Assembly: GCF_020150815.1 (NCBI RefSeq)
Contig: NZ_CP083723.1
Span: 2,914,001 to 2,978,000 of the forward strand
From: Haloprofundus salilacus
Lineage (GTDB): Archaea > Halobacteriota > Halobacteria > Halobacteriales > Haloferacaceae
Direction: 5' to 3'
Length of the DNA: 64,000 nt
Shown here: positions 1 to 64,000 of the stretch, one piece after another
How the letters are laid out: the number at the start of each line of letters is the position of its first letter
Numbering within the stretch: the stretch's first letter is position 1
Made by a program: the position numbers and the translations under genes
The notes under the pieces: model-generated
What the model was told of the DNA's origin: nothing
What the model saw: only the letters and a program-made list of their open reading frames with translations
Databases searched by the model: none

Positions 1-333
1 TCCGAGACGTTGTTTTACACTCTATATCTGTCTCACGGTGCCGAAAGTCGAAGTAGCAACAGTCTCCGCATGGTCTGTTTTGTCGATTACTTGAGTCGGA
101 CCGGTGCTCTGAGACGACTTCCGATCCCTCGCGTTCGAAGCTCCGTTCGCGAAACGGCAACTGTCGACGCCTTCGCGACGAGTAACATCAAAACTCGTCA
201 CGAAGCGGTAACTTTTTTGTCCCTCCTCTTCATTCGTTTCTTCTGCATCACCTGGACGCGCTGCGACGTCCGATGGGTTCTGAATCGGGTTCTCATCGGT
301 TATACACCTGAATTTACGCCGTCGCCGCCGCGA

Positions 334-353
334 CTCCAGTCGAAACGAAGGGG
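334..353 (+). promoter_or_regulatory. origin recognition box (ORB) in the orc1 promoter
   Basis: The 20-mer CTCCAGTCGAAACGAAGGGG matches the known archaeal ORB pattern (a CAG-x-GAAAC core followed by a G run), the site bound by Orc1/Cdc6. It ends 8 nt before the orc1 start codon, so bound initiator would cover the promoter or transcription start; autoregulation is inferred. The same 20-mer recurs at 28085-28104, and 17 of its bases recur inverted at 2141-2157. No second clear ORB is seen in bases 1-333, so the rest of the origin should lie to the left of the window. Confidence 0.8.
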
Positions 354-361
354 ATACCACG

Positions 362-2107
362 ATGACCGAAGACGACTCACACTCCGACGACGGCGAAGAT
401 GCGGACCCGCCGTCGGAGCAACGACGACACGCCGGCGAGGAAGAGACGACTCGAACGAAGTCGAGTGGTGGGACGACGAGTCAGCCGACGACGCGCGAGG
501 GGCAGAGCGGTGAGGAAGATGTCCCGGACTTCACTGAGACCGACTCCGCCGCAACCGATGCTGACGGCGTTCACTCGACCGGAAGCGACCCGACCGGAGA
601 TGACTCCACCGGAAGCGGAGGGGGAGAGACCGAGACGTCCGCTCGGTCGCCCTCGCGGTCGGCCGACGCCGCAGACCCGCCTCGCGCACTCTCCGACGTC
701 GCACTCGGCGGCGACGACGAGAACAGTCGCGGCCTGTTCGACGACCTGCTCTCCGGAGAGCCTATCTTCGAGAACAAGGAGGTACTTCGCCCGTCGTACA
801 CGCCGCACGAACTCCCCCACAGGACCGACCAGATCAACCAGATGGCGACGATTCTCGTCTCCGCGCTTCGCGGCGAGACCCCCTCGAACATCCTCATCTA
901 CGGGAAGACGGGAACGGGGAAGACGGCCAGTGCGAAGTTCGTCAGTCAGGAACTGGAACGCACCTCCCAGAAGTACGACGTTCCCTGCGAAGTCGAGTAC
1001 ATCAACTGCGAGGTGACCGACACCCAGTACCGCGTCCTCGCACAGCTCGCCAACAAGTTCATCGACAAGAACCACGCGGTCATCGACGACCGCCTCCGCT
1101 CGCTCGAGACGCTGGCAGAAAACGCACGCGAAGACGGGAGCGTTCTCGACGAAACCGAGTTCGACGCGGTCGGCGACGTCGACGCCCGCATCTCGGAACT
1201 CGAACGCGATCGCGAGGAGATGGAAACTGTTCCGATGACGGGGTGGCCGACCGACCGCGTCTACTCGACGTTCTTCGACGCCGTCGACTACAACGAACGC
1301 GTCGTCGTCATCATGCTCGACGAGATAGACAAACTCGTCGAGAAATCCGGCGACGACACGCTGTACAATCTCTCGCGGATGAACTCCGAGTTGGACAACT
1401 CGCGCATCTCCATCATGGGTATCTCGAACGACCTGAAGTTCACCGACTTTCTCGACCCCCGCGTCAAATCCTCGCTCGGCGAGGAGGAGATCGTCTTCCC
1501 GCCGTACGACGCCAACCAACTCCGCGACATCCTCCAGCACCGTGCCGACGTGGCGTTCAAGAGCCACGCGCTCTCCGAACACGTCATCCCGCTCTGTGCC
1601 GCGTTTGCCGCGCAGGAGCACGGCGACGCGCGCCGCGCGCTCGATCTCCTCCGAACGGCGGGCGAACTCGCCGAGCGGAGTCAGGCCGACGGCGTTGCCG
1701 AGACGCACGTTCGCCAGGCCCAGGACAAGATCGAACTCGACCGCGTGGTGGAGGTCGTTCGCACGCTCCCGACGCAGAGCAAGATCGTCCTCTTCTCAAT
1801 CATCCTCCTCGAGAAAAACGGCGTCCACAACATCAACACCGGCGAGGTGTTTAACATCTACAAACGCCTCTGCGAGGAGATAGACGCCGACATCCTCACC
1901 CAGCGCCGCGTCACCGACCTCATCAGCGAACTCGACATGCTCGGCATCGTCAACGCCGTCGTCGTCTCGAAAGGCCGCTATGGTCGGACGAAGGAGATCA
2001 GCCTCTCGGTCCCTATCGACGAGACCGAGGCTGTCCTCCTATCGGACTCGCGACTCGGCGACATCGAGAACGCCCAACCGTTCGTGCAAGCACGGTTCGA
2101 CAACTGA
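362..2107 (+). CDS. orc1: Orc1/Cdc6 family DNA replication initiator
   Basis: AAA+ ATPase that binds ORB repeats, melts the origin and loads the MCM helicase. The 581-residue protein begins with an acidic, low-complexity tail of about 125 residues, then the conserved family entry segment (F-E-N-K-E-V-L near 140). Walker A GKTGTGKT is at about 181-188 and Walker B (MLDEID) near D320-E321. The C-terminal 90 residues form the winged-helix DNA-binding domain. The ATG at 362 was chosen because the ORB lies directly before it and no upstream in-frame start is credible. Flanking ORBs on both sides mark it as an origin-linked initiator. The long N-terminal tail is longer than in the minimal family members of about 400 residues. 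Confidence 0.95.
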   Translation: MTEDDSHSDDGEDADPPSEQRRHAGEEETTRTKSSGGTTSQPTTREGQSGEEDVPDFTETDSAATDADGVHSTGSDPTGDDSTGSGGGETETSARSPSRSADAADPPRALSDVALGGDDENSRGLFDDLLSGEPIFENKEVLRPSYTPHELPHRTDQINQMATILVSALRGETPSNILIYGKTGTGKTASAKFVSQELERTSQKYDVPCEVEYINCEVTDTQYRVLAQLANKFIDKNHAVIDDRLRSLETLAENAREDGSVLDETEFDAVGDVDARISELERDREEMETVPMTGWPTDRVYSTFFDAVDYNERVVVIMLDEIDKLVEKSGDDTLYNLSRMNSELDNSRISIMGISNDLKFTDFLDPRVKSSLGEEEIVFPPYDANQLRDILQHRADVAFKSHALSEHVIPLCAAFAAQEHGDARRALDLLRTAGELAERSQADGVAETHVRQAQDKIELDRVVEVVRTLPTQSKIVLFSIILLEKNGVHNINTGEVFNIYKRLCEEIDADILTQRRVTDLISELDMLGIVNAVVVSKGRYGRTKEISLSVPIDETEAVLLSDSRLGDIENAQPFVQARFDN

Positions 2108-2140
2108 GAAGGGGATAGAAAGGGAGAACGGACAATCACA

Positions 2141-2157
2141 CCCCTTCGTTTCGACTG
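2141..2157 (-). promoter_or_regulatory. inverted ORB downstream of orc1
   Basis: On the minus strand this reads CAGTCGAAACGAAGGGG, identical over 17 bases to the ORB before orc1 but in opposite orientation. It lies in the spacer between the convergent orc1 and signal peptidase genes. ORBs facing each other on both sides of the initiator gene are a usual layout of a haloarchaeal origin. A weaker half-site (CAGTCGAAAT) is at 2209-2218. Confidence 0.75.
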
Positions 2158-2197
2158 TATATCCCGTCTCAACGAGTTAGAGGCGCAACTCACACTA

Positions 2198-2202
2198 TTT
2201 TT
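2198..2202 (+). terminator. T-run after orc1
   Basis: A run of five T residues about 90 nt after the orc1 stop, in the convergent spacer. Archaeal termination relies mainly on such T-runs, so this is a plausible orc1 end signal, though the run is short. Confidence 0.35.
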
Positions 2203-2243
2203 GTGGTGCAGTCGAAATGTTGGTGTTTCACACACCGACGCGA

Positions 2244-3089
2244 TTACGCAGGTGTCGCTGCGAGCGGTTTCGGCGGGACGTCAGTCGGCGAGAGGCGCTC
2301 CGCGGCCGGCAATTCGCTCGTCGGTGCGAAATCTAGCGTCGGCGCCGTTGGCGCCGTCGGCGGCGCACCGTTCGTCGACGCGGGTGCCGTAGTCGCGAAG
2401 GCGAGGCGAATCCATCCGAGGTAGGGGACGCGAATCCGCGCGACGCCGGTTATCCACTCCTCTTTGACCGGTGCACTAATGGTGCTCGTCTGGTCGTACG
2501 TCGGGTTGTTGTCGCCTTTCGTGATGTAGGCGTCGTAGGGCGCGGGGCAGAACTCCAGTTCCTCGCAGTTCTCCGCGGTGATGTAGTCCGGGTTCGCCCT
2601 GTCGTACCAGTTTTCGCCAGCCTCGACCCGAAACATCGCCCGGTGGATAATCGGCGGTCCGGCGGCGTTGGGGTTGTCGTAGACGACGACGGACCCGTAC
2701 GACCCGAGCGACCGGTAGTCGGCGTCTTCGCCTTCCGCGTACGTGACGACACCCGAGTCGTCGCCGGCGTCGGGCGCGAACCGACCGGGTTCGGTGATGA
2801 GAATCAGGTCGCCTTTCTGCATGTGCGGTTCCATACTCCCGCTCTCGACGGCGACCATCGGCGGCCAGACGCCGGCGATTGCGAACAGGAGTACGCCGAC
2901 TGCGACGACGATGCCGGCGCTGCTCAGCACCTCGCGGAGGAACATGAACGGGCCGTCGTCGTCGTGGAGAAATCTGTCGGTGACACCGATGCTAACGTCG
3001 TCGTCGTCACGCTCGGCGGAGGTACTGGTCGCGCCCCCGCCGGAGGATTCAGAACTATCGGAGGGCGGGCGGCTGTCTCCGGCACTCAT
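2244..3089 (-). CDS. sec11: signal peptidase I (archaeal/ER Sec11 type)
   Basis: Membrane protease that removes Sec signal peptides outside the membrane. The 281-residue protein has an acidic cytoplasmic tail (1-50), a transmembrane helix near 57-80, then the catalytic serine in VESGSMEPHMQKGD (S85), a conserved H near I-I-H-R and the late box TKGDNNPTYDQ typical of the S26B branch. A second hydrophobic stretch near 228-240 (LGWIRLAFATT) may be a C-terminal membrane segment. It is convergent with orc1 and divergent from the PolD small subunit gene, from which it is separated by 124 nt. Confidence 0.92.
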   Translation of the reverse strand: MSAGDSRPPSDSSESSGGGATSTSAERDDDDVSIGVTDRFLHDDDGPFMFLREVLSSAGIVVAVGVLLFAIAGVWPPMVAVESGSMEPHMQKGDLILITEPGRFAPDAGDDSGVVTYAEGEDADYRSLGSYGSVVVYDNPNAAGPPIIHRAMFRVEAGENWYDRANPDYITAENCEELEFCPAPYDAYITKGDNNPTYDQTSTISAPVKEEWITGVARIRVPYLGWIRLAFATTAPASTNGAPPTAPTAPTLDFAPTSELPAAERLSPTDVPPKPLAATPA

Positions 3090-3213
3090 TGCGCTTCGGT
3101 TCGGACCGTCCGCGTTTCAACTTTCTGGACGGGTTCTCTCGCCTGTTCGATCGCTCATCCTTTCGGGCACTCGTCTCCGGCACGCTTTTCTTTGGACCTG
3201 CTCATCACAACCT

Positions 3214-4872
3214 GTGCCGCTGGAGACGCCGTCACGCATCGTCAAAGCACTCGCCAGCCGTGGCTACAATGCCGAGCGCGAAGCTGTGACGCTTCTCGCC
3301 AGCGCAGCGAACCCCGCCGAAGCGATGGAGCGCGCCATCGAAACAGCCCCCGACGACGCACTTCGCCTCACCGTCAGCCACGTTCGGGCGGTCCTTGACG
3401 GTGGGTCGAACGCGGCAGACGCGCCGACGAAGCCGAAACCGAGTTCGGAGGCGTCGGCCGACTCGAACTCCGCCGTTTCGACGGCGGGAAACCCCACTGA
3501 CTCGGACCCTGACCCGTCTGTTTCCACTGCACCGACGACGGAGAACCCGCAGACCTCACCGCGGTCTCCAGTGGAAACAGGGGGGTCGACGCCCGAAACG
3601 CCCGAAACACACGGAACGAGCACGTCCGGCGCGGCGACCGAGTCCTCACACGTTCGCGACCCCTCGAAACGGTCGCTCGTTATCGCCAACGACATGACCG
3701 GTGCGAGCACCGGCACCGGCGAGTACAAACAGTTCGTCACGACGTTCCGCGACCGCTACGAGCGACTGTCGAAACTGCTCCGTGGGCGCGTCAACCACCG
3801 CCCGGCGAAAGCCATCGGCGACATGGTCGGCGGCAGCGAAGTCGACCTCATCGGCTTGGTCAACGACGTGCGCTCGACGGCGAGCGGACACTGGCTGGTC
3901 GAGCTGGAGGACACGACGGGGACGTTCCCGTGTCTCGTGATGAAAGACAAGGGCATCGCCGACAACGTCGACGAACTCCTGATGGACGAGTGTGTCGCCG
4001 TTCAAGGAACGCTCTCGGACGACTCGGGCATCGTCTTCGTCGACTCGCTGCACTTCCCCGACGTGCCGCGGACGTTCAACCCGAAGACCGCGGAGAGACA
4101 CGTTCAAACCGCGCTCATCTCGGACATCCACGTCGGCAGCCAGGAGTTCATGGCCGACGCGTGGCACTCCTTCACCGACTGGCTCCACACGCCCGAAGCC
4201 GAACCGGTCGAGTATCTGCTCATCGCCGGCGACATGGTCGAGGGGGTCGGCGTCTACCCGAATCAGGACGAGGAACTCGACGTCATCGACATCTACGACC
4301 AGTACGAGCGGTTCTCGGAGTATCTGAAGGAGGTGCCCGGCGACATGGAGATCGTGATGATTCCGGGCAACCACGACGCGGTCCGTCTCGCCGAACCCCA
4401 ACCCGGCTTCGACGAGGAACTCCGCGACATCATGACCGCTCACGACGCCCGCATCACCTCGAATCCGTCGACGGTGACCGTCGAGAACGTCTCGGTGCTG
4501 ATGTACCACGGGGTCTCCCTCGACGAGGTCATCGCCGAACTCCCCGAGGAGAAGGCGAGCTACGACGAACCCCACAAGGCGATGTACCAACTGCTGAAGA
4601 AGCGCCACGTCGCCCCGCAGTACGGCGGTCACATGCGCCTCGCGCCCGAGGAACGCGACTACCTCGTCATCGACAACGTGCCCGAGGTGTTCCACACCGG
4701 TCACGTCCACAAACTCGGCTGGGGGAAGTACCACAACGTCCTCGCCGTGAATTCGGGGTGCTGGCAGGAACAGACTGACTTCCAGAAGAGCGTCAATATC
4801 GACCCTGACTCGGGCTACGCGCCGATTCTCGACCTCGACACGCTGGATATGACGGTCAGGAAGTTTACCTGA
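3214..4872 (+). CDS. polB: DNA polymerase D small subunit DP1 (3'-5' exonuclease)
   Basis: Small subunit of the archaeal replicative polymerase D, carrying the Mre11-like proofreading nuclease. A GTG at 3214 gives the family N-terminus (x-P-L-E-T-P-S-R-I-V, then RGYNAEREAVTLLA); the open frame extends further upstream, but that part overlaps the signal peptidase gene and does not look like the family. Resulting length is 552 residues. A low-complexity linker spans about 65-150, the OB fold about 170-290, and the phosphoesterase motifs are SDIHVGS (D304, H306), LIAGDMVEG, IPGNHD (near 384-388), YHG and HTGHVH. All metal-ligand motifs are present, so the exonuclease should be active. Its place beside orc1 links it to replication. 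Confidence 0.93.
   Translation: MPLETPSRIVKALASRGYNAEREAVTLLASAANPAEAMERAIETAPDDALRLTVSHVRAVLDGGSNAADAPTKPKPSSEASADSNSAVSTAGNPTDSDPDPSVSTAPTTENPQTSPRSPVETGGSTPETPETHGTSTSGAATESSHVRDPSKRSLVIANDMTGASTGTGEYKQFVTTFRDRYERLSKLLRGRVNHRPAKAIGDMVGGSEVDLIGLVNDVRSTASGHWLVELEDTTGTFPCLVMKDKGIADNVDELLMDECVAVQGTLSDDSGIVFVDSLHFPDVPRTFNPKTAERHVQTALISDIHVGSQEFMADAWHSFTDWLHTPEAEPVEYLLIAGDMVEGVGVYPNQDEELDVIDIYDQYERFSEYLKEVPGDMEIVMIPGNHDAVRLAEPQPGFDEELRDIMTAHDARITSNPSTVTVENVSVLMYHGVSLDEVIAELPEEKASYDEPHKAMYQLLKKRHVAPQYGGHMRLAPEERDYLVIDNVPEVFHTGHVHKLGWGKYHNVLAVNSGCWQEQTDFQKSVNIDPDSGYAPILDLDTLDMTVRKFT
3514..3585. repeat. inverted pair of ORB-like sequences inside the DP1 gene
   Basis: CTGTTTCCACTG (3518-3529) and CAGTGGAAACAG (3569-3580) are perfect 12-bp inverted repeats separated by 39 nt. 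The right arm extends to CTCCAGTGGAAACAGGGGGG (3566-3585) and the left arm, on the minus strand, to a G-rich tail. Both therefore resemble ORBs in inverted orientation. They fall in the segment encoding the low-complexity linker, where the protein sequence is little constrained. Confidence 0.55.
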
Positions 4873-4914
4873 ACCTTTTACGCTGCGCTCGCTTCGCTCA
4901 CTCGGAAAAGGTTC
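4871..4914. terminator. inverted repeat at the end of the DP1 gene
   Basis: GAACCTTTT (4871-4879) and AAAAGGTTC (4906-4914) form a perfect 9-bp stem directly at the DP1 stop codon, enclosing a GC-rich loop of the form common in haloarchaeal spacers (CGCTCGCTTCGCTCACTCGG). It may act as a transcript end or RNA-stability structure. Confidence 0.45.
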
Positions 4915-5321
4915 ATCAAAACACTCCTCCTTCGGTTCGACGCTTCGCGTCTCCGGGAGAGCAAAGCTCTCCCGTGCCCTCGCTCACTCCGTTCACGAGA
5001 ACCCCGCTCAGTCGTCGACCGAAAATCGCAGAGCGATTTTCGAACAGCAGAGGGACGGATACCGCACAACTTGGGCTCAGTTTCCAGCCACCCGCGTTCA
5101 ACGATTGTCGACTGCTCCGCACGTATTCGACAGTACAGCGACAGCTACTGCCAATGCCCTTCCACCCCTCCGTTGTCGGCGACATAGCGGCGTGGCCTCC
5201 GGAGATTCTGATAGGATTCGTCGTACTGTTGCTTTGTTCCGTCGCTAGCCAACTCTGTTTCGCCTCTACCCTCTCCCACGACTCTGTCGCCAACGGACAT
5301 ACTAGTCTGAATATTTAGGCT
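4915..5321. other. gene-free spacer with clustered hairpins
   Basis: No credible gene is seen in these 400 bases. Three perfect hairpins lie close together: GACGC-TTC-GCGTC (4939-4951), CGGGAGAGC-AAA-GCTCTCCCG (4954-4974) and CGAAAATCGC-AGA-GCGATTTTCG (5020-5042). They resemble palindromic spacer repeats found widely in haloarchaeal genomes. The rest (5043-5321) shows no codon pattern. Confidence 0.5.
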
Positions 5322-5614
5322 ATGCTCGGTCTCGTCTCGCCGTTCTTCGGCCCGTTCGGACTCATCTACTACTACGGCTCTGGCGAACCCCGAGCGGCGA
5401 CCCGTCGCCGCCACAGCGAGAACTCGTCGCTACTGCGAATCCGCTCGGCGTCATTGCGGCGTTCGTCCTCGGCGCGCTCTTCGCTCCCCCCGACCCGGTT
5501 ACGCAACTGGCGTTCGCCGTCCCGGCGATGCTCGTCTCGATTCCGCTCGCGTACCTCCTCGTCTCCACGCGAAGCGGAGGGGACTCGACCGTCCTTCCGA
5601 CTGCAAACGACTGA
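5322..5614 (+). pseudogene. small membrane protein broken by a frameshift
   Basis: An ATG at 5322 opens a typical hydrophobic N-terminus (MLGLVSPFFGPFGLIYYYG). After about 25 codons the good reading moves to another frame, which encodes two transmembrane segments (PLGVIAAFVLGALFAPP and AFAVPAMLVSIPLAYLL) and ends at TGA 5612-5614. The join must lie near 5380-5400. A one-base indel, real or from sequencing, explains this; repaired, the protein would be about 97 residues with two or three membrane helices. Function is not recognised. Confidence 0.6.
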
Positions 5615-5620
5615 CGTGTT

Positions 5621-6085
5621 TCAGGGTCGAAGGCGATATCGCACGGTTCGCTGCCCGTCGAACATCGGTCCCGATCCCTGCTTCTGGAAGCCGACCCGCT
5701 CTGCAGCTTCGCGGAGTTCGTCGTCGCCGGCCCCGACGAGTAGTTCGGTCTCCATTCGCTCGACGCGCGCGAATCGCAGCGGTTCTTCGAGCAACCGCTC
5801 GACTGCGTCGGCGGTTCCCCCGAACTGCGTGACGTGGACGGTCCGATCCCGGGCGTCGTAGCTGACGAATCCGACGATTGGCTCCTCGGGCGTCCTGTCC
5901 GGACGGTCAGCGTCACTGGCGTTAGACGCTCCGTCCACGTCCTCGTTCGGACCTGTCTCGGTGCGCGCTTCGGTGGCGACGTGAACGGTTCGGTCGTGGA
6001 CGAGATTCCGCAACACGTCCGTCGGGGCGTCCGCGATACCGGCGAGGGCCTCGGCGTCGGCCTCAACCGCGTCGCGTATCTCCAT
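5621..6085 (-). CDS. GNAT family N-acetyltransferase
   Basis: Acetyl-CoA-dependent acetyltransferase of unknown substrate. The 154-residue protein starts MEIRDAVEADAEALAGIAD, the usual first strand and helix of the GNAT fold. A central strand (IVGFVSYDAR) and the C-terminal R-E-A-A-E-R-V-G-F-Q pattern fit the fold. The acetyl-CoA loop (Q/R-x-x-G-x-G/A) is weak, so catalytic competence is uncertain. It runs convergent with the broken membrane protein gene. Confidence 0.75.
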   Translation of the reverse strand: MEIRDAVEADAEALAGIADAPTDVLRNLVHDRTVHVATEARTETGPNEDVDGASNASDADRPDRTPEEPIVGFVSYDARDRTVHVTQFGGTADAVERLLEEPLRFARVERMETELLVGAGDDELREAAERVGFQKQGSGPMFDGQRTVRYRLRP

Positions 6086-6230
6086 ACCGCAGATTCCGTG
6101 GCGGTACGCTTAAGCCCGTGGGTGACACTCGCACGCTTCTCCCGCGACCCCGCTCTCGCCTGCGCCTTCGGGACCGGCAACCGTTGGGAGAGTGAACACA
6201 GTTATGCATTCTCCACCGCAATCGCACGCC

Positions 6231-6287
6231 ATGTCTGAGCACCACGGTACCGACCGACTCCGAGAGGTGACGCTCGTATGCGCGTAG
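6231..6287 (+). CDS. possible 18-codon leader peptide overlapping the aspartokinase start
   Basis: ATG 6231 opens MSEHHGTDRLREVTLVCA and stops at TAG 6285-6287, so its stop lies 10 nt inside the aspartokinase gene. The Shine-Dalgarno-like GAGGTGA for aspartokinase lies within this small frame. Translational coupling or attenuation is possible, but the frame may be chance. Confidence 0.3.
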   Translation: MSEHHGTDRLREVTLVCA

Positions 6288-7456
6288 TCGCGAAGTTCGG
6301 CGGGACGAGTCTCGGGAGCGGCGACCGAATCAATCGCGCCGCCGACTCTGTCGCCGCGGCCGTCGAGGAGGGCCACGAAATCGCCGTCGTCGCCAGCGCG
6401 ATGGGGAACACGACCGATGACCTGCTGGACGAGATTCAGTTCGAGGCCGACGACCGCGACCGCGCCGAAATCGTCAGCATGGGCGAGCGGACGAGCGTCC
6501 GGATGCTCAAGGCTGCGCTTTCGGCGCGCGGCGTCGACGCGCTGTTCGTCGAACCCGGCAGCGAGGAGTGGCCGGTCATCACCAACGACCTCGGCGAAGT
6601 CGACGTCGAGGAGACGCGTCGCCGCACCGCCGCCCTCGCCAAGCGACTCGACGGCGTCGTCCCGGTCATCACGGGCTTTCTCGCCCAGAACCACGACGGC
6701 GAAATAACGACGCTCGGTCGCGGCGGCAGCGACACCAGCGCCGTGATGCTCGGCAAGTACATGGACGCCGACGAAGTCGTCATTGTCACCGACGTCGAAG
6801 GCGTTATGACCGGCGACCCCCGCGTCGTCGAGGGTGCACGAAACGTCGGCCGAATCACCGTCGACGAACTCCGAAACCTCTCGTTTCGCGGCGCAGAGGT
6901 CGTCGCGCCGAGCGCGCTGAGCTACAAAGACGACCACCTCGCGGTCCGCGTCGTCCACTACCAGCACGGCGACCTGTTGACGGGCGGCACCCAGATCGAG
7001 GGCCAGTTCCGCAACCTTATCGACCTCCAGGAGACGGAGTTGGCCTGTCTCACCGTCGCCGGGCGTGCGATTCGCAATCGTCCCGGCATTCTCGCCGACC
7101 TCTCGGAGTCGCTTCGCGGCGCCGACATCAACATCGAGGCCGTTGCCAGCGGGATGGATTCGGTCACCTTCTACGTCGCCATCGAGGAGTCCGAGGAGGC
7201 CGAGAGCCTCCTGCACGAGTCCGTCGTCGCCGACGAGTCGCTCTCGAGCGTCACTGTCGACGAGTCCGTCGCTGTCGTCCGCATCACCGGCGGCGAACTC
7301 CCCAACCAACCGGGAATCATCCGCGGCATCGTCTCGCCGCTGGCGGAAGCCGGTATCAACATCCACGACCTCATCACCAGCGCCACCTCCGTCGCCATCT
7401 TCGTCGACTGGCACGACCGCGAGCGGACGCTCGAAATCGTTCAGGAAGGGATGTAG
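6278..7456 (+). CDS. lysC: aspartate kinase
   Basis: Phosphorylates aspartate, the first step to threonine, methionine and, where made by this route, lysine. The 392-residue protein has the N-terminal kinase motif KFGGTSLGSGD, the SMGERTS segment, and GRGGSDTSA near 150. Two C-terminal ACT domains follow (NRPGILADLSESL and NQPGIIRGIVSPL), the usual sites of allosteric feedback by an end-product amino acid. A GAGGTGA ribosome binding site is 8-9 nt before the ATG. The pathway partners homoserine acetyltransferase and threonine synthase are also in this window, at 48.5 and 56-57 kb. Confidence 0.94.
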   Translation: MRVVAKFGGTSLGSGDRINRAADSVAAAVEEGHEIAVVASAMGNTTDDLLDEIQFEADDRDRAEIVSMGERTSVRMLKAALSARGVDALFVEPGSEEWPVITNDLGEVDVEETRRRTAALAKRLDGVVPVITGFLAQNHDGEITTLGRGGSDTSAVMLGKYMDADEVVIVTDVEGVMTGDPRVVEGARNVGRITVDELRNLSFRGAEVVAPSALSYKDDHLAVRVVHYQHGDLLTGGTQIEGQFRNLIDLQETELACLTVAGRAIRNRPGILADLSESLRGADINIEAVASGMDSVTFYVAIEESEEAESLLHESVVADESLSSVTVDESVAVVRITGGELPNQPGIIRGIVSPLAEAGINIHDLITSATSVAIFVDWHDRERTLEIVQEGM

Positions 7457-7696
7457 CGCGGTCGTTGACCCGTTTCCCGCAGATCCGTCCCTCACTAACT
7501 TCTCTCCTCGTCGCCCACATTATCCCCGTCACTCACGTCGTTTCTGTCGGTCGCGCTGTCCACTCACTCCTCCCGATTCGCCGATGCACAGAGTTCGGTG
7601 TCTCCGGCCAAAATCGGCGACTCGTCCCCACAGTTAGCCAGAAAGGAACGGAGACTCTCGTGGCGGTATTAAGAGATCAGAGCGACGACGGCGGAC

Positions 7697-9043
7697 ATGC
7701 GCTCCTACAAAGCGAAGATGGTCGAGACCATCTCGCTTCCCCCCCGCGAGAAACGAGACGAGATCCTGGACGAGGCGGGCTACAACGCGTTCAACATCCC
7801 CGCCAAGCACGTCTACGTCGACCTCCTGACTGACAGCGGTACCGGGACGATGAGCGACGAGCAGTGGGCGGCGCTGTTCCGCGGCGACGAGTCCTACGCC
7901 GGAAGCACGAGTTTCGCGAACCTCCGCGACGCCGTCTCCGACGTGATGGGCTTCCCGCACGTCGTCCCCACCCATCAGGGCCGCGGCGCGGAGAACGTCC
8001 TCTACGGCTGTCTCGTCTCCGAGGGCGACGTGGTGCTCAACAACGCCCACTTCGACACGACCCGCGCCCACGTCGCCAACCAAGGCGCCGACCCCGTCGA
8101 CTGCCCCGTCGACGGCGCAAAAGATCCGAGCGTCGACGGCCCGTTCAAGGGCGACTTCTCGGTCGAGCGCGCCCGCGACGTCGTCGACGACGTGGGCGCC
8201 GACGAGGTTCCGGTCGTCGTGCTCACCATCACGAACAACTCCACCGCGGGACAACCCGTCAGCGTCGAGAACACCCGCGAAGTGGCCGACTTCGCCGCCG
8301 AAATCGACGCGACGTTCGTCGTCGACGCCTGTCGCTTCGCCGAGAACGCCTACTTCGTCCAGCAGCGCGAACCCGAGTTCGAAGAGAGTTCCATCGCCGA
8401 CATCGTTCGCGAACAGCTCTCGTACGCCGACGCCGTGACGATGAGCGGCAAAAAGGAGGCGCTCGTCAACATCGGCGGCTTCGCCGCGATGCGCGACCCC
8501 GAGGTGTTCGAGGCGGCGAAACAGCGCGCCATCCTCTACGAGGGTTTCCCCACCTACGGCGGGATGGCCGGTCGCGACATCGAGGCGATGGCCGTCGGCC
8601 TGCGCGAGGCGGTCGAACCGCCGTACGTCGAGGAGCGCGTCCAACAGGTACAGGAACTCGGTGAGATGCTCGAGGCGGAGGGCGTCCCCGTCTACAAACC
8701 GGTCGGCGGCCACGCGGTGTATCTCGACGCTGGCCAACTGTTCTCGCACCTGCCGAGCGACCAGTTCCCCGGACAGGCGCTCGTCTGCGAACTCTACCGG
8801 GAAGGCGGCGTGCGCGCCGTCGAACTCGGCAGTTTCGCGTTCCCCGGCGCGAACCGACTCGAACTCGTCCGCCTCGCGGTCCCCCGCCGGACGTACTCGC
8901 GCGAACACCTCGAACACGTCGCCGAAACGGCCGGCGCTGTCGCCGCGCGCCGCGAGGAGGTGGGCGGACTCGAAATCATCGGTGAACCGCCGGTGCCGGA
9001 ACTTCGGCACTTCTCGGCGACGCTCCGACCGGTCTCCGAGTAA
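7697..9043 (+). CDS. tnaA: tryptophanase / beta-eliminating lyase
   Basis: PLP enzyme that splits tryptophan to indole, pyruvate and ammonia (or tyrosine to phenol in the sister enzyme). The 448-residue length fits. The N-terminal half has THQGRGAENVLYG, and the PLP lysine lies in TMSGKKEALVNIGGF near residue 250. FVVDACRFAENAY is the conserved cofactor-aspartate segment. Members of this family occur in several haloarchaea. It stands alone, with a 240-nt spacer before it that holds no gene. Confidence 0.9.
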   Translation: MRSYKAKMVETISLPPREKRDEILDEAGYNAFNIPAKHVYVDLLTDSGTGTMSDEQWAALFRGDESYAGSTSFANLRDAVSDVMGFPHVVPTHQGRGAENVLYGCLVSEGDVVLNNAHFDTTRAHVANQGADPVDCPVDGAKDPSVDGPFKGDFSVERARDVVDDVGADEVPVVVLTITNNSTAGQPVSVENTREVADFAAEIDATFVVDACRFAENAYFVQQREPEFEESSIADIVREQLSYADAVTMSGKKEALVNIGGFAAMRDPEVFEAAKQRAILYEGFPTYGGMAGRDIEAMAVGLREAVEPPYVEERVQQVQELGEMLEAEGVPVYKPVGGHAVYLDAGQLFSHLPSDQFPGQALVCELYREGGVRAVELGSFAFPGANRLELVRLAVPRRTYSREHLEHVAETAGAVAARREEVGGLEIIGEPPVPELRHFSATLRPVSE

Positions 9044-9068
9044 CTCGGTTCGCGTCTCACTCTTTCGA

Positions 9069-9728
9069 CTAGCGCCCTTCGTACAGTCGCGTCCCGATGC
9101 GTTCGGGCAGACACTCGGTTTCGATGGCGCGGACGACTTCGTCGATGTCGTACGTGACGCGCCGTTCCTCGACTTCCATGGCGTCCAAATCGACTATCGC
9201 GTACGCCGCCCGTGAGTCGCCATCGCGCGGTTGTCCGACGCTGCCGGGGTTCATCACGATGCCCTCGTCGTACACCTTGTGCGCCTGGACGTGGGTGTGA
9301 CCCATCACGAGCACGTCCTCCTCGTCGAGCAGTTCGGGCATGAACTCGTCGGGGTAGGTGTAGTGGTCCGGATTGTCCGGATGGCCGTGGACCAACCGGA
9401 CGCGGCGGTCGGCGGCGAGTCGCTGCTGTGGGAGGCTGGCCAACCAGTCGAGGTCCTCGGCGTCGAGTCGGTCGCGAGCGTACTCGACGCCCGCGCGCGC
9501 CATCTCGTTGAACCGAAACGCCGTCCCCTCGGCGACGGCGCGGTCGTGGTTCCCTTGGACGGTGGGAACTGCCCGTTTTCGGAGTCGCTCGACGCAGTCG
9601 ACGGGCCACGGGTTGTAGCCGACGACGTCGCCCGCACAGACTATCTCGTCGACGGGGGGCATGTCCGCGAGGACCGCGTCGAGCGCAACCAGATTGCCGT
9701 GAATATCGGAGAGAACACCCAACCGCAT
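9069..9728 (-). CDS. calcineurin-like metallophosphoesterase (YfcE/MJ0936 type)
   Basis: Small dinuclear-metal phosphodiesterase of 219 residues with every motif of the class: LSDIHGN (start), CAGDVVGYNP, QGNHDRA, LVHGHPDNP and VMGHTHVQ. Bacterial and archaeal relatives hydrolyse model phosphodiesters, but the physiological substrate is generally unknown. It is convergent with tryptophanase. Confidence 0.88.
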   Translation of the reverse strand: MRLGVLSDIHGNLVALDAVLADMPPVDEIVCAGDVVGYNPWPVDCVERLRKRAVPTVQGNHDRAVAEGTAFRFNEMARAGVEYARDRLDAEDLDWLASLPQQRLAADRRVRLVHGHPDNPDHYTYPDEFMPELLDEEDVLVMGHTHVQAHKVYDEGIVMNPGSVGQPRDGDSRAAYAIVDLDAMEVEERRVTYDIDEVVRAIETECLPERIGTRLYEGR

Positions 9729-9818
9729 ACTCCTGGGTACGACACGAGGACATTAGTGTTCGACGGCCACGTTCACGACCTCTGACCGTTTGCTTTCTCC
9801 TACTCTCATCCCGTTCCG

Positions 9819-10394
9819 TCAATCGTTGACGACGACCGTCTCGACGCCGTCGTCGGAGACGGTGATGCCAGCCGCACAGACGGCGTGTTCGAAGTCGAGG
9901 TCGTACGCCTCGCGGGCAGCGTCTCCGGCCGTCGTCGCCGCGAACTCGAACGCACGCGGGCTATCTTCCTCGTAGGTGGCGACGAGCGTCAGTTCCTCGA
10001 CGGCCTCCACGAGCACGGCGTCCTTTCGGACGATGCCGATTGTCGCCTCGTCGTCGTCGACGACGCCTGCGATTCGCGGCGTGTCGTAGTCGTCTTTCTC
10101 GTAGTCGAGCGCGAGCAGACTCTCGACGAGGGCGTCGCGAGCGGGGTAGCCGAGGTCCAGTTTCTCGGTAATGGGGTCTACCTGCGACCCGTTGCCGACG
10201 ACGACCTGCCCCGATTCGGTTTCGCGCATGCAGTTGTAGGAGATGTAGGGGTTGTCCGTCTCCGGGGCGTCCGGCGTCGGCGCGACGGTGAGCGCGTCCT
10301 CGCGCTCGACGACCTGCCTGTTCGGGAACGACCGCGAGGAGACGCGATACGCGGCGATGCCGGGACCGACGACGATGAACCGTCCGACGTACAT
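9819..10394 (-). CDS. purO: archaeal IMP cyclohydrolase PurO
   Basis: Closes the ring of FAICAR to form IMP, the last step of purine synthesis in archaea that lack the bacterial PurH cyclohydrolase. The family N-terminus [12 protein letters not shown] begins at the ATG complementary to 10392-10394, giving 191 residues; an open-frame extension upstream is not family-like. [10 protein letters not shown] and YISYNCMR are the recognisable family segments. A TATA-like sequence about 26 nt upstream suggests a leaderless transcript. It is the last core gene before the accessory island. Confidence 0.9.
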
Positions 10395-10412
10395 GCACGA
10401 ATATGGCCATCT

Positions 10413-10424
10413 GATAGTAAAATA
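10413..10424 (-). promoter_or_regulatory. TATA-like promoter of purO
   Basis: On the minus strand TATTTTACTATC is centred about 26 nt before the purO ATG, the spacing expected for a leaderless haloarchaeal transcript. Confidence 0.5.
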
Positions 10425-11360
10425 GGTGGCGATGTATGCAAGGTGGTCCGTAATGACTGCCCTCCTTTCGGTCAAACCCGCCGATTGTGAAACTCGCGGA
10501 AGTCGGCGCAAACCACTACGCGCCGCTGTAGATACGCGCTAGTAGACGAGTCAGTTTATTAACCATTTGAGGCGAAAGTCACCGATATGAAAGCATCTGT
10601 GCCAGATGGACGGCGCACGAGCCAGATTCGAGACTTCTCCCTCCTGTTTGTGGTCCATCATACTCTCCAAACTTAGCCCACCGACTCTACCGACGTCGAG
10701 AGCACTTTTACGCCCGTGAACACGTTCCGTTCGATGTTCATAATTGGCTACAATCCCCGCAAGAACTGTTGGTGACGACATTGACGAGTCGATACTGAAG
10801 AGCCAAACTCCGCACAGATATCTCGCCCTGTCGTGGCGAGGGTGGACGGCAACCGACGAGTGCTGCGAGAACAACATCCAGAGAGCTGATACAGTCGAAC
10901 GCAGGCGACACCGGTGAGCCGTAGCGATAAGTGCCAGCGCGACATTCACACAGCCACGACACACGGACAAATCTTCATAATCGGTTCCAGTCGTGCGGTT
11001 TCACTCTCCCACTCTCGACGCTAGGGAGGTTAGGACCTACGGTAAAATAGAGATTCAGGCTCCAAAACCCCGCAGTCGGGCGTTTTAACGCGTTTCGTGT
11101 AACCAACCCTGGACGTCGATTGCCGTTCATACTCAGCTCAATTTGGCCCGAAGAAGTCTTCTTGCGGGTATTCAGACCGACTATAACTCGAAGCGAACCG
11201 ATGACAGAGATCGAGAACCGCTCGTGCGCCCGTTCGACCACCAACTGCGAGTATGAATTGCGCTCCGACCCTCAATCGAATACACGAGTGTACTCTCAAC
11301 GCTGACGACCACTAAGCTAATTCATGTTCTGACTCTCATACAATCCTCATAGCTGACATT
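10425..11360. other. gene-free left flank of the accessory island
   Basis: Over 900 bases hold no reading frame with haloarchaeal codon pattern; the frames present are cysteine-rich, arginine-rich and lack any recognisable fold. Base composition shifts visibly towards A/T compared with DNA left of 10.4 kb. No tRNA or long repeat was found. This looks like eroded mobile DNA. Confidence 0.5.
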
Positions 11361-11522
11361 CAACAGCCGTCTCGGCGGACGGGCAATAGTTAGCTTGCCC
11401 TGAAGTCTGGGACCGTGATGCCGACTAGGGGTCACCACCTCCCTTCACGGGTTAGAGGCCGAATCCACGATCAAGTCCCATTCTCAACGAGCGCATCAGC
11501 GCGGTAAGCTGGGGCAGTTGAC
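11361..11522 (+). mobile_element. relic of an IS1341-type element (tnpB 3' end and right end)
   Basis: From CAACAGCCGTCTCGGCGGAC onward this aligns with the last codons and right end of the tnpB element at 20895-21068, first at roughly 90% identity, then more loosely to the shared TTGAC. The rest of the tnpB gene is absent. The terminal hairpin, intact in the complete element, is eroded here. It is a truncated right-end scar of the same IS family. Confidence 0.75.
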
Positions 11523-11603
11523 TAGAAGGCGTATCGGTTGCAGTCCGTATTGGCGGGAACACTATTGACTCGTCGTGGCCTCCAAACGGTTGCTTCGCTT
11601 AAC

Positions 11604-11885
11604 TCATGCTGGAAGAGCCATATACTCGTCTTCCCACGATCTCCGCTGATGAATAGCCTCTTTTCCTTTTTCGGTGATTGCGTAGTAGTTCGTTCGGCGG
11701 TCGATTGGTCCTTTCTTGACGTATCCCTTGTTCACGAGTGTATCCAGATTTGGGTACAATCGTCCGTGATTGATTTCGCCATCGACATACTGTTCGAGTT
11801 CACCCTTGACGTCTTGACCTGATGGTTGGTCGAACCCAGAAATCACGTACAGGAGGTCACGTTGGAACCCGCTTAAGTCGTACAC
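11604..11885 (-). CDS. PadR family transcriptional regulator
   Basis: Small winged-helix regulator of 93 residues. MYDLSGFQRDLLYVISG is the haloarchaeal PadR opening, GELEQYV and HGRLYPNLDTLVNKGYV cover the recognition helix and wing, and YYAITEKGKEAI is the wing end. The start is GTG, since no in-frame ATG precedes it before a stop. A palindrome 24 nt upstream (11909-11921) may be its own operator. No target gene is adjacent, so the target is unknown. Confidence 0.88.
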   Translation of the reverse strand: MYDLSGFQRDLLYVISGFDQPSGQDVKGELEQYVDGEINHGRLYPNLDTLVNKGYVKKGPIDRRTNYYAITEKGKEAIHQRRSWEDEYMALPA

Positions 11886-11908
11886 ATGTCATTACCAACG
11901 AGAATGTA

Positions 11909-11921
11909 GATAATCGTTATC
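11909..11921. promoter_or_regulatory. palindrome before the PadR gene
   Basis: GATAA-TCG-TTATC is a perfect inverted repeat 24 nt upstream of the PadR start codon, at the place expected for an autoregulatory operator in a leaderless promoter. PadR-type regulators bind palindromes; the link is inferred from position only. Confidence 0.45.
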
Positions 11922-12580
11922 ATTGTCTCGAACTTTGTCATTTAACGTGACGAGAACAACACTTCCTCTGTGACTTTACGGTGCATCAGCCGAACATCAC
12001 TGTGATGCTCTTTCACCCAACCGACAGTTCATCTATAACCACAGCTAATTCGAGGCGCTGAGCGCTTCTAGGAGGTAGATTGTGTATGCTGTTTTTCCCC
12101 GACCAGCAAACCCCGTGATACCCGGTGGTCAACGGATAAGTGAGCGAGAACGTGCGCGAGGAAACGACTCTCGAACCCGGGACAACAGAGCTAAACAAAT
12201 TCCCAAGAAGAGGTTACTCACGGCGTCTGTGGCCTCATCTGACCGTTTGAACGTCTCTGTCAGCCGACCGTTACCTCCTCTTCTCCGTCGATTCCGCTGA
12301 CTGCAGTCTCCTAACTCCATCAACTGCGATACCGATCGTAATTCGGCTGAGTTTTTCCCTCCAAGAGACCCCACCTGCACAGAGATCCTCGGTAGTTACA
12401 CCCGGTCGTGTGACGTCTCGTTTCAACTGCCTGTGAACAACCCCACCTAGCCCTCGCATCCGGATAGCCACCGTCTAGACCATCACCGTCTCGTTCCCAC
12501 GACTCTCTCCCGACCGGCGCCCAGTTTATCTGCCCCCACAGGGTGCGGGACACTCACTGACGGTCGTCCCGCGTGATCGA
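11922..12580. other. gene-free stretch between PadR and the HNH pseudogene
   Basis: About 650 bases with no credible gene on either strand. Codon pattern is absent, and several short frames are only reading shadows. No terminal repeats are clear. Confidence 0.45.
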
Positions 12581-13415
12581 ATGAAGACGGACCAGAATTC
12601 GAATCCGAACCCTGAGACGACGGTATCGACCACTACTGAGAACTCGCACTCGACTACCCGAAGTGAGCACCCGAGCGAAGTGAATACTGCCGAGAAAACA
12701 AACACTACGACCGAAAACGCCTGCTGCTCTGCGCTCCGTACTGCGGCAAGACAACTCGGATACTCTCCCTCCAAAGCCGACTACGAATCCCTCGGCCTCA
12801 CACCCGCCTCAGCGACTATCATCCGCACTCTCGGCGGCTGGAACGCCGCCAAGCAACAAGCCAGACTAAAGACGAATCCCTCGACCGGCTCCAGTGTTGC
12901 TCTCCCGCCGAATACCTCGACATCGACGACTCCATTCGCGCTAACTGGGCGAACCTCTCCGGCGACCAACGCTGGCACTACCGCAACTGTGAACAGAACA
13001 CTACCCGCACACTCCGCCGTCGTGACTGTATCCGCGCTTGGGTCCAGGAGTACAAAGCCGCCTCCAGCGGCTGTGCGCGCTGTTCTGAAAATCATCCAGA
13101 CTGTCTCAAATTTCACCATCTCGACCCGATACGAAAGAGAAATCCATCAGCAAAATGATCACCTACGGCTACGGAAAGGCCCGCCTCCGCGAAGAAATCG
13201 AAAAATGCGAACTCCTCTGTGCGAACTGCCATCGGAAACTCCACCACCGTAACCGAAGTAGCAGCTGGAAACGAGGCCGAAGTGGGAACGAACGAACGGG
13301 TGAAAGTGAGAGCGAATCACTCGACGAGGGTGAGTCCGAAAGCGCTACTGGACACGTAAACCAACCTGGAACTCGAAGTTTGACTCCCACCCACGCTTCC
13401 GCTGACGACGACTAA
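12581..13415 (+). pseudogene. HNH endonuclease with homing-endonuclease-associated repeat, frameshifted
   Basis: A haloarchaeal protein type with an N-terminal repeat (LGYSPSKADYESLGLTPAS, TIIRTLGGWNAAK) and a C-terminal HNH module (LCANCHRKLHH). Here the reading passes through three frames: frame one to about 12890, frame two through DQRWHYRN and CARCSENHPDCLKFHHLD to a TGA at 13156-13158, and frame three from 13155 (MITYGYGKARLREEIEKCELL) to the stop at 13415. Two indels are needed, so the gene is almost certainly dead unless assembled wrongly. Such genes are mobile and usually stand alone. The serine/glutamate-rich tail after residue 225 is also eroded or unstructured. Confidence 0.8.
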
Positions 13416-13577
13416 CTCACTACCTCTCGTCTGAGCTGACTTTCCAAGCACCGTTGGCCCGTGTGTGTCTGTCTCTACACCCCATTACGTGACTTCGCAA
13501 CACTCATATGCATCAGCGCGCAACGGAGAGATGCTGACTGAGTCACCGACCAACGCGTCGAGTTGACGAATGTCCAA

Positions 13578-13650
13578 AAGTCCCATGGGGTAGTGGCCAA
13601 TCCTGAAGCCTTCTGGGGGCTTCGACCGCGGTTCGAATCCGTGTGGGACT
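13578..13650 (+). tRNA. tRNA-Gln (CTG anticodon)
   Basis: A full cloverleaf can be drawn: acceptor AGTCCCA/TGGGACT with discriminator A; D arm GGG/CCT; anticodon stem AAGCC/GGCTT around loop TTCTGGG, giving anticodon CTG; T arm CGCGG-TTCGAAT-CCGTG with one G-T pair. No intron and no encoded CCA. The T stem is less GC-clean than is usual for a haloarchaeal tRNA. It lies inside the accessory island and could mark an integration site, though no convincing second att copy was found. Confidence 0.85.
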
Positions 13651-13784
13651 ATTTTCCTTACTTTCGCAACCTCGAGATGAGTCTATTTTAGCTCTCTCGA
13701 AAACACGACTTCTCTGGCATAGACGCGTGCGTCAACGCTCAGTACCTGCGTTGGAGACCGAGACTGTCTGGGTTAGAACGAGGA

Positions 13785-13850
13785 GGCTCTGTTGAAGCCC
13801 TCTGAAGCGGACAAGAATCGCGTGCTGACTACAGAGGATGCATTCAGCGC
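13785..13850 (+). repeat. short dispersed repeat, copy 1
   Basis: Begins GGCTCTGTTGAAGCCCTC and contains GTGCTGACTACAGAGGATGC then ATTCAGC. The same elements recur inverted at 19497-19560 and in part at 21429 and other sites in this island. It looks like a degraded MITE or IS end. Confidence 0.5.
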
Positions 13851-13973
13851 ACGATGCGTGTCATCTCTGTGTGCGTCGAAATGCCACGGGTTACGCTCTC
13901 GAAAGGGCACCGACTTCTATCGGTAGTCGTCATTTCAGTGGTGCCACTGGGGCGTATTTGTTTGTTGGTAATC

Positions 13974-14339
13974 ATGACTACTCAAGACGAGAACAAGGAG
14001 ATCGTGCACCGGTATTACAAAGACGTTGTGGAGGGCGGCAGGACGGAACTGCTCTCGGACCTGATCGCCGATGATGTCCTCAACCACGATCCGTTATCCG
14101 ACGAGTCGCTCACACACGAGGAAGCGCGAGGATTCGAAGGATTCCGCCACCACGTTGAGGTGTTCCAGGAGGCCTTCCCTGACAGAACATTCCGTATCGA
14201 GGACCAGATAGTCACTGTGGGACGCGAGGATGTATCGGACGTCACGCCGGGCGAGTTGCCAACGCAGCCAGCGAGACCGGCGGCTGCGAGGGTCGTGAGA
14301 TATGCGCGTCTGGAGGCCATTACACCAGACTTTAGTTAG
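13974..14339 (+). pseudogene. SnoaL-like ester cyclase, C-terminally degraded
   Basis: The ATG at 13974 opens MTTQDENKEIVHRYYKDVV, followed by LIADDVLNHDP and GFEGFRHHVEVFQEAFPDRTF, the opening of the SnoaL-like polyketide cyclase/ester cyclase fold. After RIEDQIV the sequence stops resembling the family: the expected W-x-A-R-G-T-H segment is only visible in shifted frames (WDAR in one, GELPTQPARP in another). It ends at about 121 residues against about 140 in intact members. At least one indel pair has destroyed the catalytic C-terminal half. Related proteins act on aromatic or polyketide-like substrates. Confidence 0.6.
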
Positions 14340-14396
14340 TGTTGTAAATGCTTTCTGCGCGTTAGATCGTAGTATAACTCCCGATCGCTGTCCGGA

Positions 14397-14439
14397 GCGC
14401 GTGCTGGATACAGAGGGTGTATTCATCAAGGAGACTCTG
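14397..14439 (+). repeat. short dispersed repeat, partial copy
   Basis: GCGTGCTGGATACAGAGGGT followed by GTATTCATC matches the internal part of the repeats at 22878-22945 and 13785-13850. It lies directly after the broken cyclase gene. Confidence 0.4.
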
Positions 14440-14514
14440 TTTATTTCGACACCCGGAGCCGAACTAATAGTTAGGTAGGAGTGCGAACTGACCGCGAGGA
14501 GATCGTTAGCGACC

Positions 14515-14814
14515 TCACTGGTGACTAATCGTCAACTCCTCACCGTCAATCCGCACCCGATAATCGTCGATCGAGAACGACAGGTTGACGCGTTCTTCGC
14601 CAGCGACAAGCGTGTCTAGCGCTTCGGGATCGACGTGGTTGTACAGTGTGGTACCGAAAACATCGGAGAGTTCCACCGGATCGACCTCTTCGACTGTTCC
14701 GAGGGCAGTGAGCGTAGCCATACTCGCCGCTGTAGCTGACCAATCGTATTTTCGGCAGAATAATGGATCGCGTGCCTCGGCAGATTGACCCGCACCATCT
14801 TGTTCTGCGACCAT
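14515..14814 (-). CDS. HalOD1 output-domain protein
   Basis: A 99-residue haloarchaeal protein made almost wholly of the halobacterial output domain 1, which is otherwise found at the end of signalling and regulatory proteins. Diagnostic segments are W-S-A-T-A-A, LTALGTVEEVDPVELSDVFG, LYNHVDPEALDTLV and V-x-F-S-I-D-D-Y-R-V. No DNA-binding or sensor part is attached. It is likely an adaptor or regulator; its partner is unknown. Next gene on the same strand is the TrmB-type regulator. Confidence 0.8.
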   Translation of the reverse strand: MVAEQDGAGQSAEARDPLFCRKYDWSATAASMATLTALGTVEEVDPVELSDVFGTTLYNHVDPEALDTLVAGEERVNLSFSIDDYRVRIDGEELTISHQ

Positions 14815-14879
14815 ACTCTTCGCACGGGATCGGGAAACAAGAGTGTAGTGTGATTAATTGAGTAAACAACAGGATGGCC

Positions 14880-15671
14880 TTACAACGGCTGGTTCCCGTT
14901 GAGTCGCCAGGTGAAAATCGCCCGCAGGACGACGACGAGACTGTTTCGGTCGCCAGCACCCCAGATCGCCGTCTCCTCGATCTCTTCGGTAGTGGAGACA
15001 TCGTCTACGAGCGCGCTCACGAGCGCCGTCTCTTCGTCCGTGATCAGCAGGCTTCCAGCGGGCGTCTCCTCCCACTCCCAGAGGGTCTCGAATAGTTCGG
15101 TTTCCGGCACCGTTTCCTGGATACGTTCCTGGACTTCTTCGGAAATCCCCGCCAAGTAGATCTCGACACCGCGCTCTGCAGCAGCCTGAAGCCTGTCGAG
15201 TTGTTCGTCGGTAAGCAATTCGTCGATAGTCATGTAGATGATCTGCTCGTCAGCGTCGGCGATGAACTCCTCAACGCGGGATGACACCGCCTCCCGTCCA
15301 GTGACCGTCCAGACGCCGAACTGTTCGCGTTGTGGCTGGGCGGGGCCGATCTCCTCCAGACACTCCGCGAGTTCGGTAATCGTGTTCTCGCGTTTGGTGT
15401 TGAGCATTCGGATGATCGTCTCCTCGGAGATTACGGTGAACTTTCGCGGTGTCGTGTGCTGGATGTCGACGAATCCCAACTCGTGGAGTCGCTCTGCCGA
15501 TTCGTACACGCGAGTCCGGGGGACGCCGTTGATTCGTGTGATGTCCTGTGCGGTTCCCGTCCCGAGTCGTACGAGATTGATGAGCGTTTGAGATTCGTAC
15601 TTAGAGAGCCCAAGATCTTGCAATCGGTCGAGCGCCTCGGCTACAGCCTGCTCCTCCTCGAAACTCACCAT
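14880..15671 (-). CDS. TrmB family transcriptional regulator
   Basis: 263 residues. The N-terminal winged helix (LGLSKYESQTLINLVRLG, then AQDITRINGVPRTRVYESAERL) is the TrmB signature; the C-terminal half (WTVTGREAVSSRVEEFIADADE onward) is the PLD-like sensor domain that binds sugars or other ligands in known members. It sits among degraded enzyme genes and may have controlled them. Ligand unknown. Confidence 0.88.
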   Translation of the reverse strand: MVSFEEEQAVAEALDRLQDLGLSKYESQTLINLVRLGTGTAQDITRINGVPRTRVYESAERLHELGFVDIQHTTPRKFTVISEETIIRMLNTKRENTITELAECLEEIGPAQPQREQFGVWTVTGREAVSSRVEEFIADADEQIIYMTIDELLTDEQLDRLQAAAERGVEIYLAGISEEVQERIQETVPETELFETLWEWEETPAGSLLITDEETALVSALVDDVSTTEEIEETAIWGAGDRNSLVVVLRAIFTWRLNGNQPL

Positions 15672-15721
15672 GGTAACAATTGACTCGGGGTGGGTAAAAA
15701 GGCACCCACGATTTCGAGCTT

Positions 15722-16054
15722 CTATTCTAGCTCTTCGGTGACGAATCGGAGCACCCTCTCGACGCGCTCGTTCGAGTTATATCGAATCATCTTCGTATGC
15801 GGGTTGTACTCGATCAAATTAACATCCTCCAGTTTCGGGAGATGGATGTGTTGTACGTCGATGAGAAGGGAGTCAGCGTGAGTTGCAGTGGTCTTCGGAG
15901 GAGGGTTCTCGGGAGAGATGTGATCGACGAGGGCATTAATTGTAACCATGGTCTCCTCAGTGTCGATCAACTGGGAGAGGATTGACCGCCGACACGGATC
16001 TGCCACTACCCGTAATGCTGTTTCGGTCGAGACTGTTTGGATTTCTTGGGTCAT
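15722..16054 (-). CDS. haloarchaeal winged-helix protein (DUF7344 type)
   Basis: 110 residues: ALRVVADPCRRSILSQLID, then DVQHIHLPKLEDVNLIEYNP, the pattern of a small haloarchaeal winged-helix family (I believe DUF7344). These proteins are thought to be DNA-binding regulators. The gene ends 50 nt from the TrmB gene on the same strand. A sister of the same type is at 22296-22619. Confidence 0.7.
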   Translation of the reverse strand: MTQEIQTVSTETALRVVADPCRRSILSQLIDTEETMVTINALVDHISPENPPPKTTATHADSLLIDVQHIHLPKLEDVNLIEYNPHTKMIRYNSNERVERVLRFVTEELE

Positions 16055-16380
16055 TGACGGGATTCATGGCAAAAATGGAGGGCTCGTGGATTAACCCCCT
16101 CGTTTACTCGAAATATCACATTCGCACTGACGCGGGGTCGAGTAGTGACATCGGAACAAACGGGTGATACACGCTTACCCTGTACCGAGCGACTTGATTA
16201 GCCCACATTGAGGCCGGGTCGGTGACCGATGCGCGCGTTGTATTCAGCACGACCGCTGGATTTGTAGATTTGTGAACGTACCGCCGAGAAGTCTAGCAAA
16301 TATGGATAACAGTGATAGAACCATGCTAAAAAGGTGTGTGACAATGCTTAACACACCGCGCCGCTACTAGGGAAGCTAAT
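16055..16380. other. spacer with repeat fragment and palindrome
   Basis: No gene is seen. An inverted repeat-family fragment (GCGCGCGTTGTATTCAGCAC, 16231-16250) and a strong inverted repeat before the monooxygenase gene (16333-16357) are the notable contents. Confidence 0.5.
16333..16357. promoter_or_regulatory. inverted repeat before the FAD monooxygenase gene
   Basis: GGTGTGT (16333-16339) and ACACACC (16351-16357) are perfect 7-bp arms, ending 23 nt before the start codon at 16381. The minus strand contains TGTGTTAA, which also occurs in the palindrome before the 19288 gene. It is a candidate operator shared by the two genes. Confidence 0.5.
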
Positions 16381-17732
16381 ATGACATTAGCGACGGTTCG
16401 GAGATATCATCCCATTCGAAACCCTCCCACGGAGGGGGAGGCGGTCGTGATAGGGGGAAGTATGGCCGGTCTCCTCACAGCCCGGGTCCTTGCGGACAGG
16501 TATCGAGAGGTAACCGTAATCGAGCGGGATCCAACCCCGGTCGAACCGCTCGCTCGCCGGGGCGTTCCCAGGACCGACACGTTCATCTGCTGCTCGAGGC
16601 GGGGCGTGCAACCCTCGAGGATCTCTTTCCCGGATTCGGTGAAGCGCTCGCCAGGAGAGGCGGGGTGATACTCGACGGCTCGCGCGACGTGATGCACCAT
16701 CAAGAGGGCAATTTCCTCGCCAACGGAACCCGACAGTTCCCGTTGTATTTTGCCACCCGACCACTCTTCGAACAAGTAGTTCGACGACGCGTTGCCGACC
16801 TCGACGCCGTCACGTTTCGATCGCGGTGTCAGTGGACCGATTACATCGTCGATGAATCCGCAACGACCGTGATGGGAGTCGCTGTCACTGCAGCGGAAGG
16901 TCACTCGGAGGAACTGGGTGCTGATCTGGTCGTCGATGCGACCGGTCGGACGTCTAGGACACCGACGTGGCTGCGGGCGCACGACTATGACCCGCCGAAA
17001 ACCGACGAAGTCCGCGTCGATATGGCCTACAGTACGGCGCACATCGAACGGCCCGTCAACGACCGGCAAATGATCCTGGCGGCCCCATCGCCCGAACTCA
17101 GCCGTGGCGGTTCGACATTTCCGGTTGAAGACGGTGGACGGCTCGTGACCTTGTTCGGCCTGCACGGCAATCATCCGCCGACGGACGAGGAAGGACTGAT
17201 CGAGTTCGCAGCGGACCTTCCCGTCCCGCATTTCGAACGGCTTCTCGACACGCGGACGTGGCTATCCGAGGATATCGCACACTACCCGTTCCCGACCAGT
17301 ATCCGCCGGCGCTACGAGGATCTAAAGCGGTTTCCGGAGGGTCTGCTCGTCGTGGGTGATGCACTCGCCAGTTTCAATCCAATCTACGGACAGGGGATGT
17401 CGGTGGCGGCCTTGGAGGCGTTGGTGCTGCATCACGCGCTCGCGGACGGGAGCTGCGAGGATCTTGCCCGACGCTTTTTCGATAGGACCAAAGACATCAT
17501 CGACGTCGCCTGGACGTTGTCCGTCGGCGGGGACTTCACATTCCCGCAAACCGAGGGCCCGAAGCCTCGCGGTACCGATCTGACCAACAGGTACATCTCC
17601 CACCTGTTGCGTGGGGCCCACGACGACCGCGTACTCCGAGAAGTGTTCGTCAAAGTGCTCATGATGGAACAGCCCCCGACGACACTATTCTCCCCTCGCA
17701 TCCTGTGGCGCGTCCTCAACCCGAAGATATGA
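16381..17732 (+). pseudogene. FAD-dependent monooxygenase/oxidoreductase with one frameshift
   Basis: Flavin enzyme of the PHBH-like fold. The first frame gives the FAD-binding GGSMAGLLTARVLADRY near residues 24-40, E-R-D, and RRGVP. The second frame resumes at HVHLLLEAGRATLEDLF and runs to the end, with R-x-L-F-E near 125, VVDATGR, and the FAD/ribityl motif GDALASFNPIYGQGMS. Only one base is missing: GTTCCCAGGACC near 16566-16577 would read correctly with a fourth C. All else looks intact, about 450 residues. It could be a recent inactivation, a homopolymer sequencing error, or a slippage switch. Relatives act as epoxidases, hydroxylases or halogenase-like enzymes on hydrophobic or aromatic substrates; the substrate here is unknown. 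Confidence 0.75.
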
Positions 17733-17744
17733 GCGGAGCTACAT

Positions 17745-17770
17745 TCGCGCCTTGTATTCAGTAACTGCTG
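17745..17770 (-). repeat. short dispersed repeat, partial copy
   Basis: CGCGCCTTGTATTCAGTAAC resembles the CGCGCGTTGTATTCAGCAC core of copies at 16228, 19497 and 23785. It lies just after the monooxygenase pseudogene. Confidence 0.35.
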
Positions 17771-17816
17771 AGCGTTCTGCCTGAATGCTATCATCACACT
17801 CGTAGGTTTCGTGTAT

Positions 17817-18014
17817 CTAAACGGCTTCCCCGTTGATTACCGAGGGGATATCGGTGTACCACGTTCCAGCAGCATCCTCGTCGACATCAATGACCGGGTT
17901 GTGGAGCATATGGTGGGAGAATCTCATCTTCTCCCGCTGTTCATAGGTAACAGCTCCGTGTAATCGTCCCTGATTATAAGAGGCGATCAAGACAGGGATT
18001 CCTCTTTGTGCCAC
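17817..18014 (-). pseudogene. fragment of an NTF2/SnoaL-like protein
   Basis: The 65-codon frame contains VTYEQREKMRFSHHMLHNPV and IDVDEDAAGTWYTD, which look like the middle of a SnoaL_4 (NTF2-like dehydratase) domain: the H-x-x-x-N and D-V-D-x-D-x-A strands. Both the N-terminal helix region and the C-terminal strands are missing. Its first codons overlap the end of the upstream gene on the same strand, so an original reading may have run from a separate start now lost. Such domains serve as dehydratases or cyclases in steroid and polyketide pathways. Confidence 0.45.
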
Positions 18015-19288
18015 CGCTGCATGTGCTCGGCGTGGGTTTCGAGATACGCACCGGTTTTGAAATGCGCGTCGTAGTAGTCCGTGTCAATATGGTGTGCCTG
18101 GACACAACCGGGTAGCACCATCGTCGGCACTGTCCCCGGGAACTTCCCGTATTTGTCGTAGACGTACTGGGCGATCTCCCCGAGGCACTCGACCGTCTCT
18201 TCGTCGTACGGCTCGATCGAGCGCTTCACAGCATCGCTGTCCTTCCACGGACCGGATGTCGATGGGTCGTAGGTGCCACCCGGACCGAACTTCCGTTCGA
18301 CGAGTTCGTCGACCGCCGCGTGCATGTCCGGGTAGTACGGCGGACAGAGTCCCTCAAACCGGTCGTCGAGGCCCACTGGGTTTGGTGCAGTCCAGTCCTC
18401 ATTGTCGACGAATCGGAACCCAAGCCCGTCGAGATCGTCGCGCATCGGAGCGCCAAACAGGCTCAGCTCGTTGATCCCGGCGAAGTACAACCCGCCTAGT
18501 CCCATCGCCTGCATGGTAAGTACCATGTTGTGTGCCATGAAGGCTAACTCAGCACAGTTCTGTTCCCAGGTGGCGCGTTCGAGGAAGGACAGCGGAAACG
18601 CCTTATCGGCGTCCAACAACCCTGACTCGATGTACGGCTCGAGGTCGCCGGCCTGATTACCGAGGCCATCATCCATGATCACGTAGCCGTTCTCGACGAA
18701 CAGACAGAGGAGCGCCAGCATCTCTTCGCTGGCGTCACCGACGGGCATGAACAGCGTTGACCCCGGCGTGTTTGTCCACCAGTGGTTCGGTTCGAGGATG
18801 TGGCCGGACTCGGCGGGGATGTCCACTCGCTCGTCGGCGAGTTTCTCAGTGTGCGCTCTGGCCACTGCCATAATGCGTTCGACGTCGTCTTCGAGGTCCA
18901 TTGCCTCGCGGAGCCGGTTCGGTTCGACGTTTCGAGTGTTCGTCAGGTACGTGCCGTCGTCGTCCGTATAAAACAGGACCGGGGTGCCAATCCCAGCCGC
19001 CGTCGGTGCTGTTCGACCGGTCAACCGGACCGAGAAGTCGGTGTGCTCGTCCGGCCGATGCGGGCCGAACGGAATCCCGTAGTGCCACCCGCTCACCCCG
19101 GTCCCAGCGGTGACGAGGACCGATTGCTCGAGGTCGGATAATGGAAGGGGGTCAGCGTCAGATTCGAATGCCAGCGGCCCCGAGAGGATTGACAAACCAA
19201 GACCGAACCGGCGAGATCGTCGCCCGAAAATGGCCTGAAACAGTGGATACTCGAGCAGTTCGGTAAGGGGTTGTGTGGTGTTAGGCAT
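17987..19288 (-). CDS. unrecognised 433-residue protein, possibly distant nitroreductase-like
   Basis: The start chosen is ATG at 19288, which has GAGGAG 6-11 nt upstream; the frame is open further but has no family look. The protein is soluble and intact. Its opening (YPLFQAIFGRRSRRFGLG, then LSDLEQSVLVTAGTGVSGWHYG) resembles the R-R-S-x-R-x-F and helix of nitroreductase-type flavin enzymes, but I cannot confirm this. Other marked segments are GRTAPTAAGIGTPVLFYTDD, W-W-T-N-T-P-G-S-T-L-F-M-P, and an ending that is rich in histidine (CVQAHHIDTDYYDAHF). It is probably of bacterial origin and belongs with the neighbouring monooxygenase and cyclase remnants. Confidence 0.6.
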   Translation of the reverse strand: MPNTTQPLTELLEYPLFQAIFGRRSRRFGLGLSILSGPLAFESDADPLPLSDLEQSVLVTAGTGVSGWHYGIPFGPHRPDEHTDFSVRLTGRTAPTAAGIGTPVLFYTDDDGTYLTNTRNVEPNRLREAMDLEDDVERIMAVARAHTEKLADERVDIPAESGHILEPNHWWTNTPGSTLFMPVGDASEEMLALLCLFVENGYVIMDDGLGNQAGDLEPYIESGLLDADKAFPLSFLERATWEQNCAELAFMAHNMVLTMQAMGLGGLYFAGINELSLFGAPMRDDLDGLGFRFVDNEDWTAPNPVGLDDRFEGLCPPYYPDMHAAVDELVERKFGPGGTYDPSTSGPWKDSDAVKRSIEPYDEETVECLGEIAQYVYDKYGKFPGTVPTMVLPGCVQAHHIDTDYYDAHFKTGAYLETHAEHMQRWHKEESLS

Positions 19289-19302
19289 GGTGACTCCTCG
19301 AT

Positions 19303-19315
19303 GTGTTAATAACAC
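19303..19315. promoter_or_regulatory. palindrome before the 19288 gene
   Basis: GTGTTA-A-TAACAC is a perfect 6-1-6 inverted repeat 14 nt upstream of the start codon. It shares TGTGTTAA with the inverted repeat before the monooxygenase gene, so both may be controlled by one regulator. Confidence 0.5.
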
Positions 19316-19496
19316 CTCGATTGTGATGAGAAATCCTGAAGGTCTATCGACGTTCTGTCTGCCATGGGCTGGTTGACCCACAGTCTACCACGTGAACCAG
19401 TCACATAACGTCACCTCGTGAACCATCTGCAGGAGTTGAACAGGATGCACTATTTAACCAAGGAACTAGTGTGCTAGCGTCGGTCCGCTAGTGAAC

Positions 19497-19560
19497 GATA
19501 TGCGCGCTGTATTCAGCACGCCCGCAGAAATCTATCACTGATTGAGGGTTTCAACAGAGC
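19497..19560 (-). repeat. short dispersed repeat, most complete inverted copy
   Basis: On the minus strand it reads CTCTGTTGAAACCCTCAATC, then a variable middle, then GTGCTGAATACAGCGCGCAT. Copy 13785-13850 has the same order in plus orientation. It lies between the 19288 gene and the tnpB element. Confidence 0.55.
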
Positions 19561-19679
19561 TCACGTTGTTTGAGTTGTAGGTCCGAGTAGATCGTGACGG
19601 GTGGAGGATGCACCGGCTTGATCCGGAGTCGGGAGGGTTCGAGACCGACTATGGGACTTCAACTGATGCGGTAGCGCGG

Positions 19680-21066
19680 AGTCCCCTTCCTCAAGCGCGA
19701 GCGAAGCGAGCGGTAGGGAGGGGAGGAGCGCGTTCGTATAGGTCACAAACACCAGCCTATAAGTAGCAACACACCTACATTGAAACTGTGGCAGACGACT
19801 ACGTGCGTCGAACGGCAATCACTCGTCTCGAAGTCACTGACGAGCAACGCGATCCCCTCAAAGAGACAATCTCCGAGTGGAAGCGTGGTTGCCAACTCGC
19901 CACGGACATGGCGTGGGGCAAGTGCAACGCCAAGAGCGACGTACAGCCCCTCGCCTACGACGACGTGCGCGAACACACCGACCTCGGCAGTCAGCACGCG
20001 ATTCTCGCCACCCACCAAGCCGCACAAGCCATCACCGGCTGTCTCGAACGCCGCTCGAAAGGCAAGAAGGTGAGCAAGCCCACCTTCACCGCACCCACGG
20101 TGAAGTACGACACCCGGACCATGACGCTGTTCGATGACGATACGGTGTCGCTCTCCACAACGGAGAGTCGCGTCCGGTGTCCACTCGCCCTGCCCGACGC
20201 CAACAATGGCTACCAACGGCAGTACCTCGACTCAGACACGTGGAGCGTCACTGAAAGTACGCTCACCGCCCGTGACGGCGACTACTTCTTACATATCGGC
20301 TTCCGCAGACACAAGAACGATGCTGAGAGGAACACCGCCGAGGACGGAACGGTCCTCGGGGTTGACCTCGGTATCGAAAACCTTGCCGTCACAAGTACCG
20401 CTTACTTCTTCAGCGGGCGGGAGTTAACCCACACCCTTCGCGAGTTTGAGAAGGTACGCGCCGGACTCCAACAGACCGGGACACGAAATGCCCACCGAAC
20501 GCTCAAACAGTCGAGTGGCCGCGAACTTCGCTACGTCCGCGATGTGCTTCACCGGGCGTCGAACGCCATCGTCGCGGAAGCACTCTGCTACGACTGTGAC
20601 GTGATTGCGTTCGAGGACCTAACCCACATCCGCGACCGAACCGGCGCATCGTGGGGGCACAAGTGGGCGTTCCGAACGCTCTACGAACAGGTGGAGTACA
20701 AGGGCGAAGCGGAAGGCATTTCGGTGAAACAGGCCGGTTCGGCGTACACGTCGAAGCGGTGTGCCGAGTGTGGATTCACGGCGAATGAGAATCGTCCGAC
20801 TCGCAACGATTTCCAGTGTGTGAAGTGCGGGTCGGAAGCGAACGCGGATTACAACGCGGCGAAGAATATCGGTATGCGGTATGTCCGTCGGGGCCAACAG
20901 TCGTCTCGGCGGACGGGCAACAGTCAGCTTGCCCTGAAGTCTGGAACGGTGACGCCGAGCGGCGGATTTACCGCCCACCCGGATGGGTTCGAGGCCGAGT
21001 TCATGGACAAGCCCCACCCTCGACGAGCGAACCCCTCAGGGTGAGCGAAGTAGGGTGGGGTCGTTG
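19680..21066 (+). mobile_element. IS1341-type element with tnpB only
   Basis: The tnpB gene is flanked on the left by a possible hairpin CCCCTTCC (19683-19690)/GGGAGGGG (19716-19723) and on the right by CCCCACCCT (21012-21020)/AGGGTGGGG (21052-21060), which overlaps the 3' end of tnpB. The right end region would specify the guide (omega) RNA in TnpB systems. No tnpA is present, so movement would need a transposase supplied in trans. Exact ends are not certain. Confidence 0.6.
19788..21044 (+). CDS. tnpB: TnpB RNA-guided endonuclease (IS200/IS605, IS1341 group)
   Basis: 418 residues from a GTG start. RuvC-like acidic residues are in LGVDLGIENLAV (D near 189), VIAFEDLTHIRDR (E) and EANADYNAAKNIG (D). 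The zinc finger is CAECGFTANENR plus CVKCGS. TnpB nucleases use an omega RNA from the right end of the element to cut the empty donor site and so keep the element. All catalytic residues are visible, so the protein is likely active. Its 3' end and right end also survive as a relic at 11361-11522. Confidence 0.9.
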   Translation: MADDYVRRTAITRLEVTDEQRDPLKETISEWKRGCQLATDMAWGKCNAKSDVQPLAYDDVREHTDLGSQHAILATHQAAQAITGCLERRSKGKKVSKPTFTAPTVKYDTRTMTLFDDDTVSLSTTESRVRCPLALPDANNGYQRQYLDSDTWSVTESTLTARDGDYFLHIGFRRHKNDAERNTAEDGTVLGVDLGIENLAVTSTAYFFSGRELTHTLREFEKVRAGLQQTGTRNAHRTLKQSSGRELRYVRDVLHRASNAIVAEALCYDCDVIAFEDLTHIRDRTGASWGHKWAFRTLYEQVEYKGEAEGISVKQAGSAYTSKRCAECGFTANENRPTRNDFQCVKCGSEANADYNAAKNIGMRYVRRGQQSSRRTGNSQLALKSGTVTPSGGFTAHPDGFEAEFMDKPHPRRANPSG

Positions 21067-21554
21067 ACCAGCTACAGATGAGCATACTCCCAAAAGTGGC
21101 AAATAAGGACACATTTAACCAGATTTATATCAAACAGATGGCTCTCCACGCATAGGGGATTTATCAACCTCCCTAAGAGAAGACGTAGGTTCTGACACAC
21201 CACTGCGCTCCCTCTCAGGTCTGACACACCACCTTTTGAGGTGCTTACCAGCGAGCGATTGCTGGCGGGCGTCACTCGCCACTACTGAGTAGTCGCTTTT
21301 CGAGTATTAGTGATATGGCTAACTGTTTAGGGACTATGAGACACGTTAGAAGTGTACATTCTCGTTTATGAATAAAGTGGTCTCGACGCGTTCGACGATA
21401 GTCGATTCTCTGGGTTATACTGAACTGTGGCTCTGTTGAAGCCCTCAATCGATGACAGATGAGAGGAGCTGTTTAGCAAAAGGATTGTCTGCAAGCGAGA
21501 CTGATACCCTCCGGCAGTACACCTACCACCGTAGGTGCCATAGGGAAACCCAGT
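21067..21554. other. spacer with tandem and dispersed repeat fragments
   Basis: No credible gene in about 490 bases. It holds a near-perfect direct repeat AGGT(T)CTGACACACCAC at 21187-21203 and 21218-21234, and a start fragment of the dispersed repeat (GGCTCTGTTGAAGCCCTCAA at 21429-21448) 106 nt before the Bat-type regulator gene. Confidence 0.45.
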
Positions 21555-22214
21555 ATGAGTGTCATTGTTGAGTTCACCGTCGCTGACGAGGAATTCATCC
21601 TCGGTCAGGTGCTTTCTGATCCGCCCGGTATGCACATCGAACTCGAACGGATCGTCCCGACCGGCTCGTCGGTCATCCCGTTCCTCTGGGTGCGGGGGGA
21701 AAACTACCAGGCGTTCGAAGATCGGGTCCAGGGGAGCGAGCGCGTCGCCGAACTCGTCGTTCTCGACCAGTTGGACGACGAGGTGCTGTACCGCGTTGAG
21801 TGGACAGACGAACCACACAGTCTATTGGAGGGTATCAATCAAACTGGAGGCGTAATCCTTGAAGCGAATGGCAACAGAGGGTGGGAGTTCCGGCTCCGGT
21901 TCCCGAACCATGACGCCCTCTCACAATTTTACAATTTCTGTACCGAGCACGACATAACCATCCATATCGACCGAAGCTATACCCTCACCGAGCGAAGCGA
22001 TATCGGACACCAGTTCGGCCTTTCGCAGCAACAACGGGAAGCACTCGTTCTGGGGCTTCGGCGTGGGTACTTCGATACACCGAGCCAAGTCTCGCTGAAC
22101 GAACTGGCCGAGGAACTCGGGATTTCTCAACAGGCCATTTCGAGCCGGATTCGTCGGGGGTCGAAGCAAGTGTTATCCGAAGCCTTGCTCACCTCAGCGG
22201 TGGAATCGGACTGA
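21555..22214 (+). CDS. Bat-type helix-turn-helix regulator
   Basis: 219 residues. The N-terminal 150 residues form the sensor-like domain common to haloarchaeal Bat-family proteins. The C-terminal HTH-10 domain is clear: LSQQQREALVLGLRRGYFDT, then SLNELAEELGISQQAISSRI. Such proteins regulate nearby metabolic genes (the founding member controls bacterioopsin genes). Next genes in the same direction are a winged-helix protein, a broken zinc ribbon and an alpha/beta hydrolase. Confidence 0.88.
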   Translation: MSVIVEFTVADEEFILGQVLSDPPGMHIELERIVPTGSSVIPFLWVRGENYQAFEDRVQGSERVAELVVLDQLDDEVLYRVEWTDEPHSLLEGINQTGGVILEANGNRGWEFRLRFPNHDALSQFYNFCTEHDITIHIDRSYTLTERSDIGHQFGLSQQQREALVLGLRRGYFDTPSQVSLNELAEELGISQQAISSRIRRGSKQVLSEALLTSAVESD

Positions 22215-22295
22215 TGATTCACGAGAGGATTTAAAAGAGTGGTTTGGACAACAAACGGCCTTACTCGGAGTGGTCTGATACCATTTAGTGACGCG

Positions 22296-22619
22296 ATGAC
22301 CACCTCACCAAACGAGGCGAACGGAGAACTAACAATGATAGACCGATTGTACTCCGTGTTAGCGAACGAGGATCGTCGGGCGGTGCTCGACTACTTCGAC
22401 GGCACTCCCGGGGAGACGGCGTCGCTTGAGGACCTCGCGGACTACCTCGTTGACCGTCGTGATGGAGAGGACGCTCGGTCGCATGAGCGTACCCTGGTAC
22501 GACTCCACCACGTCGACTTACCGAAGCTGGCGGCTGCCGGCATCATCGATTACGACGCTCGGACCCACACAATCAGCTACCGTGGGCATCCCAGAGTGGA
22601 AAAGATCGAAGAGCTATAG
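22296..22619 (+). CDS. haloarchaeal winged-helix protein (DUF7344 type)
   Basis: Start taken at ATG 22296; GTG 22239 and ATG 22335 are alternatives. IDRLYSVLANEDRRAVLDYF and LVRLHHVDLPKLAAAGIIDY are the family pattern seen also in 15722-16054. About 107 residues, probably DNA-binding. A TATA-like TTTAAAAG lies at 22230-22237. It follows the Bat-type gene by about 80 nt. Confidence 0.7.
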   Translation: MTTSPNEANGELTMIDRLYSVLANEDRRAVLDYFDGTPGETASLEDLADYLVDRRDGEDARSHERTLVRLHHVDLPKLAAAGIIDYDARTHTISYRGHPRVEKIEEL

Positions 22620-22651
22620 GGGGGTGTCACCGAGACGGTCCAAAGAGAGGT

Positions 22652-22861
22652 ATGAAGCTAGTCATGTGTCTGGCCTGTGGTGAATTCATACAGTCGAGGA
22701 ACCAAGACGGCGAGTTAGTCTCTCTTCAAGACTAATGCCCGCAATGCAATGGGGTGGAGTTCAAGACATCATTTCGGATACAGAAATCCGAGCTGAAGAT
22801 TAGGCTACCCGTTTTTGAGCAGAATGTCACGCAGAATTGCTCGTTGCCCTGTGTGAGATAA
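22652..22861 (+). pseudogene. small zinc-ribbon protein with an in-frame TAA
   Basis: ATG 22652 gives MKLVMCLACGEFIQSRNQDG with a first C-x-x-C, then TAA at 22733-22735, and in the same frame CPQCNGVEFKTSFRIQKSEL with the second C-x-x-C, ending at TAA 22859-22861. Read through, the four cysteines form an ordinary zinc ribbon of the haloarchaeal micro-zinc-finger type. A single base change therefore cuts the gene in half. A real 27-residue peptide could be made, but it could not fold as the ribbon. Confidence 0.55.
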
Positions 22862-22877
22862 CCGCTATCTATTCGGC

Positions 22878-22945
22878 ATGGTTGCTGAAACCTACTCAGA
22901 TATTGTCAGAACCTGCGTGCTGGATATAGAGCGTATGTTCACCAA
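22878..22945 (+). repeat. short dispersed repeat copy
   Basis: Contains GCTGAAACCTACTCAGATAT, TGTCAGAACCTGCGTGCTGG and GTATGTTCACC. The first part matches 23803-23832, the second matches 14397-14439. It ends about 35 nt before the alpha/beta hydrolase start. Confidence 0.5.
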
Positions 22946-22981
22946 GAACAGCTATCCAAACGCCCGTTGTATCCCAATGGT

Positions 22982-23779
22982 ATGCCAGTCATCCAGTGTA
23001 ACGGGGCAAATCTCTATTACGAGGAGTATGGCGAGGGCGACCCGATCGTCTTGCTCCACGGCGTGTTGCACGGGCTCCGGTTCTTCGAACCACAGTTGGC
23101 CGGCCTGTCGGACGACTATCGGGTGATCGCGTTCGATTTCAGAGGACACGGCCGGTCGGAGAAAACCGAAACGGGACACACGGTTCCGCAGTACGCCCAA
23201 GATCTCCACGCCTTCCTCGACCAGCGTGATCTTAAGGACGTCGTCCTCGTCGGCTGGTCGATGGGCGCGTTCGTCTCGTGGGACTACGTGAATCAGTTTG
23301 GTACCGACAGGATTCGTGGATTGGTCGATATCGATATCGAAGCTACCAGGTTCCAGTGGGAGGATTACGACTACGGCCTCGCTCGCCTGGAGGACGTGCA
23401 GCGCCTCGTCGAACTCGCCCAGTCCGACCAACCTGGCCTCATTGAACACTTCACGCAGCAGGTCTTCGCCGACCCCACAGCCGAGACGAAAACCCTCCAG
23501 TACGACGAGATTTCCCGGACGCCACCCCCGATCCAAAGCACGATTCTGTTCGATACCCATACCCGGGATTACCGATCCGTCCTCCCCGAGATCGACGTCC
23601 CCATGCTGGTTTGCGCGGGCACTGCAGAGACACGAGGAAGCGTTGACGCTGTCCGTTACGTCGCGGACCTCGTGCCCGAGGCGAGGGTCGAACTGTTCGA
23701 GGTGAGCGGCCACGGTCCACAGTTCGAGGAACCCAAGCAGTTCAACCGGGTGGTCAGCCACTTTGCCGGTTCTCTTTGA
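22982..23779 (+). CDS. alpha/beta-fold hydrolase
   Basis: 265 residues from ATG 22982 (MPVIQCNGANLYYEEYG); an ATG 15 nt upstream is an alternative. The oxyanion segment is IVLLHGVLHG, the nucleophile elbow GWSMGAF (S near 95), the acid lies in the VLPEIDVPMLVCAG region and the histidine in SGHGPQFEEP. The family includes esterases, haloperoxidase-like and epoxide or lactone hydrolases; substrate unknown. It is the one intact classical hydrolase among the island's degraded tailoring-type genes and may be their remaining partner. Confidence 0.85.
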   Translation: MPVIQCNGANLYYEEYGEGDPIVLLHGVLHGLRFFEPQLAGLSDDYRVIAFDFRGHGRSEKTETGHTVPQYAQDLHAFLDQRDLKDVVLVGWSMGAFVSWDYVNQFGTDRIRGLVDIDIEATRFQWEDYDYGLARLEDVQRLVELAQSDQPGLIEHFTQQVFADPTAETKTLQYDEISRTPPPIQSTILFDTHTRDYRSVLPEIDVPMLVCAGTAETRGSVDAVRYVADLVPEARVELFEVSGHGPQFEEPKQFNRVVSHFAGSL

Positions 23780-23781
23780 AC

Positions 23782-23870
23782 AATACGCGCGTTGTATTCA
23801 GCACAGTCGCTGAAACCTACTCAGATACTGTCAGCAGATACCTGCTGAAGAGAGAGGATGTCTTCAGCAC
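23782..23870 (-). repeat. composite dispersed repeat
   Basis: Begins TACGCGCGTTGTATTCAGCA, continues GCTGAAACCTACTCAGATAC as in 22878-22945, and ends with CTGCTGAAGAGAGAGGATGT. It lies between the hydrolase gene and the next IS element. Confidence 0.45.
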
Positions 23871-23939
23871 TCTACTTCTAAAAAATACAGCGAGAGTTCC
23901 ACGGGTCACCTGACCCGTGGGTGAATCGCGTGCGCTCTC

Positions 23940-24390
23940 CTAATGTTCAGTCTCCTCAATGTACCGACGAACCACATCTTCGGAAACCGCGCCAGTTGTC
24001 CCGACGTAGTATCCGTCCTTCCACAGACCGCTTCCCCAAAAGTACCGCTGTTTGATTTCCGGGTGACGCTTCAGAATCTTTCGACCCGAGTATCCCTTGA
24101 ATTGCTTCGCGATCTCGGCAGGACTCCATTTCGGGTCGGACTCCACAAACAAGTGAACGTGGTCGTTAGCAATCTCCATCGACACAATTTCGTGGCCGAA
24201 CCGCTCGGCAGTCCCTCGGAACAACTCCGAAAGTTCGTCTCGAACTAACTTCAACATCCCGTGTCGATACTAAGCGGAGCGAAGCTCCGCGAGGTACGCA
24301 AAGCTTCGCTTTGCTTGACTTGGGACACCACACGAAATGATATTTACACAAACTAATCGAATGTGCACGACTCCGGTGTTCTCCCATCAT
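23940..24390 (-). pseudogene. tnpA: TnpA Y1 transposase, interrupted by a palindromic insert
   Basis: Single-strand transposase of IS200/IS605. The N-terminal frame ends its family match at SLCKYHFVWCPK; the other frame resumes YRHGMLKLVRDELSELF and contains the HUH motif NDHVHLFVE and the tyrosine region VVRRYIEETEH. Between them 49 bases of hairpin sequence shift the frame. Removal of exactly those bases restores PKYRHGMLK, so the gene was intact before the insertion. The protein is presumably inactive now. Confidence 0.8.
24270..24318. repeat. 49-bp double-hairpin insert in tnpA
   Basis: Contains two neighbouring palindromes, GCGGAGCGAAGCTCCGC (24274-24290) and GCAAAGCTTCGCTTTGC (24298-24314). 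Flanking bases join in frame to restore tnpA if it is removed. Its arms resemble hairpins in the spacer 4915-5042 and common haloarchaeal spacer palindromes, so it may be a small mobile palindromic unit. Confidence 0.7.
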
Positions 24391-24430
24391 AATCTCTATT
24401 TTTATTATCACTTGATTTGATAGTCAAGGT

Positions 24431-25747
24431 ATGGGTATCGAAGAAGTCACAAAGACCGCACGCACCCGACTCTGTATAGAGTCTGGTGAGCGGTCGTGGC
24501 TCAAAGATGCCCGTTACACCGCACGAGACATCTCCAACGATACACTCCGTCTCAAACAGCAAGGCTACAACCGGACCGAGATTCAGAAGGAAGTTGACCG
24601 GGATGGATTCCTTCGGAACAACAAGTGTGCGGTCGTCGGGAAAGCCCTACAAGCGTGGGACTCCTACAAAGAACTCCTCAACTGGTGGCACAACCAAGAC
24701 GACACCAACGTCGGGAAACCGTCGCCACCAGCCACAGACAAGAAAGGAACCTACCCACTCGTTATGGCTCACACCGAAGGCTATCGCCTCACCTACGACG
24801 ACGAGGCCGACCGTATTCGGTTCCGTGTGAGTCCGAAGCCGTACAAGAAGGTGAAAGGACACCTTCGAGGGCGACCGGACGACCTCTCGTTGATTGAGAA
24901 AGCCTTGACGGGGGACGAATGGTCGTTGGGGCAGGCCGAACTTCTGTACCGCGATGGCGTGTACTACCTACACGTCACGGTCAAAACCGAGGTTGAAGTA
25001 CCTGAACCTGAAGACGCTGACACACTCATCGGTGTCGATATTAACGAGCGCAACATCGCTCTCACCGCTCTTACTCGTGAGACGATGGACACGCTCGGAA
25101 CCCTCTTGCTTGACTACGGCTCGGTGAAAGCCGAACGCCAACGCTACCACACCATCACGAAACGCTGTCAAGAACACGGCCAACACTCTATCCACCACCA
25201 ACTCGGTGAAAAAGAAGAACGCTACACCGAGTGGATTCTTCACCGAATGTCCCGAGTCGTGGTTGAGTTCGCACAACAGTTCTCGAACCCGGTTATCGTG
25301 TTCGAGGACTTGAGCGGGATTCGAGACGCCATCAAGTACGGCACGTACATGAACCGTCGTCTGCACAAACTACCGTTCCACAAGTTCGAACAACAGGTTC
25401 GCTACAAAGCAACGTGGAACCAGATTCCGTGTGAGGCAGTTGAGTCGCCGTACAACTCGAAGTCGTGTTCGTGCTGTGGTCATCGAGGCCACCGTCAGGG
25501 GCGACGGTTCCGGTGTACGAATGATTCGTGTGCGGTTGAGCAAGACCATGCTGACCGGAACGCGAGCGTGAATGTGGCGTGGCGAGCGTTGGCTAAACAC
25601 GCTGGCATTGATATTGAATCAGTTAATTACCGGACTCACAAAACCCAACCACAGGTTCGGTTGGTGCGTCTGTCCGGGTCGGGGCGCTCTGTAAACCGCC
25701 CATCCTCATCCCGCGAAATCGCTTCGCGTGGAGTGCTTACGACGTAA
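24431..25747 (+). CDS. tnpB: TnpB RNA-guided endonuclease (IS200/IS605)
   Basis: 438 residues, divergent from tnpA. RuvC motifs: LIGVDINERNIALTAL (D), VIVFEDLSGIRDA (E) and DHADRNASVNVAWR (D). Zinc finger CSCCGHRGHRQG with C-T-N-D-S-C. It belongs to another subgroup than the 19788 protein: it has a longer N-terminus (RLCIESGERSWLKDARYTA) and a different linker. The reading is intact and the right-end hairpin follows 20 nt after the stop, so omega-RNA-guided cutting is still possible. Confidence 0.9.
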   Translation: MGIEEVTKTARTRLCIESGERSWLKDARYTARDISNDTLRLKQQGYNRTEIQKEVDRDGFLRNNKCAVVGKALQAWDSYKELLNWWHNQDDTNVGKPSPPATDKKGTYPLVMAHTEGYRLTYDDEADRIRFRVSPKPYKKVKGHLRGRPDDLSLIEKALTGDEWSLGQAELLYRDGVYYLHVTVKTEVEVPEPEDADTLIGVDINERNIALTALTRETMDTLGTLLLDYGSVKAERQRYHTITKRCQEHGQHSIHHQLGEKEERYTEWILHRMSRVVVEFAQQFSNPVIVFEDLSGIRDAIKYGTYMNRRLHKLPFHKFEQQVRYKATWNQIPCEAVESPYNSKSCSCCGHRGHRQGRRFRCTNDSCAVEQDHADRNASVNVAWRALAKHAGIDIESVNYRTHKTQPQVRLVRLSGSGRSVNRPSSSREIASRGVLTT

Positions 25748-25910
25748 GCTGAGGGAACTAGAAAAGCCACGGGTCACCCGACCCGTGGTCGTTTACTAGC
25801 GATTGAGGAGGTTCCTTCGAGCGTACTGAATGAAGTGCGGTATTTTACACTAATGCTGTGCCATCGAAAGCTAAATCTGCAGCTATGAGCGTGAAGAGTG
25901 AAAGCGAGGG

Positions 25911-26516
25911 TCAGACTGCGTATCCTTCGGTTTCCAGCGTATGCTCGACCACTTGATCAAACCGCTTCCGGAGGTCGGGTTCGAACATCTCGACACGCTC
26001 ATCAGATTCCATCAGCTCAACATGACGTTCGTCACCGTCGGACTCGTCATCGATAACGCGGTACGTCTGAGTGAATTTCCGACCATCGTTTCCGTAAAGG
26101 ATCACGACGATAGATTCCTCACCTGTCTGTCCTTCGTGATTCGACCCTTTCGCCTCTCCGGTAACGTTTATCCGGTCGAAGTTCGTGAGATTCGTGCTAA
26201 GGGCGCCGATCGCAAGTTGCTTTTCGAGCGACTCACGCTCCCATTCGTGCTGCTCACCTGTCTCCAAATCTGTCCCGACGACTGTGTTCCGTCCAATCTG
26301 TTCTACTGTCCACTTTCTGAGGGTCGGAGCTTCGAGTTCCTTCTCCGTTCGTGAACGGATGTCCCCTTCTTGGATCATGTCGCCTTCTTCGACACGGATG
26401 TACTGTGGGGTCGTGGCGGGTACGTCGATGAAGATCTCACCTGACTCGATGTTGACTAGCGCTTCCACTCCATCGATAGTACGAGAGATTAGTCTCAGAA
26501 CTCTGTCAGTGCTCAT
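25911..26516 (-). CDS. hypothetical acidic protein
   Basis: 201 residues, soluble, acidic, with codon use less biased than in the flanking core genes. No fold is recognised. The central segment (WTVEQIGRNTVVGTDLETGEQHEWERE) looks like a small beta-barrel or SH3-like pattern, and the C-terminal part pairs with R-V-I-D-D-E-S-D-G-D. It stands alone between the IS element and the MFS gene, at the right edge of the island. Confidence 0.6.
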   Translation of the reverse strand: MSTDRVLRLISRTIDGVEALVNIESGEIFIDVPATTPQYIRVEEGDMIQEGDIRSRTEKELEAPTLRKWTVEQIGRNTVVGTDLETGEQHEWERESLEKQLAIGALSTNLTNFDRINVTGEAKGSNHEGQTGEESIVVILYGNDGRKFTQTYRVIDDESDGDERHVELMESDERVEMFEPDLRKRFDQVVEHTLETEGYAV

Positions 26517-26673
26517 GGTTACTCATCGACTCTATTTGGCTTCAGATCTATCTAAGGTTGACGCCGTACAGGAAACACCCGCTAATTCAGTAGATTCGAC
26601 GCGAAAAGACGGCGTCTATTGTGCTAATTACTGACTCTGTCTGTAGGATGCATTCTATCGAAGAGCTGATATC

Positions 26674-27879
26674 TCATTCCGTCTGTGGGTTCACACTCCC
26701 CGTCTTCGCGTAGACACCACCGAGAAGGACAAACCCGGCAAGGAGCGGAATCACGGCGCAGGCGGCGTACACCGGTTCGAAGCCGACCGTCTCGACTAGC
26801 GGCAGCGACACCATCGGGCCGATACCACCTCCGAGGTCGCCGAGGACGTTGTTCGTCCCTGTCGCCCGGCCCATCCGATCGCTCGGCGTGAGGTCGGCGA
26901 GAAGCGCCATGAGCGGACCGCTGGTGCCGCCCTGTCCCGCGCCGATGCAGACACAGGAAACCACGAGCGTCGGCATCGAGGAGGCCCGCGATAGGAGTAT
27001 GAAACCGACGAAGGAGACGACGAGGAAGACGAGAAGCACCGGAACGCGAGCGCCGTAGTCGTCGCTCACTTTCCCGCCGGCGAGCATGAACACTGAGGCG
27101 GAGACGACGGTCACGGCCATCAGTAGTCCCGAAACCCCCTGCGGACCGTAACCGAGGAGCTCGATTCCGTTGACGTCGATGAAGAGGACGAGCGTCGCAA
27201 ACAGCGCACCGAGATAGGCGAAAAAGAGTCCGAAGTTGACGAATCCGACGGTGAGCGCGGGCGTACTCGTGTCGATCTCCCACGGTGCGCTCGTCGACCG
27301 CTCGGTCGTGACGTGCGTCTCCGGAACCTTCCAGTAGGCGATGACGCCCGCGAAGAGTGCGAACGCAGCTGCGACGACGAACGCGGCTTCAACACCGTAC
27401 GTGTCGCTGACGACCCCGCCGAGGATGAGGCCAGCAGGGAATCCGAGCGTGATACCGCCGCGGACGACGCCCATGTTCGTGCCGCGGGAACTGCCGTCGC
27501 TGACGTCCGCAGCGATAGTGTACGCCGTGGCGAAGACGGCGGCGCTTCCGAGTCCCCAGAGAACACGCGCGAGGAGAAACCAAAACTCGGGCACCGATGA
27601 CTCGACGGCGACGACGTAACCGAGGGTGGCGACCCCCTCGACGAAGAGGCCCGCGACGAACGGCTTCCGGGTGCCGATTCGGTCGACGAGCGCCCCCGCC
27701 GGGGCGTTCGCGACGATGCGAGCGAACCGATTGGCGCTCAGAATCAGGCCGACGAGAAACGGCGAGATGCCGAGGACGGTCCCGAGATTCGGAAGGATAG
27801 GGAAGATGACGCCGCCGCCGAATCCGACGAAGAACGTGCTGGCGATGACCGCGAGAACGACCGTCTGCGGGCGCTTCAC
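26674..27879 (-). CDS. major facilitator superfamily transporter
   Basis: 401 residues with about 12 hydrophobic helices. The first helix is VVLAVIASTFFVGFGGGVIFPIL, and the loop 2-3 motif is ANAPAGALVDRIGTRKPFV, which fits drug-efflux type members (DHA group). A second-half loop (GGKVSDDYGARVPVLLV) repeats the pattern. A perfect inverted repeat 46 nt upstream suggests repression by a TetR-like regulator. Substrate unknown. Confidence 0.88.
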   Translation of the reverse strand: MKRPQTVVLAVIASTFFVGFGGGVIFPILPNLGTVLGISPFLVGLILSANRFARIVANAPAGALVDRIGTRKPFVAGLFVEGVATLGYVVAVESSVPEFWFLLARVLWGLGSAAVFATAYTIAADVSDGSSRGTNMGVVRGGITLGFPAGLILGGVVSDTYGVEAAFVVAAAFALFAGVIAYWKVPETHVTTERSTSAPWEIDTSTPALTVGFVNFGLFFAYLGALFATLVLFIDVNGIELLGYGPQGVSGLLMAVTVVSASVFMLAGGKVSDDYGARVPVLLVFLVVSFVGFILLSRASSMPTLVVSCVCIGAGQGGTSGPLMALLADLTPSDRMGRATGTNNVLGDLGGGIGPMVSLPLVETVGFEPVYAACAVIPLLAGFVLLGGVYAKTGSVNPQTE

Positions 27880-27924
27880 TGCGGGCGCCGACCTCCGAGA
27901 AGAGACAGGTTCGTCGAGTGCATA

Positions 27925-27942
27925 ACTGACTCGTTGGTCAGT
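27925..27942. promoter_or_regulatory. operator-like palindrome before the MFS gene
   Basis: ACTGAC-TCGTTG-GTCAGT is a perfect 6-6-6 inverted repeat upstream of the MFS start at 27879, in the promoter zone. Size and form suit a TetR-family operator, but no regulator gene is next to it. Confidence 0.5.
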
Positions 27943-28084
27943 ACTTCGGCAACCGGGATACGACTGTCGTTCGCTGGCGTCGCTTTCCGGTAGGTTCGTC
28001 GGCGACGCGAACGGGGTCTACGGTGTGTAGTTCCCGCGGTCTCTCCGGACACTCTACCAAATCACCTCCGCGAAGTCTGTCGAT

Positions 28085-28104
28085 CTCCAGTCGAAACGAA
28101 GGGG
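28085..28104 (+). promoter_or_regulatory. isolated ORB-identical 20-mer
   Basis: CTCCAGTCGAAACGAAGGGG, identical base for base to the site before orc1 (334-353), lies in the spacer between the MFS promoter and the end of cgi121, 26-28 kb from the initiator gene. Being 20 bases long and exact, chance is very unlikely. No second copy lies near it. Confidence 0.75.
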
Positions 28105-28130
28105 TTGTCCGAAACCGAAATCCTTTACAA

Positions 28131-28625
28131 TCACTTCTCGACGTCCAGCAGCGCGACCCGTTCGCGGACGGCGTCCGAGAGCGTCCCCTCCGTCGCCGAC
28201 AGCTCTCGGTCCGTGAGGTCGAAAAACTCGAAGAGACGTTCTCTATCGTAGTTTCCGAGCGTGGATGCGCCGTCGAAAGCCAGCGTCTCGGTCACCGCCT
28301 CGGAGGCCGTGGACTCCGCGCCGCCGTCGACGAGGACGACAAGCGGGAGGCGGCCCTCCTCGAGTCCCATCTCGAACGCCTGGTCGATCTGGCGTCGTCC
28401 AGCCGCATAGAGCAGAATCTCGACGGCGCGGTCATGCGCGACGTTCTCGCCGCGAGCGATGGCTCGGTCGGCGAGTTCGACCGCCCGTTCGAGGTGCGCG
28501 CGGTCGACGACGTACCGGGCGTCGAACGCTTGCACGGTCGTCCCGTACTCCTCGGCGACGTCGCCGAGCGCTGCGACGACGGCGTCGATGTCCTCAACGT
28601 CGACGACGCCCTCGACGAGTCTCAT
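28131..28625 (-). CDS. cgi121: KEOPS complex subunit Cgi121
   Basis: Subunit of KEOPS, which makes the t6A modification on ANN-decoding tRNAs; Cgi121 binds the tRNA CCA end and Bud32. 164 residues. Typical segments: [50 protein letters not shown] and the late segment [20 protein letters not shown]. Its ATG overlaps the hel308 stop (ATGA), so the two are one transcript. Confidence 0.9.
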
Positions 28626-31042
28626 CCAAAATCACCCAGACTCGACTGGTCGTCGTCCGCGCTTTCTCCGCCTGACGCGGAGGCTGCTCCGCCGGCGGGC
28701 GTGAACTCCGCGGGCGCGGCCGACTCGTCGGCCTCCACGTCGTCCATCGAGGGGTCTCGTCGACCGACGTTTTCGAGCACCGTTTCGGCGGTCTTTCGCC
28801 GCCCGCGCAGCGCCGCGAGGATGACGGATTTGTCGGCCTCGCGGAGGTCGGCGCGACTCTCGACGCCCGCTTCGAACAGCCGTCTGGCGCGCTTTCGGCC
28901 GATACCGCGGACGCCCGCGAGGTCGAGTAACTCCTCTCGAACGCCGTACTCGATGCGCTTTTTGGCCTCGCGGACGGCGATGTTCGAGCCCAGATTCAGT
29001 TCGCCCGCTAACTGTTCGGCCGCGCCCAGCAGCCACTCGGCGGTGTCGACTTTCCCTCTGATGTCGCCGGGACCGACGCCGTAGCGCTCGGTGATGCGGT
29101 CCTCGTCGACCTCTTTGGACCAGTCTTCGAGCAGTTTTGCGGTTTTCAGCGCGGAGAGCCAGTCCTCGAAGGCGACGTCGTCGTACTCGGAGGGAACGTT
29201 CCCGAGGAACTCCCCCTCGCGCTCGTAGCAGAGTTCGGTGTACGTCGAGCGGTCACCGGATTTGAGGTAGAGTTGGTACATGTCCGGCGTCCGGGAGACG
29301 AGGTGGTAGAGGCCGAGCGCAGTCGGTTTGGGCGCGTCGCCCGTCGTCTCGGGATCCGCTTCTGCATTGTCGCGCCGCAGGTCGCTCGCGGAGACGAACC
29401 CGGCGTCGACCGCTTCGCCCATCTCGTCCGCTTCGGTCGCCTCGCTCGCTTTCTTCCCGCTCTTGCTCCCGCCTTTCCGCTCCCACTCTCGGAGTCCGTC
29501 GATGATCTCGGCGGCGCTCATCGGGTCGAGGTAGAGCCGGGAGACGGTGTGGCCGATGCCGGTCGCCCGTAGGGTGTCGCCGTCGCGTTCGACGAACTCG
29601 TTGACCTCCAGATACCGGAGCACCGAATTGGTCACCTGTTCGAGTCGACTCTCGTCGTCGGTCTGCGTCGCGTACAGCGTCCGGTCGAGGAACTCCAGCA
29701 GTCCCTCTCTGCTGCTGGCGAATCCAGAGGCGATGGTGGCCAGCACGTGCGTTCTCAGCGCGGGTTCGGCCGCGAGTTTCGAGCGCACGGGTTCGGGTTC
29801 GGCCCAGAGGTAGCGCTCGAACAGTTCGTCCATCTCGTCGGCGTTCTTCGCCAGGAGCACGGCCTCGCCGTAGGGGTCGCGGCCGGGTCGCCCGGCGCGA
29901 CCCATCATCTGGTGGACTTCGAGCACGTTCAGCGGTTTCATGCCGCCGAACTCGCCGTCGTAGCGCCGCCAGTCGCGGACGACGACGCGGCGACTCGGCG
30001 TGTTAACCCCGGCGGCGAGCGTCGGCGTCGCGCTCACCACTTTGATGAGTCGGTCGCGGAACGCCGACTCGACGATGCTCCGATGGTCGGGCGCGAGACC
30101 CGCGTGGTGAAACGCCGCGCCCTTGGCGACGGTACGCGCTAAGTCGGCGCTCGTCTCCGTGTCGGAAACATCGCGAATCTCGGCGGCGAGTTCCGTGAGT
30201 TCGTCGCGCTCCTCTTTCGTGAGCGCCGCATCGGACACGTCGGCGAGGCGTTTCGCGGCCGCTTCGGCGTTGCGCCGGGAGTTGACGAACACGAGCGACG
30301 ATCCGCCTTCCTCCAAGGTGTCGGCGACGAGTGCGGCGGTCTGTTTCTCGCCGCGTTCGACTGGCACTTCGCGCTGACTCCCGTCGTCGAAGTTGATGGC
30401 GTTGCCGTAGTGGACGCCCGTCTTCAGGTCGATGGGTCGCCAGTCCGAGCGGACGAGGCTCGCGTCGAGCCAGTCGGCGACCTCCCCGGCGTTGCCAACG
30501 GTCGCCGAGAGCGCGACGACCTGCAGACCGGGATTGATCTTCCGTAATTTGGCGAGCGTCACTTCGAGCGTCGGCCCGCGGTGGCGGTCGTCGACGAGGT
30601 GGACCTCGTCGGCGACGACGCAGGTGAGTTCCGAGATCCACGAGGCGTTGTTGCGGACGAGCGAGTCGACTTTCTCGCTGGTGGCGACGATGATATCTCG
30701 GGTGGCGAGCCACTCGCTCGTCGAGTCGTAGTTGCCCGTAGAGACGCCGATATCGACGCCGAACCGCTCGAAGCGTTCGAACTCGGCTTTCTTCTCGGAG
30801 GCGAGCGCCCGAAGCGGGACGATGTAGAGCGCTTTTCCCCCTCGTTGGACGCTCGACAGCATCGCCAGTTCGGCGATGAACGTCTTCCCCGAGGCGGTGG
30901 GGATGGAGGCGACGAGACTCTCGCCGTCGGTGACACCCGCCTCGACCGCCTCGGCCTGCGGCGGGTAGAGTTCCTCGATGCCCTCCTCGCGGAGGAAGTC
31001 GGGAACGCCCGACGGGAGGCCGGAAAGCTCCGCTGTCTTCAT
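28622..31042 (-). CDS. hel308: ATP-dependent DNA helicase Hel308
   Basis: Superfamily 2 3'-5' helicase that remodels stalled replication forks. 806 residues. Motif I is [10 protein letters not shown] (near 45-55), motif [11 protein letters not shown] near 145, motif [11 protein letters not shown], and motif [15 protein letters not shown] near 385-397. The winged helix and ratchet domains follow, and the C-terminal helix-hairpin-helix is [16 protein letters not shown]. The last 45 residues are acidic and probably flexible. Co-transcribed with cgi121. Confidence 0.95.
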
Positions 31043-31102
31043 TACTCGGGGTTGGCGCGTCCTCCGGTTTAAACTGTCGGGACCGAGGTGGAAGTAGACG
31101 TC

Positions 31103-31119
31103 TCACCGCTCGGCGGTGA
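31103..31119. promoter_or_regulatory. palindrome between hel308 and the ferredoxin gene
   Basis: TCACCGC-TCG-GCGGTGA is a perfect 7-3-7 inverted repeat in the 140-nt divergent spacer. It could be a shared operator or an RNA hairpin; no regulator is assigned. Confidence 0.4.
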
Positions 31120-31182
31120 ATCGACGGTACTCCGGTCGTGAGGTCCCGTCACCGCTTTGTAATCGACTGTCGAACGTCAGGT

Positions 31183-31428
31183 ATGCGAATCGAGTTCGAC
31201 CGCGACACCTGCATCGGGATGTACCAGTGCGTCGACGAGTGGGCGGCGTTCGAGAAGAACTTGGACGACGGGAAAGCCGACCTCGAGGGCTCTGAAGAGA
31301 CCGACAACCAACTGTTCGTCCGCGAAGTGCCCGAGGACGCGGAGTTCGACGCGGAGTTCGCCGCCCGCGTCTGCCCCGTCGACGCCATCAGAGTGTACGA
31401 CGACGACGGCGAGCAGGTCGTCCCGTAA
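31183..31428 (+). CDS. [3Fe-4S]-type ferredoxin
   Basis: 81 residues. C-I-G-M-Y-Q-C (C-x5-C) and a late V-C-P-V-D-A-I give three cysteine ligands, the layout of [3Fe-4S] ferredoxins that in bacteria serve cytochromes P450. The fourth cysteine of a 4Fe cluster is missing. The ATG at 31183 starts the usual first strand (MRIEFDRDTCIG). The middle is a long acidic insert typical of halophiles. It lies between hel308 and hef but need not be linked to them. Confidence 0.8.
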   Translation: MRIEFDRDTCIGMYQCVDEWAAFEKNLDDGKADLEGSEETDNQLFVREVPEDAEFDAEFAARVCPVDAIRVYDDDGEQVVP

Positions 31429-31535
31429 GCCTCCCGCAAGCGGCTCGGACGGCCGCTCCGCGGCGTTCAGACCGCTCGCTCTACTTTCACCGCGGTTCAC
31501 GAAACCTTATCCGAGAGAACGACGAAGCCGACCCG

Positions 31536-33959
31536 ATGGCCGCCAGCGACGAGGTCGCCTACGTCGACCACCCGCTTCTCGCCCCCAGTTTCATCGAGCG
31601 CCGCCTCTACCAGATTCAACTCGCCGGGGCGGCCCGGGAGAGCCACACGCTCGTCTGTCTCCCTACGGGTCTGGGCAAGACCACGGTCAGCCTCCTCGTG
31701 ACCGCCGAACGACTCTCGGAGGTCGGCGGTAAATCGCTGCTGCTCGCGCCGACGAAACCGCTCGTCCAGCAGCACGCCGACTTCTACCGCGAGGCGCTCT
31801 CGATTCCCGACGACGACATCGTCGTCTTCACCGGCGACGTGCGTCCCGACGACCGGGCGGCGCTGTGGGACGACGCGCAGATCGTCATCGCCACCCCCCA
31901 AGTGGTCGAGAACGACCTCGTCGGCGGCAGAGTGAGCCTCGAACGCGTCACCCATCTCACCTTCGACGAGTGTCACCGCGGCACCGGCGACTACGCCTAC
32001 GTCTACATCGCTGAGCGCTACCACCAGGATGCCGAAAACCCGCTCGTCACCGGGATGAGCGCGTCGCCCGGCGGCGACAAGGAGGATATCCTCACTGTCT
32101 GTGAGAACCTCGGACTCGTCGACGTGACGGTGATGACCGAGGACGACGCCGACGTGGCCGAGTACACCTACGACACCGAAGTCGAGTGGGAGCGGATCAG
32201 CCTCCCCGACGAGATTCTGACCATCCGCGACGCGCTCAACGAGGTCATCAAAGACCGACTGAGCAAGCTGAAGTCGCTCGGCGTGACGCGGGCGACGAGC
32301 CCCGACATCTCCCAGAAACAACTCAACGGCATCCGCGCGGAACTCCAGAAGATGATAAACGCCGACGACGGCGACGGCTACAAGGGGATGTCCGTCCACG
32401 CGGAGGTGATGAAGCTCCGGCGGGCGGTCGAACTCGTCGAGACGCAGAGCGTCGAGTCCGTCCGCCGGTACTTCGAGCGCCAGCGTAACGCCGCTCGCTC
32501 CTCGGGCGCGTCGAAGGCGAGTCAGCGCCTTATCGCCGAACCCAAAGTGCGAGAGGCGATGCGACTCGCGGAGTCGTTTGACGAACTCCACCCGAAGTTC
32601 TCGAAGACGCGCATCCTGCTGGCGGAGACGCTCGGCCTCGGCGGCGGCGAGCGCGTCATCGTCTTCACCGAGTCGCGCGACACCGCCGAAGCGCTGACCG
32701 ACTTCCTCTCCGAGAGCTTCGACACGCGGCGGTTCGTCGGGCAGGGCGACAAGGAAGGGTCGGACGGGATGACCCAGAAGCAACAGCAGGAGACGCTCGA
32801 CGCCTTCCGCGCCGGGGAGTTTGAGGTGCTCGTCTCCACCTCCGTCGCTGAGGAGGGTCTCGACGTGCCGGAGGTCGACCTCGTGCTGTTTTACGAACCC
32901 GTGCCGACGGCGATTCGCTCCATCCAGCGGAAAGGCCGAACCGGTCGCCAGACCGAAGGTCGCGTCGTCGTTCTCATGGCCGAAGACACCCGCGACGAGG
33001 CGTACTTCTGGATTTCCCGTCGAAAGGAGAGTCAGATGGAAGACGAGCTGAAGAAACTGAAGGGCGTCGCCGACGAAGTCGAGGACGAACTCGACGACTC
33101 CCAGCAGCGCCTCGGCGACTTCGAGGTGAGCGCAGGCGGAGGCGGCGGTCCGAGCGCCCGCGAGAAGCGGATGCAGCCGGGGTTGACGGATTTCTCGGAG
33201 GCCAAGGAGACGGAACCAGCGTCGGACGCCGACGATTTCGGCGGGACCGACGATACCGACACCGACAGCGAAGACGCTGTCGTCGCCACCGCCGACAGCA
33301 GCGACAAGGAGGACACCGTCGAAATCGTCGCCGACCAGCGCGAACTCGATTCGACCATCGCCCGCGACCTCTCCACCCGGGAAGGGATTCGGACCAGACT
33401 GGAGACGCTCGCCGTCGGCGACTACGTGCTCTCGGACCGCGTTGCCGTCGAGCGCAAGTCGGTGTCGGACTTCCTCGACACGCTCACCGGGGGCGACCGC
33501 TCGCTGTTCGAGCAAGTCGCCGACATGTCGCGACACTACTCGCGGCCTATCGTCGTCATCGAGGGCGACCGCCTCTACGAGGAGCGCAACGTCCACCCGA
33601 ACGCGATTCGGGGCGCGATCTCCAGTCTCGCCGTCGACTTCGGGGTGAGCGTCCTGCGGACGGTGGACGAGAAAGATACTGCCGACCTGCTGGAAGTCAT
33701 CGCTACGCGCGAACAGGCGAGCGCTGACCGCGCGGTCCGCGTCCACGGCGAGAAGAGCGCGAAGACGCTCGACGAACAGCAAGAGTACGTCGTCAGTTCA
33801 ATCGCCGACATCGGACCGGTCTCCGCACGGGCGCTGCTCGAACACTTCGGTTCCGTCGAAGCCGTCATGATCGCCTCGAAAGACGAACTCCTCGACGTTC
33901 ACGGCGTCGGCGAAGTGACCGCCGACCGCATCCGAGAAGTCGTCGGCAGCGAATACTAG
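31536..33959 (+). CDS. hef: Hef helicase/nuclease (FANCM/XPF family)
   Basis: Processes stalled forks. 807 residues in two modules. The helicase half has CLPTGLGKTTVSLL (Walker A near 46), TFDECHRGTG (motif II near 145-155), MSASPGGDK and the motif VI QRKGRTGRQTEGRV near 467. A long acidic linker (about 505-590) joins the XPF-like nuclease with VERKSVSDFLDTL (near 643-655), then the helix-hairpin-helix pair IADIGPVSARALLEHFG and VHGVGEVTADRI. Both activities look intact. Confidence 0.95.
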   Translation: MAASDEVAYVDHPLLAPSFIERRLYQIQLAGAARESHTLVCLPTGLGKTTVSLLVTAERLSEVGGKSLLLAPTKPLVQQHADFYREALSIPDDDIVVFTGDVRPDDRAALWDDAQIVIATPQVVENDLVGGRVSLERVTHLTFDECHRGTGDYAYVYIAERYHQDAENPLVTGMSASPGGDKEDILTVCENLGLVDVTVMTEDDADVAEYTYDTEVEWERISLPDEILTIRDALNEVIKDRLSKLKSLGVTRATSPDISQKQLNGIRAELQKMINADDGDGYKGMSVHAEVMKLRRAVELVETQSVESVRRYFERQRNAARSSGASKASQRLIAEPKVREAMRLAESFDELHPKFSKTRILLAETLGLGGGERVIVFTESRDTAEALTDFLSESFDTRRFVGQGDKEGSDGMTQKQQQETLDAFRAGEFEVLVSTSVAEEGLDVPEVDLVLFYEPVPTAIRSIQRKGRTGRQTEGRVVVLMAEDTRDEAYFWISRRKESQMEDELKKLKGVADEVEDELDDSQQRLGDFEVSAGGGGGPSAREKRMQPGLTDFSEAKETEPASDADDFGGTDDTDTDSEDAVVATADSSDKEDTVEIVADQRELDSTIARDLSTREGIRTRLETLAVGDYVLSDRVAVERKSVSDFLDTLTGGDRSLFEQVADMSRHYSRPIVVIEGDRLYEERNVHPNAIRGAISSLAVDFGVSVLRTVDEKDTADLLEVIATREQASADRAVRVHGEKSAKTLDEQQEYVVSSIADIGPVSARALLEHFGSVEAVMIASKDELLDVHGVGEVTADRIREVVGSEY

Positions 33960-34004
33960 GTGTATTAGGCCCTCTAGTGGCCATATACTGATCCAGAGTA
34001 AAGC

Positions 34005-34012
34005 TCATATAG
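34005..34012 (+). promoter_or_regulatory. TATA-like promoter of the first YGxxQHE microprotein
   Basis: TCATATAG lies about 25 nt before the ATG at 34034, the usual spacing of a leaderless haloarchaeal promoter. Confidence 0.4.
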
Positions 34013-34033
34013 TTCTCTCTACCATCTGACAAT

Positions 34034-34198
34034 ATGGCGCGGTCGCACGATGTCACGCAGTACGGACCACCGCAACACGAGCACCACCGCTCGGACGAAC
34101 GCTTGCTCTACGGCGGTAGCGAACGGACCTGTCCGCCCGAACGGAGTCGATACACGTTCACGGCGCACTATCGAGTTACGAATCCACGACCCGCGTGA
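34034..34198 (+). CDS. 54-residue microprotein with QYGPPQHE motif
   Basis: Begins MARSHDVTQYGPPQHEHHRS and ends VTNPRPA. It is polar, histidine- and arginine-rich, without a membrane helix or cysteine pair. The octamer QYGPPQHE recurs exactly in the next small gene. A TATA-like element at 34005 supports expression. Function unknown. Confidence 0.55.
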   Translation: MARSHDVTQYGPPQHEHHRSDERLLYGGSERTCPPERSRYTFTAHYRVTNPRPA

Positions 34199-34268
34199 AC
34201 GCATCGTGTGTCAGAAGACGACGATTCACAGGACGTACGAGTCGTAAATCACTCATACCAGTTATCCG

Positions 34269-34526
34269 ATGACGTCTCACGATTCGCCCGATTCGGTTAG
34301 CGAGATGGTGCTGTACGGTACGGCTCAGCACGAGTCGAGAACGGAGAAGACAGAGAGTCTGAAGCGACAGTACGGACCACCCCAACACGAAGCGATGACG
34401 GCTCCGTACCCCTGTTCCGGAAGCGAACTCGGGCGTCCGACCATCGCCGTCGACTCCGACCGCGACGACGGCGAAACCACCACCTCACCGACGGACGCGA
34501 CACGAGACGTTTCAGCGACCGGCTAA
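34269..34526 (+). CDS. 85-residue microprotein with two YGxxQHE motifs
   Basis: Opens MTSHDSPDSVSEMVLYGTAQ; the motif appears first as YGTAQHE and then as QYGPPQHE, which is also in the preceding 54-residue protein. The coding DNA of the shared octamer region matches in 22 of 23 bases (34058-34080 and 34368-34390). The tail is acidic and low in complexity. Probably a duplicated small family; function not known. Confidence 0.55.
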   Translation: MTSHDSPDSVSEMVLYGTAQHESRTEKTESLKRQYGPPQHEAMTAPYPCSGSELGRPTIAVDSDRDDGETTTSPTDATRDVSATG

Positions 34527-34634
34527 CCCCGCGTCGAGGGATGTGGGTCGCTCACGTCCTGCGGTGAGCAAAACGGAGCGAAGTGGAGCGGAGCGACTTG
34601 GAGGCATTCTGCCGGTCTCGGTTCGAAGGTCGGG

Positions 34635-35240
34635 CTATCGATTCAGCGCGGAGAGCGTCTCTGCTGCTTCTCTGGCAGCGGCCAACAGTTCTTTGGCGCG
34701 TCGCGGGTCGTCAGCCGATTCGGCCGCCGTCGCGTACCGCGTCACCGTCCGGACGAGCGCGGTGCGTGCCTCGCTCAGGTCGCCGGAAGCAGAAGCCGAC
34801 TGTGACGGCGACGAACTCGCTATCTGGGTGTTTACCGACGCAGACGAGGTTGGTGTGGACTGCTGTGTGGCCGCCGTATCGTCGGTTACGTCCTCCGCCG
34901 CACGCTGAGTTGTCGACGGCGCCCTCGACTGCGGTGGCTCGGGCGTCACTTCGACTTCGTCGCTTCTCGGCTTCTGCTCTGCCTGCGTCTCGTCGGCTCC
35001 ATCGGCGGCCTGAGTCGCCTCGCTCGACTCGGCGACCTGTGCGTTCTGACACGTCGGACAGAACTCTTGGCCCTGATAGCGGAAAATCGGGTCGCCGCAG
35101 GTGTCGCAGTGTCTGTTCGTCATCGTCGCCCCTTTCAAGAGCAGTTCACTCATCCGCTGGGTGGATTTGCGCTTCTCCTCGTCGCGGGCGAACTTCTTTC
35201 GGAGTTTCTCGCGCTCCGCTTCCTTGTCGAACTCGCTCAT
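34635..35240 (-). CDS. Sjogren's syndrome/scleroderma autoantigen 1 (p27) family protein
   Basis: 201 residues, starting at [20 protein letters not shown]. The family core is [20 protein letters not shown], followed by [12 protein letters not shown], forming a zinc ribbon with four cysteines. Then comes a long low-complexity serine/threonine/glutamine linker and a helical C-terminus ([20 protein letters not shown]). Archaeal members are widespread; molecular role is not established. It is divergent from malate dehydrogenase. Confidence 0.85.
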
Positions 35241-35448
35241 ATCGCGGCACAAGGTCTCCTGTGCCGAAAAAGTCACCGGGAGAGCGCTCGTCACCTCCGT
35301 GGTATCGCCTCGTTCCGTCTCGCTGTGGGCTCGAAGCACCCGTTCGACGCCGTGCTGTCTACGACTCACGGTCCCGAAATCGAGTTCGTCCGGTTCTATG
35401 GGGGGTTCCGAAGCGCTTAATCGCGTTCCCCGGCCAAATTCACGTGTT

Positions 35449-36363
35449 ATGACGAAAGTGAGCGTGGTCGGTGCCGCCGGAACGGTGGGCGCCGCCGCTG
35501 GGTATAACATCGCGCTTCGGGACGTCGCCGACGAACTCGTCTTCGTCGACATCCCGGACATGGAGGACAAGACGGTCGGACAGGCGGCCGACACGAACCA
35601 CGGCATCGCGTACGACTCGAACACGGTCGTCCGACAGGGCGGCTACGAGGACACCGAAGGTTCCGACGTCGTCGTCATCACGGCGGGCATCCCGCGCAAG
35701 GAGGGACAGACCCGCATCGACCTCGCGGGCGACAACGCGCCCATCATGGAGAATATCAGCTCCTCACTGGCGGAGTACAACGACGACTTCGTCTCCATCA
35801 CCACCTCGAACCCGGTCGACCTGCTCAACCGCCACCTCTACGAGACCGGCGACCGCGACCGTCACAAGGTCATCGGCTTCGGCGGCCGCCTCGACTCCGC
35901 GCGCTTCCGCTACGTGCTCTCCGAGCGCTTCGGCGCGCCCGTGAAGAACGTCGAAGCGACAATTCTCGGCGAGCACGGCGACGCACAGGTGCCGGTGTTC
36001 TCGAAGGTCCGCGTCGACGGCCGCGACCCTGAGTTCTCCGACGAGGAGAAAGACGAGATTCTCACCGACCTGCAGGAGTCGGCGATGGACGTCATCAGCC
36101 GGAAAGGCGCTACCCAGTGGGGTCCGGCGACAGGCGTCGCCCACATGGTCGAAGCCGTCCTCCGCGACACTGGCGAGGTGCTCCCGGGTAGCCTTGTTCT
36201 CGACGGCGAGTACGGTTACGAGGACACCGCCTTCGGCGTCCCCGTCAAACTCGGCTCCGAGGGCGTTGTGGAGGTCGTCGACTGGGATTTCGACGAGTAC
36301 GAAGAAGGGTTGATGGACGACGCCGCCGAGAAACTCCGCGACCAGTACGGCAAAATCGCGTAA
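35449..36363 (+). CDS. mdh: malate dehydrogenase (LDH-like type)
   Basis: Oxidises malate to oxaloacetate with NAD in the citric acid cycle. 304 residues from ATG 35449 ([20 protein letters not shown]), the Rossmann nucleotide motif. Catalytic and substrate residues appear in [16 protein letters not shown] (arginines near 86 and 92), TTSNPVDL, and the catalytic histidine in [13 protein letters not shown] near 175. The NAD-selecting acidic residue follows FVDI. A T5 run at 36387-36391 is a likely transcript end. Confidence 0.95.
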
Positions 36364-36386
36364 CCGCCGCGCTCCGATTCTCTCGC

Positions 36387-36391
36387 TTTTT
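36387..36391 (+). terminator. T-run after mdh
   Basis: Five T residues 24 nt after the mdh stop codon, a standard archaeal termination signal. Confidence 0.45.
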
Positions 36392-36489
36392 CGTGTCGCT
36401 CGCGGACGCGTAGTCGCCGTATTCCACGTCGCGTGCAGGTATTGCGATCATCCACGCCACATGCAATCGTCGCATCTCACACCGAACGT

Positions 36490-36511
36490 AGGCCTCGCGG
36501 CCTGCGAAAAA
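36490..36511 (-). terminator. hairpin and T-run after the small membrane protein gene
   Basis: On the minus strand a T5 run (36507-36511) comes first after the gene end, then the stem AGGCC-GCGA-GGCCT (36490-36503). Either could end the transcript of 36527-36730. Confidence 0.4.
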
Positions 36512-36526
36512 GAGCAGTCTCTCGGT

Positions 36527-36730
36527 CTATCGCGAGAGTTGGTCTAGCAACCGCGTCTGCCGGCGTCGAGCGCGGACGTAGCCGACGGCGCTTTGCCCAC
36601 ACATCAGCAGACAGAACATGACTGCGATCGTCCCGAAGGCCAACCCGAAGTTGGTCGGATCTGGCTCGACGAGGCTCGGGGCGACGCCGATCAGCGGTTC
36701 GGCGACTGCGTGGTCGAGAAGCGGAATCAT
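36527..36730 (-). CDS. small single-pass membrane protein
   Basis: 67 residues from the ATG complementary to 36728-36730. One transmembrane helix (FGLAFGTIAVMFCLLMCG, about 27-45) is followed by an arginine-rich cytoplasmic tail (YVRARRRQTRLLDQLSR), so the N-terminus faces out. The positive-inside pattern and a T-run after the stop support a real gene. Function unknown. Confidence 0.6.
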   Translation of the reverse strand: MIPLLDHAVAEPLIGVAPSLVEPDPTNFGLAFGTIAVMFCLLMCGQSAVGYVRARRRQTRLLDQLSR

Positions 36731-36887
36731 GCTCACGGCTACACCGTCCCACTATAACGATATACGCCTACTAATCAGCGGTAAGCGACTTCAACGTTGA
36801 CGAAATCGCCGCCTACACGGTCGTCGTTTTCGCACCAGACTGCCGTTTCTCCGAAACAGTTAGTAATACAGACATTAATCGTGGGCT

Positions 36888-37352
36888 ATGCGCCGCCGCG
36901 CCCTCCTCTCGATAGCCGGTACCACTGTACTGACCGCCACCGCTGGCTGTACCGAAACGTTCCTGGGCGGTTCGAATCCCGCCGACGTCGGTTCGTCAAC
37001 GACGTCGAACGACACCGCGACGCCGACATCGACGCCCGCACCGACGTTCGACGCCGGAGACGTGAGTGTCGAACTCACCGAGCACGACCTCGTCCGGACG
37101 AACGAAGGAGAATCGGACGAACTCGCCGCAGTCACCGGGACGGTGACGAACACCGGCGACGCGACGCTCTCGGGGCTCTCGCTTCGAGTGTTCTTTCTCG
37201 ACGACTCCGGCGAGACGCTGGAGACGGCGACGGTAGACGTTCGCGAACTCGCCGCCGGACGGTCGTGGACGTTCGAGTCGACGTACCCCGAAACCGGTCA
37301 GTCGGCCGAAGCCGTCGCGGACTACCGCCTCGTCGCCTCGGTCGACGGATAA
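36888..37352 (+). CDS. secreted lipoprotein with FxLYD-like domain
   Basis: 154 residues. The Tat-type signal MRRRALLSIAGTTVLTATAGC ends in a lipobox cysteine at 21 (motif T-A-G-C); the next 30 residues are the usual serine/threonine tether. The body (VTGTVTNTGDATLSGLSLRV onward) has the beta-sandwich pattern of FxLYD-type extracellular domains. Likely anchored outside the membrane by its lipid; role unknown. Confidence 0.75.
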   Translation: MRRRALLSIAGTTVLTATAGCTETFLGGSNPADVGSSTTSNDTATPTSTPAPTFDAGDVSVELTEHDLVRTNEGESDELAAVTGTVTNTGDATLSGLSLRVFFLDDSGETLETATVDVRELAAGRSWTFESTYPETGQSAEAVADYRLVASVDG

Positions 37353-37385
37353 AATAATCCCGCGTCGGGTTTCGTCGATCGCTCG

Positions 37386-38642
37386 TTACTCGCTCGACTC
37401 GATACGGTCCAGTTCGTACTGGAACCCGATGGTGTTCTCCGGCGTGACGCGGAGCGTCCACTCGCCCGCGGCCGGGTCGTTGACGCGGTAGACGAACTCC
37501 TCACCGCCGTTGCGAATTGCATAGTCGTCACCTTGTTCGACGGCGTTCCGCGCGCGCTCGCCGCTCAGGTCAACGAATCCGCTGCTGCTGACGCGGACGC
37601 GTTCGGCCTCGACGACGTTGCCGTCGGGGTCAACGAACTCGACGTCGAAACTGGCGTCCTCACGGTCTTCGGCACCGTGGTAGCCGTTCGGCGAGAGCGT
37701 GAGCGTCACGTTCTCGGTGTCGTCGCTCACCTCGAAGCCGGTCTCGAACGCCTCGGACGGCTGTTTCCAGACGACGAAGTTGACGCCGACCCGCTGCCAG
37801 TAGTCGTTGTTCGCCTGTCGGTTCGGGTCGTTCAAGCCGAGGTTGACGTCGGCGTTGTACCGGCCGCGGTCGGCCGCTTCGGGCGGCGACACGGTGATCG
37901 AAACGGTCGCCGTCTCGCCGGGCGCGATCTGGTTGGGTCCGTCGATATCTATCCACGAGGGGTTCAGCTGATTCGGACAGTGACCGCTGCAGTGCCGTCG
38001 CTCGGTGGTCAGCTCGGGGTTCAGCGGCACGGCGCTGTCGCCGGTGTTCTCGATGACCAGCTGGCGCGTGAAGCTATCTCCGGCTTCGACCTGCGCGCGG
38101 ACGTACGTGTCGGAGTGAATCTTCACGGTCGGCTCTCGCCACACGTTGGCGACGACGTGGGCGGAGTGAATCGGCTGTGCCGGGCGGCCGGGGTAGGTCA
38201 CCGTCTCGTCGGTGAACGCGACGAGGCCGCGGTAGTCGGCCGTCTCCGCGTCTTCGGGAACCTCGACGCTGACGGTGTACTCGGCAGTCTCACCCGCCTC
38301 GATGCTGGTCGGGCCGTCGATGTCGACCCACTCGCTCTCCAGCGGGAACTCCGCCATCGGCGTGGCGGAGAGATGCGGATCGACCTCGACTGCCTCGTCC
38401 TCGCCGTTCTTGACGCTGACGGTGTAATCGAGGCTCTCGCCCGGTTTCACGTCACGATAGCTGTCGTCGGTGTCGATGTACAGTCGGGTGTAGTTGGTCT
38501 CTGCAGTCTCTTCGGTCGCGGCGACGGACGCCGTCGCCGCGTTCACGTCGGTCTCGTCGTCGGCTACCGGGAAGGCAGCCGCCGCCGGTAGTGCGCTCAG
38601 CACGACCAGCGCGACGAGTAACAGGTTGAATCGTCGTGTCAT
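37386..38642 (-). CDS. secreted protein with NEW3/CARDB-like beta domains
   Basis: 418 residues with a Sec signal (FNLLLVALVVLSALPAAAAF). At least two Ig-like repeats are visible, each with the G-E-x-x-x-Y-T-V-S-V and P-x-x-A-x-x-x-x-Y patterns (residues about 60-165 and 185-290); the second has a C-x-G-H-C pair. No C-terminal membrane anchor is seen, so it is probably released or bound to other surface proteins. Convergent with the lipoprotein gene. Confidence 0.75.
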   Translation of the reverse strand: MTRRFNLLLVALVVLSALPAAAAFPVADDETDVNAATASVAATEETAETNYTRLYIDTDDSYRDVKPGESLDYTVSVKNGEDEAVEVDPHLSATPMAEFPLESEWVDIDGPTSIEAGETAEYTVSVEVPEDAETADYRGLVAFTDETVTYPGRPAQPIHSAHVVANVWREPTVKIHSDTYVRAQVEAGDSFTRQLVIENTGDSAVPLNPELTTERRHCSGHCPNQLNPSWIDIDGPNQIAPGETATVSITVSPPEAADRGRYNADVNLGLNDPNRQANNDYWQRVGVNFVVWKQPSEAFETGFEVSDDTENVTLTLSPNGYHGAEDREDASFDVEFVDPDGNVVEAERVRVSSSGFVDLSGERARNAVEQGDDYAIRNGGEEFVYRVNDPAAGEWTLRVTPENTIGFQYELDRIESSE

Positions 38643-38767
38643 GGTTTGGTCGTAGCCGTAGCTCGAGTCGCGACCAAGCGGTGGAGGGCTTGGAGAGCGC
38701 GGAGCGGGCTACACCCCGAAAGATGTTGGAATATATTAAATAACTTTTGACAGACCCGACTCGTCGG

Positions 38768-40513
38768 TCACTGCCCGCCCGACAGTCGCCGTTTGAGCGC
38801 CGTCGCCGTCTTCTCGCCGACACCAGGCACGTCGCGAAGGTCGTCGGCCGACGCCGTCCGGATGCTGTCGACGCTGCCAAATCGCCTGAGGAGATTCCGT
38901 CGCGTCGCGGGACCGACACCCGGCACGTCGTCCAACACTGTCTTCACCTCGTCGCGCAGCGTCTGGTGGTAAGAGACGGCGAACCGGTGGGCCTCGTCGC
39001 GGACGCGCTGGAGCACGTGGAGGTGCGGCGCGTCGCTCGGCCAGTTGTAGACACCCGAATCGGTAATGACCAGTTCCTCGTCTTTGGCCAGTGCAATCGC
39101 CGAAACGTCCCACCCGACTTCGCGGAGTGCGTCTTGGGCCGCGCCCAGCTGCCCGTCGCCGCCGTCGATGAGGAGTAAGTCGGGATTGGGTCTGTCGTCG
39201 CGCCCCTCAACGGCGCGCTCGGCCCGCCAGCGAATCAACTCGCGCATGTTTCCATAGTCGTCGTTGCGGTCGGGCAGTTTCTTTCGTCTGTAGTCGGATT
39301 TTTGCGCGCTCCCGTCCACGAAACACACGTTGCTGCCGACGACGGCCTTTCCTTGGGCGTGACTCACGTCGAACCCCTCGATTCGCGTCGGTCGGGCGAT
39401 GCCGAGCGCGTCCGCCAGCGCTCCGAGCTCGTCGCCGCGGGCGGGACCGCGGCGGGCGTTCTTCAGCGCCAACTCGACGAGCTTCGCTTCCCGACCCGCG
39501 CCCGGGACGCGGACGTCGACGCCCTCGGCTTCGAGCCACGCGAACAGTTCGGCGTCGTCGGGTCGCTCCGAGAGCAGCAGGGCGTCGGGGAGTCGCCGCT
39601 CGGCGTAGTACTGCGGGATAAAGGCCGCCAGTACCTCGGCGACTCTGTCCTCGCCCTCCGGCGCCTGCAGGCGGTGTCGCGACCGGTCGACCAACTGCCC
39701 CCGCTCGCTGTGGAGGCGGGCGACAGTTGCGGTGTCGCCTTCGATAGTCGCCGCCAGCACGTCGACTTCGCGCTCGCGGCTCCGCCCGGAGACAGCTTCG
39801 CCGCCGCCGCCGTGGAACGATTCGACGGCGTCGAGTTTGTCCCGGAGGTTCGCCGCGCGCTCGAACTCCCGGTTCTGCGATGCCTCCTCCATCGCTTGTC
39901 GGAGCGGGTCGGCGAGCACGCCCGTCTCGCCCTCGAAGAATCGCACGACCGAGTTCGCGTCCTTTCGGTACGCTTCCTCGGAGATTTCGCCGGTACAGGG
40001 GGCCGTGCAGAGACCCATCTCGTAGTCGAGACACGGTCGGTCGCGCCCGCTGTACTTGTGGTCCGAACAGCCGCGGACGCCGTACGTCTCTCGGAGCGCC
40101 TTCACGACGACGTCCACTCTCCCTTTGTCGGTGTATGGACCGAACACCGTGGCTCCCTCCTCGGGGTCGCGCGTCACCTCGATTCGCGGGACGGGGTGGT
40201 CGGTCAACTGGACGAGCGGGTAGGATTTGTCGTCCTTGAGGCGGACGTTGTACTTCGGTTGGTGGCGCTTGATGAGGTTCGCTTCCAAGAGGAGCGCCTG
40301 CGTCTCGGTGTCGGTGACAGCGAAATCAATTTTCTCGGCTCGCCGAACCATCCGCCGGATGCGGTCGCTGCGGGGGTCGGCGTACGACCGGACTCGACTC
40401 CTGAGGTCGACGGCTTTCCCCACGTACAGAACTACGTCGTCGGCCAGAAACTGGTAGACGCCGGGCTCTTTCGGTAAGTCGGCTACACGTTCGCGAACGC
40501 CGCTCGCGTCCAT
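38768..40513 (-). CDS. uvrC: excinuclease ABC subunit C
   Basis: Makes both incisions in bacterial-type nucleotide excision repair. The start is ATG 40513 ([20 protein letters not shown]); upstream codons are not family-like. 581 residues: GIY-YIG nuclease ([17 protein letters not shown]), cysteine region [23 protein letters not shown] motif near 200-235, RNase H-like nuclease ([29 protein letters not shown]), and the C-terminal HhH pair [17 protein letters not shown]. Haloarchaea carry UvrABC obtained from bacteria. Confidence 0.95.
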
Positions 40514-40676
40514 TCGTCTCCGATTAGTGGCGGACGGGCTTGAGGGTGACGCGTTCGGGCCGTTCCGACCGGTTGCGGCTGTCACCGCTGTGACCGCCAG
40601 TGCGGGGCCGGTTCGCCGACGAAGACCGCTGAGACTGTCCGCCACCTACAAACCGCCGTCGGCCGAACCTCGGAGC

Positions 40677-40940
40677 ATGACCGACACCGTCCGCTGCTGG
40701 TTCGTCGAACGCGACTACACCGACCGCGACCTCATCGTGCTCACCTACGCAACGCTCGACGGCGAGCGGAGCTACAGAAAGGAACTCTCAGTCACCGTCA
40801 TCGACAAGTACGACACGACTGCTGCCGTCGACGTCGACCCGGACAACCTCGAAACGATCAACGACCCCGAGCGACGCGAACGTTACGCGACCGAGGCCGA
40901 GCGGATGGCGGAGTCGCACGCGCCCGACGACGAGGTGTAA
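40677..40940 (+). CDS. haloarchaeal hypothetical protein
   Basis: 87 residues from ATG 40677: MTDTVRCWFVERDYTDRDLI. A compact, acidic, probably alpha/beta protein known to me only as a conserved haloarchaeal family of unknown role; the beginning (VRCWFVERDY, LTYATLDGER) is the recognisable part. It is divergent from uvrC and precedes the ABC transporter. Confidence 0.7.
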   Translation: MTDTVRCWFVERDYTDRDLIVLTYATLDGERSYRKELSVTVIDKYDTTAAVDVDPDNLETINDPERRERYATEAERMAESHAPDDEV

Positions 40941-41067
40941 CTTCCTCATCGGTGTTCTGCGGCGGTCGTACGGCCGCTATGCTGTGAAACGGCCCCGCGA
41001 AACGCCCACGAACCACGGTAGCACGGAACCCAAAACACTTTATTTTGGACCGCGGCAAGCCCGGACC

Positions 41068-41994
41068 ATGCCAGCGATTGAACTGTCGGACGTGACTAAG
41101 CGGTACGGCGACGTGACGGCCGTCCGCGACCTCGACCTCACAGTCTCGGAGGGCGAGGTGTTTGGCTTCCTCGGACCGAACGGTGCGGGGAAGTCGACGA
41201 CGATAAACATGCTGTTGGACTTCGTTCGTCCCACCTCGGGGACCGTGCGCGTGTTGGGCCACGACGCCCAGCGCGAGAGCGTCACCGTCCGGCAGCGAAC
41301 CGGCGTGCTCCCGGAGGGGTTCGACGTGTACGACCGCCTCACCGGGCGCAAACACATCGAGTTCGCGCTCCGCTCGAAGGACGTCGACGTCTCCCCCGAC
41401 GAGATGCTCGCGCGCGTCGGTCTCTCGGACGCGGCCGATCGGAAGGCGGGCGGCTACTCGAAAGGGATGCGCCAGCGTCTCGCGCTCGGGATGGCGCTCG
41501 TCGGCGATCCGGACCTTCTCATCCTCGACGAACCCTCGTCGGGGTTGGACCCCGCCGGAGCGAAGGAGATGCGCGACATCGTGCGCGGCGAGGCCGAACG
41601 CGGCGCAACGGTGTTCTTCTCCAGTCACGTGCTCGGACAGGTCGAGTCGGTCTGCGACCGTGTCGGCATCATGCGCGAGGGCGAACTCATCGCCGAGGAC
41701 AGCATCGAGAGCCTCCGCGACGCGGCGGGCGGCGAGGAGACGCTCGTGCTCACCGTCGACAGCGCCAGTCAGGACGACCTCGACGCCGTTCGCGCGCTCG
41801 AGGGCGTCTCCGATGCGACGACCGACGGCGGCACCGTCACCGTCTCCTGTGACAGCGGTGCGAAGACGAAAGTCATCGCCGCGCTCGAAGAACAGGGCGT
41901 TACCGTCAACGACTTCGAAACCCAGTCGGTGTCGCTGGAGGACCTCTTCCTCTCGTACACCGAAGATGAACGGAAACCGGAGGCGTCGGCATGA
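41068..41994 (+). CDS. ABC transporter ATP-binding protein (ABC-2 exporter type)
   Basis: 308 residues. Walker A GPNGAGKST near 37-45, signature YSKGMRQRLALG, Walker B LLILDEPSSGLDPAG, and the H-loop S-S-H-V-L. The C-terminal extension is the DUF4162-like tail seen in daunorubicin/CcmA-type subunits. It overlaps the permease by ATGA, forming a two-gene export unit. Substrate unknown. Confidence 0.92.
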   Translation: MPAIELSDVTKRYGDVTAVRDLDLTVSEGEVFGFLGPNGAGKSTTINMLLDFVRPTSGTVRVLGHDAQRESVTVRQRTGVLPEGFDVYDRLTGRKHIEFALRSKDVDVSPDEMLARVGLSDAADRKAGGYSKGMRQRLALGMALVGDPDLLILDEPSSGLDPAGAKEMRDIVRGEAERGATVFFSSHVLGQVESVCDRVGIMREGELIAEDSIESLRDAAGGEETLVLTVDSASQDDLDAVRALEGVSDATTDGGTVTVSCDSGAKTKVIAALEEQGVTVNDFETQSVSLEDLFLSYTEDERKPEASA

Positions 41995-42806
41995 GTTGGC
42001 AAGCCGTCGCGCGGAAGGATTTCGAGGACGCCGTCCGCTCGCGGTGGGTGCTCGGTCTCACCGCGTTCTTCGTGTTGCTCATTGCCGCCGCGGCGTACTT
42101 CGTCCGCCCCGGACCCGGCCAGACGTTCAGTTCGAACCAGCTACTCGGACTGGTCAGCGGGACGCTCGTGACGACGCTCATCCCGCTCATCGCGCTTGTG
42201 ATGGCGTACAGCGCAGTCGTCGGTGAGCGCGACTCCGGATCACTGAAGCTCCTGCTAGCGCTGCCGCACTCGCGCGCCGACGTGGTGTTCGGGAAAGTCG
42301 TCGGCCGCTCGCTGGCGTTAGCCGTACCCATCGTCGTCGGGTTCGTCGTTCCGGCGCTGCTGTTGGCGGTCGGTCCGTTGCAGTTCGACGCCGGTTCGTA
42401 CATCGGCTACACCCTTCTCACCGTCTTCCTCGGCGTCGTCTTCGTTGCCATCGCCGTCGGCTTCTCCGCGGCGATGTCTTCGCAGCGACTCGCCGTCGCC
42501 GGTGCCATCGCGCTGTACTTCCTGTTCGTCCCGCTGTGGGGGGCGGTTCGGTTCCCGCTGCAACTGTATCTCGGGATGGGCGGCGGCCCGTCGTGGCTCC
42601 CCGTCTCCGGACAGGACCTGTTCACGGCGTTCCAACTGTTGAACCCGAACGCGGCGTTCAAAATAGTCTCCAACGCGTTCCTGGGTGGAGAGTTGTTCAG
42701 CGGGCAGAGCGCGCAACTGCAACTCGCCGCCGTCGGGATGCTTCTCGTGTGGCTCACGGTGCCGCCGCTTCTCGGCTATCTTCGATTCGAATCGGTCGAC
42801 CTCTGA
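41991..42806 (+). CDS. ABC-2 type permease
   Basis: 271 residues with six hydrophobic helices (first: VLGLTAFFVLLIAAAAYFV). The family pattern SGTLVTTLIPLIALVMAYSA with G-E-R-D-S-G-S-L-K-L-L-L-A-L-P follows, typical of ABC-2 (NosY-like) permeases. Partner of the preceding ATPase; their start and stop codons overlap. Confidence 0.9.
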   Translation: MSWQAVARKDFEDAVRSRWVLGLTAFFVLLIAAAAYFVRPGPGQTFSSNQLLGLVSGTLVTTLIPLIALVMAYSAVVGERDSGSLKLLLALPHSRADVVFGKVVGRSLALAVPIVVGFVVPALLLAVGPLQFDAGSYIGYTLLTVFLGVVFVAIAVGFSAAMSSQRLAVAGAIALYFLFVPLWGAVRFPLQLYLGMGGGPSWLPVSGQDLFTAFQLLNPNAAFKIVSNAFLGGELFSGQSAQLQLAAVGMLLVWLTVPPLLGYLRFESVDL

Positions 42807-42822
42807 ACCCGACTGCGGAGTT

Positions 42823-44940
<2,118 letters not shown>

Positions 44941-44982
44941 TCATACTCGCTAGTTTTAGTCAAGCCTTCGATTAAGGCAATC

Positions 44983-45789
44983 ATGAACAAACGCTTCCTA
45001 GCTGTTTCGGTCGTCGTCCTCCTGGTGGTGGTCAACGCGACGATGATCTCGTTCGTCCTCTATCCGTTTTCGGAGAGGGGCCACCGTCCGGTCGAGGAAG
45101 CGTTCGTTGTCGGCGAGTCCGACGAGTACGCGGTCGACGCGAAGCTCACCGTTGACGGCGACCCGATCGTTTCGGTCGAGGCGGTTGTCTCGGACTCTGA
45201 GGGACGGTACATGCGTTACGTGTCGGAGGGTGCGGTCACCGAATCCTATCAGAACGCGACCACCGACATGATTCGGACCCGTAGTGTGTTCACCGGGGAG
45301 AAGGCTGACCAGAGAGTACAGCGTATCCGAGATGACCCCGACCGCACAATCGTCAACGAGGAACGGGAGGGCGGAACGGTCTCCGTCGTCTCGGTCGTCG
45401 AAGACCCCGGCTACGAGTTAAACCCTTCGGGGGCCGCGTCGGTGGTCGTGCGGACGCTGCTGCTCGCGTCCTACGATCGAGTCGACGCAACTGACAAGCG
45501 GGGCCTCCGAGTACTTCGCCCGCAGAGCGGTTGGTACAACGGAAGTCGGTCGTACCGTCTCACTGACGCCTCCGGCGAGATGCGATTCGACCCAGCGACG
45601 AACGTGATACACTCGGCAAACATAGAGTGGACGCTCACGACCGACACGCAGACGTACGCTCACTACCTTTTAAGCCGGAATAGTGCCGTCACACAGGAGG
45701 TCTCGTACGAATACAGGGAAGAAGAGATTCGCGTCGACGCCCCTGACTGGGCTGACGACGCTGCGACCGCGGCGCGCGGCGATTCGTAA
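44983..45789 (+). CDS. membrane-anchored extracellular protein, haloarchaeal
   Basis: 268 residues from ATG 44983. An N-terminal anchor (FLAVSVVVLLVVVNATMISF) is followed by an outer domain of beta-strand character, acidic and without cysteines. No enzyme motif is recognised. The codon pattern is that of the core genome. It is divergent from ligA and followed by the aminotransferase gene on the same strand, 73 nt apart. Confidence 0.65.
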   Translation: MNKRFLAVSVVVLLVVVNATMISFVLYPFSERGHRPVEEAFVVGESDEYAVDAKLTVDGDPIVSVEAVVSDSEGRYMRYVSEGAVTESYQNATTDMIRTRSVFTGEKADQRVQRIRDDPDRTIVNEEREGGTVSVVSVVEDPGYELNPSGAASVVVRTLLLASYDRVDATDKRGLRVLRPQSGWYNGSRSYRLTDASGEMRFDPATNVIHSANIEWTLTTDTQTYAHYLLSRNSAVTQEVSYEYREEEIRVDAPDWADDAATAARGDS

Positions 45790-45862
45790 CGAGCCGAGTC
45801 GTCTTCTGGCGACGTTTGCGAATCCCGCGAGGCTTATGCGGCCGGGCACTGAACGGCGGCGT

Positions 45863-47062
45863 ATGGACGAGGAGTTCCTCCTGTTAAATCCCGGGCCGGT
45901 CCCGGTCACTGACGAAGTACTGGAGTCGATGGCCGAACCGATGGTCTCGCACCGCTCCGACGAGTTCGAGGCGGTTTACGAGCGCGCACAGGACGGACTC
46001 GACTACGTCTTCACACGGTCGACGCTCTCGGGCGAGTCGACGGCCGACGACGGAACGTCGCTCATCCTCAACGGCACCGCGACGATGGGGATGGAGGCGG
46101 CCATCGCCAACCTCGTCGGCGACGGGGGCGAGGTCGTCTCGCTCGTCAACGGGAAGTTCGGCCGCCGCTTCGCCCGTATCGCCGACCGCTACGCGTCGGT
46201 GACGCGCGTCGAAGCCGACTGGGGCGACTCCATCTCGGTCGATGCGGTGGAGCAGGCCGTCACCGACGACACCGACGTGGTGACGATGGTCCACAACGAG
46301 ACGAGCACCGGACTCCTGAACCCCGCGCAGGAAGTCGGAGAAATCGCGGCCGACCACGACGCACTGTTCGTGATGGATGGCGTCACAAGCATCGGCGGCG
46401 ACGAGATCCGACTCGACGACTGGAACGTCGATATCGCCATCACCGACGCCCAGAAGGCGCTGGCCGCGCCGCCGGGCGTCAGCGCGATGTACGTCCGCGA
46501 CCGAGCGATCGAGGCGCTCGACGGCGAGTCCGCGCCCTTTTACGAGGACCTCGACTGGCATCTCCGCAAAGCCGAGAGCCACCAGACGCCCTTTACGAGC
46601 GCCGTCCCGCTGTTCCGCGCGCTCGCGGTCGCCGTCGAAGAGATCGAGGCAGAGGGGATGGAGAACCGCATCGCGCGCCATCACCGCCAGTCCGCCGCGT
46701 TCCGCGAAGGGTTCCGCGCGATGGGACTGGAGTCGTTCCCCAGCGCCGACGGCTCGACGCAGTTCTCGAACACGCTCACGGCAATCTCGCTCCCCGAGCA
46801 GATTCACGGCGACGATTCGAGTGCATTCTTCGACGCCGTCAAGGACCGCAACGTCAGCATCTCCGGCGGCCAAGCGCACCTCGGTGGCGAAATCTTCCGC
46901 GTGAGCAACATGGGTCACCTGACGAGCGAGCAGATTCTTCGCGGGATTCGAACCGTGGGCGAGGCGATGGACGAAGTCGGCGTCGACGTGGATATCGAAG
47001 CCGGCGTGGAGACGGCCGAGGAGCAGTTGGAGACGGCGACTGCGACGCCGTCGGACGACTGA
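45863..47062 (+). CDS. class V aminotransferase (alanine-glyoxylate / serine-pyruvate type)
   Basis: 399 residues from ATG 45863 (MDEEFLLLNPGPVPVTDEVL), the characteristic L-x-x-P-G-P opening. The cofactor lysine lies in ITDAQKALAAPPGVSAMYV near residue 197; VMDGVTSIGGDEI is the aspartate strand. Members act in glycine/serine metabolism, and with SerA and SerB in the same window a role in serine synthesis, as the transaminase step, is possible but not shown. Confidence 0.88.
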   Translation: MDEEFLLLNPGPVPVTDEVLESMAEPMVSHRSDEFEAVYERAQDGLDYVFTRSTLSGESTADDGTSLILNGTATMGMEAAIANLVGDGGEVVSLVNGKFGRRFARIADRYASVTRVEADWGDSISVDAVEQAVTDDTDVVTMVHNETSTGLLNPAQEVGEIAADHDALFVMDGVTSIGGDEIRLDDWNVDIAITDAQKALAAPPGVSAMYVRDRAIEALDGESAPFYEDLDWHLRKAESHQTPFTSAVPLFRALAVAVEEIEAEGMENRIARHHRQSAAFREGFRAMGLESFPSADGSTQFSNTLTAISLPEQIHGDDSSAFFDAVKDRNVSISGGQAHLGGEIFRVSNMGHLTSEQILRGIRTVGEAMDEVGVDVDIEAGVETAEEQLETATATPSDD

Positions 47063-47231
47063 GCGGCGTTCGTTCTCTGTTCCCGTTCGTTCGGTTCCTT
47101 TCTGCGAGAGTGTCGCGGAGGTATTCGACGAGGCGATTGCTCGACATAGGGATCGTCCGAAGTTCTTCTCGAACTATTTCTCTCCCGACAGCCTGCAGCA
47201 TTTGCCGTAACTGACGGTTATATCCTTCTCA

Positions 47232-47246
47232 GAGAATATGCTTCTC
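47232..47246. promoter_or_regulatory. inverted repeat before the first metY
   Basis: GAGAA-TATGC-TTCTC lies 4 nt before the ATG at 47251; an added TTCTC at 47226-47230 makes a third arm. It may regulate the methionine gene group, though it could also be chance. Confidence 0.35.
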
Positions 47247-47250
47247 ATAC

Positions 47251-48543
47251 ATGACTCGCGGCTTCAGAACCCGGAGCCTCCACGCCGGGCACGCGCCGGA
47301 CCCCTCGACAGGCGCGCGAGCGCCGCCTATCTACCAGACTACGTCGTACGTCTTCGACGACGCCGACCGCGCGGCCGACCTTTACGCGCTCGACGCGGAG
47401 GGCGACGTCTACTCGCGTATCTCCAATCCCACGGTACGAATCCTCGAACAGCGCCTCGCCGACCTCGAAGGCGGTACCGGCGCCGTCGCCACCGCCTCGG
47501 GGATGGCGGCGTTCGACAGCGCGACGAGTATTCTGGCCTCGGCGGGCGACAACGTTGTCGCCAGCGCCGACGCCTACGGCGGCACGAGCGCCTACCTCTC
47601 GAAGATGGCCAGTCGCCGGGGAATCGAGACCCGGACCGTCGAGACGCTGGATTACGACGCGTACGCCGAGGCCATCGACGAAAAGACAGCATATGTCCAC
47701 GTCGAGACCATCGCCAACCCGTCGCTCGTCACGCCGGAGTTCGAGCGGGTCGCCAACATCGCCCACGACCACGGCGCGCCGCTGTTCGTCGACAACACCT
47801 TTGCGACGCCGGCGCTCTGTCGCCCACTCGAACACGGCGCGGACATCGTCTGGGAGTCGACGACGAAGTGGCTTCACGGCTCCGGCACCACGGTCGGTGG
47901 TATCCTCGTCGACGGAGGGTCGTTCCCGTGGGCCGACCACGCCGACAAATACCCGGAACTCGCGGGCGAGAACCCGGCGTTCGGCGTCGACTTCTCCGAG
48001 CGCTTCGGCGACCGGGCGTTCGCGACCGCGGCGCGTCAGCGCGCCGTCCGGAGCCTCGGCAACCAGCAGTCGCCGTTCGACGCGTGGCAGACGCTGCAGG
48101 GACTCGAAACTCTTCCCCTGCGAATGGACCGCCACTGCGAGAACGCCCGCATCGTCGCCGAGTACCTCGCCGACCACGACGACGTCGCGTGGGTGACGTA
48201 TCCGGGTCTCGACTCTCACCCGACGCACGACAACGCCGCCCGGTATCTCGCCGACTTCGGCGGAATGGTCACCTTCGGTCTCGAAGGCGGCTACGAGGCG
48301 AGCAAGCGGTTCTGCGAGGAGACGGAACTCGCCTCCTTCCTCGCGAACATCGGCGACGCGAAGACGCTCGTCATCCACCCCGCCTCGACGACCCACGCCC
48401 AGTTGAGCGAGGACGAGCAACGCGCGGCGGGCGTCCGCCCCGACATGCTGCGCTTCTCGGTCGGCATCGAGGACCCAGAGGACATTCTCGCCGACGTAGA
48501 GCGCGGCATCGACCGAGCGACGCGCGCGACCGGAGGAACATGA
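47251..48543 (+). CDS. metY: O-acetylhomoserine sulfhydrylase / cystathionine gamma-synthase family
   Basis: 430 residues. PLP enzyme that puts sulfide or cysteine on O-acetylhomoserine. [20 protein letters not shown] at the start, Y-S-R-I-S-N-P-T, and the PLP lysine in [17 protein letters not shown] near 209-212. Its stop overlaps the ATG of metX. A close paralog follows metX, so this operon has a copy on both sides of the acetyltransferase. Confidence 0.92.
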
Positions 48544-49838
48544 CGAACGTCGAGCGCGACGCCGTCTCGCTCGGTTCGTTCGAGTTCGAGTGCGGCGAGT
48601 CGATAGACGACCTCGAAATTGCCTACGAGGCGTACGGCGAGTTCACCGGCGACAATGCCGTTCTCGTCTGTCACGCGCTCACCGGAAGCCAGCACGTCGC
48701 CGACGTGGACCGGTCGGCGTGGTCGCGCGCGGACGCCGGCGTCGACGACGACGTGGGCGAAAACGACGAAAGCGAGGTGTCCGAATCCGAGAGCGGCGCG
48801 AAGACCGCCGGACAGGCCCGCGCGTGGTGGAACGACGTGGTCGGTCCCGGCAAGGCCATCGACACCTCCGACTACTATGTCGTCTGCGCGAATGTTCCCG
48901 GGTCGTGCTACGGCAGTTCCGGCCCGTCGAGCACGGGTCCCGACGGTGATCCGTGGGGGACCGAGTTTCCGCCGGTCACCGTCGGCGACTGGACGCGCGC
49001 GCAGCGCCGCTTCTTGGATACGCTCGGCGTCGGTCGCCTCCACGCCGTCGTCGGCGGCAGCGTCGGCGGGATGAACGCACTCGACTGGGCGCAGCGCTAC
49101 CCCGACGACGTCAACCGCCTCGTCGTCGTCGCCGCCGCCGCCCGACTCGACCCGCAGTGCCTCGCGCTCGACGCCATCGCCCGTCGCGCCATCACAACCG
49201 ACCCGAACTGGAACGGCGGCGACTACTACGGCGGTCCCGAACCGGAGAACGGTCTCGCGCTCGCCCGGCAGTTGGGTCACGTGATGTACCTCTCGAAGTC
49301 GTCGATGGCCCAGAAGTTCGGCCGCCGGTCGGCGGGCCGCGACGCCCACCGCGAGACGTTCCCCACCGACCCCGCGGCCTCCTTCTTCCCGTACCGCGAC
49401 GTGGAGTCGTACCTCGACTACAACGCCGGCAACTTCATCGACCGATTCGACGCGAACTCCTATCTCTACCTGACGCGGGCGATGGACGATTTCGACCTCC
49501 GAGAGGGGTACGAGTCCGACGCCGACGCGCTGGCGGCGTTCGCGGGCGAAGCGCTGCTCCTCTCCTTCACCGCCGACTGGCACTTCACGACCGAGCAATC
49601 GGAGTCGCTCGCCGAGGCGTTTCGCGCCTCCGAGGTGCCGGTCGCCCACCACGTCGTCGACTCCGACCACGGCCACGACGCGTTCCTCGTCGAACCCGAG
49701 AACGTCGGCCCGCCGGTGGCGGACTTCCTCGAAGACGGCGTCGGCGGCCGCGCCGTCACCGACACCGCCCCCGCGGAGAGCGACGGCGGCAGCGACCCCG
49801 AGTTCGCACCCGTCCACTCCAGTCTGTTCTCGCGGTGA
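48540..49838 (+). CDS. metX: homoserine O-acetyltransferase
   Basis: Makes O-acetylhomoserine, the substrate of both neighbouring sulfhydrylases. 432 residues, alpha/beta hydrolase fold: nucleophile in [12 protein letters not shown] (S174), aspartate in [11 protein letters not shown], histidine in SDHGHDAFL. An acidic insert ([18 protein letters not shown], about 75-93) is a halophile-specific loop. Start ATG overlaps the metY stop codon (ATGA), showing translational coupling. Confidence 0.95.
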
Positions 49839-49957
49839 ATCGTCGGATTTCTGAACCCAGTGCGGCTCGTCTTTGCCGGGTTTCCGCTCGTCACGGCCAC
49901 CGGCAGTAACTGTTTCTGCCGCCCACTTTACCTATGCGGACTGTCAACTGTTTTTGC

Positions 49958-51274
49958 ATGGCCGACGACAACGACGCTTCCGACAGCTCCGACAGCCCCA
50001 GATTCCGCACTCGAAGCCTGCACGCCGGACAGGCCCCCGACCCGACGACGGGCGCGCGAGCGCCGCCCATCTACCAGACCACGTCGTACGTCTTCGACGA
50101 CGCCGACGACGCCGCCGCGCAGTTCGCGCTGGAGAAACCGGGACACATCTACTCGCGGTTGATGAACCCGACGAACGCGATGCTGCAGGAGCGGCTCGCG
50201 TCGCTGGAGGGCGGCGTCGGCGCGGTCGCGACGGCTTCGGGGATGGCGTCGTTCGACCTCGCGACGTTCCTGCTCGCCGAAGCCGGTGACAACGTCGTCT
50301 CGTCGTCGGCGCTGTACGGCGGGACGTACACCTACCTCACTCACACTGTCGAGCGCCGCGGTATCTCCACTCGGTTCGTCGACGCGTTGGACTACGACGC
50401 CTACGCCGAGGCTATCGACGACGACACCGCCTACGTCCACCTCGAAACCATCGGAAATCCGGCGCTCGTGACGCCCGACATCGAACGCATCGCCGACATC
50501 GCTCACGAGCACGGGACGCCACTGTTCGTAGACAACACGTTCGCGACGCCCGCGCTCTGCCAGCCGCTCGAACGCGGCGCGGACCTCGTCTGGGAGTCGA
50601 CGACGAAGTGGATTACGGGCGCAGGAACGACCGTCGGCGGCGCGCTGGTCGACGGCGGGTCGTTCCCGTGGACGGAGTACGCCGACGACTACCCCGAAAT
50701 CGCGAAGGAGAACCCGGCGTACCACGGCGTCAACTTCGCCGAGCGCTTCGGAGACGCGGCCTTTACCTACGCCGCTATCGCCCGCGGCCTGCGTGACCTC
50801 GGCAACCAGCAGTCGCCGTTCGACGCGTGGCAGACGCTCGAAAAACTGGAGACCCTGCCGCTGCGGATGGACCGCCACTGCGAGAACGCCCAGATCGTCG
50901 CCGAGTACCTCGCCGACCACCCGGCCGTCGAGTGGGTGAACTACCCCGGGCTTCAGTCGCACGAGACCCACGCGGAGGCGACCGAGTATCTCGAAGGCGG
51001 CTACGGCGGCATGATAACGTTCGGACTCGCGGAGGGCTACGAGGCGGCCCGCGCGACGGTCGAGAACGTCGAACTCGCCTCGCTCTTGGCGAACGTCGGA
51101 GACGCGAAGACGCTCGTCATCCATCCCGCCTCGACGACCCACCAGCAACTCACCGAAGAAGAACAGGAGGCGGCGGGCGTCACCGCCGACATGGTTCGCC
51201 TCTCCGTGGGTATCGAAGACCCCGAGGACATCCTCGCCGACCTGGACCAGGCTATCGAGGCGGCGACGAACTGA
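49958..51274 (+). CDS. second O-acetylhomoserine sulfhydrylase family protein
   Basis: 438 residues from ATG 49958; ATG 49934 is an alternative start. Same family as 47251-48543: [20 protein letters not shown] and WESTTKWITGAGTTVGG with the PLP lysine. It is separated from metX by 119 nt, so it may have its own promoter. The two copies differ most in the small insert near Y-L-E-G-G-Y-G-G and the region around 70. One could be a sulfhydrylase and the other a cystathionine synthase; sequence alone does not decide. Confidence 0.9.
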   Translation: MADDNDASDSSDSPRFRTRSLHAGQAPDPTTGARAPPIYQTTSYVFDDADDAAAQFALEKPGHIYSRLMNPTNAMLQERLASLEGGVGAVATASGMASFDLATFLLAEAGDNVVSSSALYGGTYTYLTHTVERRGISTRFVDALDYDAYAEAIDDDTAYVHLETIGNPALVTPDIERIADIAHEHGTPLFVDNTFATPALCQPLERGADLVWESTTKWITGAGTTVGGALVDGGSFPWTEYADDYPEIAKENPAYHGVNFAERFGDAAFTYAAIARGLRDLGNQQSPFDAWQTLEKLETLPLRMDRHCENAQIVAEYLADHPAVEWVNYPGLQSHETHAEATEYLEGGYGGMITFGLAEGYEAARATVENVELASLLANVGDAKTLVIHPASTTHQQLTEEEQEAAGVTADMVRLSVGIEDPEDILADLDQAIEAATN

Positions 51275-51275
51275 A

Positions 51276-51923
51276 CTACTCCTTGGGTCGGAGCATGTTC
51301 CGGCCCTCGAACACCTTGCCGAGTCGGTACATCGAGGCGACGACGGTGTCGCAGGCGGGTCGAACCGCCTCCTTCGGGAGAAAGCCGACCGAGAAGCCCG
51401 CGACTTCGAGCATCGGGAGGTCGTTGGCGCCGTCGCCGATCGCGACGGTCTGACTCATCTCCACGTTGAGTTCGTCGGCGAGGCGTTCGAGTTCGCGGTC
51501 TTTTGTCCCCTCGATGAGCGGTCCCTCCGCCTCGCCGGTCAGTCGCCCACCCTTCACGGGGAGACGGTTGGCGACGACGGTGTCGACTCCGACCCCCTCC
51601 GCTTCCAGTGCAGATTCGACGCCGCGCTCGAACCCGCCGGTGAGGACGGCGGTGTGATGGCCGTAATCGTTCAATCGCCGGATGAGTTTCGCCGCGCCCG
51701 GTCGGAGCTTCACCTCGTCGTACGCCTCCTGGGCACGTTCTTCCTCCAGCCCTTCGAGCAGCGCGGCGCGGTCGTACAGGCTCTTCGCGTAGCTGATTTC
51801 GTCGTTCATCGCTCGCTCGGTGATGTCGGCCATCCGGTCGGCCACCCCTTTCTGCTTGCCGAGCAGCACCGTCATCTCCGAGTCTGAGAGCGTTCCGTCG
51901 AAGTCGAACGCGACGAGTTTCAT
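51276..51923 (-). CDS. serB: phosphoserine phosphatase
   Basis: HAD phosphatase of 215 residues, last step of serine synthesis. Motif I FDFDGTLSDSEMT (D8, D10), motif II TGGF near 110-113, and motif III GDGANDLPMLEVAGFSVGF near 161-170. The cap is short. It is convergent with the second sulfhydrylase gene, with only 1 nt between them. SerA lies 1.4 kb away. Confidence 0.9.
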   Translation of the reverse strand: MKLVAFDFDGTLSDSEMTVLLGKQKGVADRMADITERAMNDEISYAKSLYDRAALLEGLEEERAQEAYDEVKLRPGAAKLIRRLNDYGHHTAVLTGGFERGVESALEAEGVGVDTVVANRLPVKGGRLTGEAEGPLIEGTKDRELERLADELNVEMSQTVAIGDGANDLPMLEVAGFSVGFLPKEAVRPACDTVVASMYRLGKVFEGRNMLRPKE

Positions 51924-52078
51924 ATTCCTCTGTCATGCGCCGACGTGTTGAATCCTTTCGACTCCCCTCTTATTGCGACTGCTCGCGACTTCCTGTGTTC
52001 GTCGATCCCGTAAACCGACCGCTGGACGCGCGCCGCGCCGGAGATGGAGTTATGTACTCTCACGCATCTAGATAGGTT

Positions 52079-52510
52079 ATGGAAGACACCCTCCGAGACG
52101 TGGAAGCCGATATCCAAGCGGACCTCGACGAAGAGGGCGAGACGCTCTCCGAACCGCTGCAGGACCTCGTGGAGGCGCTCCGAGAGGACAACGCGGAGGG
52201 GCTCCGGGCGGTCGCACGCTACGATGGCGACGACCACCAGATTCTGTATCTCCGCGACGACTTGCGAGAGCGTTTCTCCGACGACGAGATTCGACGCCGC
52301 GCGAAGACGCTGGTGATGAAGGGACTCGCCGACCCTCGGACCGACACCGAGTTGGACGACTACGGCGAACTCGACGCGACGCTTCGATGGTTCGAAAACG
52401 CCATCCTCGCCATCTACCCGACCGGCGAGTGGTCCGGTATCATCGCCACGTTCGAGCGGCGACAGTCCCCGCTCGTCGACGCCGCGTTCGACTACCTCGA
52501 CGATTACTGA
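52079..52510 (+). CDS. haloarchaeal hypothetical protein
   Basis: 143 residues, acidic, mostly helical; opens MEDTLRDVEADIQADLDEEG. I recognise it only as a conserved haloarchaeal type without known function. No membrane segment, no cysteine motif. Its end overlaps the end of the convergent ATPase-like gene by 7 nt. Confidence 0.65.
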   Translation: MEDTLRDVEADIQADLDEEGETLSEPLQDLVEALREDNAEGLRAVARYDGDDHQILYLRDDLRERFSDDEIRRRAKTLVMKGLADPRTDTELDDYGELDATLRWFENAILAIYPTGEWSGIIATFERRQSPLVDAAFDYLDDY

Positions 52511-53217
52511 GCGCCCGCTCGGGGATCGAACGCGGTCCACCGACGCGGTCCCTCGTACTCGCCTCGAAGGCGGTACTCGCGGCCGTCGTCGGTCTCGCGG
52601 AGTTCGAGGACGGCGTCGAACGGCTGTTTGAGAATCGCGAAGTCCCGGTCGTCGACGACGTCGGAGTCGACGACGAAGACGCCCGTGAACCCGCAGTTGG
52701 CGATGCGACCGGTGAGCACGTGGAGGAACTGGAACAGGCGACGCAGTTCGGTGTACATCAGCATCGTCGACAGCGAGTGGACGCCGACGCGCGCCTCGGC
52801 ACCCGCCTCGTACTGTCGGCGCATGAACTCCGTGACTGCGATACCGACGCCGGTCAAGTCGCCCGGACTGGAGACGTACCGGTAGTTCGGTCGCGTCCGG
52901 TCGTGGTCGAACCCGCCGAGGCGACCGACGCAGTCGACGATAGAGAGTTCGGCGGCAGCGGTGCCGCCGCCGACCGACTCGTACTCCTGTTCGATCGTAT
53001 CGGCTCGCTTTCGAGTCGTCGCGAGAATCGTCGTTCGTTTTCGTCGCACGTCCGACGCCGCAGCGAGGAGTCTGTACATCAGGCGACGCTTTCCGGTGAG
53101 CGTCGGACCCGTGATGAGGAGACTGGTCTCCGGTTCGACGGAGACGCTCTCCAGCGGCGTTCCGCTCACCGCCATCCGCGTCGTTGCCTCCGCGTCATAC
53201 GACCGTTCGGAACCCAT
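52504..53217 (-). CDS. RecA-superfamily ATPase-like protein (DUF7504 type)
   Basis: 237 residues, a reduced KaiC/RecA-like ATPase. The Walker A is LLITGPTLTGKRRLM near 34-46 and the Walker B-like strand is GVFVVDSDVVDD near 195-205; the conserved acidic catalytic residue is weak. This is the kind found in haloarchaeal signalling loci (I believe DUF7504/HTR-like). Convergent with 52079-52510, divergent from serA. Confidence 0.65.
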   Translation of the reverse strand: MGSERSYDAEATTRMAVSGTPLESVSVEPETSLLITGPTLTGKRRLMYRLLAAASDVRRKRTTILATTRKRADTIEQEYESVGGGTAAAELSIVDCVGRLGGFDHDRTRPNYRYVSSPGDLTGVGIAVTEFMRRQYEAGAEARVGVHSLSTMLMYTELRRLFQFLHVLTGRIANCGFTGVFVVDSDVVDDRDFAILKQPFDAVLELRETDDGREYRLRGEYEGPRRWTAFDPRAGAQ

Positions 53218-53317
53218 CCATTGTTAATCCGATGGGTCGTCGCGACGCCTCGGCCGGATGGACGCCATATCGGCCGGCGAAGAAACCCTTAACCACTATC
53301 CGAAGAAGCCTACTGGC

Positions 53318-54937
53318 ATGAAGGTGCTGGTCACCGACCCGATAGCCGACGCCGGCCTCGAACGACTCCGCGAGGCGGGCCACCAAGTCGAAACCGCCTA
53401 CGACGTGACGGGCGACGAACTACTCTCCGCCGTCGCCGACGTCAACGCGCTCGTGGTACGCTCCGGAACCGACGTGAACGAGGCCGTCTTCGAGGCCGCC
53501 CCCGACCTCGTTATCGTCGGCCGCGCCGGTATCGGCGTGGACAACATCGACATCGACGCCGCCACCGACCACGGCGTCATCGTCGCCAACGCCCCCGAGG
53601 GGAACGTCCGCGCCGCCGCCGAACACACCGTCGCGATGGCGTTCGCCGCCGCGCGCTCGATTCCGCAGGCGCACGTCCGCCTAAAAGCGGGCGAGTGGGC
53701 CAAGAGCGACTACCTCGGCACGGAGGTCAACGGCAAAACGCTGGGTATCGTCGGCTTCGGCCGCGTCGGGCAGGAAGTCGCCAAGCGCCTCGGTAACCTC
53801 GGGATGGACCTCGTCGTCTACGACCCCTACATCTCCCAGGAGCGCGCCGACCAGTTCAGCGCGGAACTCGTCGACGAACTCGACGCCTGTCTGGCCCATG
53901 CAGACTTCCTGACGATTCACACGCCGCTGCTGCCCGAAACCCGAGGAATGATCGGAGAGGACGAACTCGAAACGCTCGGTGACGGCTACGTCGTCAACTG
54001 CGCGCGCGGCGGCATCATCGACGAGGACGCGCTCGCGGCGGCCGTCGAAGACGGCACTGTCGCCGGCGCGGCGCTCGACGTGTTCGAGGAGGAACCGCTC
54101 GCCGAGGACTCGCCGCTGCTCAATGTCGACGACATCATCGTAACGCCGCACCTCGGCGCGTCCACCGAGGCGGCCCAGGAGAGCGTCGCCGTCGACACCG
54201 CCGAACAGGTGCTCGCGGCGTTCGAGGAGGAACCCGTCCTCAACGCGCTGAACGCCCCCTCCGTGGACGAGAAGGCGTTCCCGCGCATCAAGCCGTACAT
54301 CGGCCTCGCGGAGACGGCCGGGAAGATTGCGGCGCAGGTGTTCGGCGAGCGCATCTCCGAGATCGAGGTGGCGTACGACGGCGATATCGCCGCCGAAAAC
54401 GTCGAACTCGTCACCGCGAGCGGTCTCAAAGGCGTCTTTGAACCGCTGGAGTGGCAGGTCAACGCGGTCAACGCCCCCCACCTCGCCGAGGAGCGCGGCA
54501 TCGACGTCACCGAGAGCAAGAGCAGGCAGAGCGAGGACTTCCAGAGCCTCGTCACCGTCACCGTCGGCGACGGCGAGGAGTCGCTGTCGGTCAGCGGGAC
54601 GCTGTTCGCGGGCGAGGAACCGCGCATCGTCCGCATCGACGGCTACCGCGTCGACGCCGTCCCGCACGGGCACATGCTCGTCGCGCGAAACTACGACAAA
54701 CCTGGCGTCATCGGCCTCATCGGCACCGTTCTCGGCGACCACGGCGTGAACATCGCAGGGATGTTCAACGCCCGCGAGACTCGCGGCGGCGAGGCGCTCA
54801 CCGTCTACAACCTCGACTCCGCGGTCCCTGAGGAGGCCGCCGAGGCGCTGCTGGCCGACGACCGCATCATCGGCGTCCGCACCATCATCCTCAACGGCGA
54901 CGCGGAGACGCGCCGTCTCGACCTGATTACCGAGTAA
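53318..54937 (+). CDS. serA: D-3-phosphoglycerate dehydrogenase
   Basis: First step of serine synthesis. The ATG at 53318 begins MKVLVTDPIADAGLERLREA; 539 residues, the long form. Rossmann motif GIVGFGRVGQEVAKRL near 146-160, catalytic R-G-G near NCARGGIIDEDAL and histidine in VTPHLGASTEAAQ near 277. The intervening ASB domain and a C-terminal ACT domain (DKPGVIGLIGTVLGDHGVNI) follow, which may bind serine for feedback control. Confidence 0.95.
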   Translation: MKVLVTDPIADAGLERLREAGHQVETAYDVTGDELLSAVADVNALVVRSGTDVNEAVFEAAPDLVIVGRAGIGVDNIDIDAATDHGVIVANAPEGNVRAAAEHTVAMAFAAARSIPQAHVRLKAGEWAKSDYLGTEVNGKTLGIVGFGRVGQEVAKRLGNLGMDLVVYDPYISQERADQFSAELVDELDACLAHADFLTIHTPLLPETRGMIGEDELETLGDGYVVNCARGGIIDEDALAAAVEDGTVAGAALDVFEEEPLAEDSPLLNVDDIIVTPHLGASTEAAQESVAVDTAEQVLAAFEEEPVLNALNAPSVDEKAFPRIKPYIGLAETAGKIAAQVFGERISEIEVAYDGDIAAENVELVTASGLKGVFEPLEWQVNAVNAPHLAEERGIDVTESKSRQSEDFQSLVTVTVGDGEESLSVSGTLFAGEEPRIVRIDGYRVDAVPHGHMLVARNYDKPGVIGLIGTVLGDHGVNIAGMFNARETRGGEALTVYNLDSAVPEEAAEALLADDRIIGVRTIILNGDAETRRLDLITE

Positions 54938-55417
54938 TCAGAGGCCGAGCAGCCGTCGAATCGGATGTTCGTTCCGCCGACGGCGTTCGTCGTCGGTCCG
55001 ACTTCGTTCCGCTTCTAACAGTCCCTCGTAGTGGTCGATGACGGCCTGCCGTTCGGACTCGACGTGTTCGAGCTCCGCTTCCAGTTGCCGGATTCGCGCC
55101 TCCAGCGCTTCGAGACGCTGCCGGGACGGGGCCGGCGACGACTCGGGACCGCTCGCCGTAGTTCGTGCGGAGGCGCGTTCTGAGTGCGCCGACGCCTCGA
55201 CGGACGGCAGTCTCCGTGGTCGTCCGCTCGGTTTGCCGCCGTCACTTCGCGGCGCCCGTGACGACGTTCCGTCGTTGAAACTGCCGTCGGCATGCGGCAC
55301 ACGCCTCGATTCGCGGGGGGAGACGCCCGCGGGATACGTTCGGGAGGTCGATTCGCTGACTGTACCAGTCGGGAGGTCGGAGAGCGACACGTCCTCGGGT
55401 ATGTCACGGAGTACCAA
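54938..55417 (-). CDS. hypothetical protein with N-terminal motif and coiled coil (paralog A)
   Basis: 159 residues. N-terminus contains LPTGTVSESTSRTYPAG, then a proline/serine/arginine-rich linker to about 100, then a coiled coil (LEALEARIRQLEAELEHVES) and a basic tail ending RNEHPIRRLLGL. The gene next to it (55503-56027) has the same plan. No known fold; may be a scaffold or cytoskeleton-linked factor, which is only a guess. Confidence 0.55.
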   Translation of the reverse strand: MVLRDIPEDVSLSDLPTGTVSESTSRTYPAGVSPRESRRVPHADGSFNDGTSSRAPRSDGGKPSGRPRRLPSVEASAHSERASARTTASGPESSPAPSRQRLEALEARIRQLEAELEHVESERQAVIDHYEGLLEAERSRTDDERRRRNEHPIRRLLGL

Positions 55418-55502
55418 AAGTCTACGTCAGACTACTGTCACACGTTCTCGCTGTTTGAAGAGTATCTGCTCGGTCAGCGCGTCAGCGGGGGGTACCGACC
55501 GT

Positions 55503-56027
55503 TCACGGCCAGAACAGTTTCCGGAGGAGGTTGTCGTTTCGCTTCGGGAGAAGCCACTCGAACCGGTCCTTCTTCGGGAGGAGGTTCTTGTCGTCGTTTC
55601 GGTTCCGGAGGGTCTTTCTCTCTCGTCCTCGCGCGGACCGTCCGACGGACCGACCGCGTTTTCGGTTCGATGGATTCGGGTTCGACCGCATTCCGGCCGT
55701 CGGTCCTCTCTGACAGTCGACGACGACCTCGCGTCCGGATTTGAGGCGGGCGAGTTCCGTCTCCAGTCGCTCGATGCGCTCTTCGACCTCGGTGAGGCGC
55801 TCCCGCGGGGAGACCGACGGGTTCGAGGTGACCGGCGGGTTGGCGCGAGCGGACGACTGCGATATCACGTCGGGCGTCGAACGCGTCGACCGCTGCGGAA
55901 GCCGCTGATCCGTCTCCTCGTCGTCGGTTTGCGGTCGGTGAGACGACTCCTGCGACGAGTCGCCGGCGGGATACGTTCGGTCGCTCGATGGACTGACGGT
56001 GGCAGTTGGAAAGTTGGATAGCGGCAT
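55503..56027 (-). CDS. hypothetical protein with N-terminal motif and coiled coil (paralog B)
   Basis: 174 residues. Opens MPLSNFPTATVSPSSDRTYP, matching paralog A, followed by a similar linker and coiled coil (VEERIERLETELARLKSG). The end is different: a long basic stretch (R-K-R-G-R-S-V-G-R-S) and a hydrophobic tip LLRKLFWP. The basic tail might arise from a frame change after the coiled coil, but its last residues again resemble the R-x-L-L end of A, so I treat it as intact. Confidence 0.5.
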   Translation of the reverse strand: MPLSNFPTATVSPSSDRTYPAGDSSQESSHRPQTDDEETDQRLPQRSTRSTPDVISQSSARANPPVTSNPSVSPRERLTEVEERIERLETELARLKSGREVVVDCQRGPTAGMRSNPNPSNRKRGRSVGRSARGRERKTLRNRNDDKNLLPKKDRFEWLLPKRNDNLLRKLFWP

Positions 56028-56164
56028 GGACGGTCGTACGCCCTACGACCGGGAAAAACCCGTGTCAGACTATCGTCATACTCTCACAGGAACGCAATAC
56101 TGTCAGCTCTACTGGTTACTCAGCGGCCGAGCACACCTTTCAAATTTGAGATGACACCGTCGAC

Positions 56165-57424
56165 TCAACCTTCGAGGTGGCGGAGCACGGCGTCGGTGTC
56201 GTTCGGCACGGATTCGGGGTCGTCGCCCGCCTCGAACGCGGCGTCGGGGTCTTTCAGCAGGTGTCCCGTCGTGAGACAGACAACGTCCTCGTCGGCGTCG
56301 ACGACGCCCTGCTCGCGAAGTTTCTGCAGCCCGGCGACGGAGGCTGCGGAGGCGGGTTCGACGCCGATTCCCTCCCGAGCGAGCGCACGCTGCGCCGACG
56401 TGATGGCCTCGTCGGAGACCGAAACGGCAGTACCGCCCGTCTCGCGAATGCCGGGGAGCGCCTTCGGCGCGTTGACCGGGTTGCCGATGCGAATCGCGGT
56501 GGCTTTGGTCTCCACCTCGTCCCACCTTCGAATCTCGTCGGCGTCGTTCTCGACGGCTTCGACCATCGGCGCGGCCCCTTCGGCCTGAACGCCGGTGAGT
56601 TTCGGCACGTCGCGCGGGTGCAGCGCGCCGCTGGCGACGAGTTCGCGGAACGCCTTGTAGAGCGCGGCGGTGTTGCCCGCATTGCCGACGGGGAGGACGA
56701 TGCGGTCCGGATACCGGCCCTCGTCCTCGTAGAACCGTTCGAGGATTTCGAGGCCGATGGTTTTCTGGCCTTCCAGTCGGAACGGGTTCAGCGAGTTGAG
56801 CAGATAGGCTTCGCCGCGAGCAGCGAGATCCTGTACGATGTCGAGACAGCTGTCGAAGTTGCCGTCGACCTCCAGAATCCGCGCGCCGTGGAGGCTCGCC
56901 TGTGCGATCTTCCCGGCGGCGACCTTCCCCTCGGGGAGCAGCACGAGCGTCTCCAGCCCGGCGCGGGCACCGTAGGCGGCAAGCGCAGCGCTCGTGTTTC
57001 CGGTGGAGGCACAGGCGAGACGGCCGACGCCCAACTCCTCGGCGACGCGGACGCCGACGGTCATCCCCCTGTCTTTGAAGCTCCCGGTCGGGTTCATCCC
57101 CTCGTGTTTGATGCGGAGGCGGTGGACGCCGACCGACTCCTCTAGTCGGGGCACCTCGTGCAGCGGCGTGTCGCCCTCAGGGAGACTGACGCCCTCCTCG
57201 AACGGGAGTGCGGCGTTGTAGCGCCAGACGCCGCGGCCTTCGAAGTCGTCCCAGGTCGGGAGATCGTCGTAGCGGACTTCGAGCAGGCCGTCGCAGTCGT
57301 CGCAGGTGTAGCGAACCGCCTCGAACGGCGCGAACGTCTCGCCGCACTCGATGCACTCCAGCCAGATTCCGTCGTCGGCCACCTCGGGGACGTTCCCCGG
57401 CTGCTGTGAGAGCTTCAGACTCAT
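56165..57424 (-). CDS. thrC: threonine synthase
   Basis: PLP enzyme converting O-phosphohomoserine to threonine. 419 residues, with the N-terminal zinc ribbon of archaeal ThrC (CIECGETFAPFEAVRYTCDD), the PLP lysine in NPTGSFKDRGM (K117), the phosphate loop LPVGNAGNTAALYKA and ACASTGNTSAALAAYGA. It competes with MetX for the homoserine branch, since both pathways are encoded in this window. Confidence 0.95.
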   Translation of the reverse strand: MSLKLSQQPGNVPEVADDGIWLECIECGETFAPFEAVRYTCDDCDGLLEVRYDDLPTWDDFEGRGVWRYNAALPFEEGVSLPEGDTPLHEVPRLEESVGVHRLRIKHEGMNPTGSFKDRGMTVGVRVAEELGVGRLACASTGNTSAALAAYGARAGLETLVLLPEGKVAAGKIAQASLHGARILEVDGNFDSCLDIVQDLAARGEAYLLNSLNPFRLEGQKTIGLEILERFYEDEGRYPDRIVLPVGNAGNTAALYKAFRELVASGALHPRDVPKLTGVQAEGAAPMVEAVENDADEIRRWDEVETKATAIRIGNPVNAPKALPGIRETGGTAVSVSDEAITSAQRALAREGIGVEPASAASVAGLQKLREQGVVDADEDVVCLTTGHLLKDPDAAFEAGDDPESVPNDTDAVLRHLEG

Positions 57425-57533
57425 TGGTAAGGCCTGGACGCTGGGGAGGCAAAAGTGCGCAGGTTTGGGGGAATGCTGCCGGACGGTTCGGCGTCCGTCG
57501 GCGACGGACCGGAGGCGTTCGACGACGCGCCGA

Positions 57534-57905
57534 CTACTCGTCGCCGAACTCGTCGATGCGCTCGTGGACGAGTTCGGCCCACTCGTCGAGCGCGTCGTGC
57601 AGCATCGTCTTCGCCTCCGGCAGCGGCGTCGCGGTGTACTGGTAGACGTAGCCGCCGGGGTCGAGCAGCCGCCGCTGTCGGTCGGCGAGCCCTTTCTCCA
57701 TAAGCGTCATCAACGAGCGGTTGACGTTGCTTCGGTCGCGGTCAAGTTCCTCGGCGAGTTCGGCGACGGTGCTTCCCGGATACTCCAACAAGACGAGATA
57801 CGTCCGACTCTCGTGTTCTTGAATCCCGAAGACGCACGCGAGAACCTGCCCGAAGCCGGGGTCGTCGGTCCGGACGAGGTCTTCCATCTCGGGTGTGTCG
57901 GCCAT
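57534..57905 (-). CDS. winged-helix transcriptional regulator (TrmB/MarR-like)
   Basis: 123 residues: VFGIQEHESRTYLVLLEYPG, VAELAEELDRDRSNVNRSLM and a wing near QRRLLDPGGYVYQYTATPL. The helix-turn-helix order is that of small haloarchaeal TrmB-type proteins. No sensor domain. Its target may be the adjacent thrC or the downstream small gene; not shown. Confidence 0.75.
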   Translation of the reverse strand: MADTPEMEDLVRTDDPGFGQVLACVFGIQEHESRTYLVLLEYPGSTVAELAEELDRDRSNVNRSLMTLMEKGLADRQRRLLDPGGYVYQYTATPLPEAKTMLHDALDEWAELVHERIDEFGDE

Positions 57906-57948
57906 GTCCGATGTATGTGGCGTCGCCGATTAAAGCCCTGCGTTAGTG

Positions 57949-58194
57949 TCAGTTCGCGTCTGTACGGTTGTATCCCATCTTCTCGATGCAGGCGCGCATC
58001 TCCGACTCCTCCTCGTGTTTGTGGAGTGTCGTCGGCGTATCGCAGTAGTACGTCGCGCCGTCGTGCCGAAGCGTTACGTCGTGGTCGTTGCCGAACATCT
58101 GCGTCGTGATGACGACGCGGTGACCGTCCCGTAACGCGGTAAGGATCTCCTCTACGCTCAGTTCGCCCGCCTCCACCCGGAGCGGTTTTCCCAT
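57949..58194 (-). CDS. small haloarchaeal protein of unknown function
   Basis: 81 residues, start MGKPLRVEAGELSVEEILTA. It has a compact alpha/beta look with two cysteines (YYCDTPTTLHKHEEES and A-C-I-E-K) and a histidine-rich middle; a metal site is possible. Same direction as the regulator gene before it, 43 nt apart. Confidence 0.6.
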   Translation of the reverse strand: MGKPLRVEAGELSVEEILTALRDGHRVVITTQMFGNDHDVTLRHDGATYYCDTPTTLHKHEEESEMRACIEKMGYNRTDAN

Positions 58195-58278
58195 CGGTCG
58201 TACGGTTGTTCGCCACCGCTATGACTGTTTTCGCTTTCGGTCACCGTCGGCGCGACTCGTCGTGAGATAAAACTCGCG

Positions 58279-58962
58279 TCAGTTCGTCGTCGACCGCGTC
58301 GTCCCCTTCGGTTCCGGTGGTTCAACCCCGTCGACGGCTTCGGCCGTCTCGGTCTCCTTCTCGGTGTCGACGTGCCAGCGGTCGATGCTATCCTCGTACT
58401 CCCCGAGGCGCTCGGAGACCTGCTTTTTCAACTCGTCGTCGTTGACGTTCACCTCGAATATGAACTGGATACGCTCGCCGCGTGTCGTCTTCTGGATGTT
58501 CGCGCTCACGAGTTCGTTGTCGAAGTAGTACGGCGCGAGTTGGGTCATCACCTTCTGATACACCGTACTCTCGACGGCGCGAACCGCTTTCCTACTCGCG
58601 GAGTCCGCCGCCCGTGCGACGTAGCCGATGGAGTCCTGCCAGCGCTCCATCGCGCCCTCGTTGTCGCCCTGCTCCGCCTTTTCGTAAGACTCTGACAACT
58701 TCTCGCCGGCCGTGCGGAGGTCGTCGTCCGGGTTTTTCCCGGCTTTCTCGCCCTCGCCTTCGCCGACGCTCGCCTGTTCGGCCGTCTTCTGATTCACGTC
58801 CTCGCCGAGTCGCTCGTGGGCCTTCGGCCGCCACTCGTCCCACTCGTCGAACGCCTCACCCGAAACGCCGATGTCGTGGAGGGCGCGGGTGATTCGCTCG
58901 CCGTGTTCGACGATTTCACCCCACGATCCGTAAAGCTTGAACCCGGATATACTCTCTTCCAT
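58279..58962 (-). CDS. haloarchaeal hypothetical protein, mostly helical (DUF5828-like)
   Basis: 227 residues. Opening MEESISGFKLYGSWGEIVEH, followed by GERITRALHDIGVSG, is a conserved haloarchaeal pattern (I believe DUF5828). An acidic helical middle (80-140) and the strand VSANIQKTTRGERIQFIFEV follow, then an acidic, threonine-rich tail. No catalytic motif known. Confidence 0.65.
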   Translation of the reverse strand: MEESISGFKLYGSWGEIVEHGERITRALHDIGVSGEAFDEWDEWRPKAHERLGEDVNQKTAEQASVGEGEGEKAGKNPDDDLRTAGEKLSESYEKAEQGDNEGAMERWQDSIGYVARAADSASRKAVRAVESTVYQKVMTQLAPYYFDNELVSANIQKTTRGERIQFIFEVNVNDDELKKQVSERLGEYEDSIDRWHVDTEKETETAEAVDGVEPPEPKGTTRSTTN

Positions 58963-59043
58963 CGCCTGTCAGTTAGTAAGTCGCCGGACCGTAATAAGCG
59001 TCTCCCGGTGAGTACCGTTCGCACTCGCCAAACCAATTCGGCG

Positions 59044-59271
59044 TTACTGCCTGCCGTACGCGAGTTTCGTCGCGAACGCGTCGAGTCGCTCCCGCGCGCC
59101 CTCGAACCACGCCGACGGGGAGACGCGGCGGAGTTCGGTGTCGTCCAACTCGATCCGCGCGCCCGCGAACGGCGTTCGGGCCTCCTGTTCTTCCCCGTCT
59201 CGTCCCTCGGTCGTCACCGACACGACGGACGTCATCGAACACCGGCCACACGCTTCGGTTTTGCCACCCAT
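59044..59271 (-). CDS. small protein with a C-x-x-C start
   Basis: 75 residues if begun at MGGKTEACGRCSMTSVVSVT; five more codons (MTETP) are possible. Only one C-x-x-C pair is seen, so a zinc ribbon would need to be formed by two chains or other ligands. The rest is acidic, ending in a helix (FEGARERLDAFATKLAYGRQ). Divergent from the cupin gene. Confidence 0.5.
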   Translation of the reverse strand: MGGKTEACGRCSMTSVVSVTTEGRDGEEQEARTPFAGARIELDDTELRRVSPSAWFEGARERLDAFATKLAYGRQ

Positions 59272-59364
59272 GGGTGTTTCTGTCACGACCGTTGGGAGAG
59301 AAGACGATTAAAGCTTCTCCCGCGTTCCCGACGCGTTTTTGTCGCCGTACTGTTTGTCTCCGGT

Positions 59365-59736
59365 ATGAGTTACCGTCTCATCGACTGCGACGCGGTCGAC
59401 CCGACGCCTGACCGTCCCTGTGAGCTTCGACGACTCACCGACGCCGCCGAACTCACGCAGATGGCCATCAACCGCTTTAGCGCCGAACCGGGCGAACAGA
59501 TCCCGCTTGCGTACCACTACCACGACGAGCAGGAAGAGGCCTTCTTCGTCCTCTCGGGAACGCTGTTCGTCGAGACGCCCGAGGAGACGTTCGAGGTAGA
59601 CGAAGGCTGTCTGTTCGCCGTCTCACCGGGCGACCCCCAGCGCGCGTACAACCCCGAGGACGCCGACGCGCCCGTCGACGTGCTCGCCATCGGCGCGCCG
59701 AACGTCAGCGGCGACGCCAGCCCCTACGAACCATGA
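59365..59736 (+). CDS. cupin domain protein
   Basis: 123 residues, single small beta barrel. The metal motif is YHYHDEQEEAFFVLSG near 52-66 with H-x-H and the glutamate, and the second motif is VSPGDPQRAYNP, where the second histidine is replaced by R/Q, so metal binding may be reduced. Substrate unknown. The next gene begins 16 nt after its stop. Confidence 0.85.
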   Translation: MSYRLIDCDAVDPTPDRPCELRRLTDAAELTQMAINRFSAEPGEQIPLAYHYHDEQEEAFFVLSGTLFVETPEETFEVDEGCLFAVSPGDPQRAYNPEDADAPVDVLAIGAPNVSGDASPYEP

Positions 59737-59752
59737 GCCGACGGGGGCAGTC

Positions 59753-60406
59753 GTGACCGACCGGTCCGAGGGTCGCGCCGCCTCCGGCGGCGGTGACTCC
59801 TCCGGCGCAGCCGACGCCGACGAGGTGCTTTACCCGGACGTCCCCGACTGGGAGGACGAGTACCTCGACCGAGTGAGCGACCGCATCATGTTCAACTACG
59901 ACCTCGAGAAGAATCGAACCGTCCGCGGCCGGACGTTCGACCTGTTCGGGCGGATGCGCGTCGAGAGCCAGAAGCACTTCTTCCACCCGTCGTTGAACTA
60001 CGCGAACCACACCGCCGAGGAGTATCTCTTCGCGCAGCGCCGGAACGCCGTCACCGTCACCGACCTCGAAGCGCTCGTCTCGCTCGGCGATGACCTCGCG
60101 GACGACCCGGAGTGGCTCGTCGCCGACGAGGAACACTACGGCACCGATTTCACGTTCGTCCTCGTCGCGCCCGCGATTTCCGACGACGTGCGCGAGTTCG
60201 TCGCCGACCACAGCGGCCGCCACCTCATCAAGTACGGCTACTACGGCCACTACGAGGTGAACCTCGCCGTCGTCGCTCCCGATGACGAGGACGTCGTCGC
60301 CAGCGCGAACGCCGACGTCGCCCGCGCGTTCGCGCTGTGGAGCGACGTCGATCCCACGGAGGGACGCGGATTCGTCCGGCGCATCGTGGACCGACTTCGC
60401 GGCTGA
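59753..60406 (+). CDS. haloarchaeal hypothetical protein
   Basis: 217 residues from GTG 59753, with GGGG ahead of it as a ribosome binding site. After a low-complexity N-terminus the body begins VPDWEDEYLDRVSDRIMFNY. Recognisable segments are QKHFFHPSLNYANHTAEEYL and VADHSGRHLIKYGYYGHYEV. It is conserved in haloarchaea as far as I know and has no assigned role. Probably co-transcribed with the cupin. Confidence 0.65.
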   Translation: MTDRSEGRAASGGGDSSGAADADEVLYPDVPDWEDEYLDRVSDRIMFNYDLEKNRTVRGRTFDLFGRMRVESQKHFFHPSLNYANHTAEEYLFAQRRNAVTVTDLEALVSLGDDLADDPEWLVADEEHYGTDFTFVLVAPAISDDVREFVADHSGRHLIKYGYYGHYEVNLAVVAPDDEDVVASANADVARAFALWSDVDPTEGRGFVRRIVDRLRG

Positions 60407-60523
60407 CCGCGGGCTCGCCAAGGTCGTGTGGTGCTTCGAGACCGTGACGTCGGCGTAGCTCCGAGGCGAAAAAAGGTAAAAATCCGTCGTGGTTCGCCCG
60501 TTGGCGAGCGGTTCTTTCCGGAA

Positions 60524-62332
60524 TCAGTCGTCGCCGGGCGTGAACTCGCCAGCGCCGGGATCCTGACGGACCTTCTGAATGTTCTCGTACCCCAACTTCA
60601 CCAGCGAGAGCGCCAGGTAGATGAGGGTGAGCGCAATGGCGATCTGCGCTACGCCGGAGAGTATATCTAAGATACCTGCGGAAGCCATCCACTCCGAGTT
60701 GAGGAGCTTCGCGTAGAGGTTGTCGTGGAACGCGATCCACGACAAGCCGAGCACCGTGATGGTGACCATAACCACCATCGGGCCGCCGGTGCTCACGAGC
60801 TGCTTGGAGTCGCTCCAGTTTGCGAGCCAGACCGTCCCCGTCAGCAGCGCCAGCGCGGCGAGCAGCTGGTTCGCGCCTCCGAAGAGCGCCCACAGCGTCT
60901 CCCACGACCCGCTCGCGATGAGGATGTAGGCGGGGAGCGTCTGGACGAGCGCGTTCCCGTACCGGTCGGCCGCGAACGACTGGGCCGACGTTTCGGGCGT
61001 GTCGATGATCTCCTCCATCATGTACCGGCCGAGACGGACGGCAGTGTCAGTCGAGGTGAGCAGGAAACTCACGAGCACGAGGGCCATGAACGGCCCGCCG
61101 AAGCTCGCCGGGATACCGAAGCTCGTGAGCATGATGCCGCCGCCGGTCGCGAACGTCGGGAGTGCGAGACCGATACCGCCGCCCACGTCGGGCGAGACGA
61201 GCGCGACCGCCGACAGCGCGACGACCGCCAACAGTCCTTCGCCGAGCATCCCACCGTAGCCGATGAGGCGGGCGTCAGACTCCTTGTTCAGCTGCTTCGA
61301 GGTCGTCCCCGAGGAGACGAGCGAGTGGAAGCCGCTGATGGTCCCGCAGGCGATGGTGATGAACAGCAGCGGGAACAGCGGTAGACCGCCGCGGCCGATG
61401 AAGCCGTAGTACGGTTCGAGAGACGTGGTGAGCGGTTGGCTCGACGTTCCGAAGAACGTGCCGACGATGATGGCGAGCAGCGCGCCGCCGACGCCGGTGT
61501 ACAGCAGGAACGACGAGAGGTAGTCGCGCGGTTGCAGGAGCACCCACACCGGAAGCGCGCTCGCAAGCGCACCGTAGACGAGGATGACCGGAATCCACGC
61601 GGCGGAGTTCGCACCGAACGCGCCCGCGGCCGGAAGCCACGACCCCTCCATCGAGAACAGGACGATGGTGCCTGCGGGGTAGCCCTCGCCCGGCAGCAGC
61701 GCGAGGGGGTACTGAATGCCGACGAACACGCCGACGAACATCGCGACGACGAACGCCACGGTCCCGGGGATGAACGGAAGGTTCAGCTGATAGAGGTAGA
61801 TCCCCAACAGCACCGCGAGCCCGATGTAGATCAGGCTCGCCGTCGCCGCCTGCGGGTAGGCGTTGAACACGATCGCCACGACGAGTGCGAACACCGCCAC
61901 GACGAGGATGATAGTAAGGAACGCGAACCACAGCAGCATGTTCTTGCCCCGTTCGCCGACGTACTCGCCGATGATGTACCCGATGGACTTCCCCTCGTGT
62001 CGGAGACTCGCCGACAGCGAGACGAAGTCGTGGGTCGCGCCCATTAGCGGATTACCGATGGCGATCCACAGGAGCGCGGGCACCCAACCCCACACCACGC
62101 CCGCCGTGATGGGACCGACGATGGGTGCGCCGCCCGCGATGCTCGAATAGTGATGCCCGAGGAGTACCGGCTTCTTCGCCGGGACGTACTCCTGTCCGTC
62201 TTCGTACTTGTGCGCCGGTGTCGTGTTCGCGTCGTTGAGTTCGACGAACCGCGCGAGATACCGCGAGTAACCGAAGTACCCCACGCTAAACAGTACGAGC
62301 ACCGTCGCCACCAGCCAGATGATTTGCACCAT
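60524..62332 (-). CDS. cstA: CstA family carbon-starvation / peptide or pyruvate transporter
   Basis: 602 residues with about 16 transmembrane helices. The CstA signature is HHYSSIAGGAPIVGPITAGV near 60-78, followed by VWGWVPALLWIAIGNPLMGA and FVSLSASLRHEGKSIGYI. Bacterial members import peptides or pyruvate under starvation. A perfect inverted repeat lies between the TATA box and the start codon, so it is probably repressed under some condition. Confidence 0.92.
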   Translation of the reverse strand: MVQIIWLVATVLVLFSVGYFGYSRYLARFVELNDANTTPAHKYEDGQEYVPAKKPVLLGHHYSSIAGGAPIVGPITAGVVWGWVPALLWIAIGNPLMGATHDFVSLSASLRHEGKSIGYIIGEYVGERGKNMLLWFAFLTIILVVAVFALVVAIVFNAYPQAATASLIYIGLAVLLGIYLYQLNLPFIPGTVAFVVAMFVGVFVGIQYPLALLPGEGYPAGTIVLFSMEGSWLPAAGAFGANSAAWIPVILVYGALASALPVWVLLQPRDYLSSFLLYTGVGGALLAIIVGTFFGTSSQPLTTSLEPYYGFIGRGGLPLFPLLFITIACGTISGFHSLVSSGTTSKQLNKESDARLIGYGGMLGEGLLAVVALSAVALVSPDVGGGIGLALPTFATGGGIMLTSFGIPASFGGPFMALVLVSFLLTSTDTAVRLGRYMMEEIIDTPETSAQSFAADRYGNALVQTLPAYILIASGSWETLWALFGGANQLLAALALLTGTVWLANWSDSKQLVSTGGPMVVMVTITVLGLSWIAFHDNLYAKLLNSEWMASAGILDILSGVAQIAIALTLIYLALSLVKLGYENIQKVRQDPGAGEFTPGDD

Positions 62333-62342
62333 GTTACGCTAC

Positions 62343-62357
62343 CACATCAACGATGTG
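62343..62357. promoter_or_regulatory. operator-like palindrome before cstA
   Basis: CACATC-AAC-GATGTG is a perfect 6-3-6 inverted repeat starting 10 nt before the cstA ATG. It covers the expected transcription start, a normal site for a repressor. Confidence 0.5.
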
Positions 62358-62365
62358 CGTATACC

Positions 62366-62373
62366 ACATATAA
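62366..62373 (-). promoter_or_regulatory. TATA-like promoter of cstA
   Basis: On the minus strand TTTATATG lies about 35-40 nt before the ATG, with the palindrome between the two. Confidence 0.45.
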
Positions 62374-62499
62374 ACATTAGCTTCCCTGACGAGTGTTACC
62401 AGACGCGACAGACGTTGTATTCCGCGATTTCTCGCATTGACTCCAGAATAGGTTAGCGTGAATGTATGAAATTCTGACTAATATTTATCCGCTCTCCGT

Positions 62500-63468
62500 T
62501 CATTCAGCCGGTTCTGCCCGTACTTCAACGTCGATCTCCGAAGCCACTTCGGCCAGGAGGTCGCCTTTCACCTCGGCGATGCGCGTCGCTATCTCGGCGA
62601 CGACCGGTTTGTCGAACTCCTCGCGGAGCGTCTTCAACCGCTCGCGCTCGGTTTGGACTCTGTCGCGCAGGAAGCGCGCGCCCCGCCCGTTCTCGTCGTC
62701 GTCGGGTTCGGGCGTGAGTTTGTTCACAACTAGTCCGCGCACGTCGAGCGTCGCGTCGTCGAGCGAGCCGATGGCGCGTCTGGTCTCTCGAATCGACAGC
62801 TCGTCGGGGTTGACGACGAGGAAGAACGCCGCCTCCTCTCGGAGCAGTCGCCCCGCGAGCGCGAACCGGTCGCGGCGCTCCTCCAACTGCGCGATGACGG
62901 GGTCGCCCTCGCGCATCCGCCGCGGTTCGCGGCCGCCGATGGCCGCCCGCTCGAACAGGCGGACGCTCTGTTTCCGCTTGGCGAGCAGTCGCTCGGCCCA
63001 CCCCTCCAGAAACTCCGGCAGCGACAGCAGTCGGAGCGTTCCGCCGGTCGGCGAGGTGTCGAAGACGACGCGGTCGTACTCGTCGGAGTCGCGCATCACG
63101 TCGACGAAGCGGTCGAACAGCGCCGCCTCGTACGCACCGGGTGTCTGGTGGGCCATCTCGACCTGCCGGTCTATCTCGTTGACCATCGCGGGACTCACCT
63201 GCGTCGACAGCGACCGCTTGATCCCTTGGAGGTGGCGACTCACCTCCTCCTCGGGGTCGAGTTCCATCGCGTCGAGACCGGAGACGCCGTCAACCGGTTT
63301 CGGGGTGTCGTCGAACTGTTGGTCGAACACGTCCGACGTCGAGTGCGCGGGATCCGTCGAGACGACGAGCGTCCGAAGCCCCGCGTTCGCGCACTTGAGC
63401 GCGTACGCGCTCGACACAGTCGTCTTTCCTACTCCTCCTTTGCCGCCGAAGAAGACGAATTTCCGCAT
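62500..63468 (-). CDS. ArsA/Get3-type ATPase
   Basis: 322 residues, single-domain. Deviant P-loop GGKGGVGKTTVSSAYALK at 8-25, switch I STDPAHSTSDVF and the switch II region VVFDTSPTGGTLRLLSLPEF. The family includes arsenite-pump ATPases and Get3-like targeting factors; no arsenite cysteine motif (D-T-A-P-T-G-H-T) is complete here. It starts 2 nt after the 98-residue gene and is co-transcribed with it. Confidence 0.88.
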   Translation of the reverse strand: MRKFVFFGGKGGVGKTTVSSAYALKCANAGLRTLVVSTDPAHSTSDVFDQQFDDTPKPVDGVSGLDAMELDPEEEVSRHLQGIKRSLSTQVSPAMVNEIDRQVEMAHQTPGAYEAALFDRFVDVMRDSDEYDRVVFDTSPTGGTLRLLSLPEFLEGWAERLLAKRKQSVRLFERAAIGGREPRRMREGDPVIAQLEERRDRFALAGRLLREEAAFFLVVNPDELSIRETRRAIGSLDDATLDVRGLVVNKLTPEPDDDENGRGARFLRDRVQTERERLKTLREEFDKPVVAEIATRIAEVKGDLLAEVASEIDVEVRAEPAE

Positions 63469-63470
63469 CG

Positions 63471-63767
63471 TCAGAAGTGGTACTGCTGACCTTTACGTTC
63501 GAGCAGCGACCCGCGGTCCCACATTCGCCGCTCCCACGCTTCGAACTCGTCTTCGAGGTACGGCAGCAGTTCGGCGGTGTAGTAGGAGACGGGCGACGGG
63601 ATGCCGAACGCGTCGGGGAAACACGCGAGCATGAACGCATCCTCGATGTCCTCGGCCTCGTTCTCTATCTTCTCGTACGCCGGGTGGCTTATCATCCCGT
63701 GGTAGAGTCCCCGGAGCCACTCCTCGGCGATGTCACGGAAGGCCGCGATGCGCTCTGCGAGTGTCAT
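63471..63767 (-). CDS. 98-residue conserved protein coupled to the ArsA-type ATPase
   Basis: Acidic, all-helical by pattern: AFRDIAEEWLRGLYHGMISH, then EAEDIEDAFMLACFPDAFG and LEDEFEAWERRMWDRGSLLE. No cysteine or metal motif. It is the first gene of the operon, 2 nt before the ATPase, so it may be a client-specific or regulatory partner. Function not known. Confidence 0.6.
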   Translation of the reverse strand: MTLAERIAAFRDIAEEWLRGLYHGMISHPAYEKIENEAEDIEDAFMLACFPDAFGIPSPVSYYTAELLPYLEDEFEAWERRMWDRGSLLERKGQQYHF

Positions 63768-63914
63768 ACGTTCACGTCCTTCGCGGAGCGGCCAAAAGGA
63801 TGTCGTTCACGTCGTACGTTTCCTGAATCCGTTGCTCAGCACGCCGCTCGTGCGAACCGGCACGCACCGCCGCTCGCCGTAGCTTCATGGTCGTCGGGCG
63901 GTGAGAGTACCTAC

Positions 63915-64000
63915 ATGACGCAGACGATTCCCGTCACCATTCTTAGCGGGAGCCTCGGTGCCGGGAAGACGACGTTGTTGAACCACCTCCTCCGGAACGC
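63915..64000 (+). CDS. CobW/P47K-type GTPase, cut by the window edge
   Basis: Only the first 28 codons are in the window: MTQTIPVTILSGSLGAGKTT followed by LLNHLL. G-S-L-G-A-G-K-T-T is the P-loop of the CobW/ZNG1 metal-chaperone GTPases. The remainder lies outside the window, so the subgroup (zinc, cobalt or iron) cannot be told. Divergent from the ArsA operon. Confidence 0.8.
   Translation, partial: MTQTIPVTILSGSLGAGKTTLLNHLLRN

Follow-up and report, generated by a model that had tools for sequence, protein, structure and literature searches.

How a transposase gene comes to be split by a short palindromic sequence whose excision restores it exactly is the question raised by one locus in the window, a 64,000-nt stretch of the Haloprofundus salilacus genome. 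The initial annotation described a 49-bp insert of two short-looped palindromes within tnpA and took it for a palindromic unit caught in the act of moving. The coordinates prove exact: removal of positions 24270–24318 rejoins TnpA at CPK^YRHGM (here and below, the caret marks the junction), and the palindromes correspond to two perfect hairpins with 3-nt loops.

The insert and its host element

The interrupted gene belongs to an IS200/IS605-type element in which tnpA (minus strand) and tnpB (plus strand) are divergent and which is bounded on both sides by near-terminal palindromes (Table 1). Positions 23940–24257, in the 3' part of tnpA, match Y1_Tnp (PF01797, E 1.3e-31), and a whole-genome scan recovers this part at profile positions 14–120 with one TAG. 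The insert, here assigned to family A, reads CTAAGCGGAGCGAAGCTCCGCGAGGTACGCAAAGCTTCGCTTTGCTTGA on the plus strand and TCAAGCAAAGCGAAGCTTTGCGTACCTCGCGGAGCTTCGCTCCGCTTAG on the tnpA (minus) strand, and is organized in tnpA sense as TCAA-GCAAAGC-GAA-GCTTTGC-GTACCTC-GCGGAGC-TTC-GCTCCGC-TTAG. Empty sites are found in relatives, where tnpA homologues (L013–L025) read ...TGTCCGAAG^TATCGACAC... and lack precisely these 49 nt, while the position and length of the insert are identical in L009–L012 and L067. The exact junction can shift by up to 3 nt, as the cut can slide over AGT.

Table 1. Positions of the insert, its parts and its host element (window coordinates; C1 and C2 denote positions elsewhere in the genome).
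Feature	Position	Strand	Sequence or basis
Family A double-hairpin element, 49-nt type, between CPK and YRHGM codons of tnpA	24270..24318	-	exact absence in empty homologues
Hairpin 1	24298..24314	-	GCAAAGC GAA GCTTTGC in tnpA sense; perfect 7-bp stem, 3-nt loop
Hairpin 2	24274..24290	-	GCGGAGC TTC GCTCCGC in tnpA sense; perfect 7-bp stem, 3-nt loop
Nearly invariant inter-hairpin region and inner arms	24287..24302	-	TTTGCGTACCTCGCGG in tnpA sense
5' part of tnpA	24319..24387	-	MGEHRSRAHSISLCKYHFVWCPK; alignment with intact homologues
3' part of tnpA	23940..24269	-	YRHGML...EETEH, stop at 23940; frame differs from 5' part
tnpB, 438 aa, open	24431..25747	+	PF07282 Cas12f1-like_TNB, E 1.7e-13; divergent from tnpA
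IS near-terminal palindrome, tnpA side	23899..23920	.	CCACGGGTC-ACCT-GACCCGTGG; 9-bp stem
IS near-terminal palindrome, tnpB side	25767..25788	.	CCACGGGTC-ACCC-GACCCGTGG; 9-bp stem
Fused-end IS derivatives (L003-L006, G000)	C2:2167-2200; C2:70313-70342; C2:103571-103603; C1:232852-232881		

The 49-mer folds far better than shuffled DNA (z about -5), and with DNA parameters the pairing lies within the insert. In the window copy, near-complementarity between the two stems favors one long imperfect hairpin; its 51-nt relatives form a true double hairpin. The patterns of hairpins 1 and 2 match once each within the 64-kb window, and the genome-wide search proposed in the initial annotation found the 49-mer in a single copy in its own genome; related copies occur in other genomes.

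Elsewhere in the genome, both ends of the window's IS are fused in four solo units, each about 50 bp long (AACAGCGAGAGTTCCACGGGTCACCTGACCCGTGGTCGTTTAC; G000, L003–L006), which resemble terminal-only PATEs. The tnpA-side palindrome is present in these four fused-end copies as well, and the tnpB-side palindrome recurs at four other places in the genome. The insert itself might be such a terminal-only PATE, that is, the fused end hairpins of an IS200/IS605 element without its core, moved by the parent TnpA. Terminal-only PATEs are likewise haloarchaeal, palindromic and about 50 bp long, with 52-bp examples described in Haloquadratum (PMC3119063), and the four fused-end derivatives of the window's IS are of similar size. 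However, terminal-only PATEs derive from IS ends, and the insert is unlike the ends of its host IS: the fused-end derivatives carry the CCACGGGTC..GACCCGTGG palindrome, which has nothing in common with the insert. Furthermore, no IS with family A-like ends was seen among the part of haloarchaeal IS ends covered, and this origin is considered unlikely.

Distribution and variation of family A

A search pattern consisting of hairpin 1 and the linker was applied to 391 Halobacteria genomes from 86 genera. It matched 32 places in 28 of the genomes and 23 of the genera (2 matches for the reversed-pattern control). All 31 places with readable flanks lie in tnpA, at one codon boundary (WCPK^YR) and in one orientation, with TGGTGYCYNAAR on one side and, nearly always, TAYCG on the other. 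The target DNA is TGGTGYCCRAAR^TAYCG, which encodes the conserved WCPK^YR motif. A GTDB-wide species scan yielded at least 80 loci; among the 80 listed, seven were judged true copies, and these share the tnpA site and orientation of the 31 places above. The true matches among those listed were confined to haloarchaeal tnpA, e.g., in Natrinema hispanicum, Halopiger djelfimassiliensis and Natronococcus amylolyticus, and some of these carriers are probably the same organisms as in the 391-genome set. Matches on viral contigs, as far as printed, looked like chance and lacked tnpA flanks, and those in a Nanoarchaeota MAG belong to an unrelated A+T-rich repeat.

Two lengths occur, 49 nt with hairpin 2 as GCGGAGC-TTC-GCTCCGC and 51 nt with hairpin 2 as GCGGGATC-NNN-GATCCCGC; either is too short to code, and family A carries no transposase gene. 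Hairpin 1 of relatives varies in both stem and loop (GC-GAA/GTA/AGA/GGA-GC, TC-GAA/TTC-GA). Loop sequences change freely, and from one copy to another they often look inverted (GAA/TTC, TCC/GGA), while the linker region TTTGCGTACCTCGCGG is retained in all compared copies apart from single changes (e.g., CCACGCGG in L010). The ends read TCAAGC...GCTYAG, with AAGC/GCTT as the only, short inverted match in the 49-nt type. Four tnpA families carry the element, named E, S, K, and P in this analysis after their N-termini. The subtypes partly track these hosts, the 49-nt type being found in E and the GTA loop mainly in P, so that transfer between families is rarer than within them.

Effect on the transposase gene

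The reading frame is destroyed in 20 of 30 family A copies, through a 49-nt frameshift in six, a TAG contributed by the loop GTA in seven and a TAG at the 3' end in another seven; ten 51-nt copies are open. Judged by these frames, most occupied tnpA genes no longer have an intact reading frame and the insert inactivates transposases. Nor do related tnpA genes all carry the insert in frame, the outcome against which the initial annotation had set its claim: most either lack it or have a copy that shifts the frame or brings in a stop.

Alternatively, the insert could be spliced from the RNA as a mini-intron or bypassed during translation, so that filled genes would still make TnpA. Bypass elements such as the 50-nt gap of T4 gene 60 and the byps of Magnusiomyces mitochondria resemble family A in their fixed position, length of about 50 nt and double hairpin. 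In addition, the flanking parts of tnpA are mostly open, and dN/dS is about as low in filled genes, including those interrupted by a stop or frameshift, as in empty genes (0.07–0.17 and 0.07–0.09, respectively). These similar values fit recent insertions, but also a harmless insert; they say little about function after insertion because many of the insertions are recent. Filled copies are mostly recent and have near-identical empty sisters, which explains low dN/dS without function, and an earlier reading of the values as conserved function was withdrawn once the tree had revealed these sisters. Bypass is further contradicted by the mismatch between the take-off codon AAG/AAA (AAR before the insert) and the landing codon CAG/TAG (YAG at its end). 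Inspection by eye showed no bulge-helix-bulge pairing, as in an archaeal intron, at the junctions; moreover, loops freely create TAG, and 49- and 51-nt lengths coexist. The filled clade of L054, L062, and L246 is the best hint that a filled gene might stay under selection. Here, synonymous changes predominate (13, against 3 other changes, for L054/L062). Such an excess would be unexpected in an old pseudogene; independent insertions would account for it, and the different loops of the three copies suggest independence. Taken with both sides of the evidence, splicing or bypass is rated as quite unlikely.

Repeated insertion at one site

Compared across tnpA families S, K, and P, inserts share 90–92% identity, while the coding DNA on their flanks shares only 45–52%; E inserts, which represent the 49-nt subtype, share 75–77% with those of the other families. 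Empty sites predominate, with 33 filled and 82 unfilled among 115 tnpA genes. On a tree of these 115 genes, built with the inserts removed, the filled copies are scattered in a pattern that needs 24 changes; grouping them all into one clade is rejected (p-AU 8e-5). Near-identical pairs differ in occupancy, namely L012, filled at two sites, and the empty L014 (98.9%), as well as L058 and L367 (97.8%), although gain and precise loss are not distinguishable for every pair. The simplest reading of these patterns is that a discrete unit has inserted repeatedly and recently at a specific site. The suggestion that a palindromic unit had been caught moving thus gains from filled and empty genes at the same site, near-identical pairs and scattered phylogeny, but the unit differs from spacer palindromes in general: family A was found at no site other than WCPK^YR in tnpA.

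The same distribution could in principle have arisen from an old insertion which was inherited with the IS, spread between tnpA genes by homologous recombination and repeatedly lost. Haloarchaea recombine freely, and the association of subtypes with host families speaks for such a history. However, the low flank identity between families leaves little homology for recombination, the tree rejects a single filled clade, and flank similarity near the site reveals no co-conversion in E, P, and K and only a weak signal in S (6/300 permutations), which makes this history very unlikely. A unique local mutation in the window's tnpA, for instance a template switch, finds some support in the inverted-looking loops, which suggest strand switching within hairpins. 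As the origin of the insert it is refuted by the recurrence of this 49/51-nt sequence at one position in 28 sampled genomes, but it may explain the turnover of loops. Comparison of the sequences therefore favors, with a probability of roughly 0.75, a site-specific mobile double-hairpin element that has recurrently entered one position of tnpA; this figure excludes the mobilizing enzyme.

Related families at other sites

Two further families share the architecture of family A, and the kinship of A, B, and C is inferred from this architecture only, not from homology. Family C occupies site 0 (WC^PK) as a 45-nt unit of two perfect hairpins with TGTC on both sides, alone in L068 and together with A in L012, L038, L066, and L067. 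Family B is found at tnpA site 2 (EILS^LHIS) with a 54-nt core (core range 54–60 nt), and B-like units are present at site 3 (HPK^HAPS) in L197 (Natrinema hispanicum DSM 18328) and, in L081 (1167–1360), as a double hairpin nested within the loop of hairpin 1 in a family A tnpA insert. In L038, at about 180–330, tnpA seems to lack the segment between sites 2 and 3 and retains one B-like hairpin remnant, possibly the result of a deletion between two inserted copies.

Family B, with the pattern GTCGTY-CGA..TCG-TGATCA-CGA..TCG-RACGAC, is dispersed over 70 of the 391 genomes, from 38 of the 86 genera (0 control matches), and in plasmids, where up to 38 records match at a relaxed score. Across its repeats (L119–L148; plasmid matches H23–H60), ends and linker are conserved while stems change, and 97% of stem positions are Watson-Crick paired in both stems across 40 distinct 54-nt variants; part of this stem variation reflects the near-symmetry of the element. 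Two copies about 270 bp apart at G344:C23:262311-262645 have different stems. The family recurs at fixed sites across genomes, five times at tnpA site 2, and also enters IS200/IS605 ends in the tnpA-adjacent palindrome CCTCGGGG^CTTGACCCCGAGG, which is empty in L039. Insertion is exact at G^C at two sites, without target duplication, and one near-identical pair (99.5%) consists of L125 with family B and the empty L398. A general preference for extruded-hairpin targets was sought for family B and no enrichment over control positions was found. The window's own genome holds no family B copy by the strict pattern and one chance-like match by a loose one.

The initial annotation had also likened the insert to intergenic hairpins at 4939–5042. 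These hairpins, CGGGAGAGC-AAA-GCTCTCCCG and CGAAAATCGC-AGA-GCGATTTTCG (the latter at 5020–5042), are of the same type, with 3-nt loops, but are not copies of the insert; common descent was rejected, with only weak database matches and no clear plasmid homologue. Their stem words are the same as those of family B.

Comparison with known palindromic elements

A literature search retrieved no description of families A, B, or C, and none of the family B core TCGTGATCACGA. The initial annotation knew of no described mechanism for a class of small palindromic units in haloarchaea. A similar kind has, however, already been described there, the short mobile repeats SMR-A of Haloquadratum walsbyi (HqIRS42, 43, and 55), whose mobilization has been called enigmatic (PMC3119063). 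SMR-A is the nearest described kind; the families are set apart from it by description, not by sequence comparison. Both are short, transposase-free and concentrated in IS605-type transposons or PATEs, which SMR-A elements are thought to inactivate. In contrast to the lengths found here (A 49/51 bp, C 45 bp, B core 54–60 nt; overall 45–62 bp), SMR-A elements measure about 110 bp (PMC3119063). They have prominent terminal inverted repeats, which family A lacks while family B has TCGT/ACGA ends, and are more than 95% conserved within a type, whereas stems or loops change here. SMR-A elements are located for the most part in near-terminal palindromes and not in the transposase ORF, unlike family A with its fixed site inside tnpA, though family B does enter one IS-end palindrome. 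SMR-A is reported from one species as opposed to dozens of genera. It shows no target duplication; of the families described here, B shows none at its two exact G^C sites, the boundary of A is ambiguous by AGT and C has TGTC on both sides.

REPs and REPINs are likewise short hairpin units, often paired and also found inside genes; GTAG REPs are tied to Y1 transposases and CGTC REPs have no known transposase (PMC3733652, PMC3116915). The GTAG and CGTC tags are absent from family A. Family B resembles CGTC REPs in its TCGTY end beside an 8-bp stem, but this is not the CGTC tag beside an 8–9-bp stem of those REPs and, unlike in CGTC REPs, its tags point outward. CGTC REPs have loops of 4–5 nt and a 3-bp (CCA) tail, whereas families A and B have 3-nt loops and no CCA tail, and the reported phyla of GTAG and CGTC REPs are bacterial (PMC3733652, PMC3116915). 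Furthermore, REPs are dispersed while family A is bound to one site, and, with regard to the REPIN/RAYT arrangement near a dedicated RAYT (Y1) gene, family A lies inside Y1 transposase genes, though as an insert and not as a flanking end. Rickettsia palindromic elements also reside inside protein-coding genes, but are about 150 bp long and keep an open frame in unrelated metabolic genes, whereas family A is mostly frame-breaking in one gene family (PMC10969869). Mitochondrial palindromic GC clusters or double-hairpin elements are gene-free, about 40–50 nt long and spread by insertion, merging and rapid change (PMC4478555); as they are not archaeal, they serve as an analogy only.

Proposed mechanism and significance

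On the reading favored here, family A (49 or 51 nt) is a short, protein-less mobile element of two small hairpins, which has entered many unrelated IS200/IS605 tnpA genes in one position and orientation as a discrete unit, without sign of flanks traveling along. It would act as a hyperparasite that silences the IS200/IS605 transposases by which it is carried. As WCPKYR is a conserved motif of these TnpA proteins, the DNA encoding it would be a dependable target, and an element aimed at such a conserved stretch of transposase coding DNA would always find new hosts. Homing introns and inteins likewise sit in conserved motifs. The reading in full, a gene-free class of double hairpins of about 50 nt that homes at the DNA level to a conserved IS200/IS605 transposase motif, spreads between unrelated transposons and silences them, is put forward tentatively, at somewhat less than even odds.

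Transfer would take place at the DNA level, with the folded single strand cut and joined in trans by a Y1 HUH TnpA. The window's genome contains one intact Y1 TnpA elsewhere (C2:155990-156337), in which the core target CCGAAGTACCG is unoccupied and which, as a putative mobilizer, could act in trans. Enzymes of the Y1 class work on single-stranded hairpins, and this activity together with the four fused IS ends of about 50 bp in the genome makes TnpA in trans plausible; REPs, proposed to be moved by RAYTs, provide a parallel. Although the best guess for the mobilizer, a Y1 TnpA acting in trans is nonetheless regarded as rather doubtful.

If the model is true, few known mobile elements with site specificity would be as small as family A, at about 50 nt and without a protein, and its target choice would be as strict as that of homing introns. 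The natural filled and empty pairs in dozens of haloarchaea provide material for testing movement and the role of TnpA, and the findings suggest a layer of hyperparasites which may hold IS200/IS605 elements and their TnpB nucleases in check.
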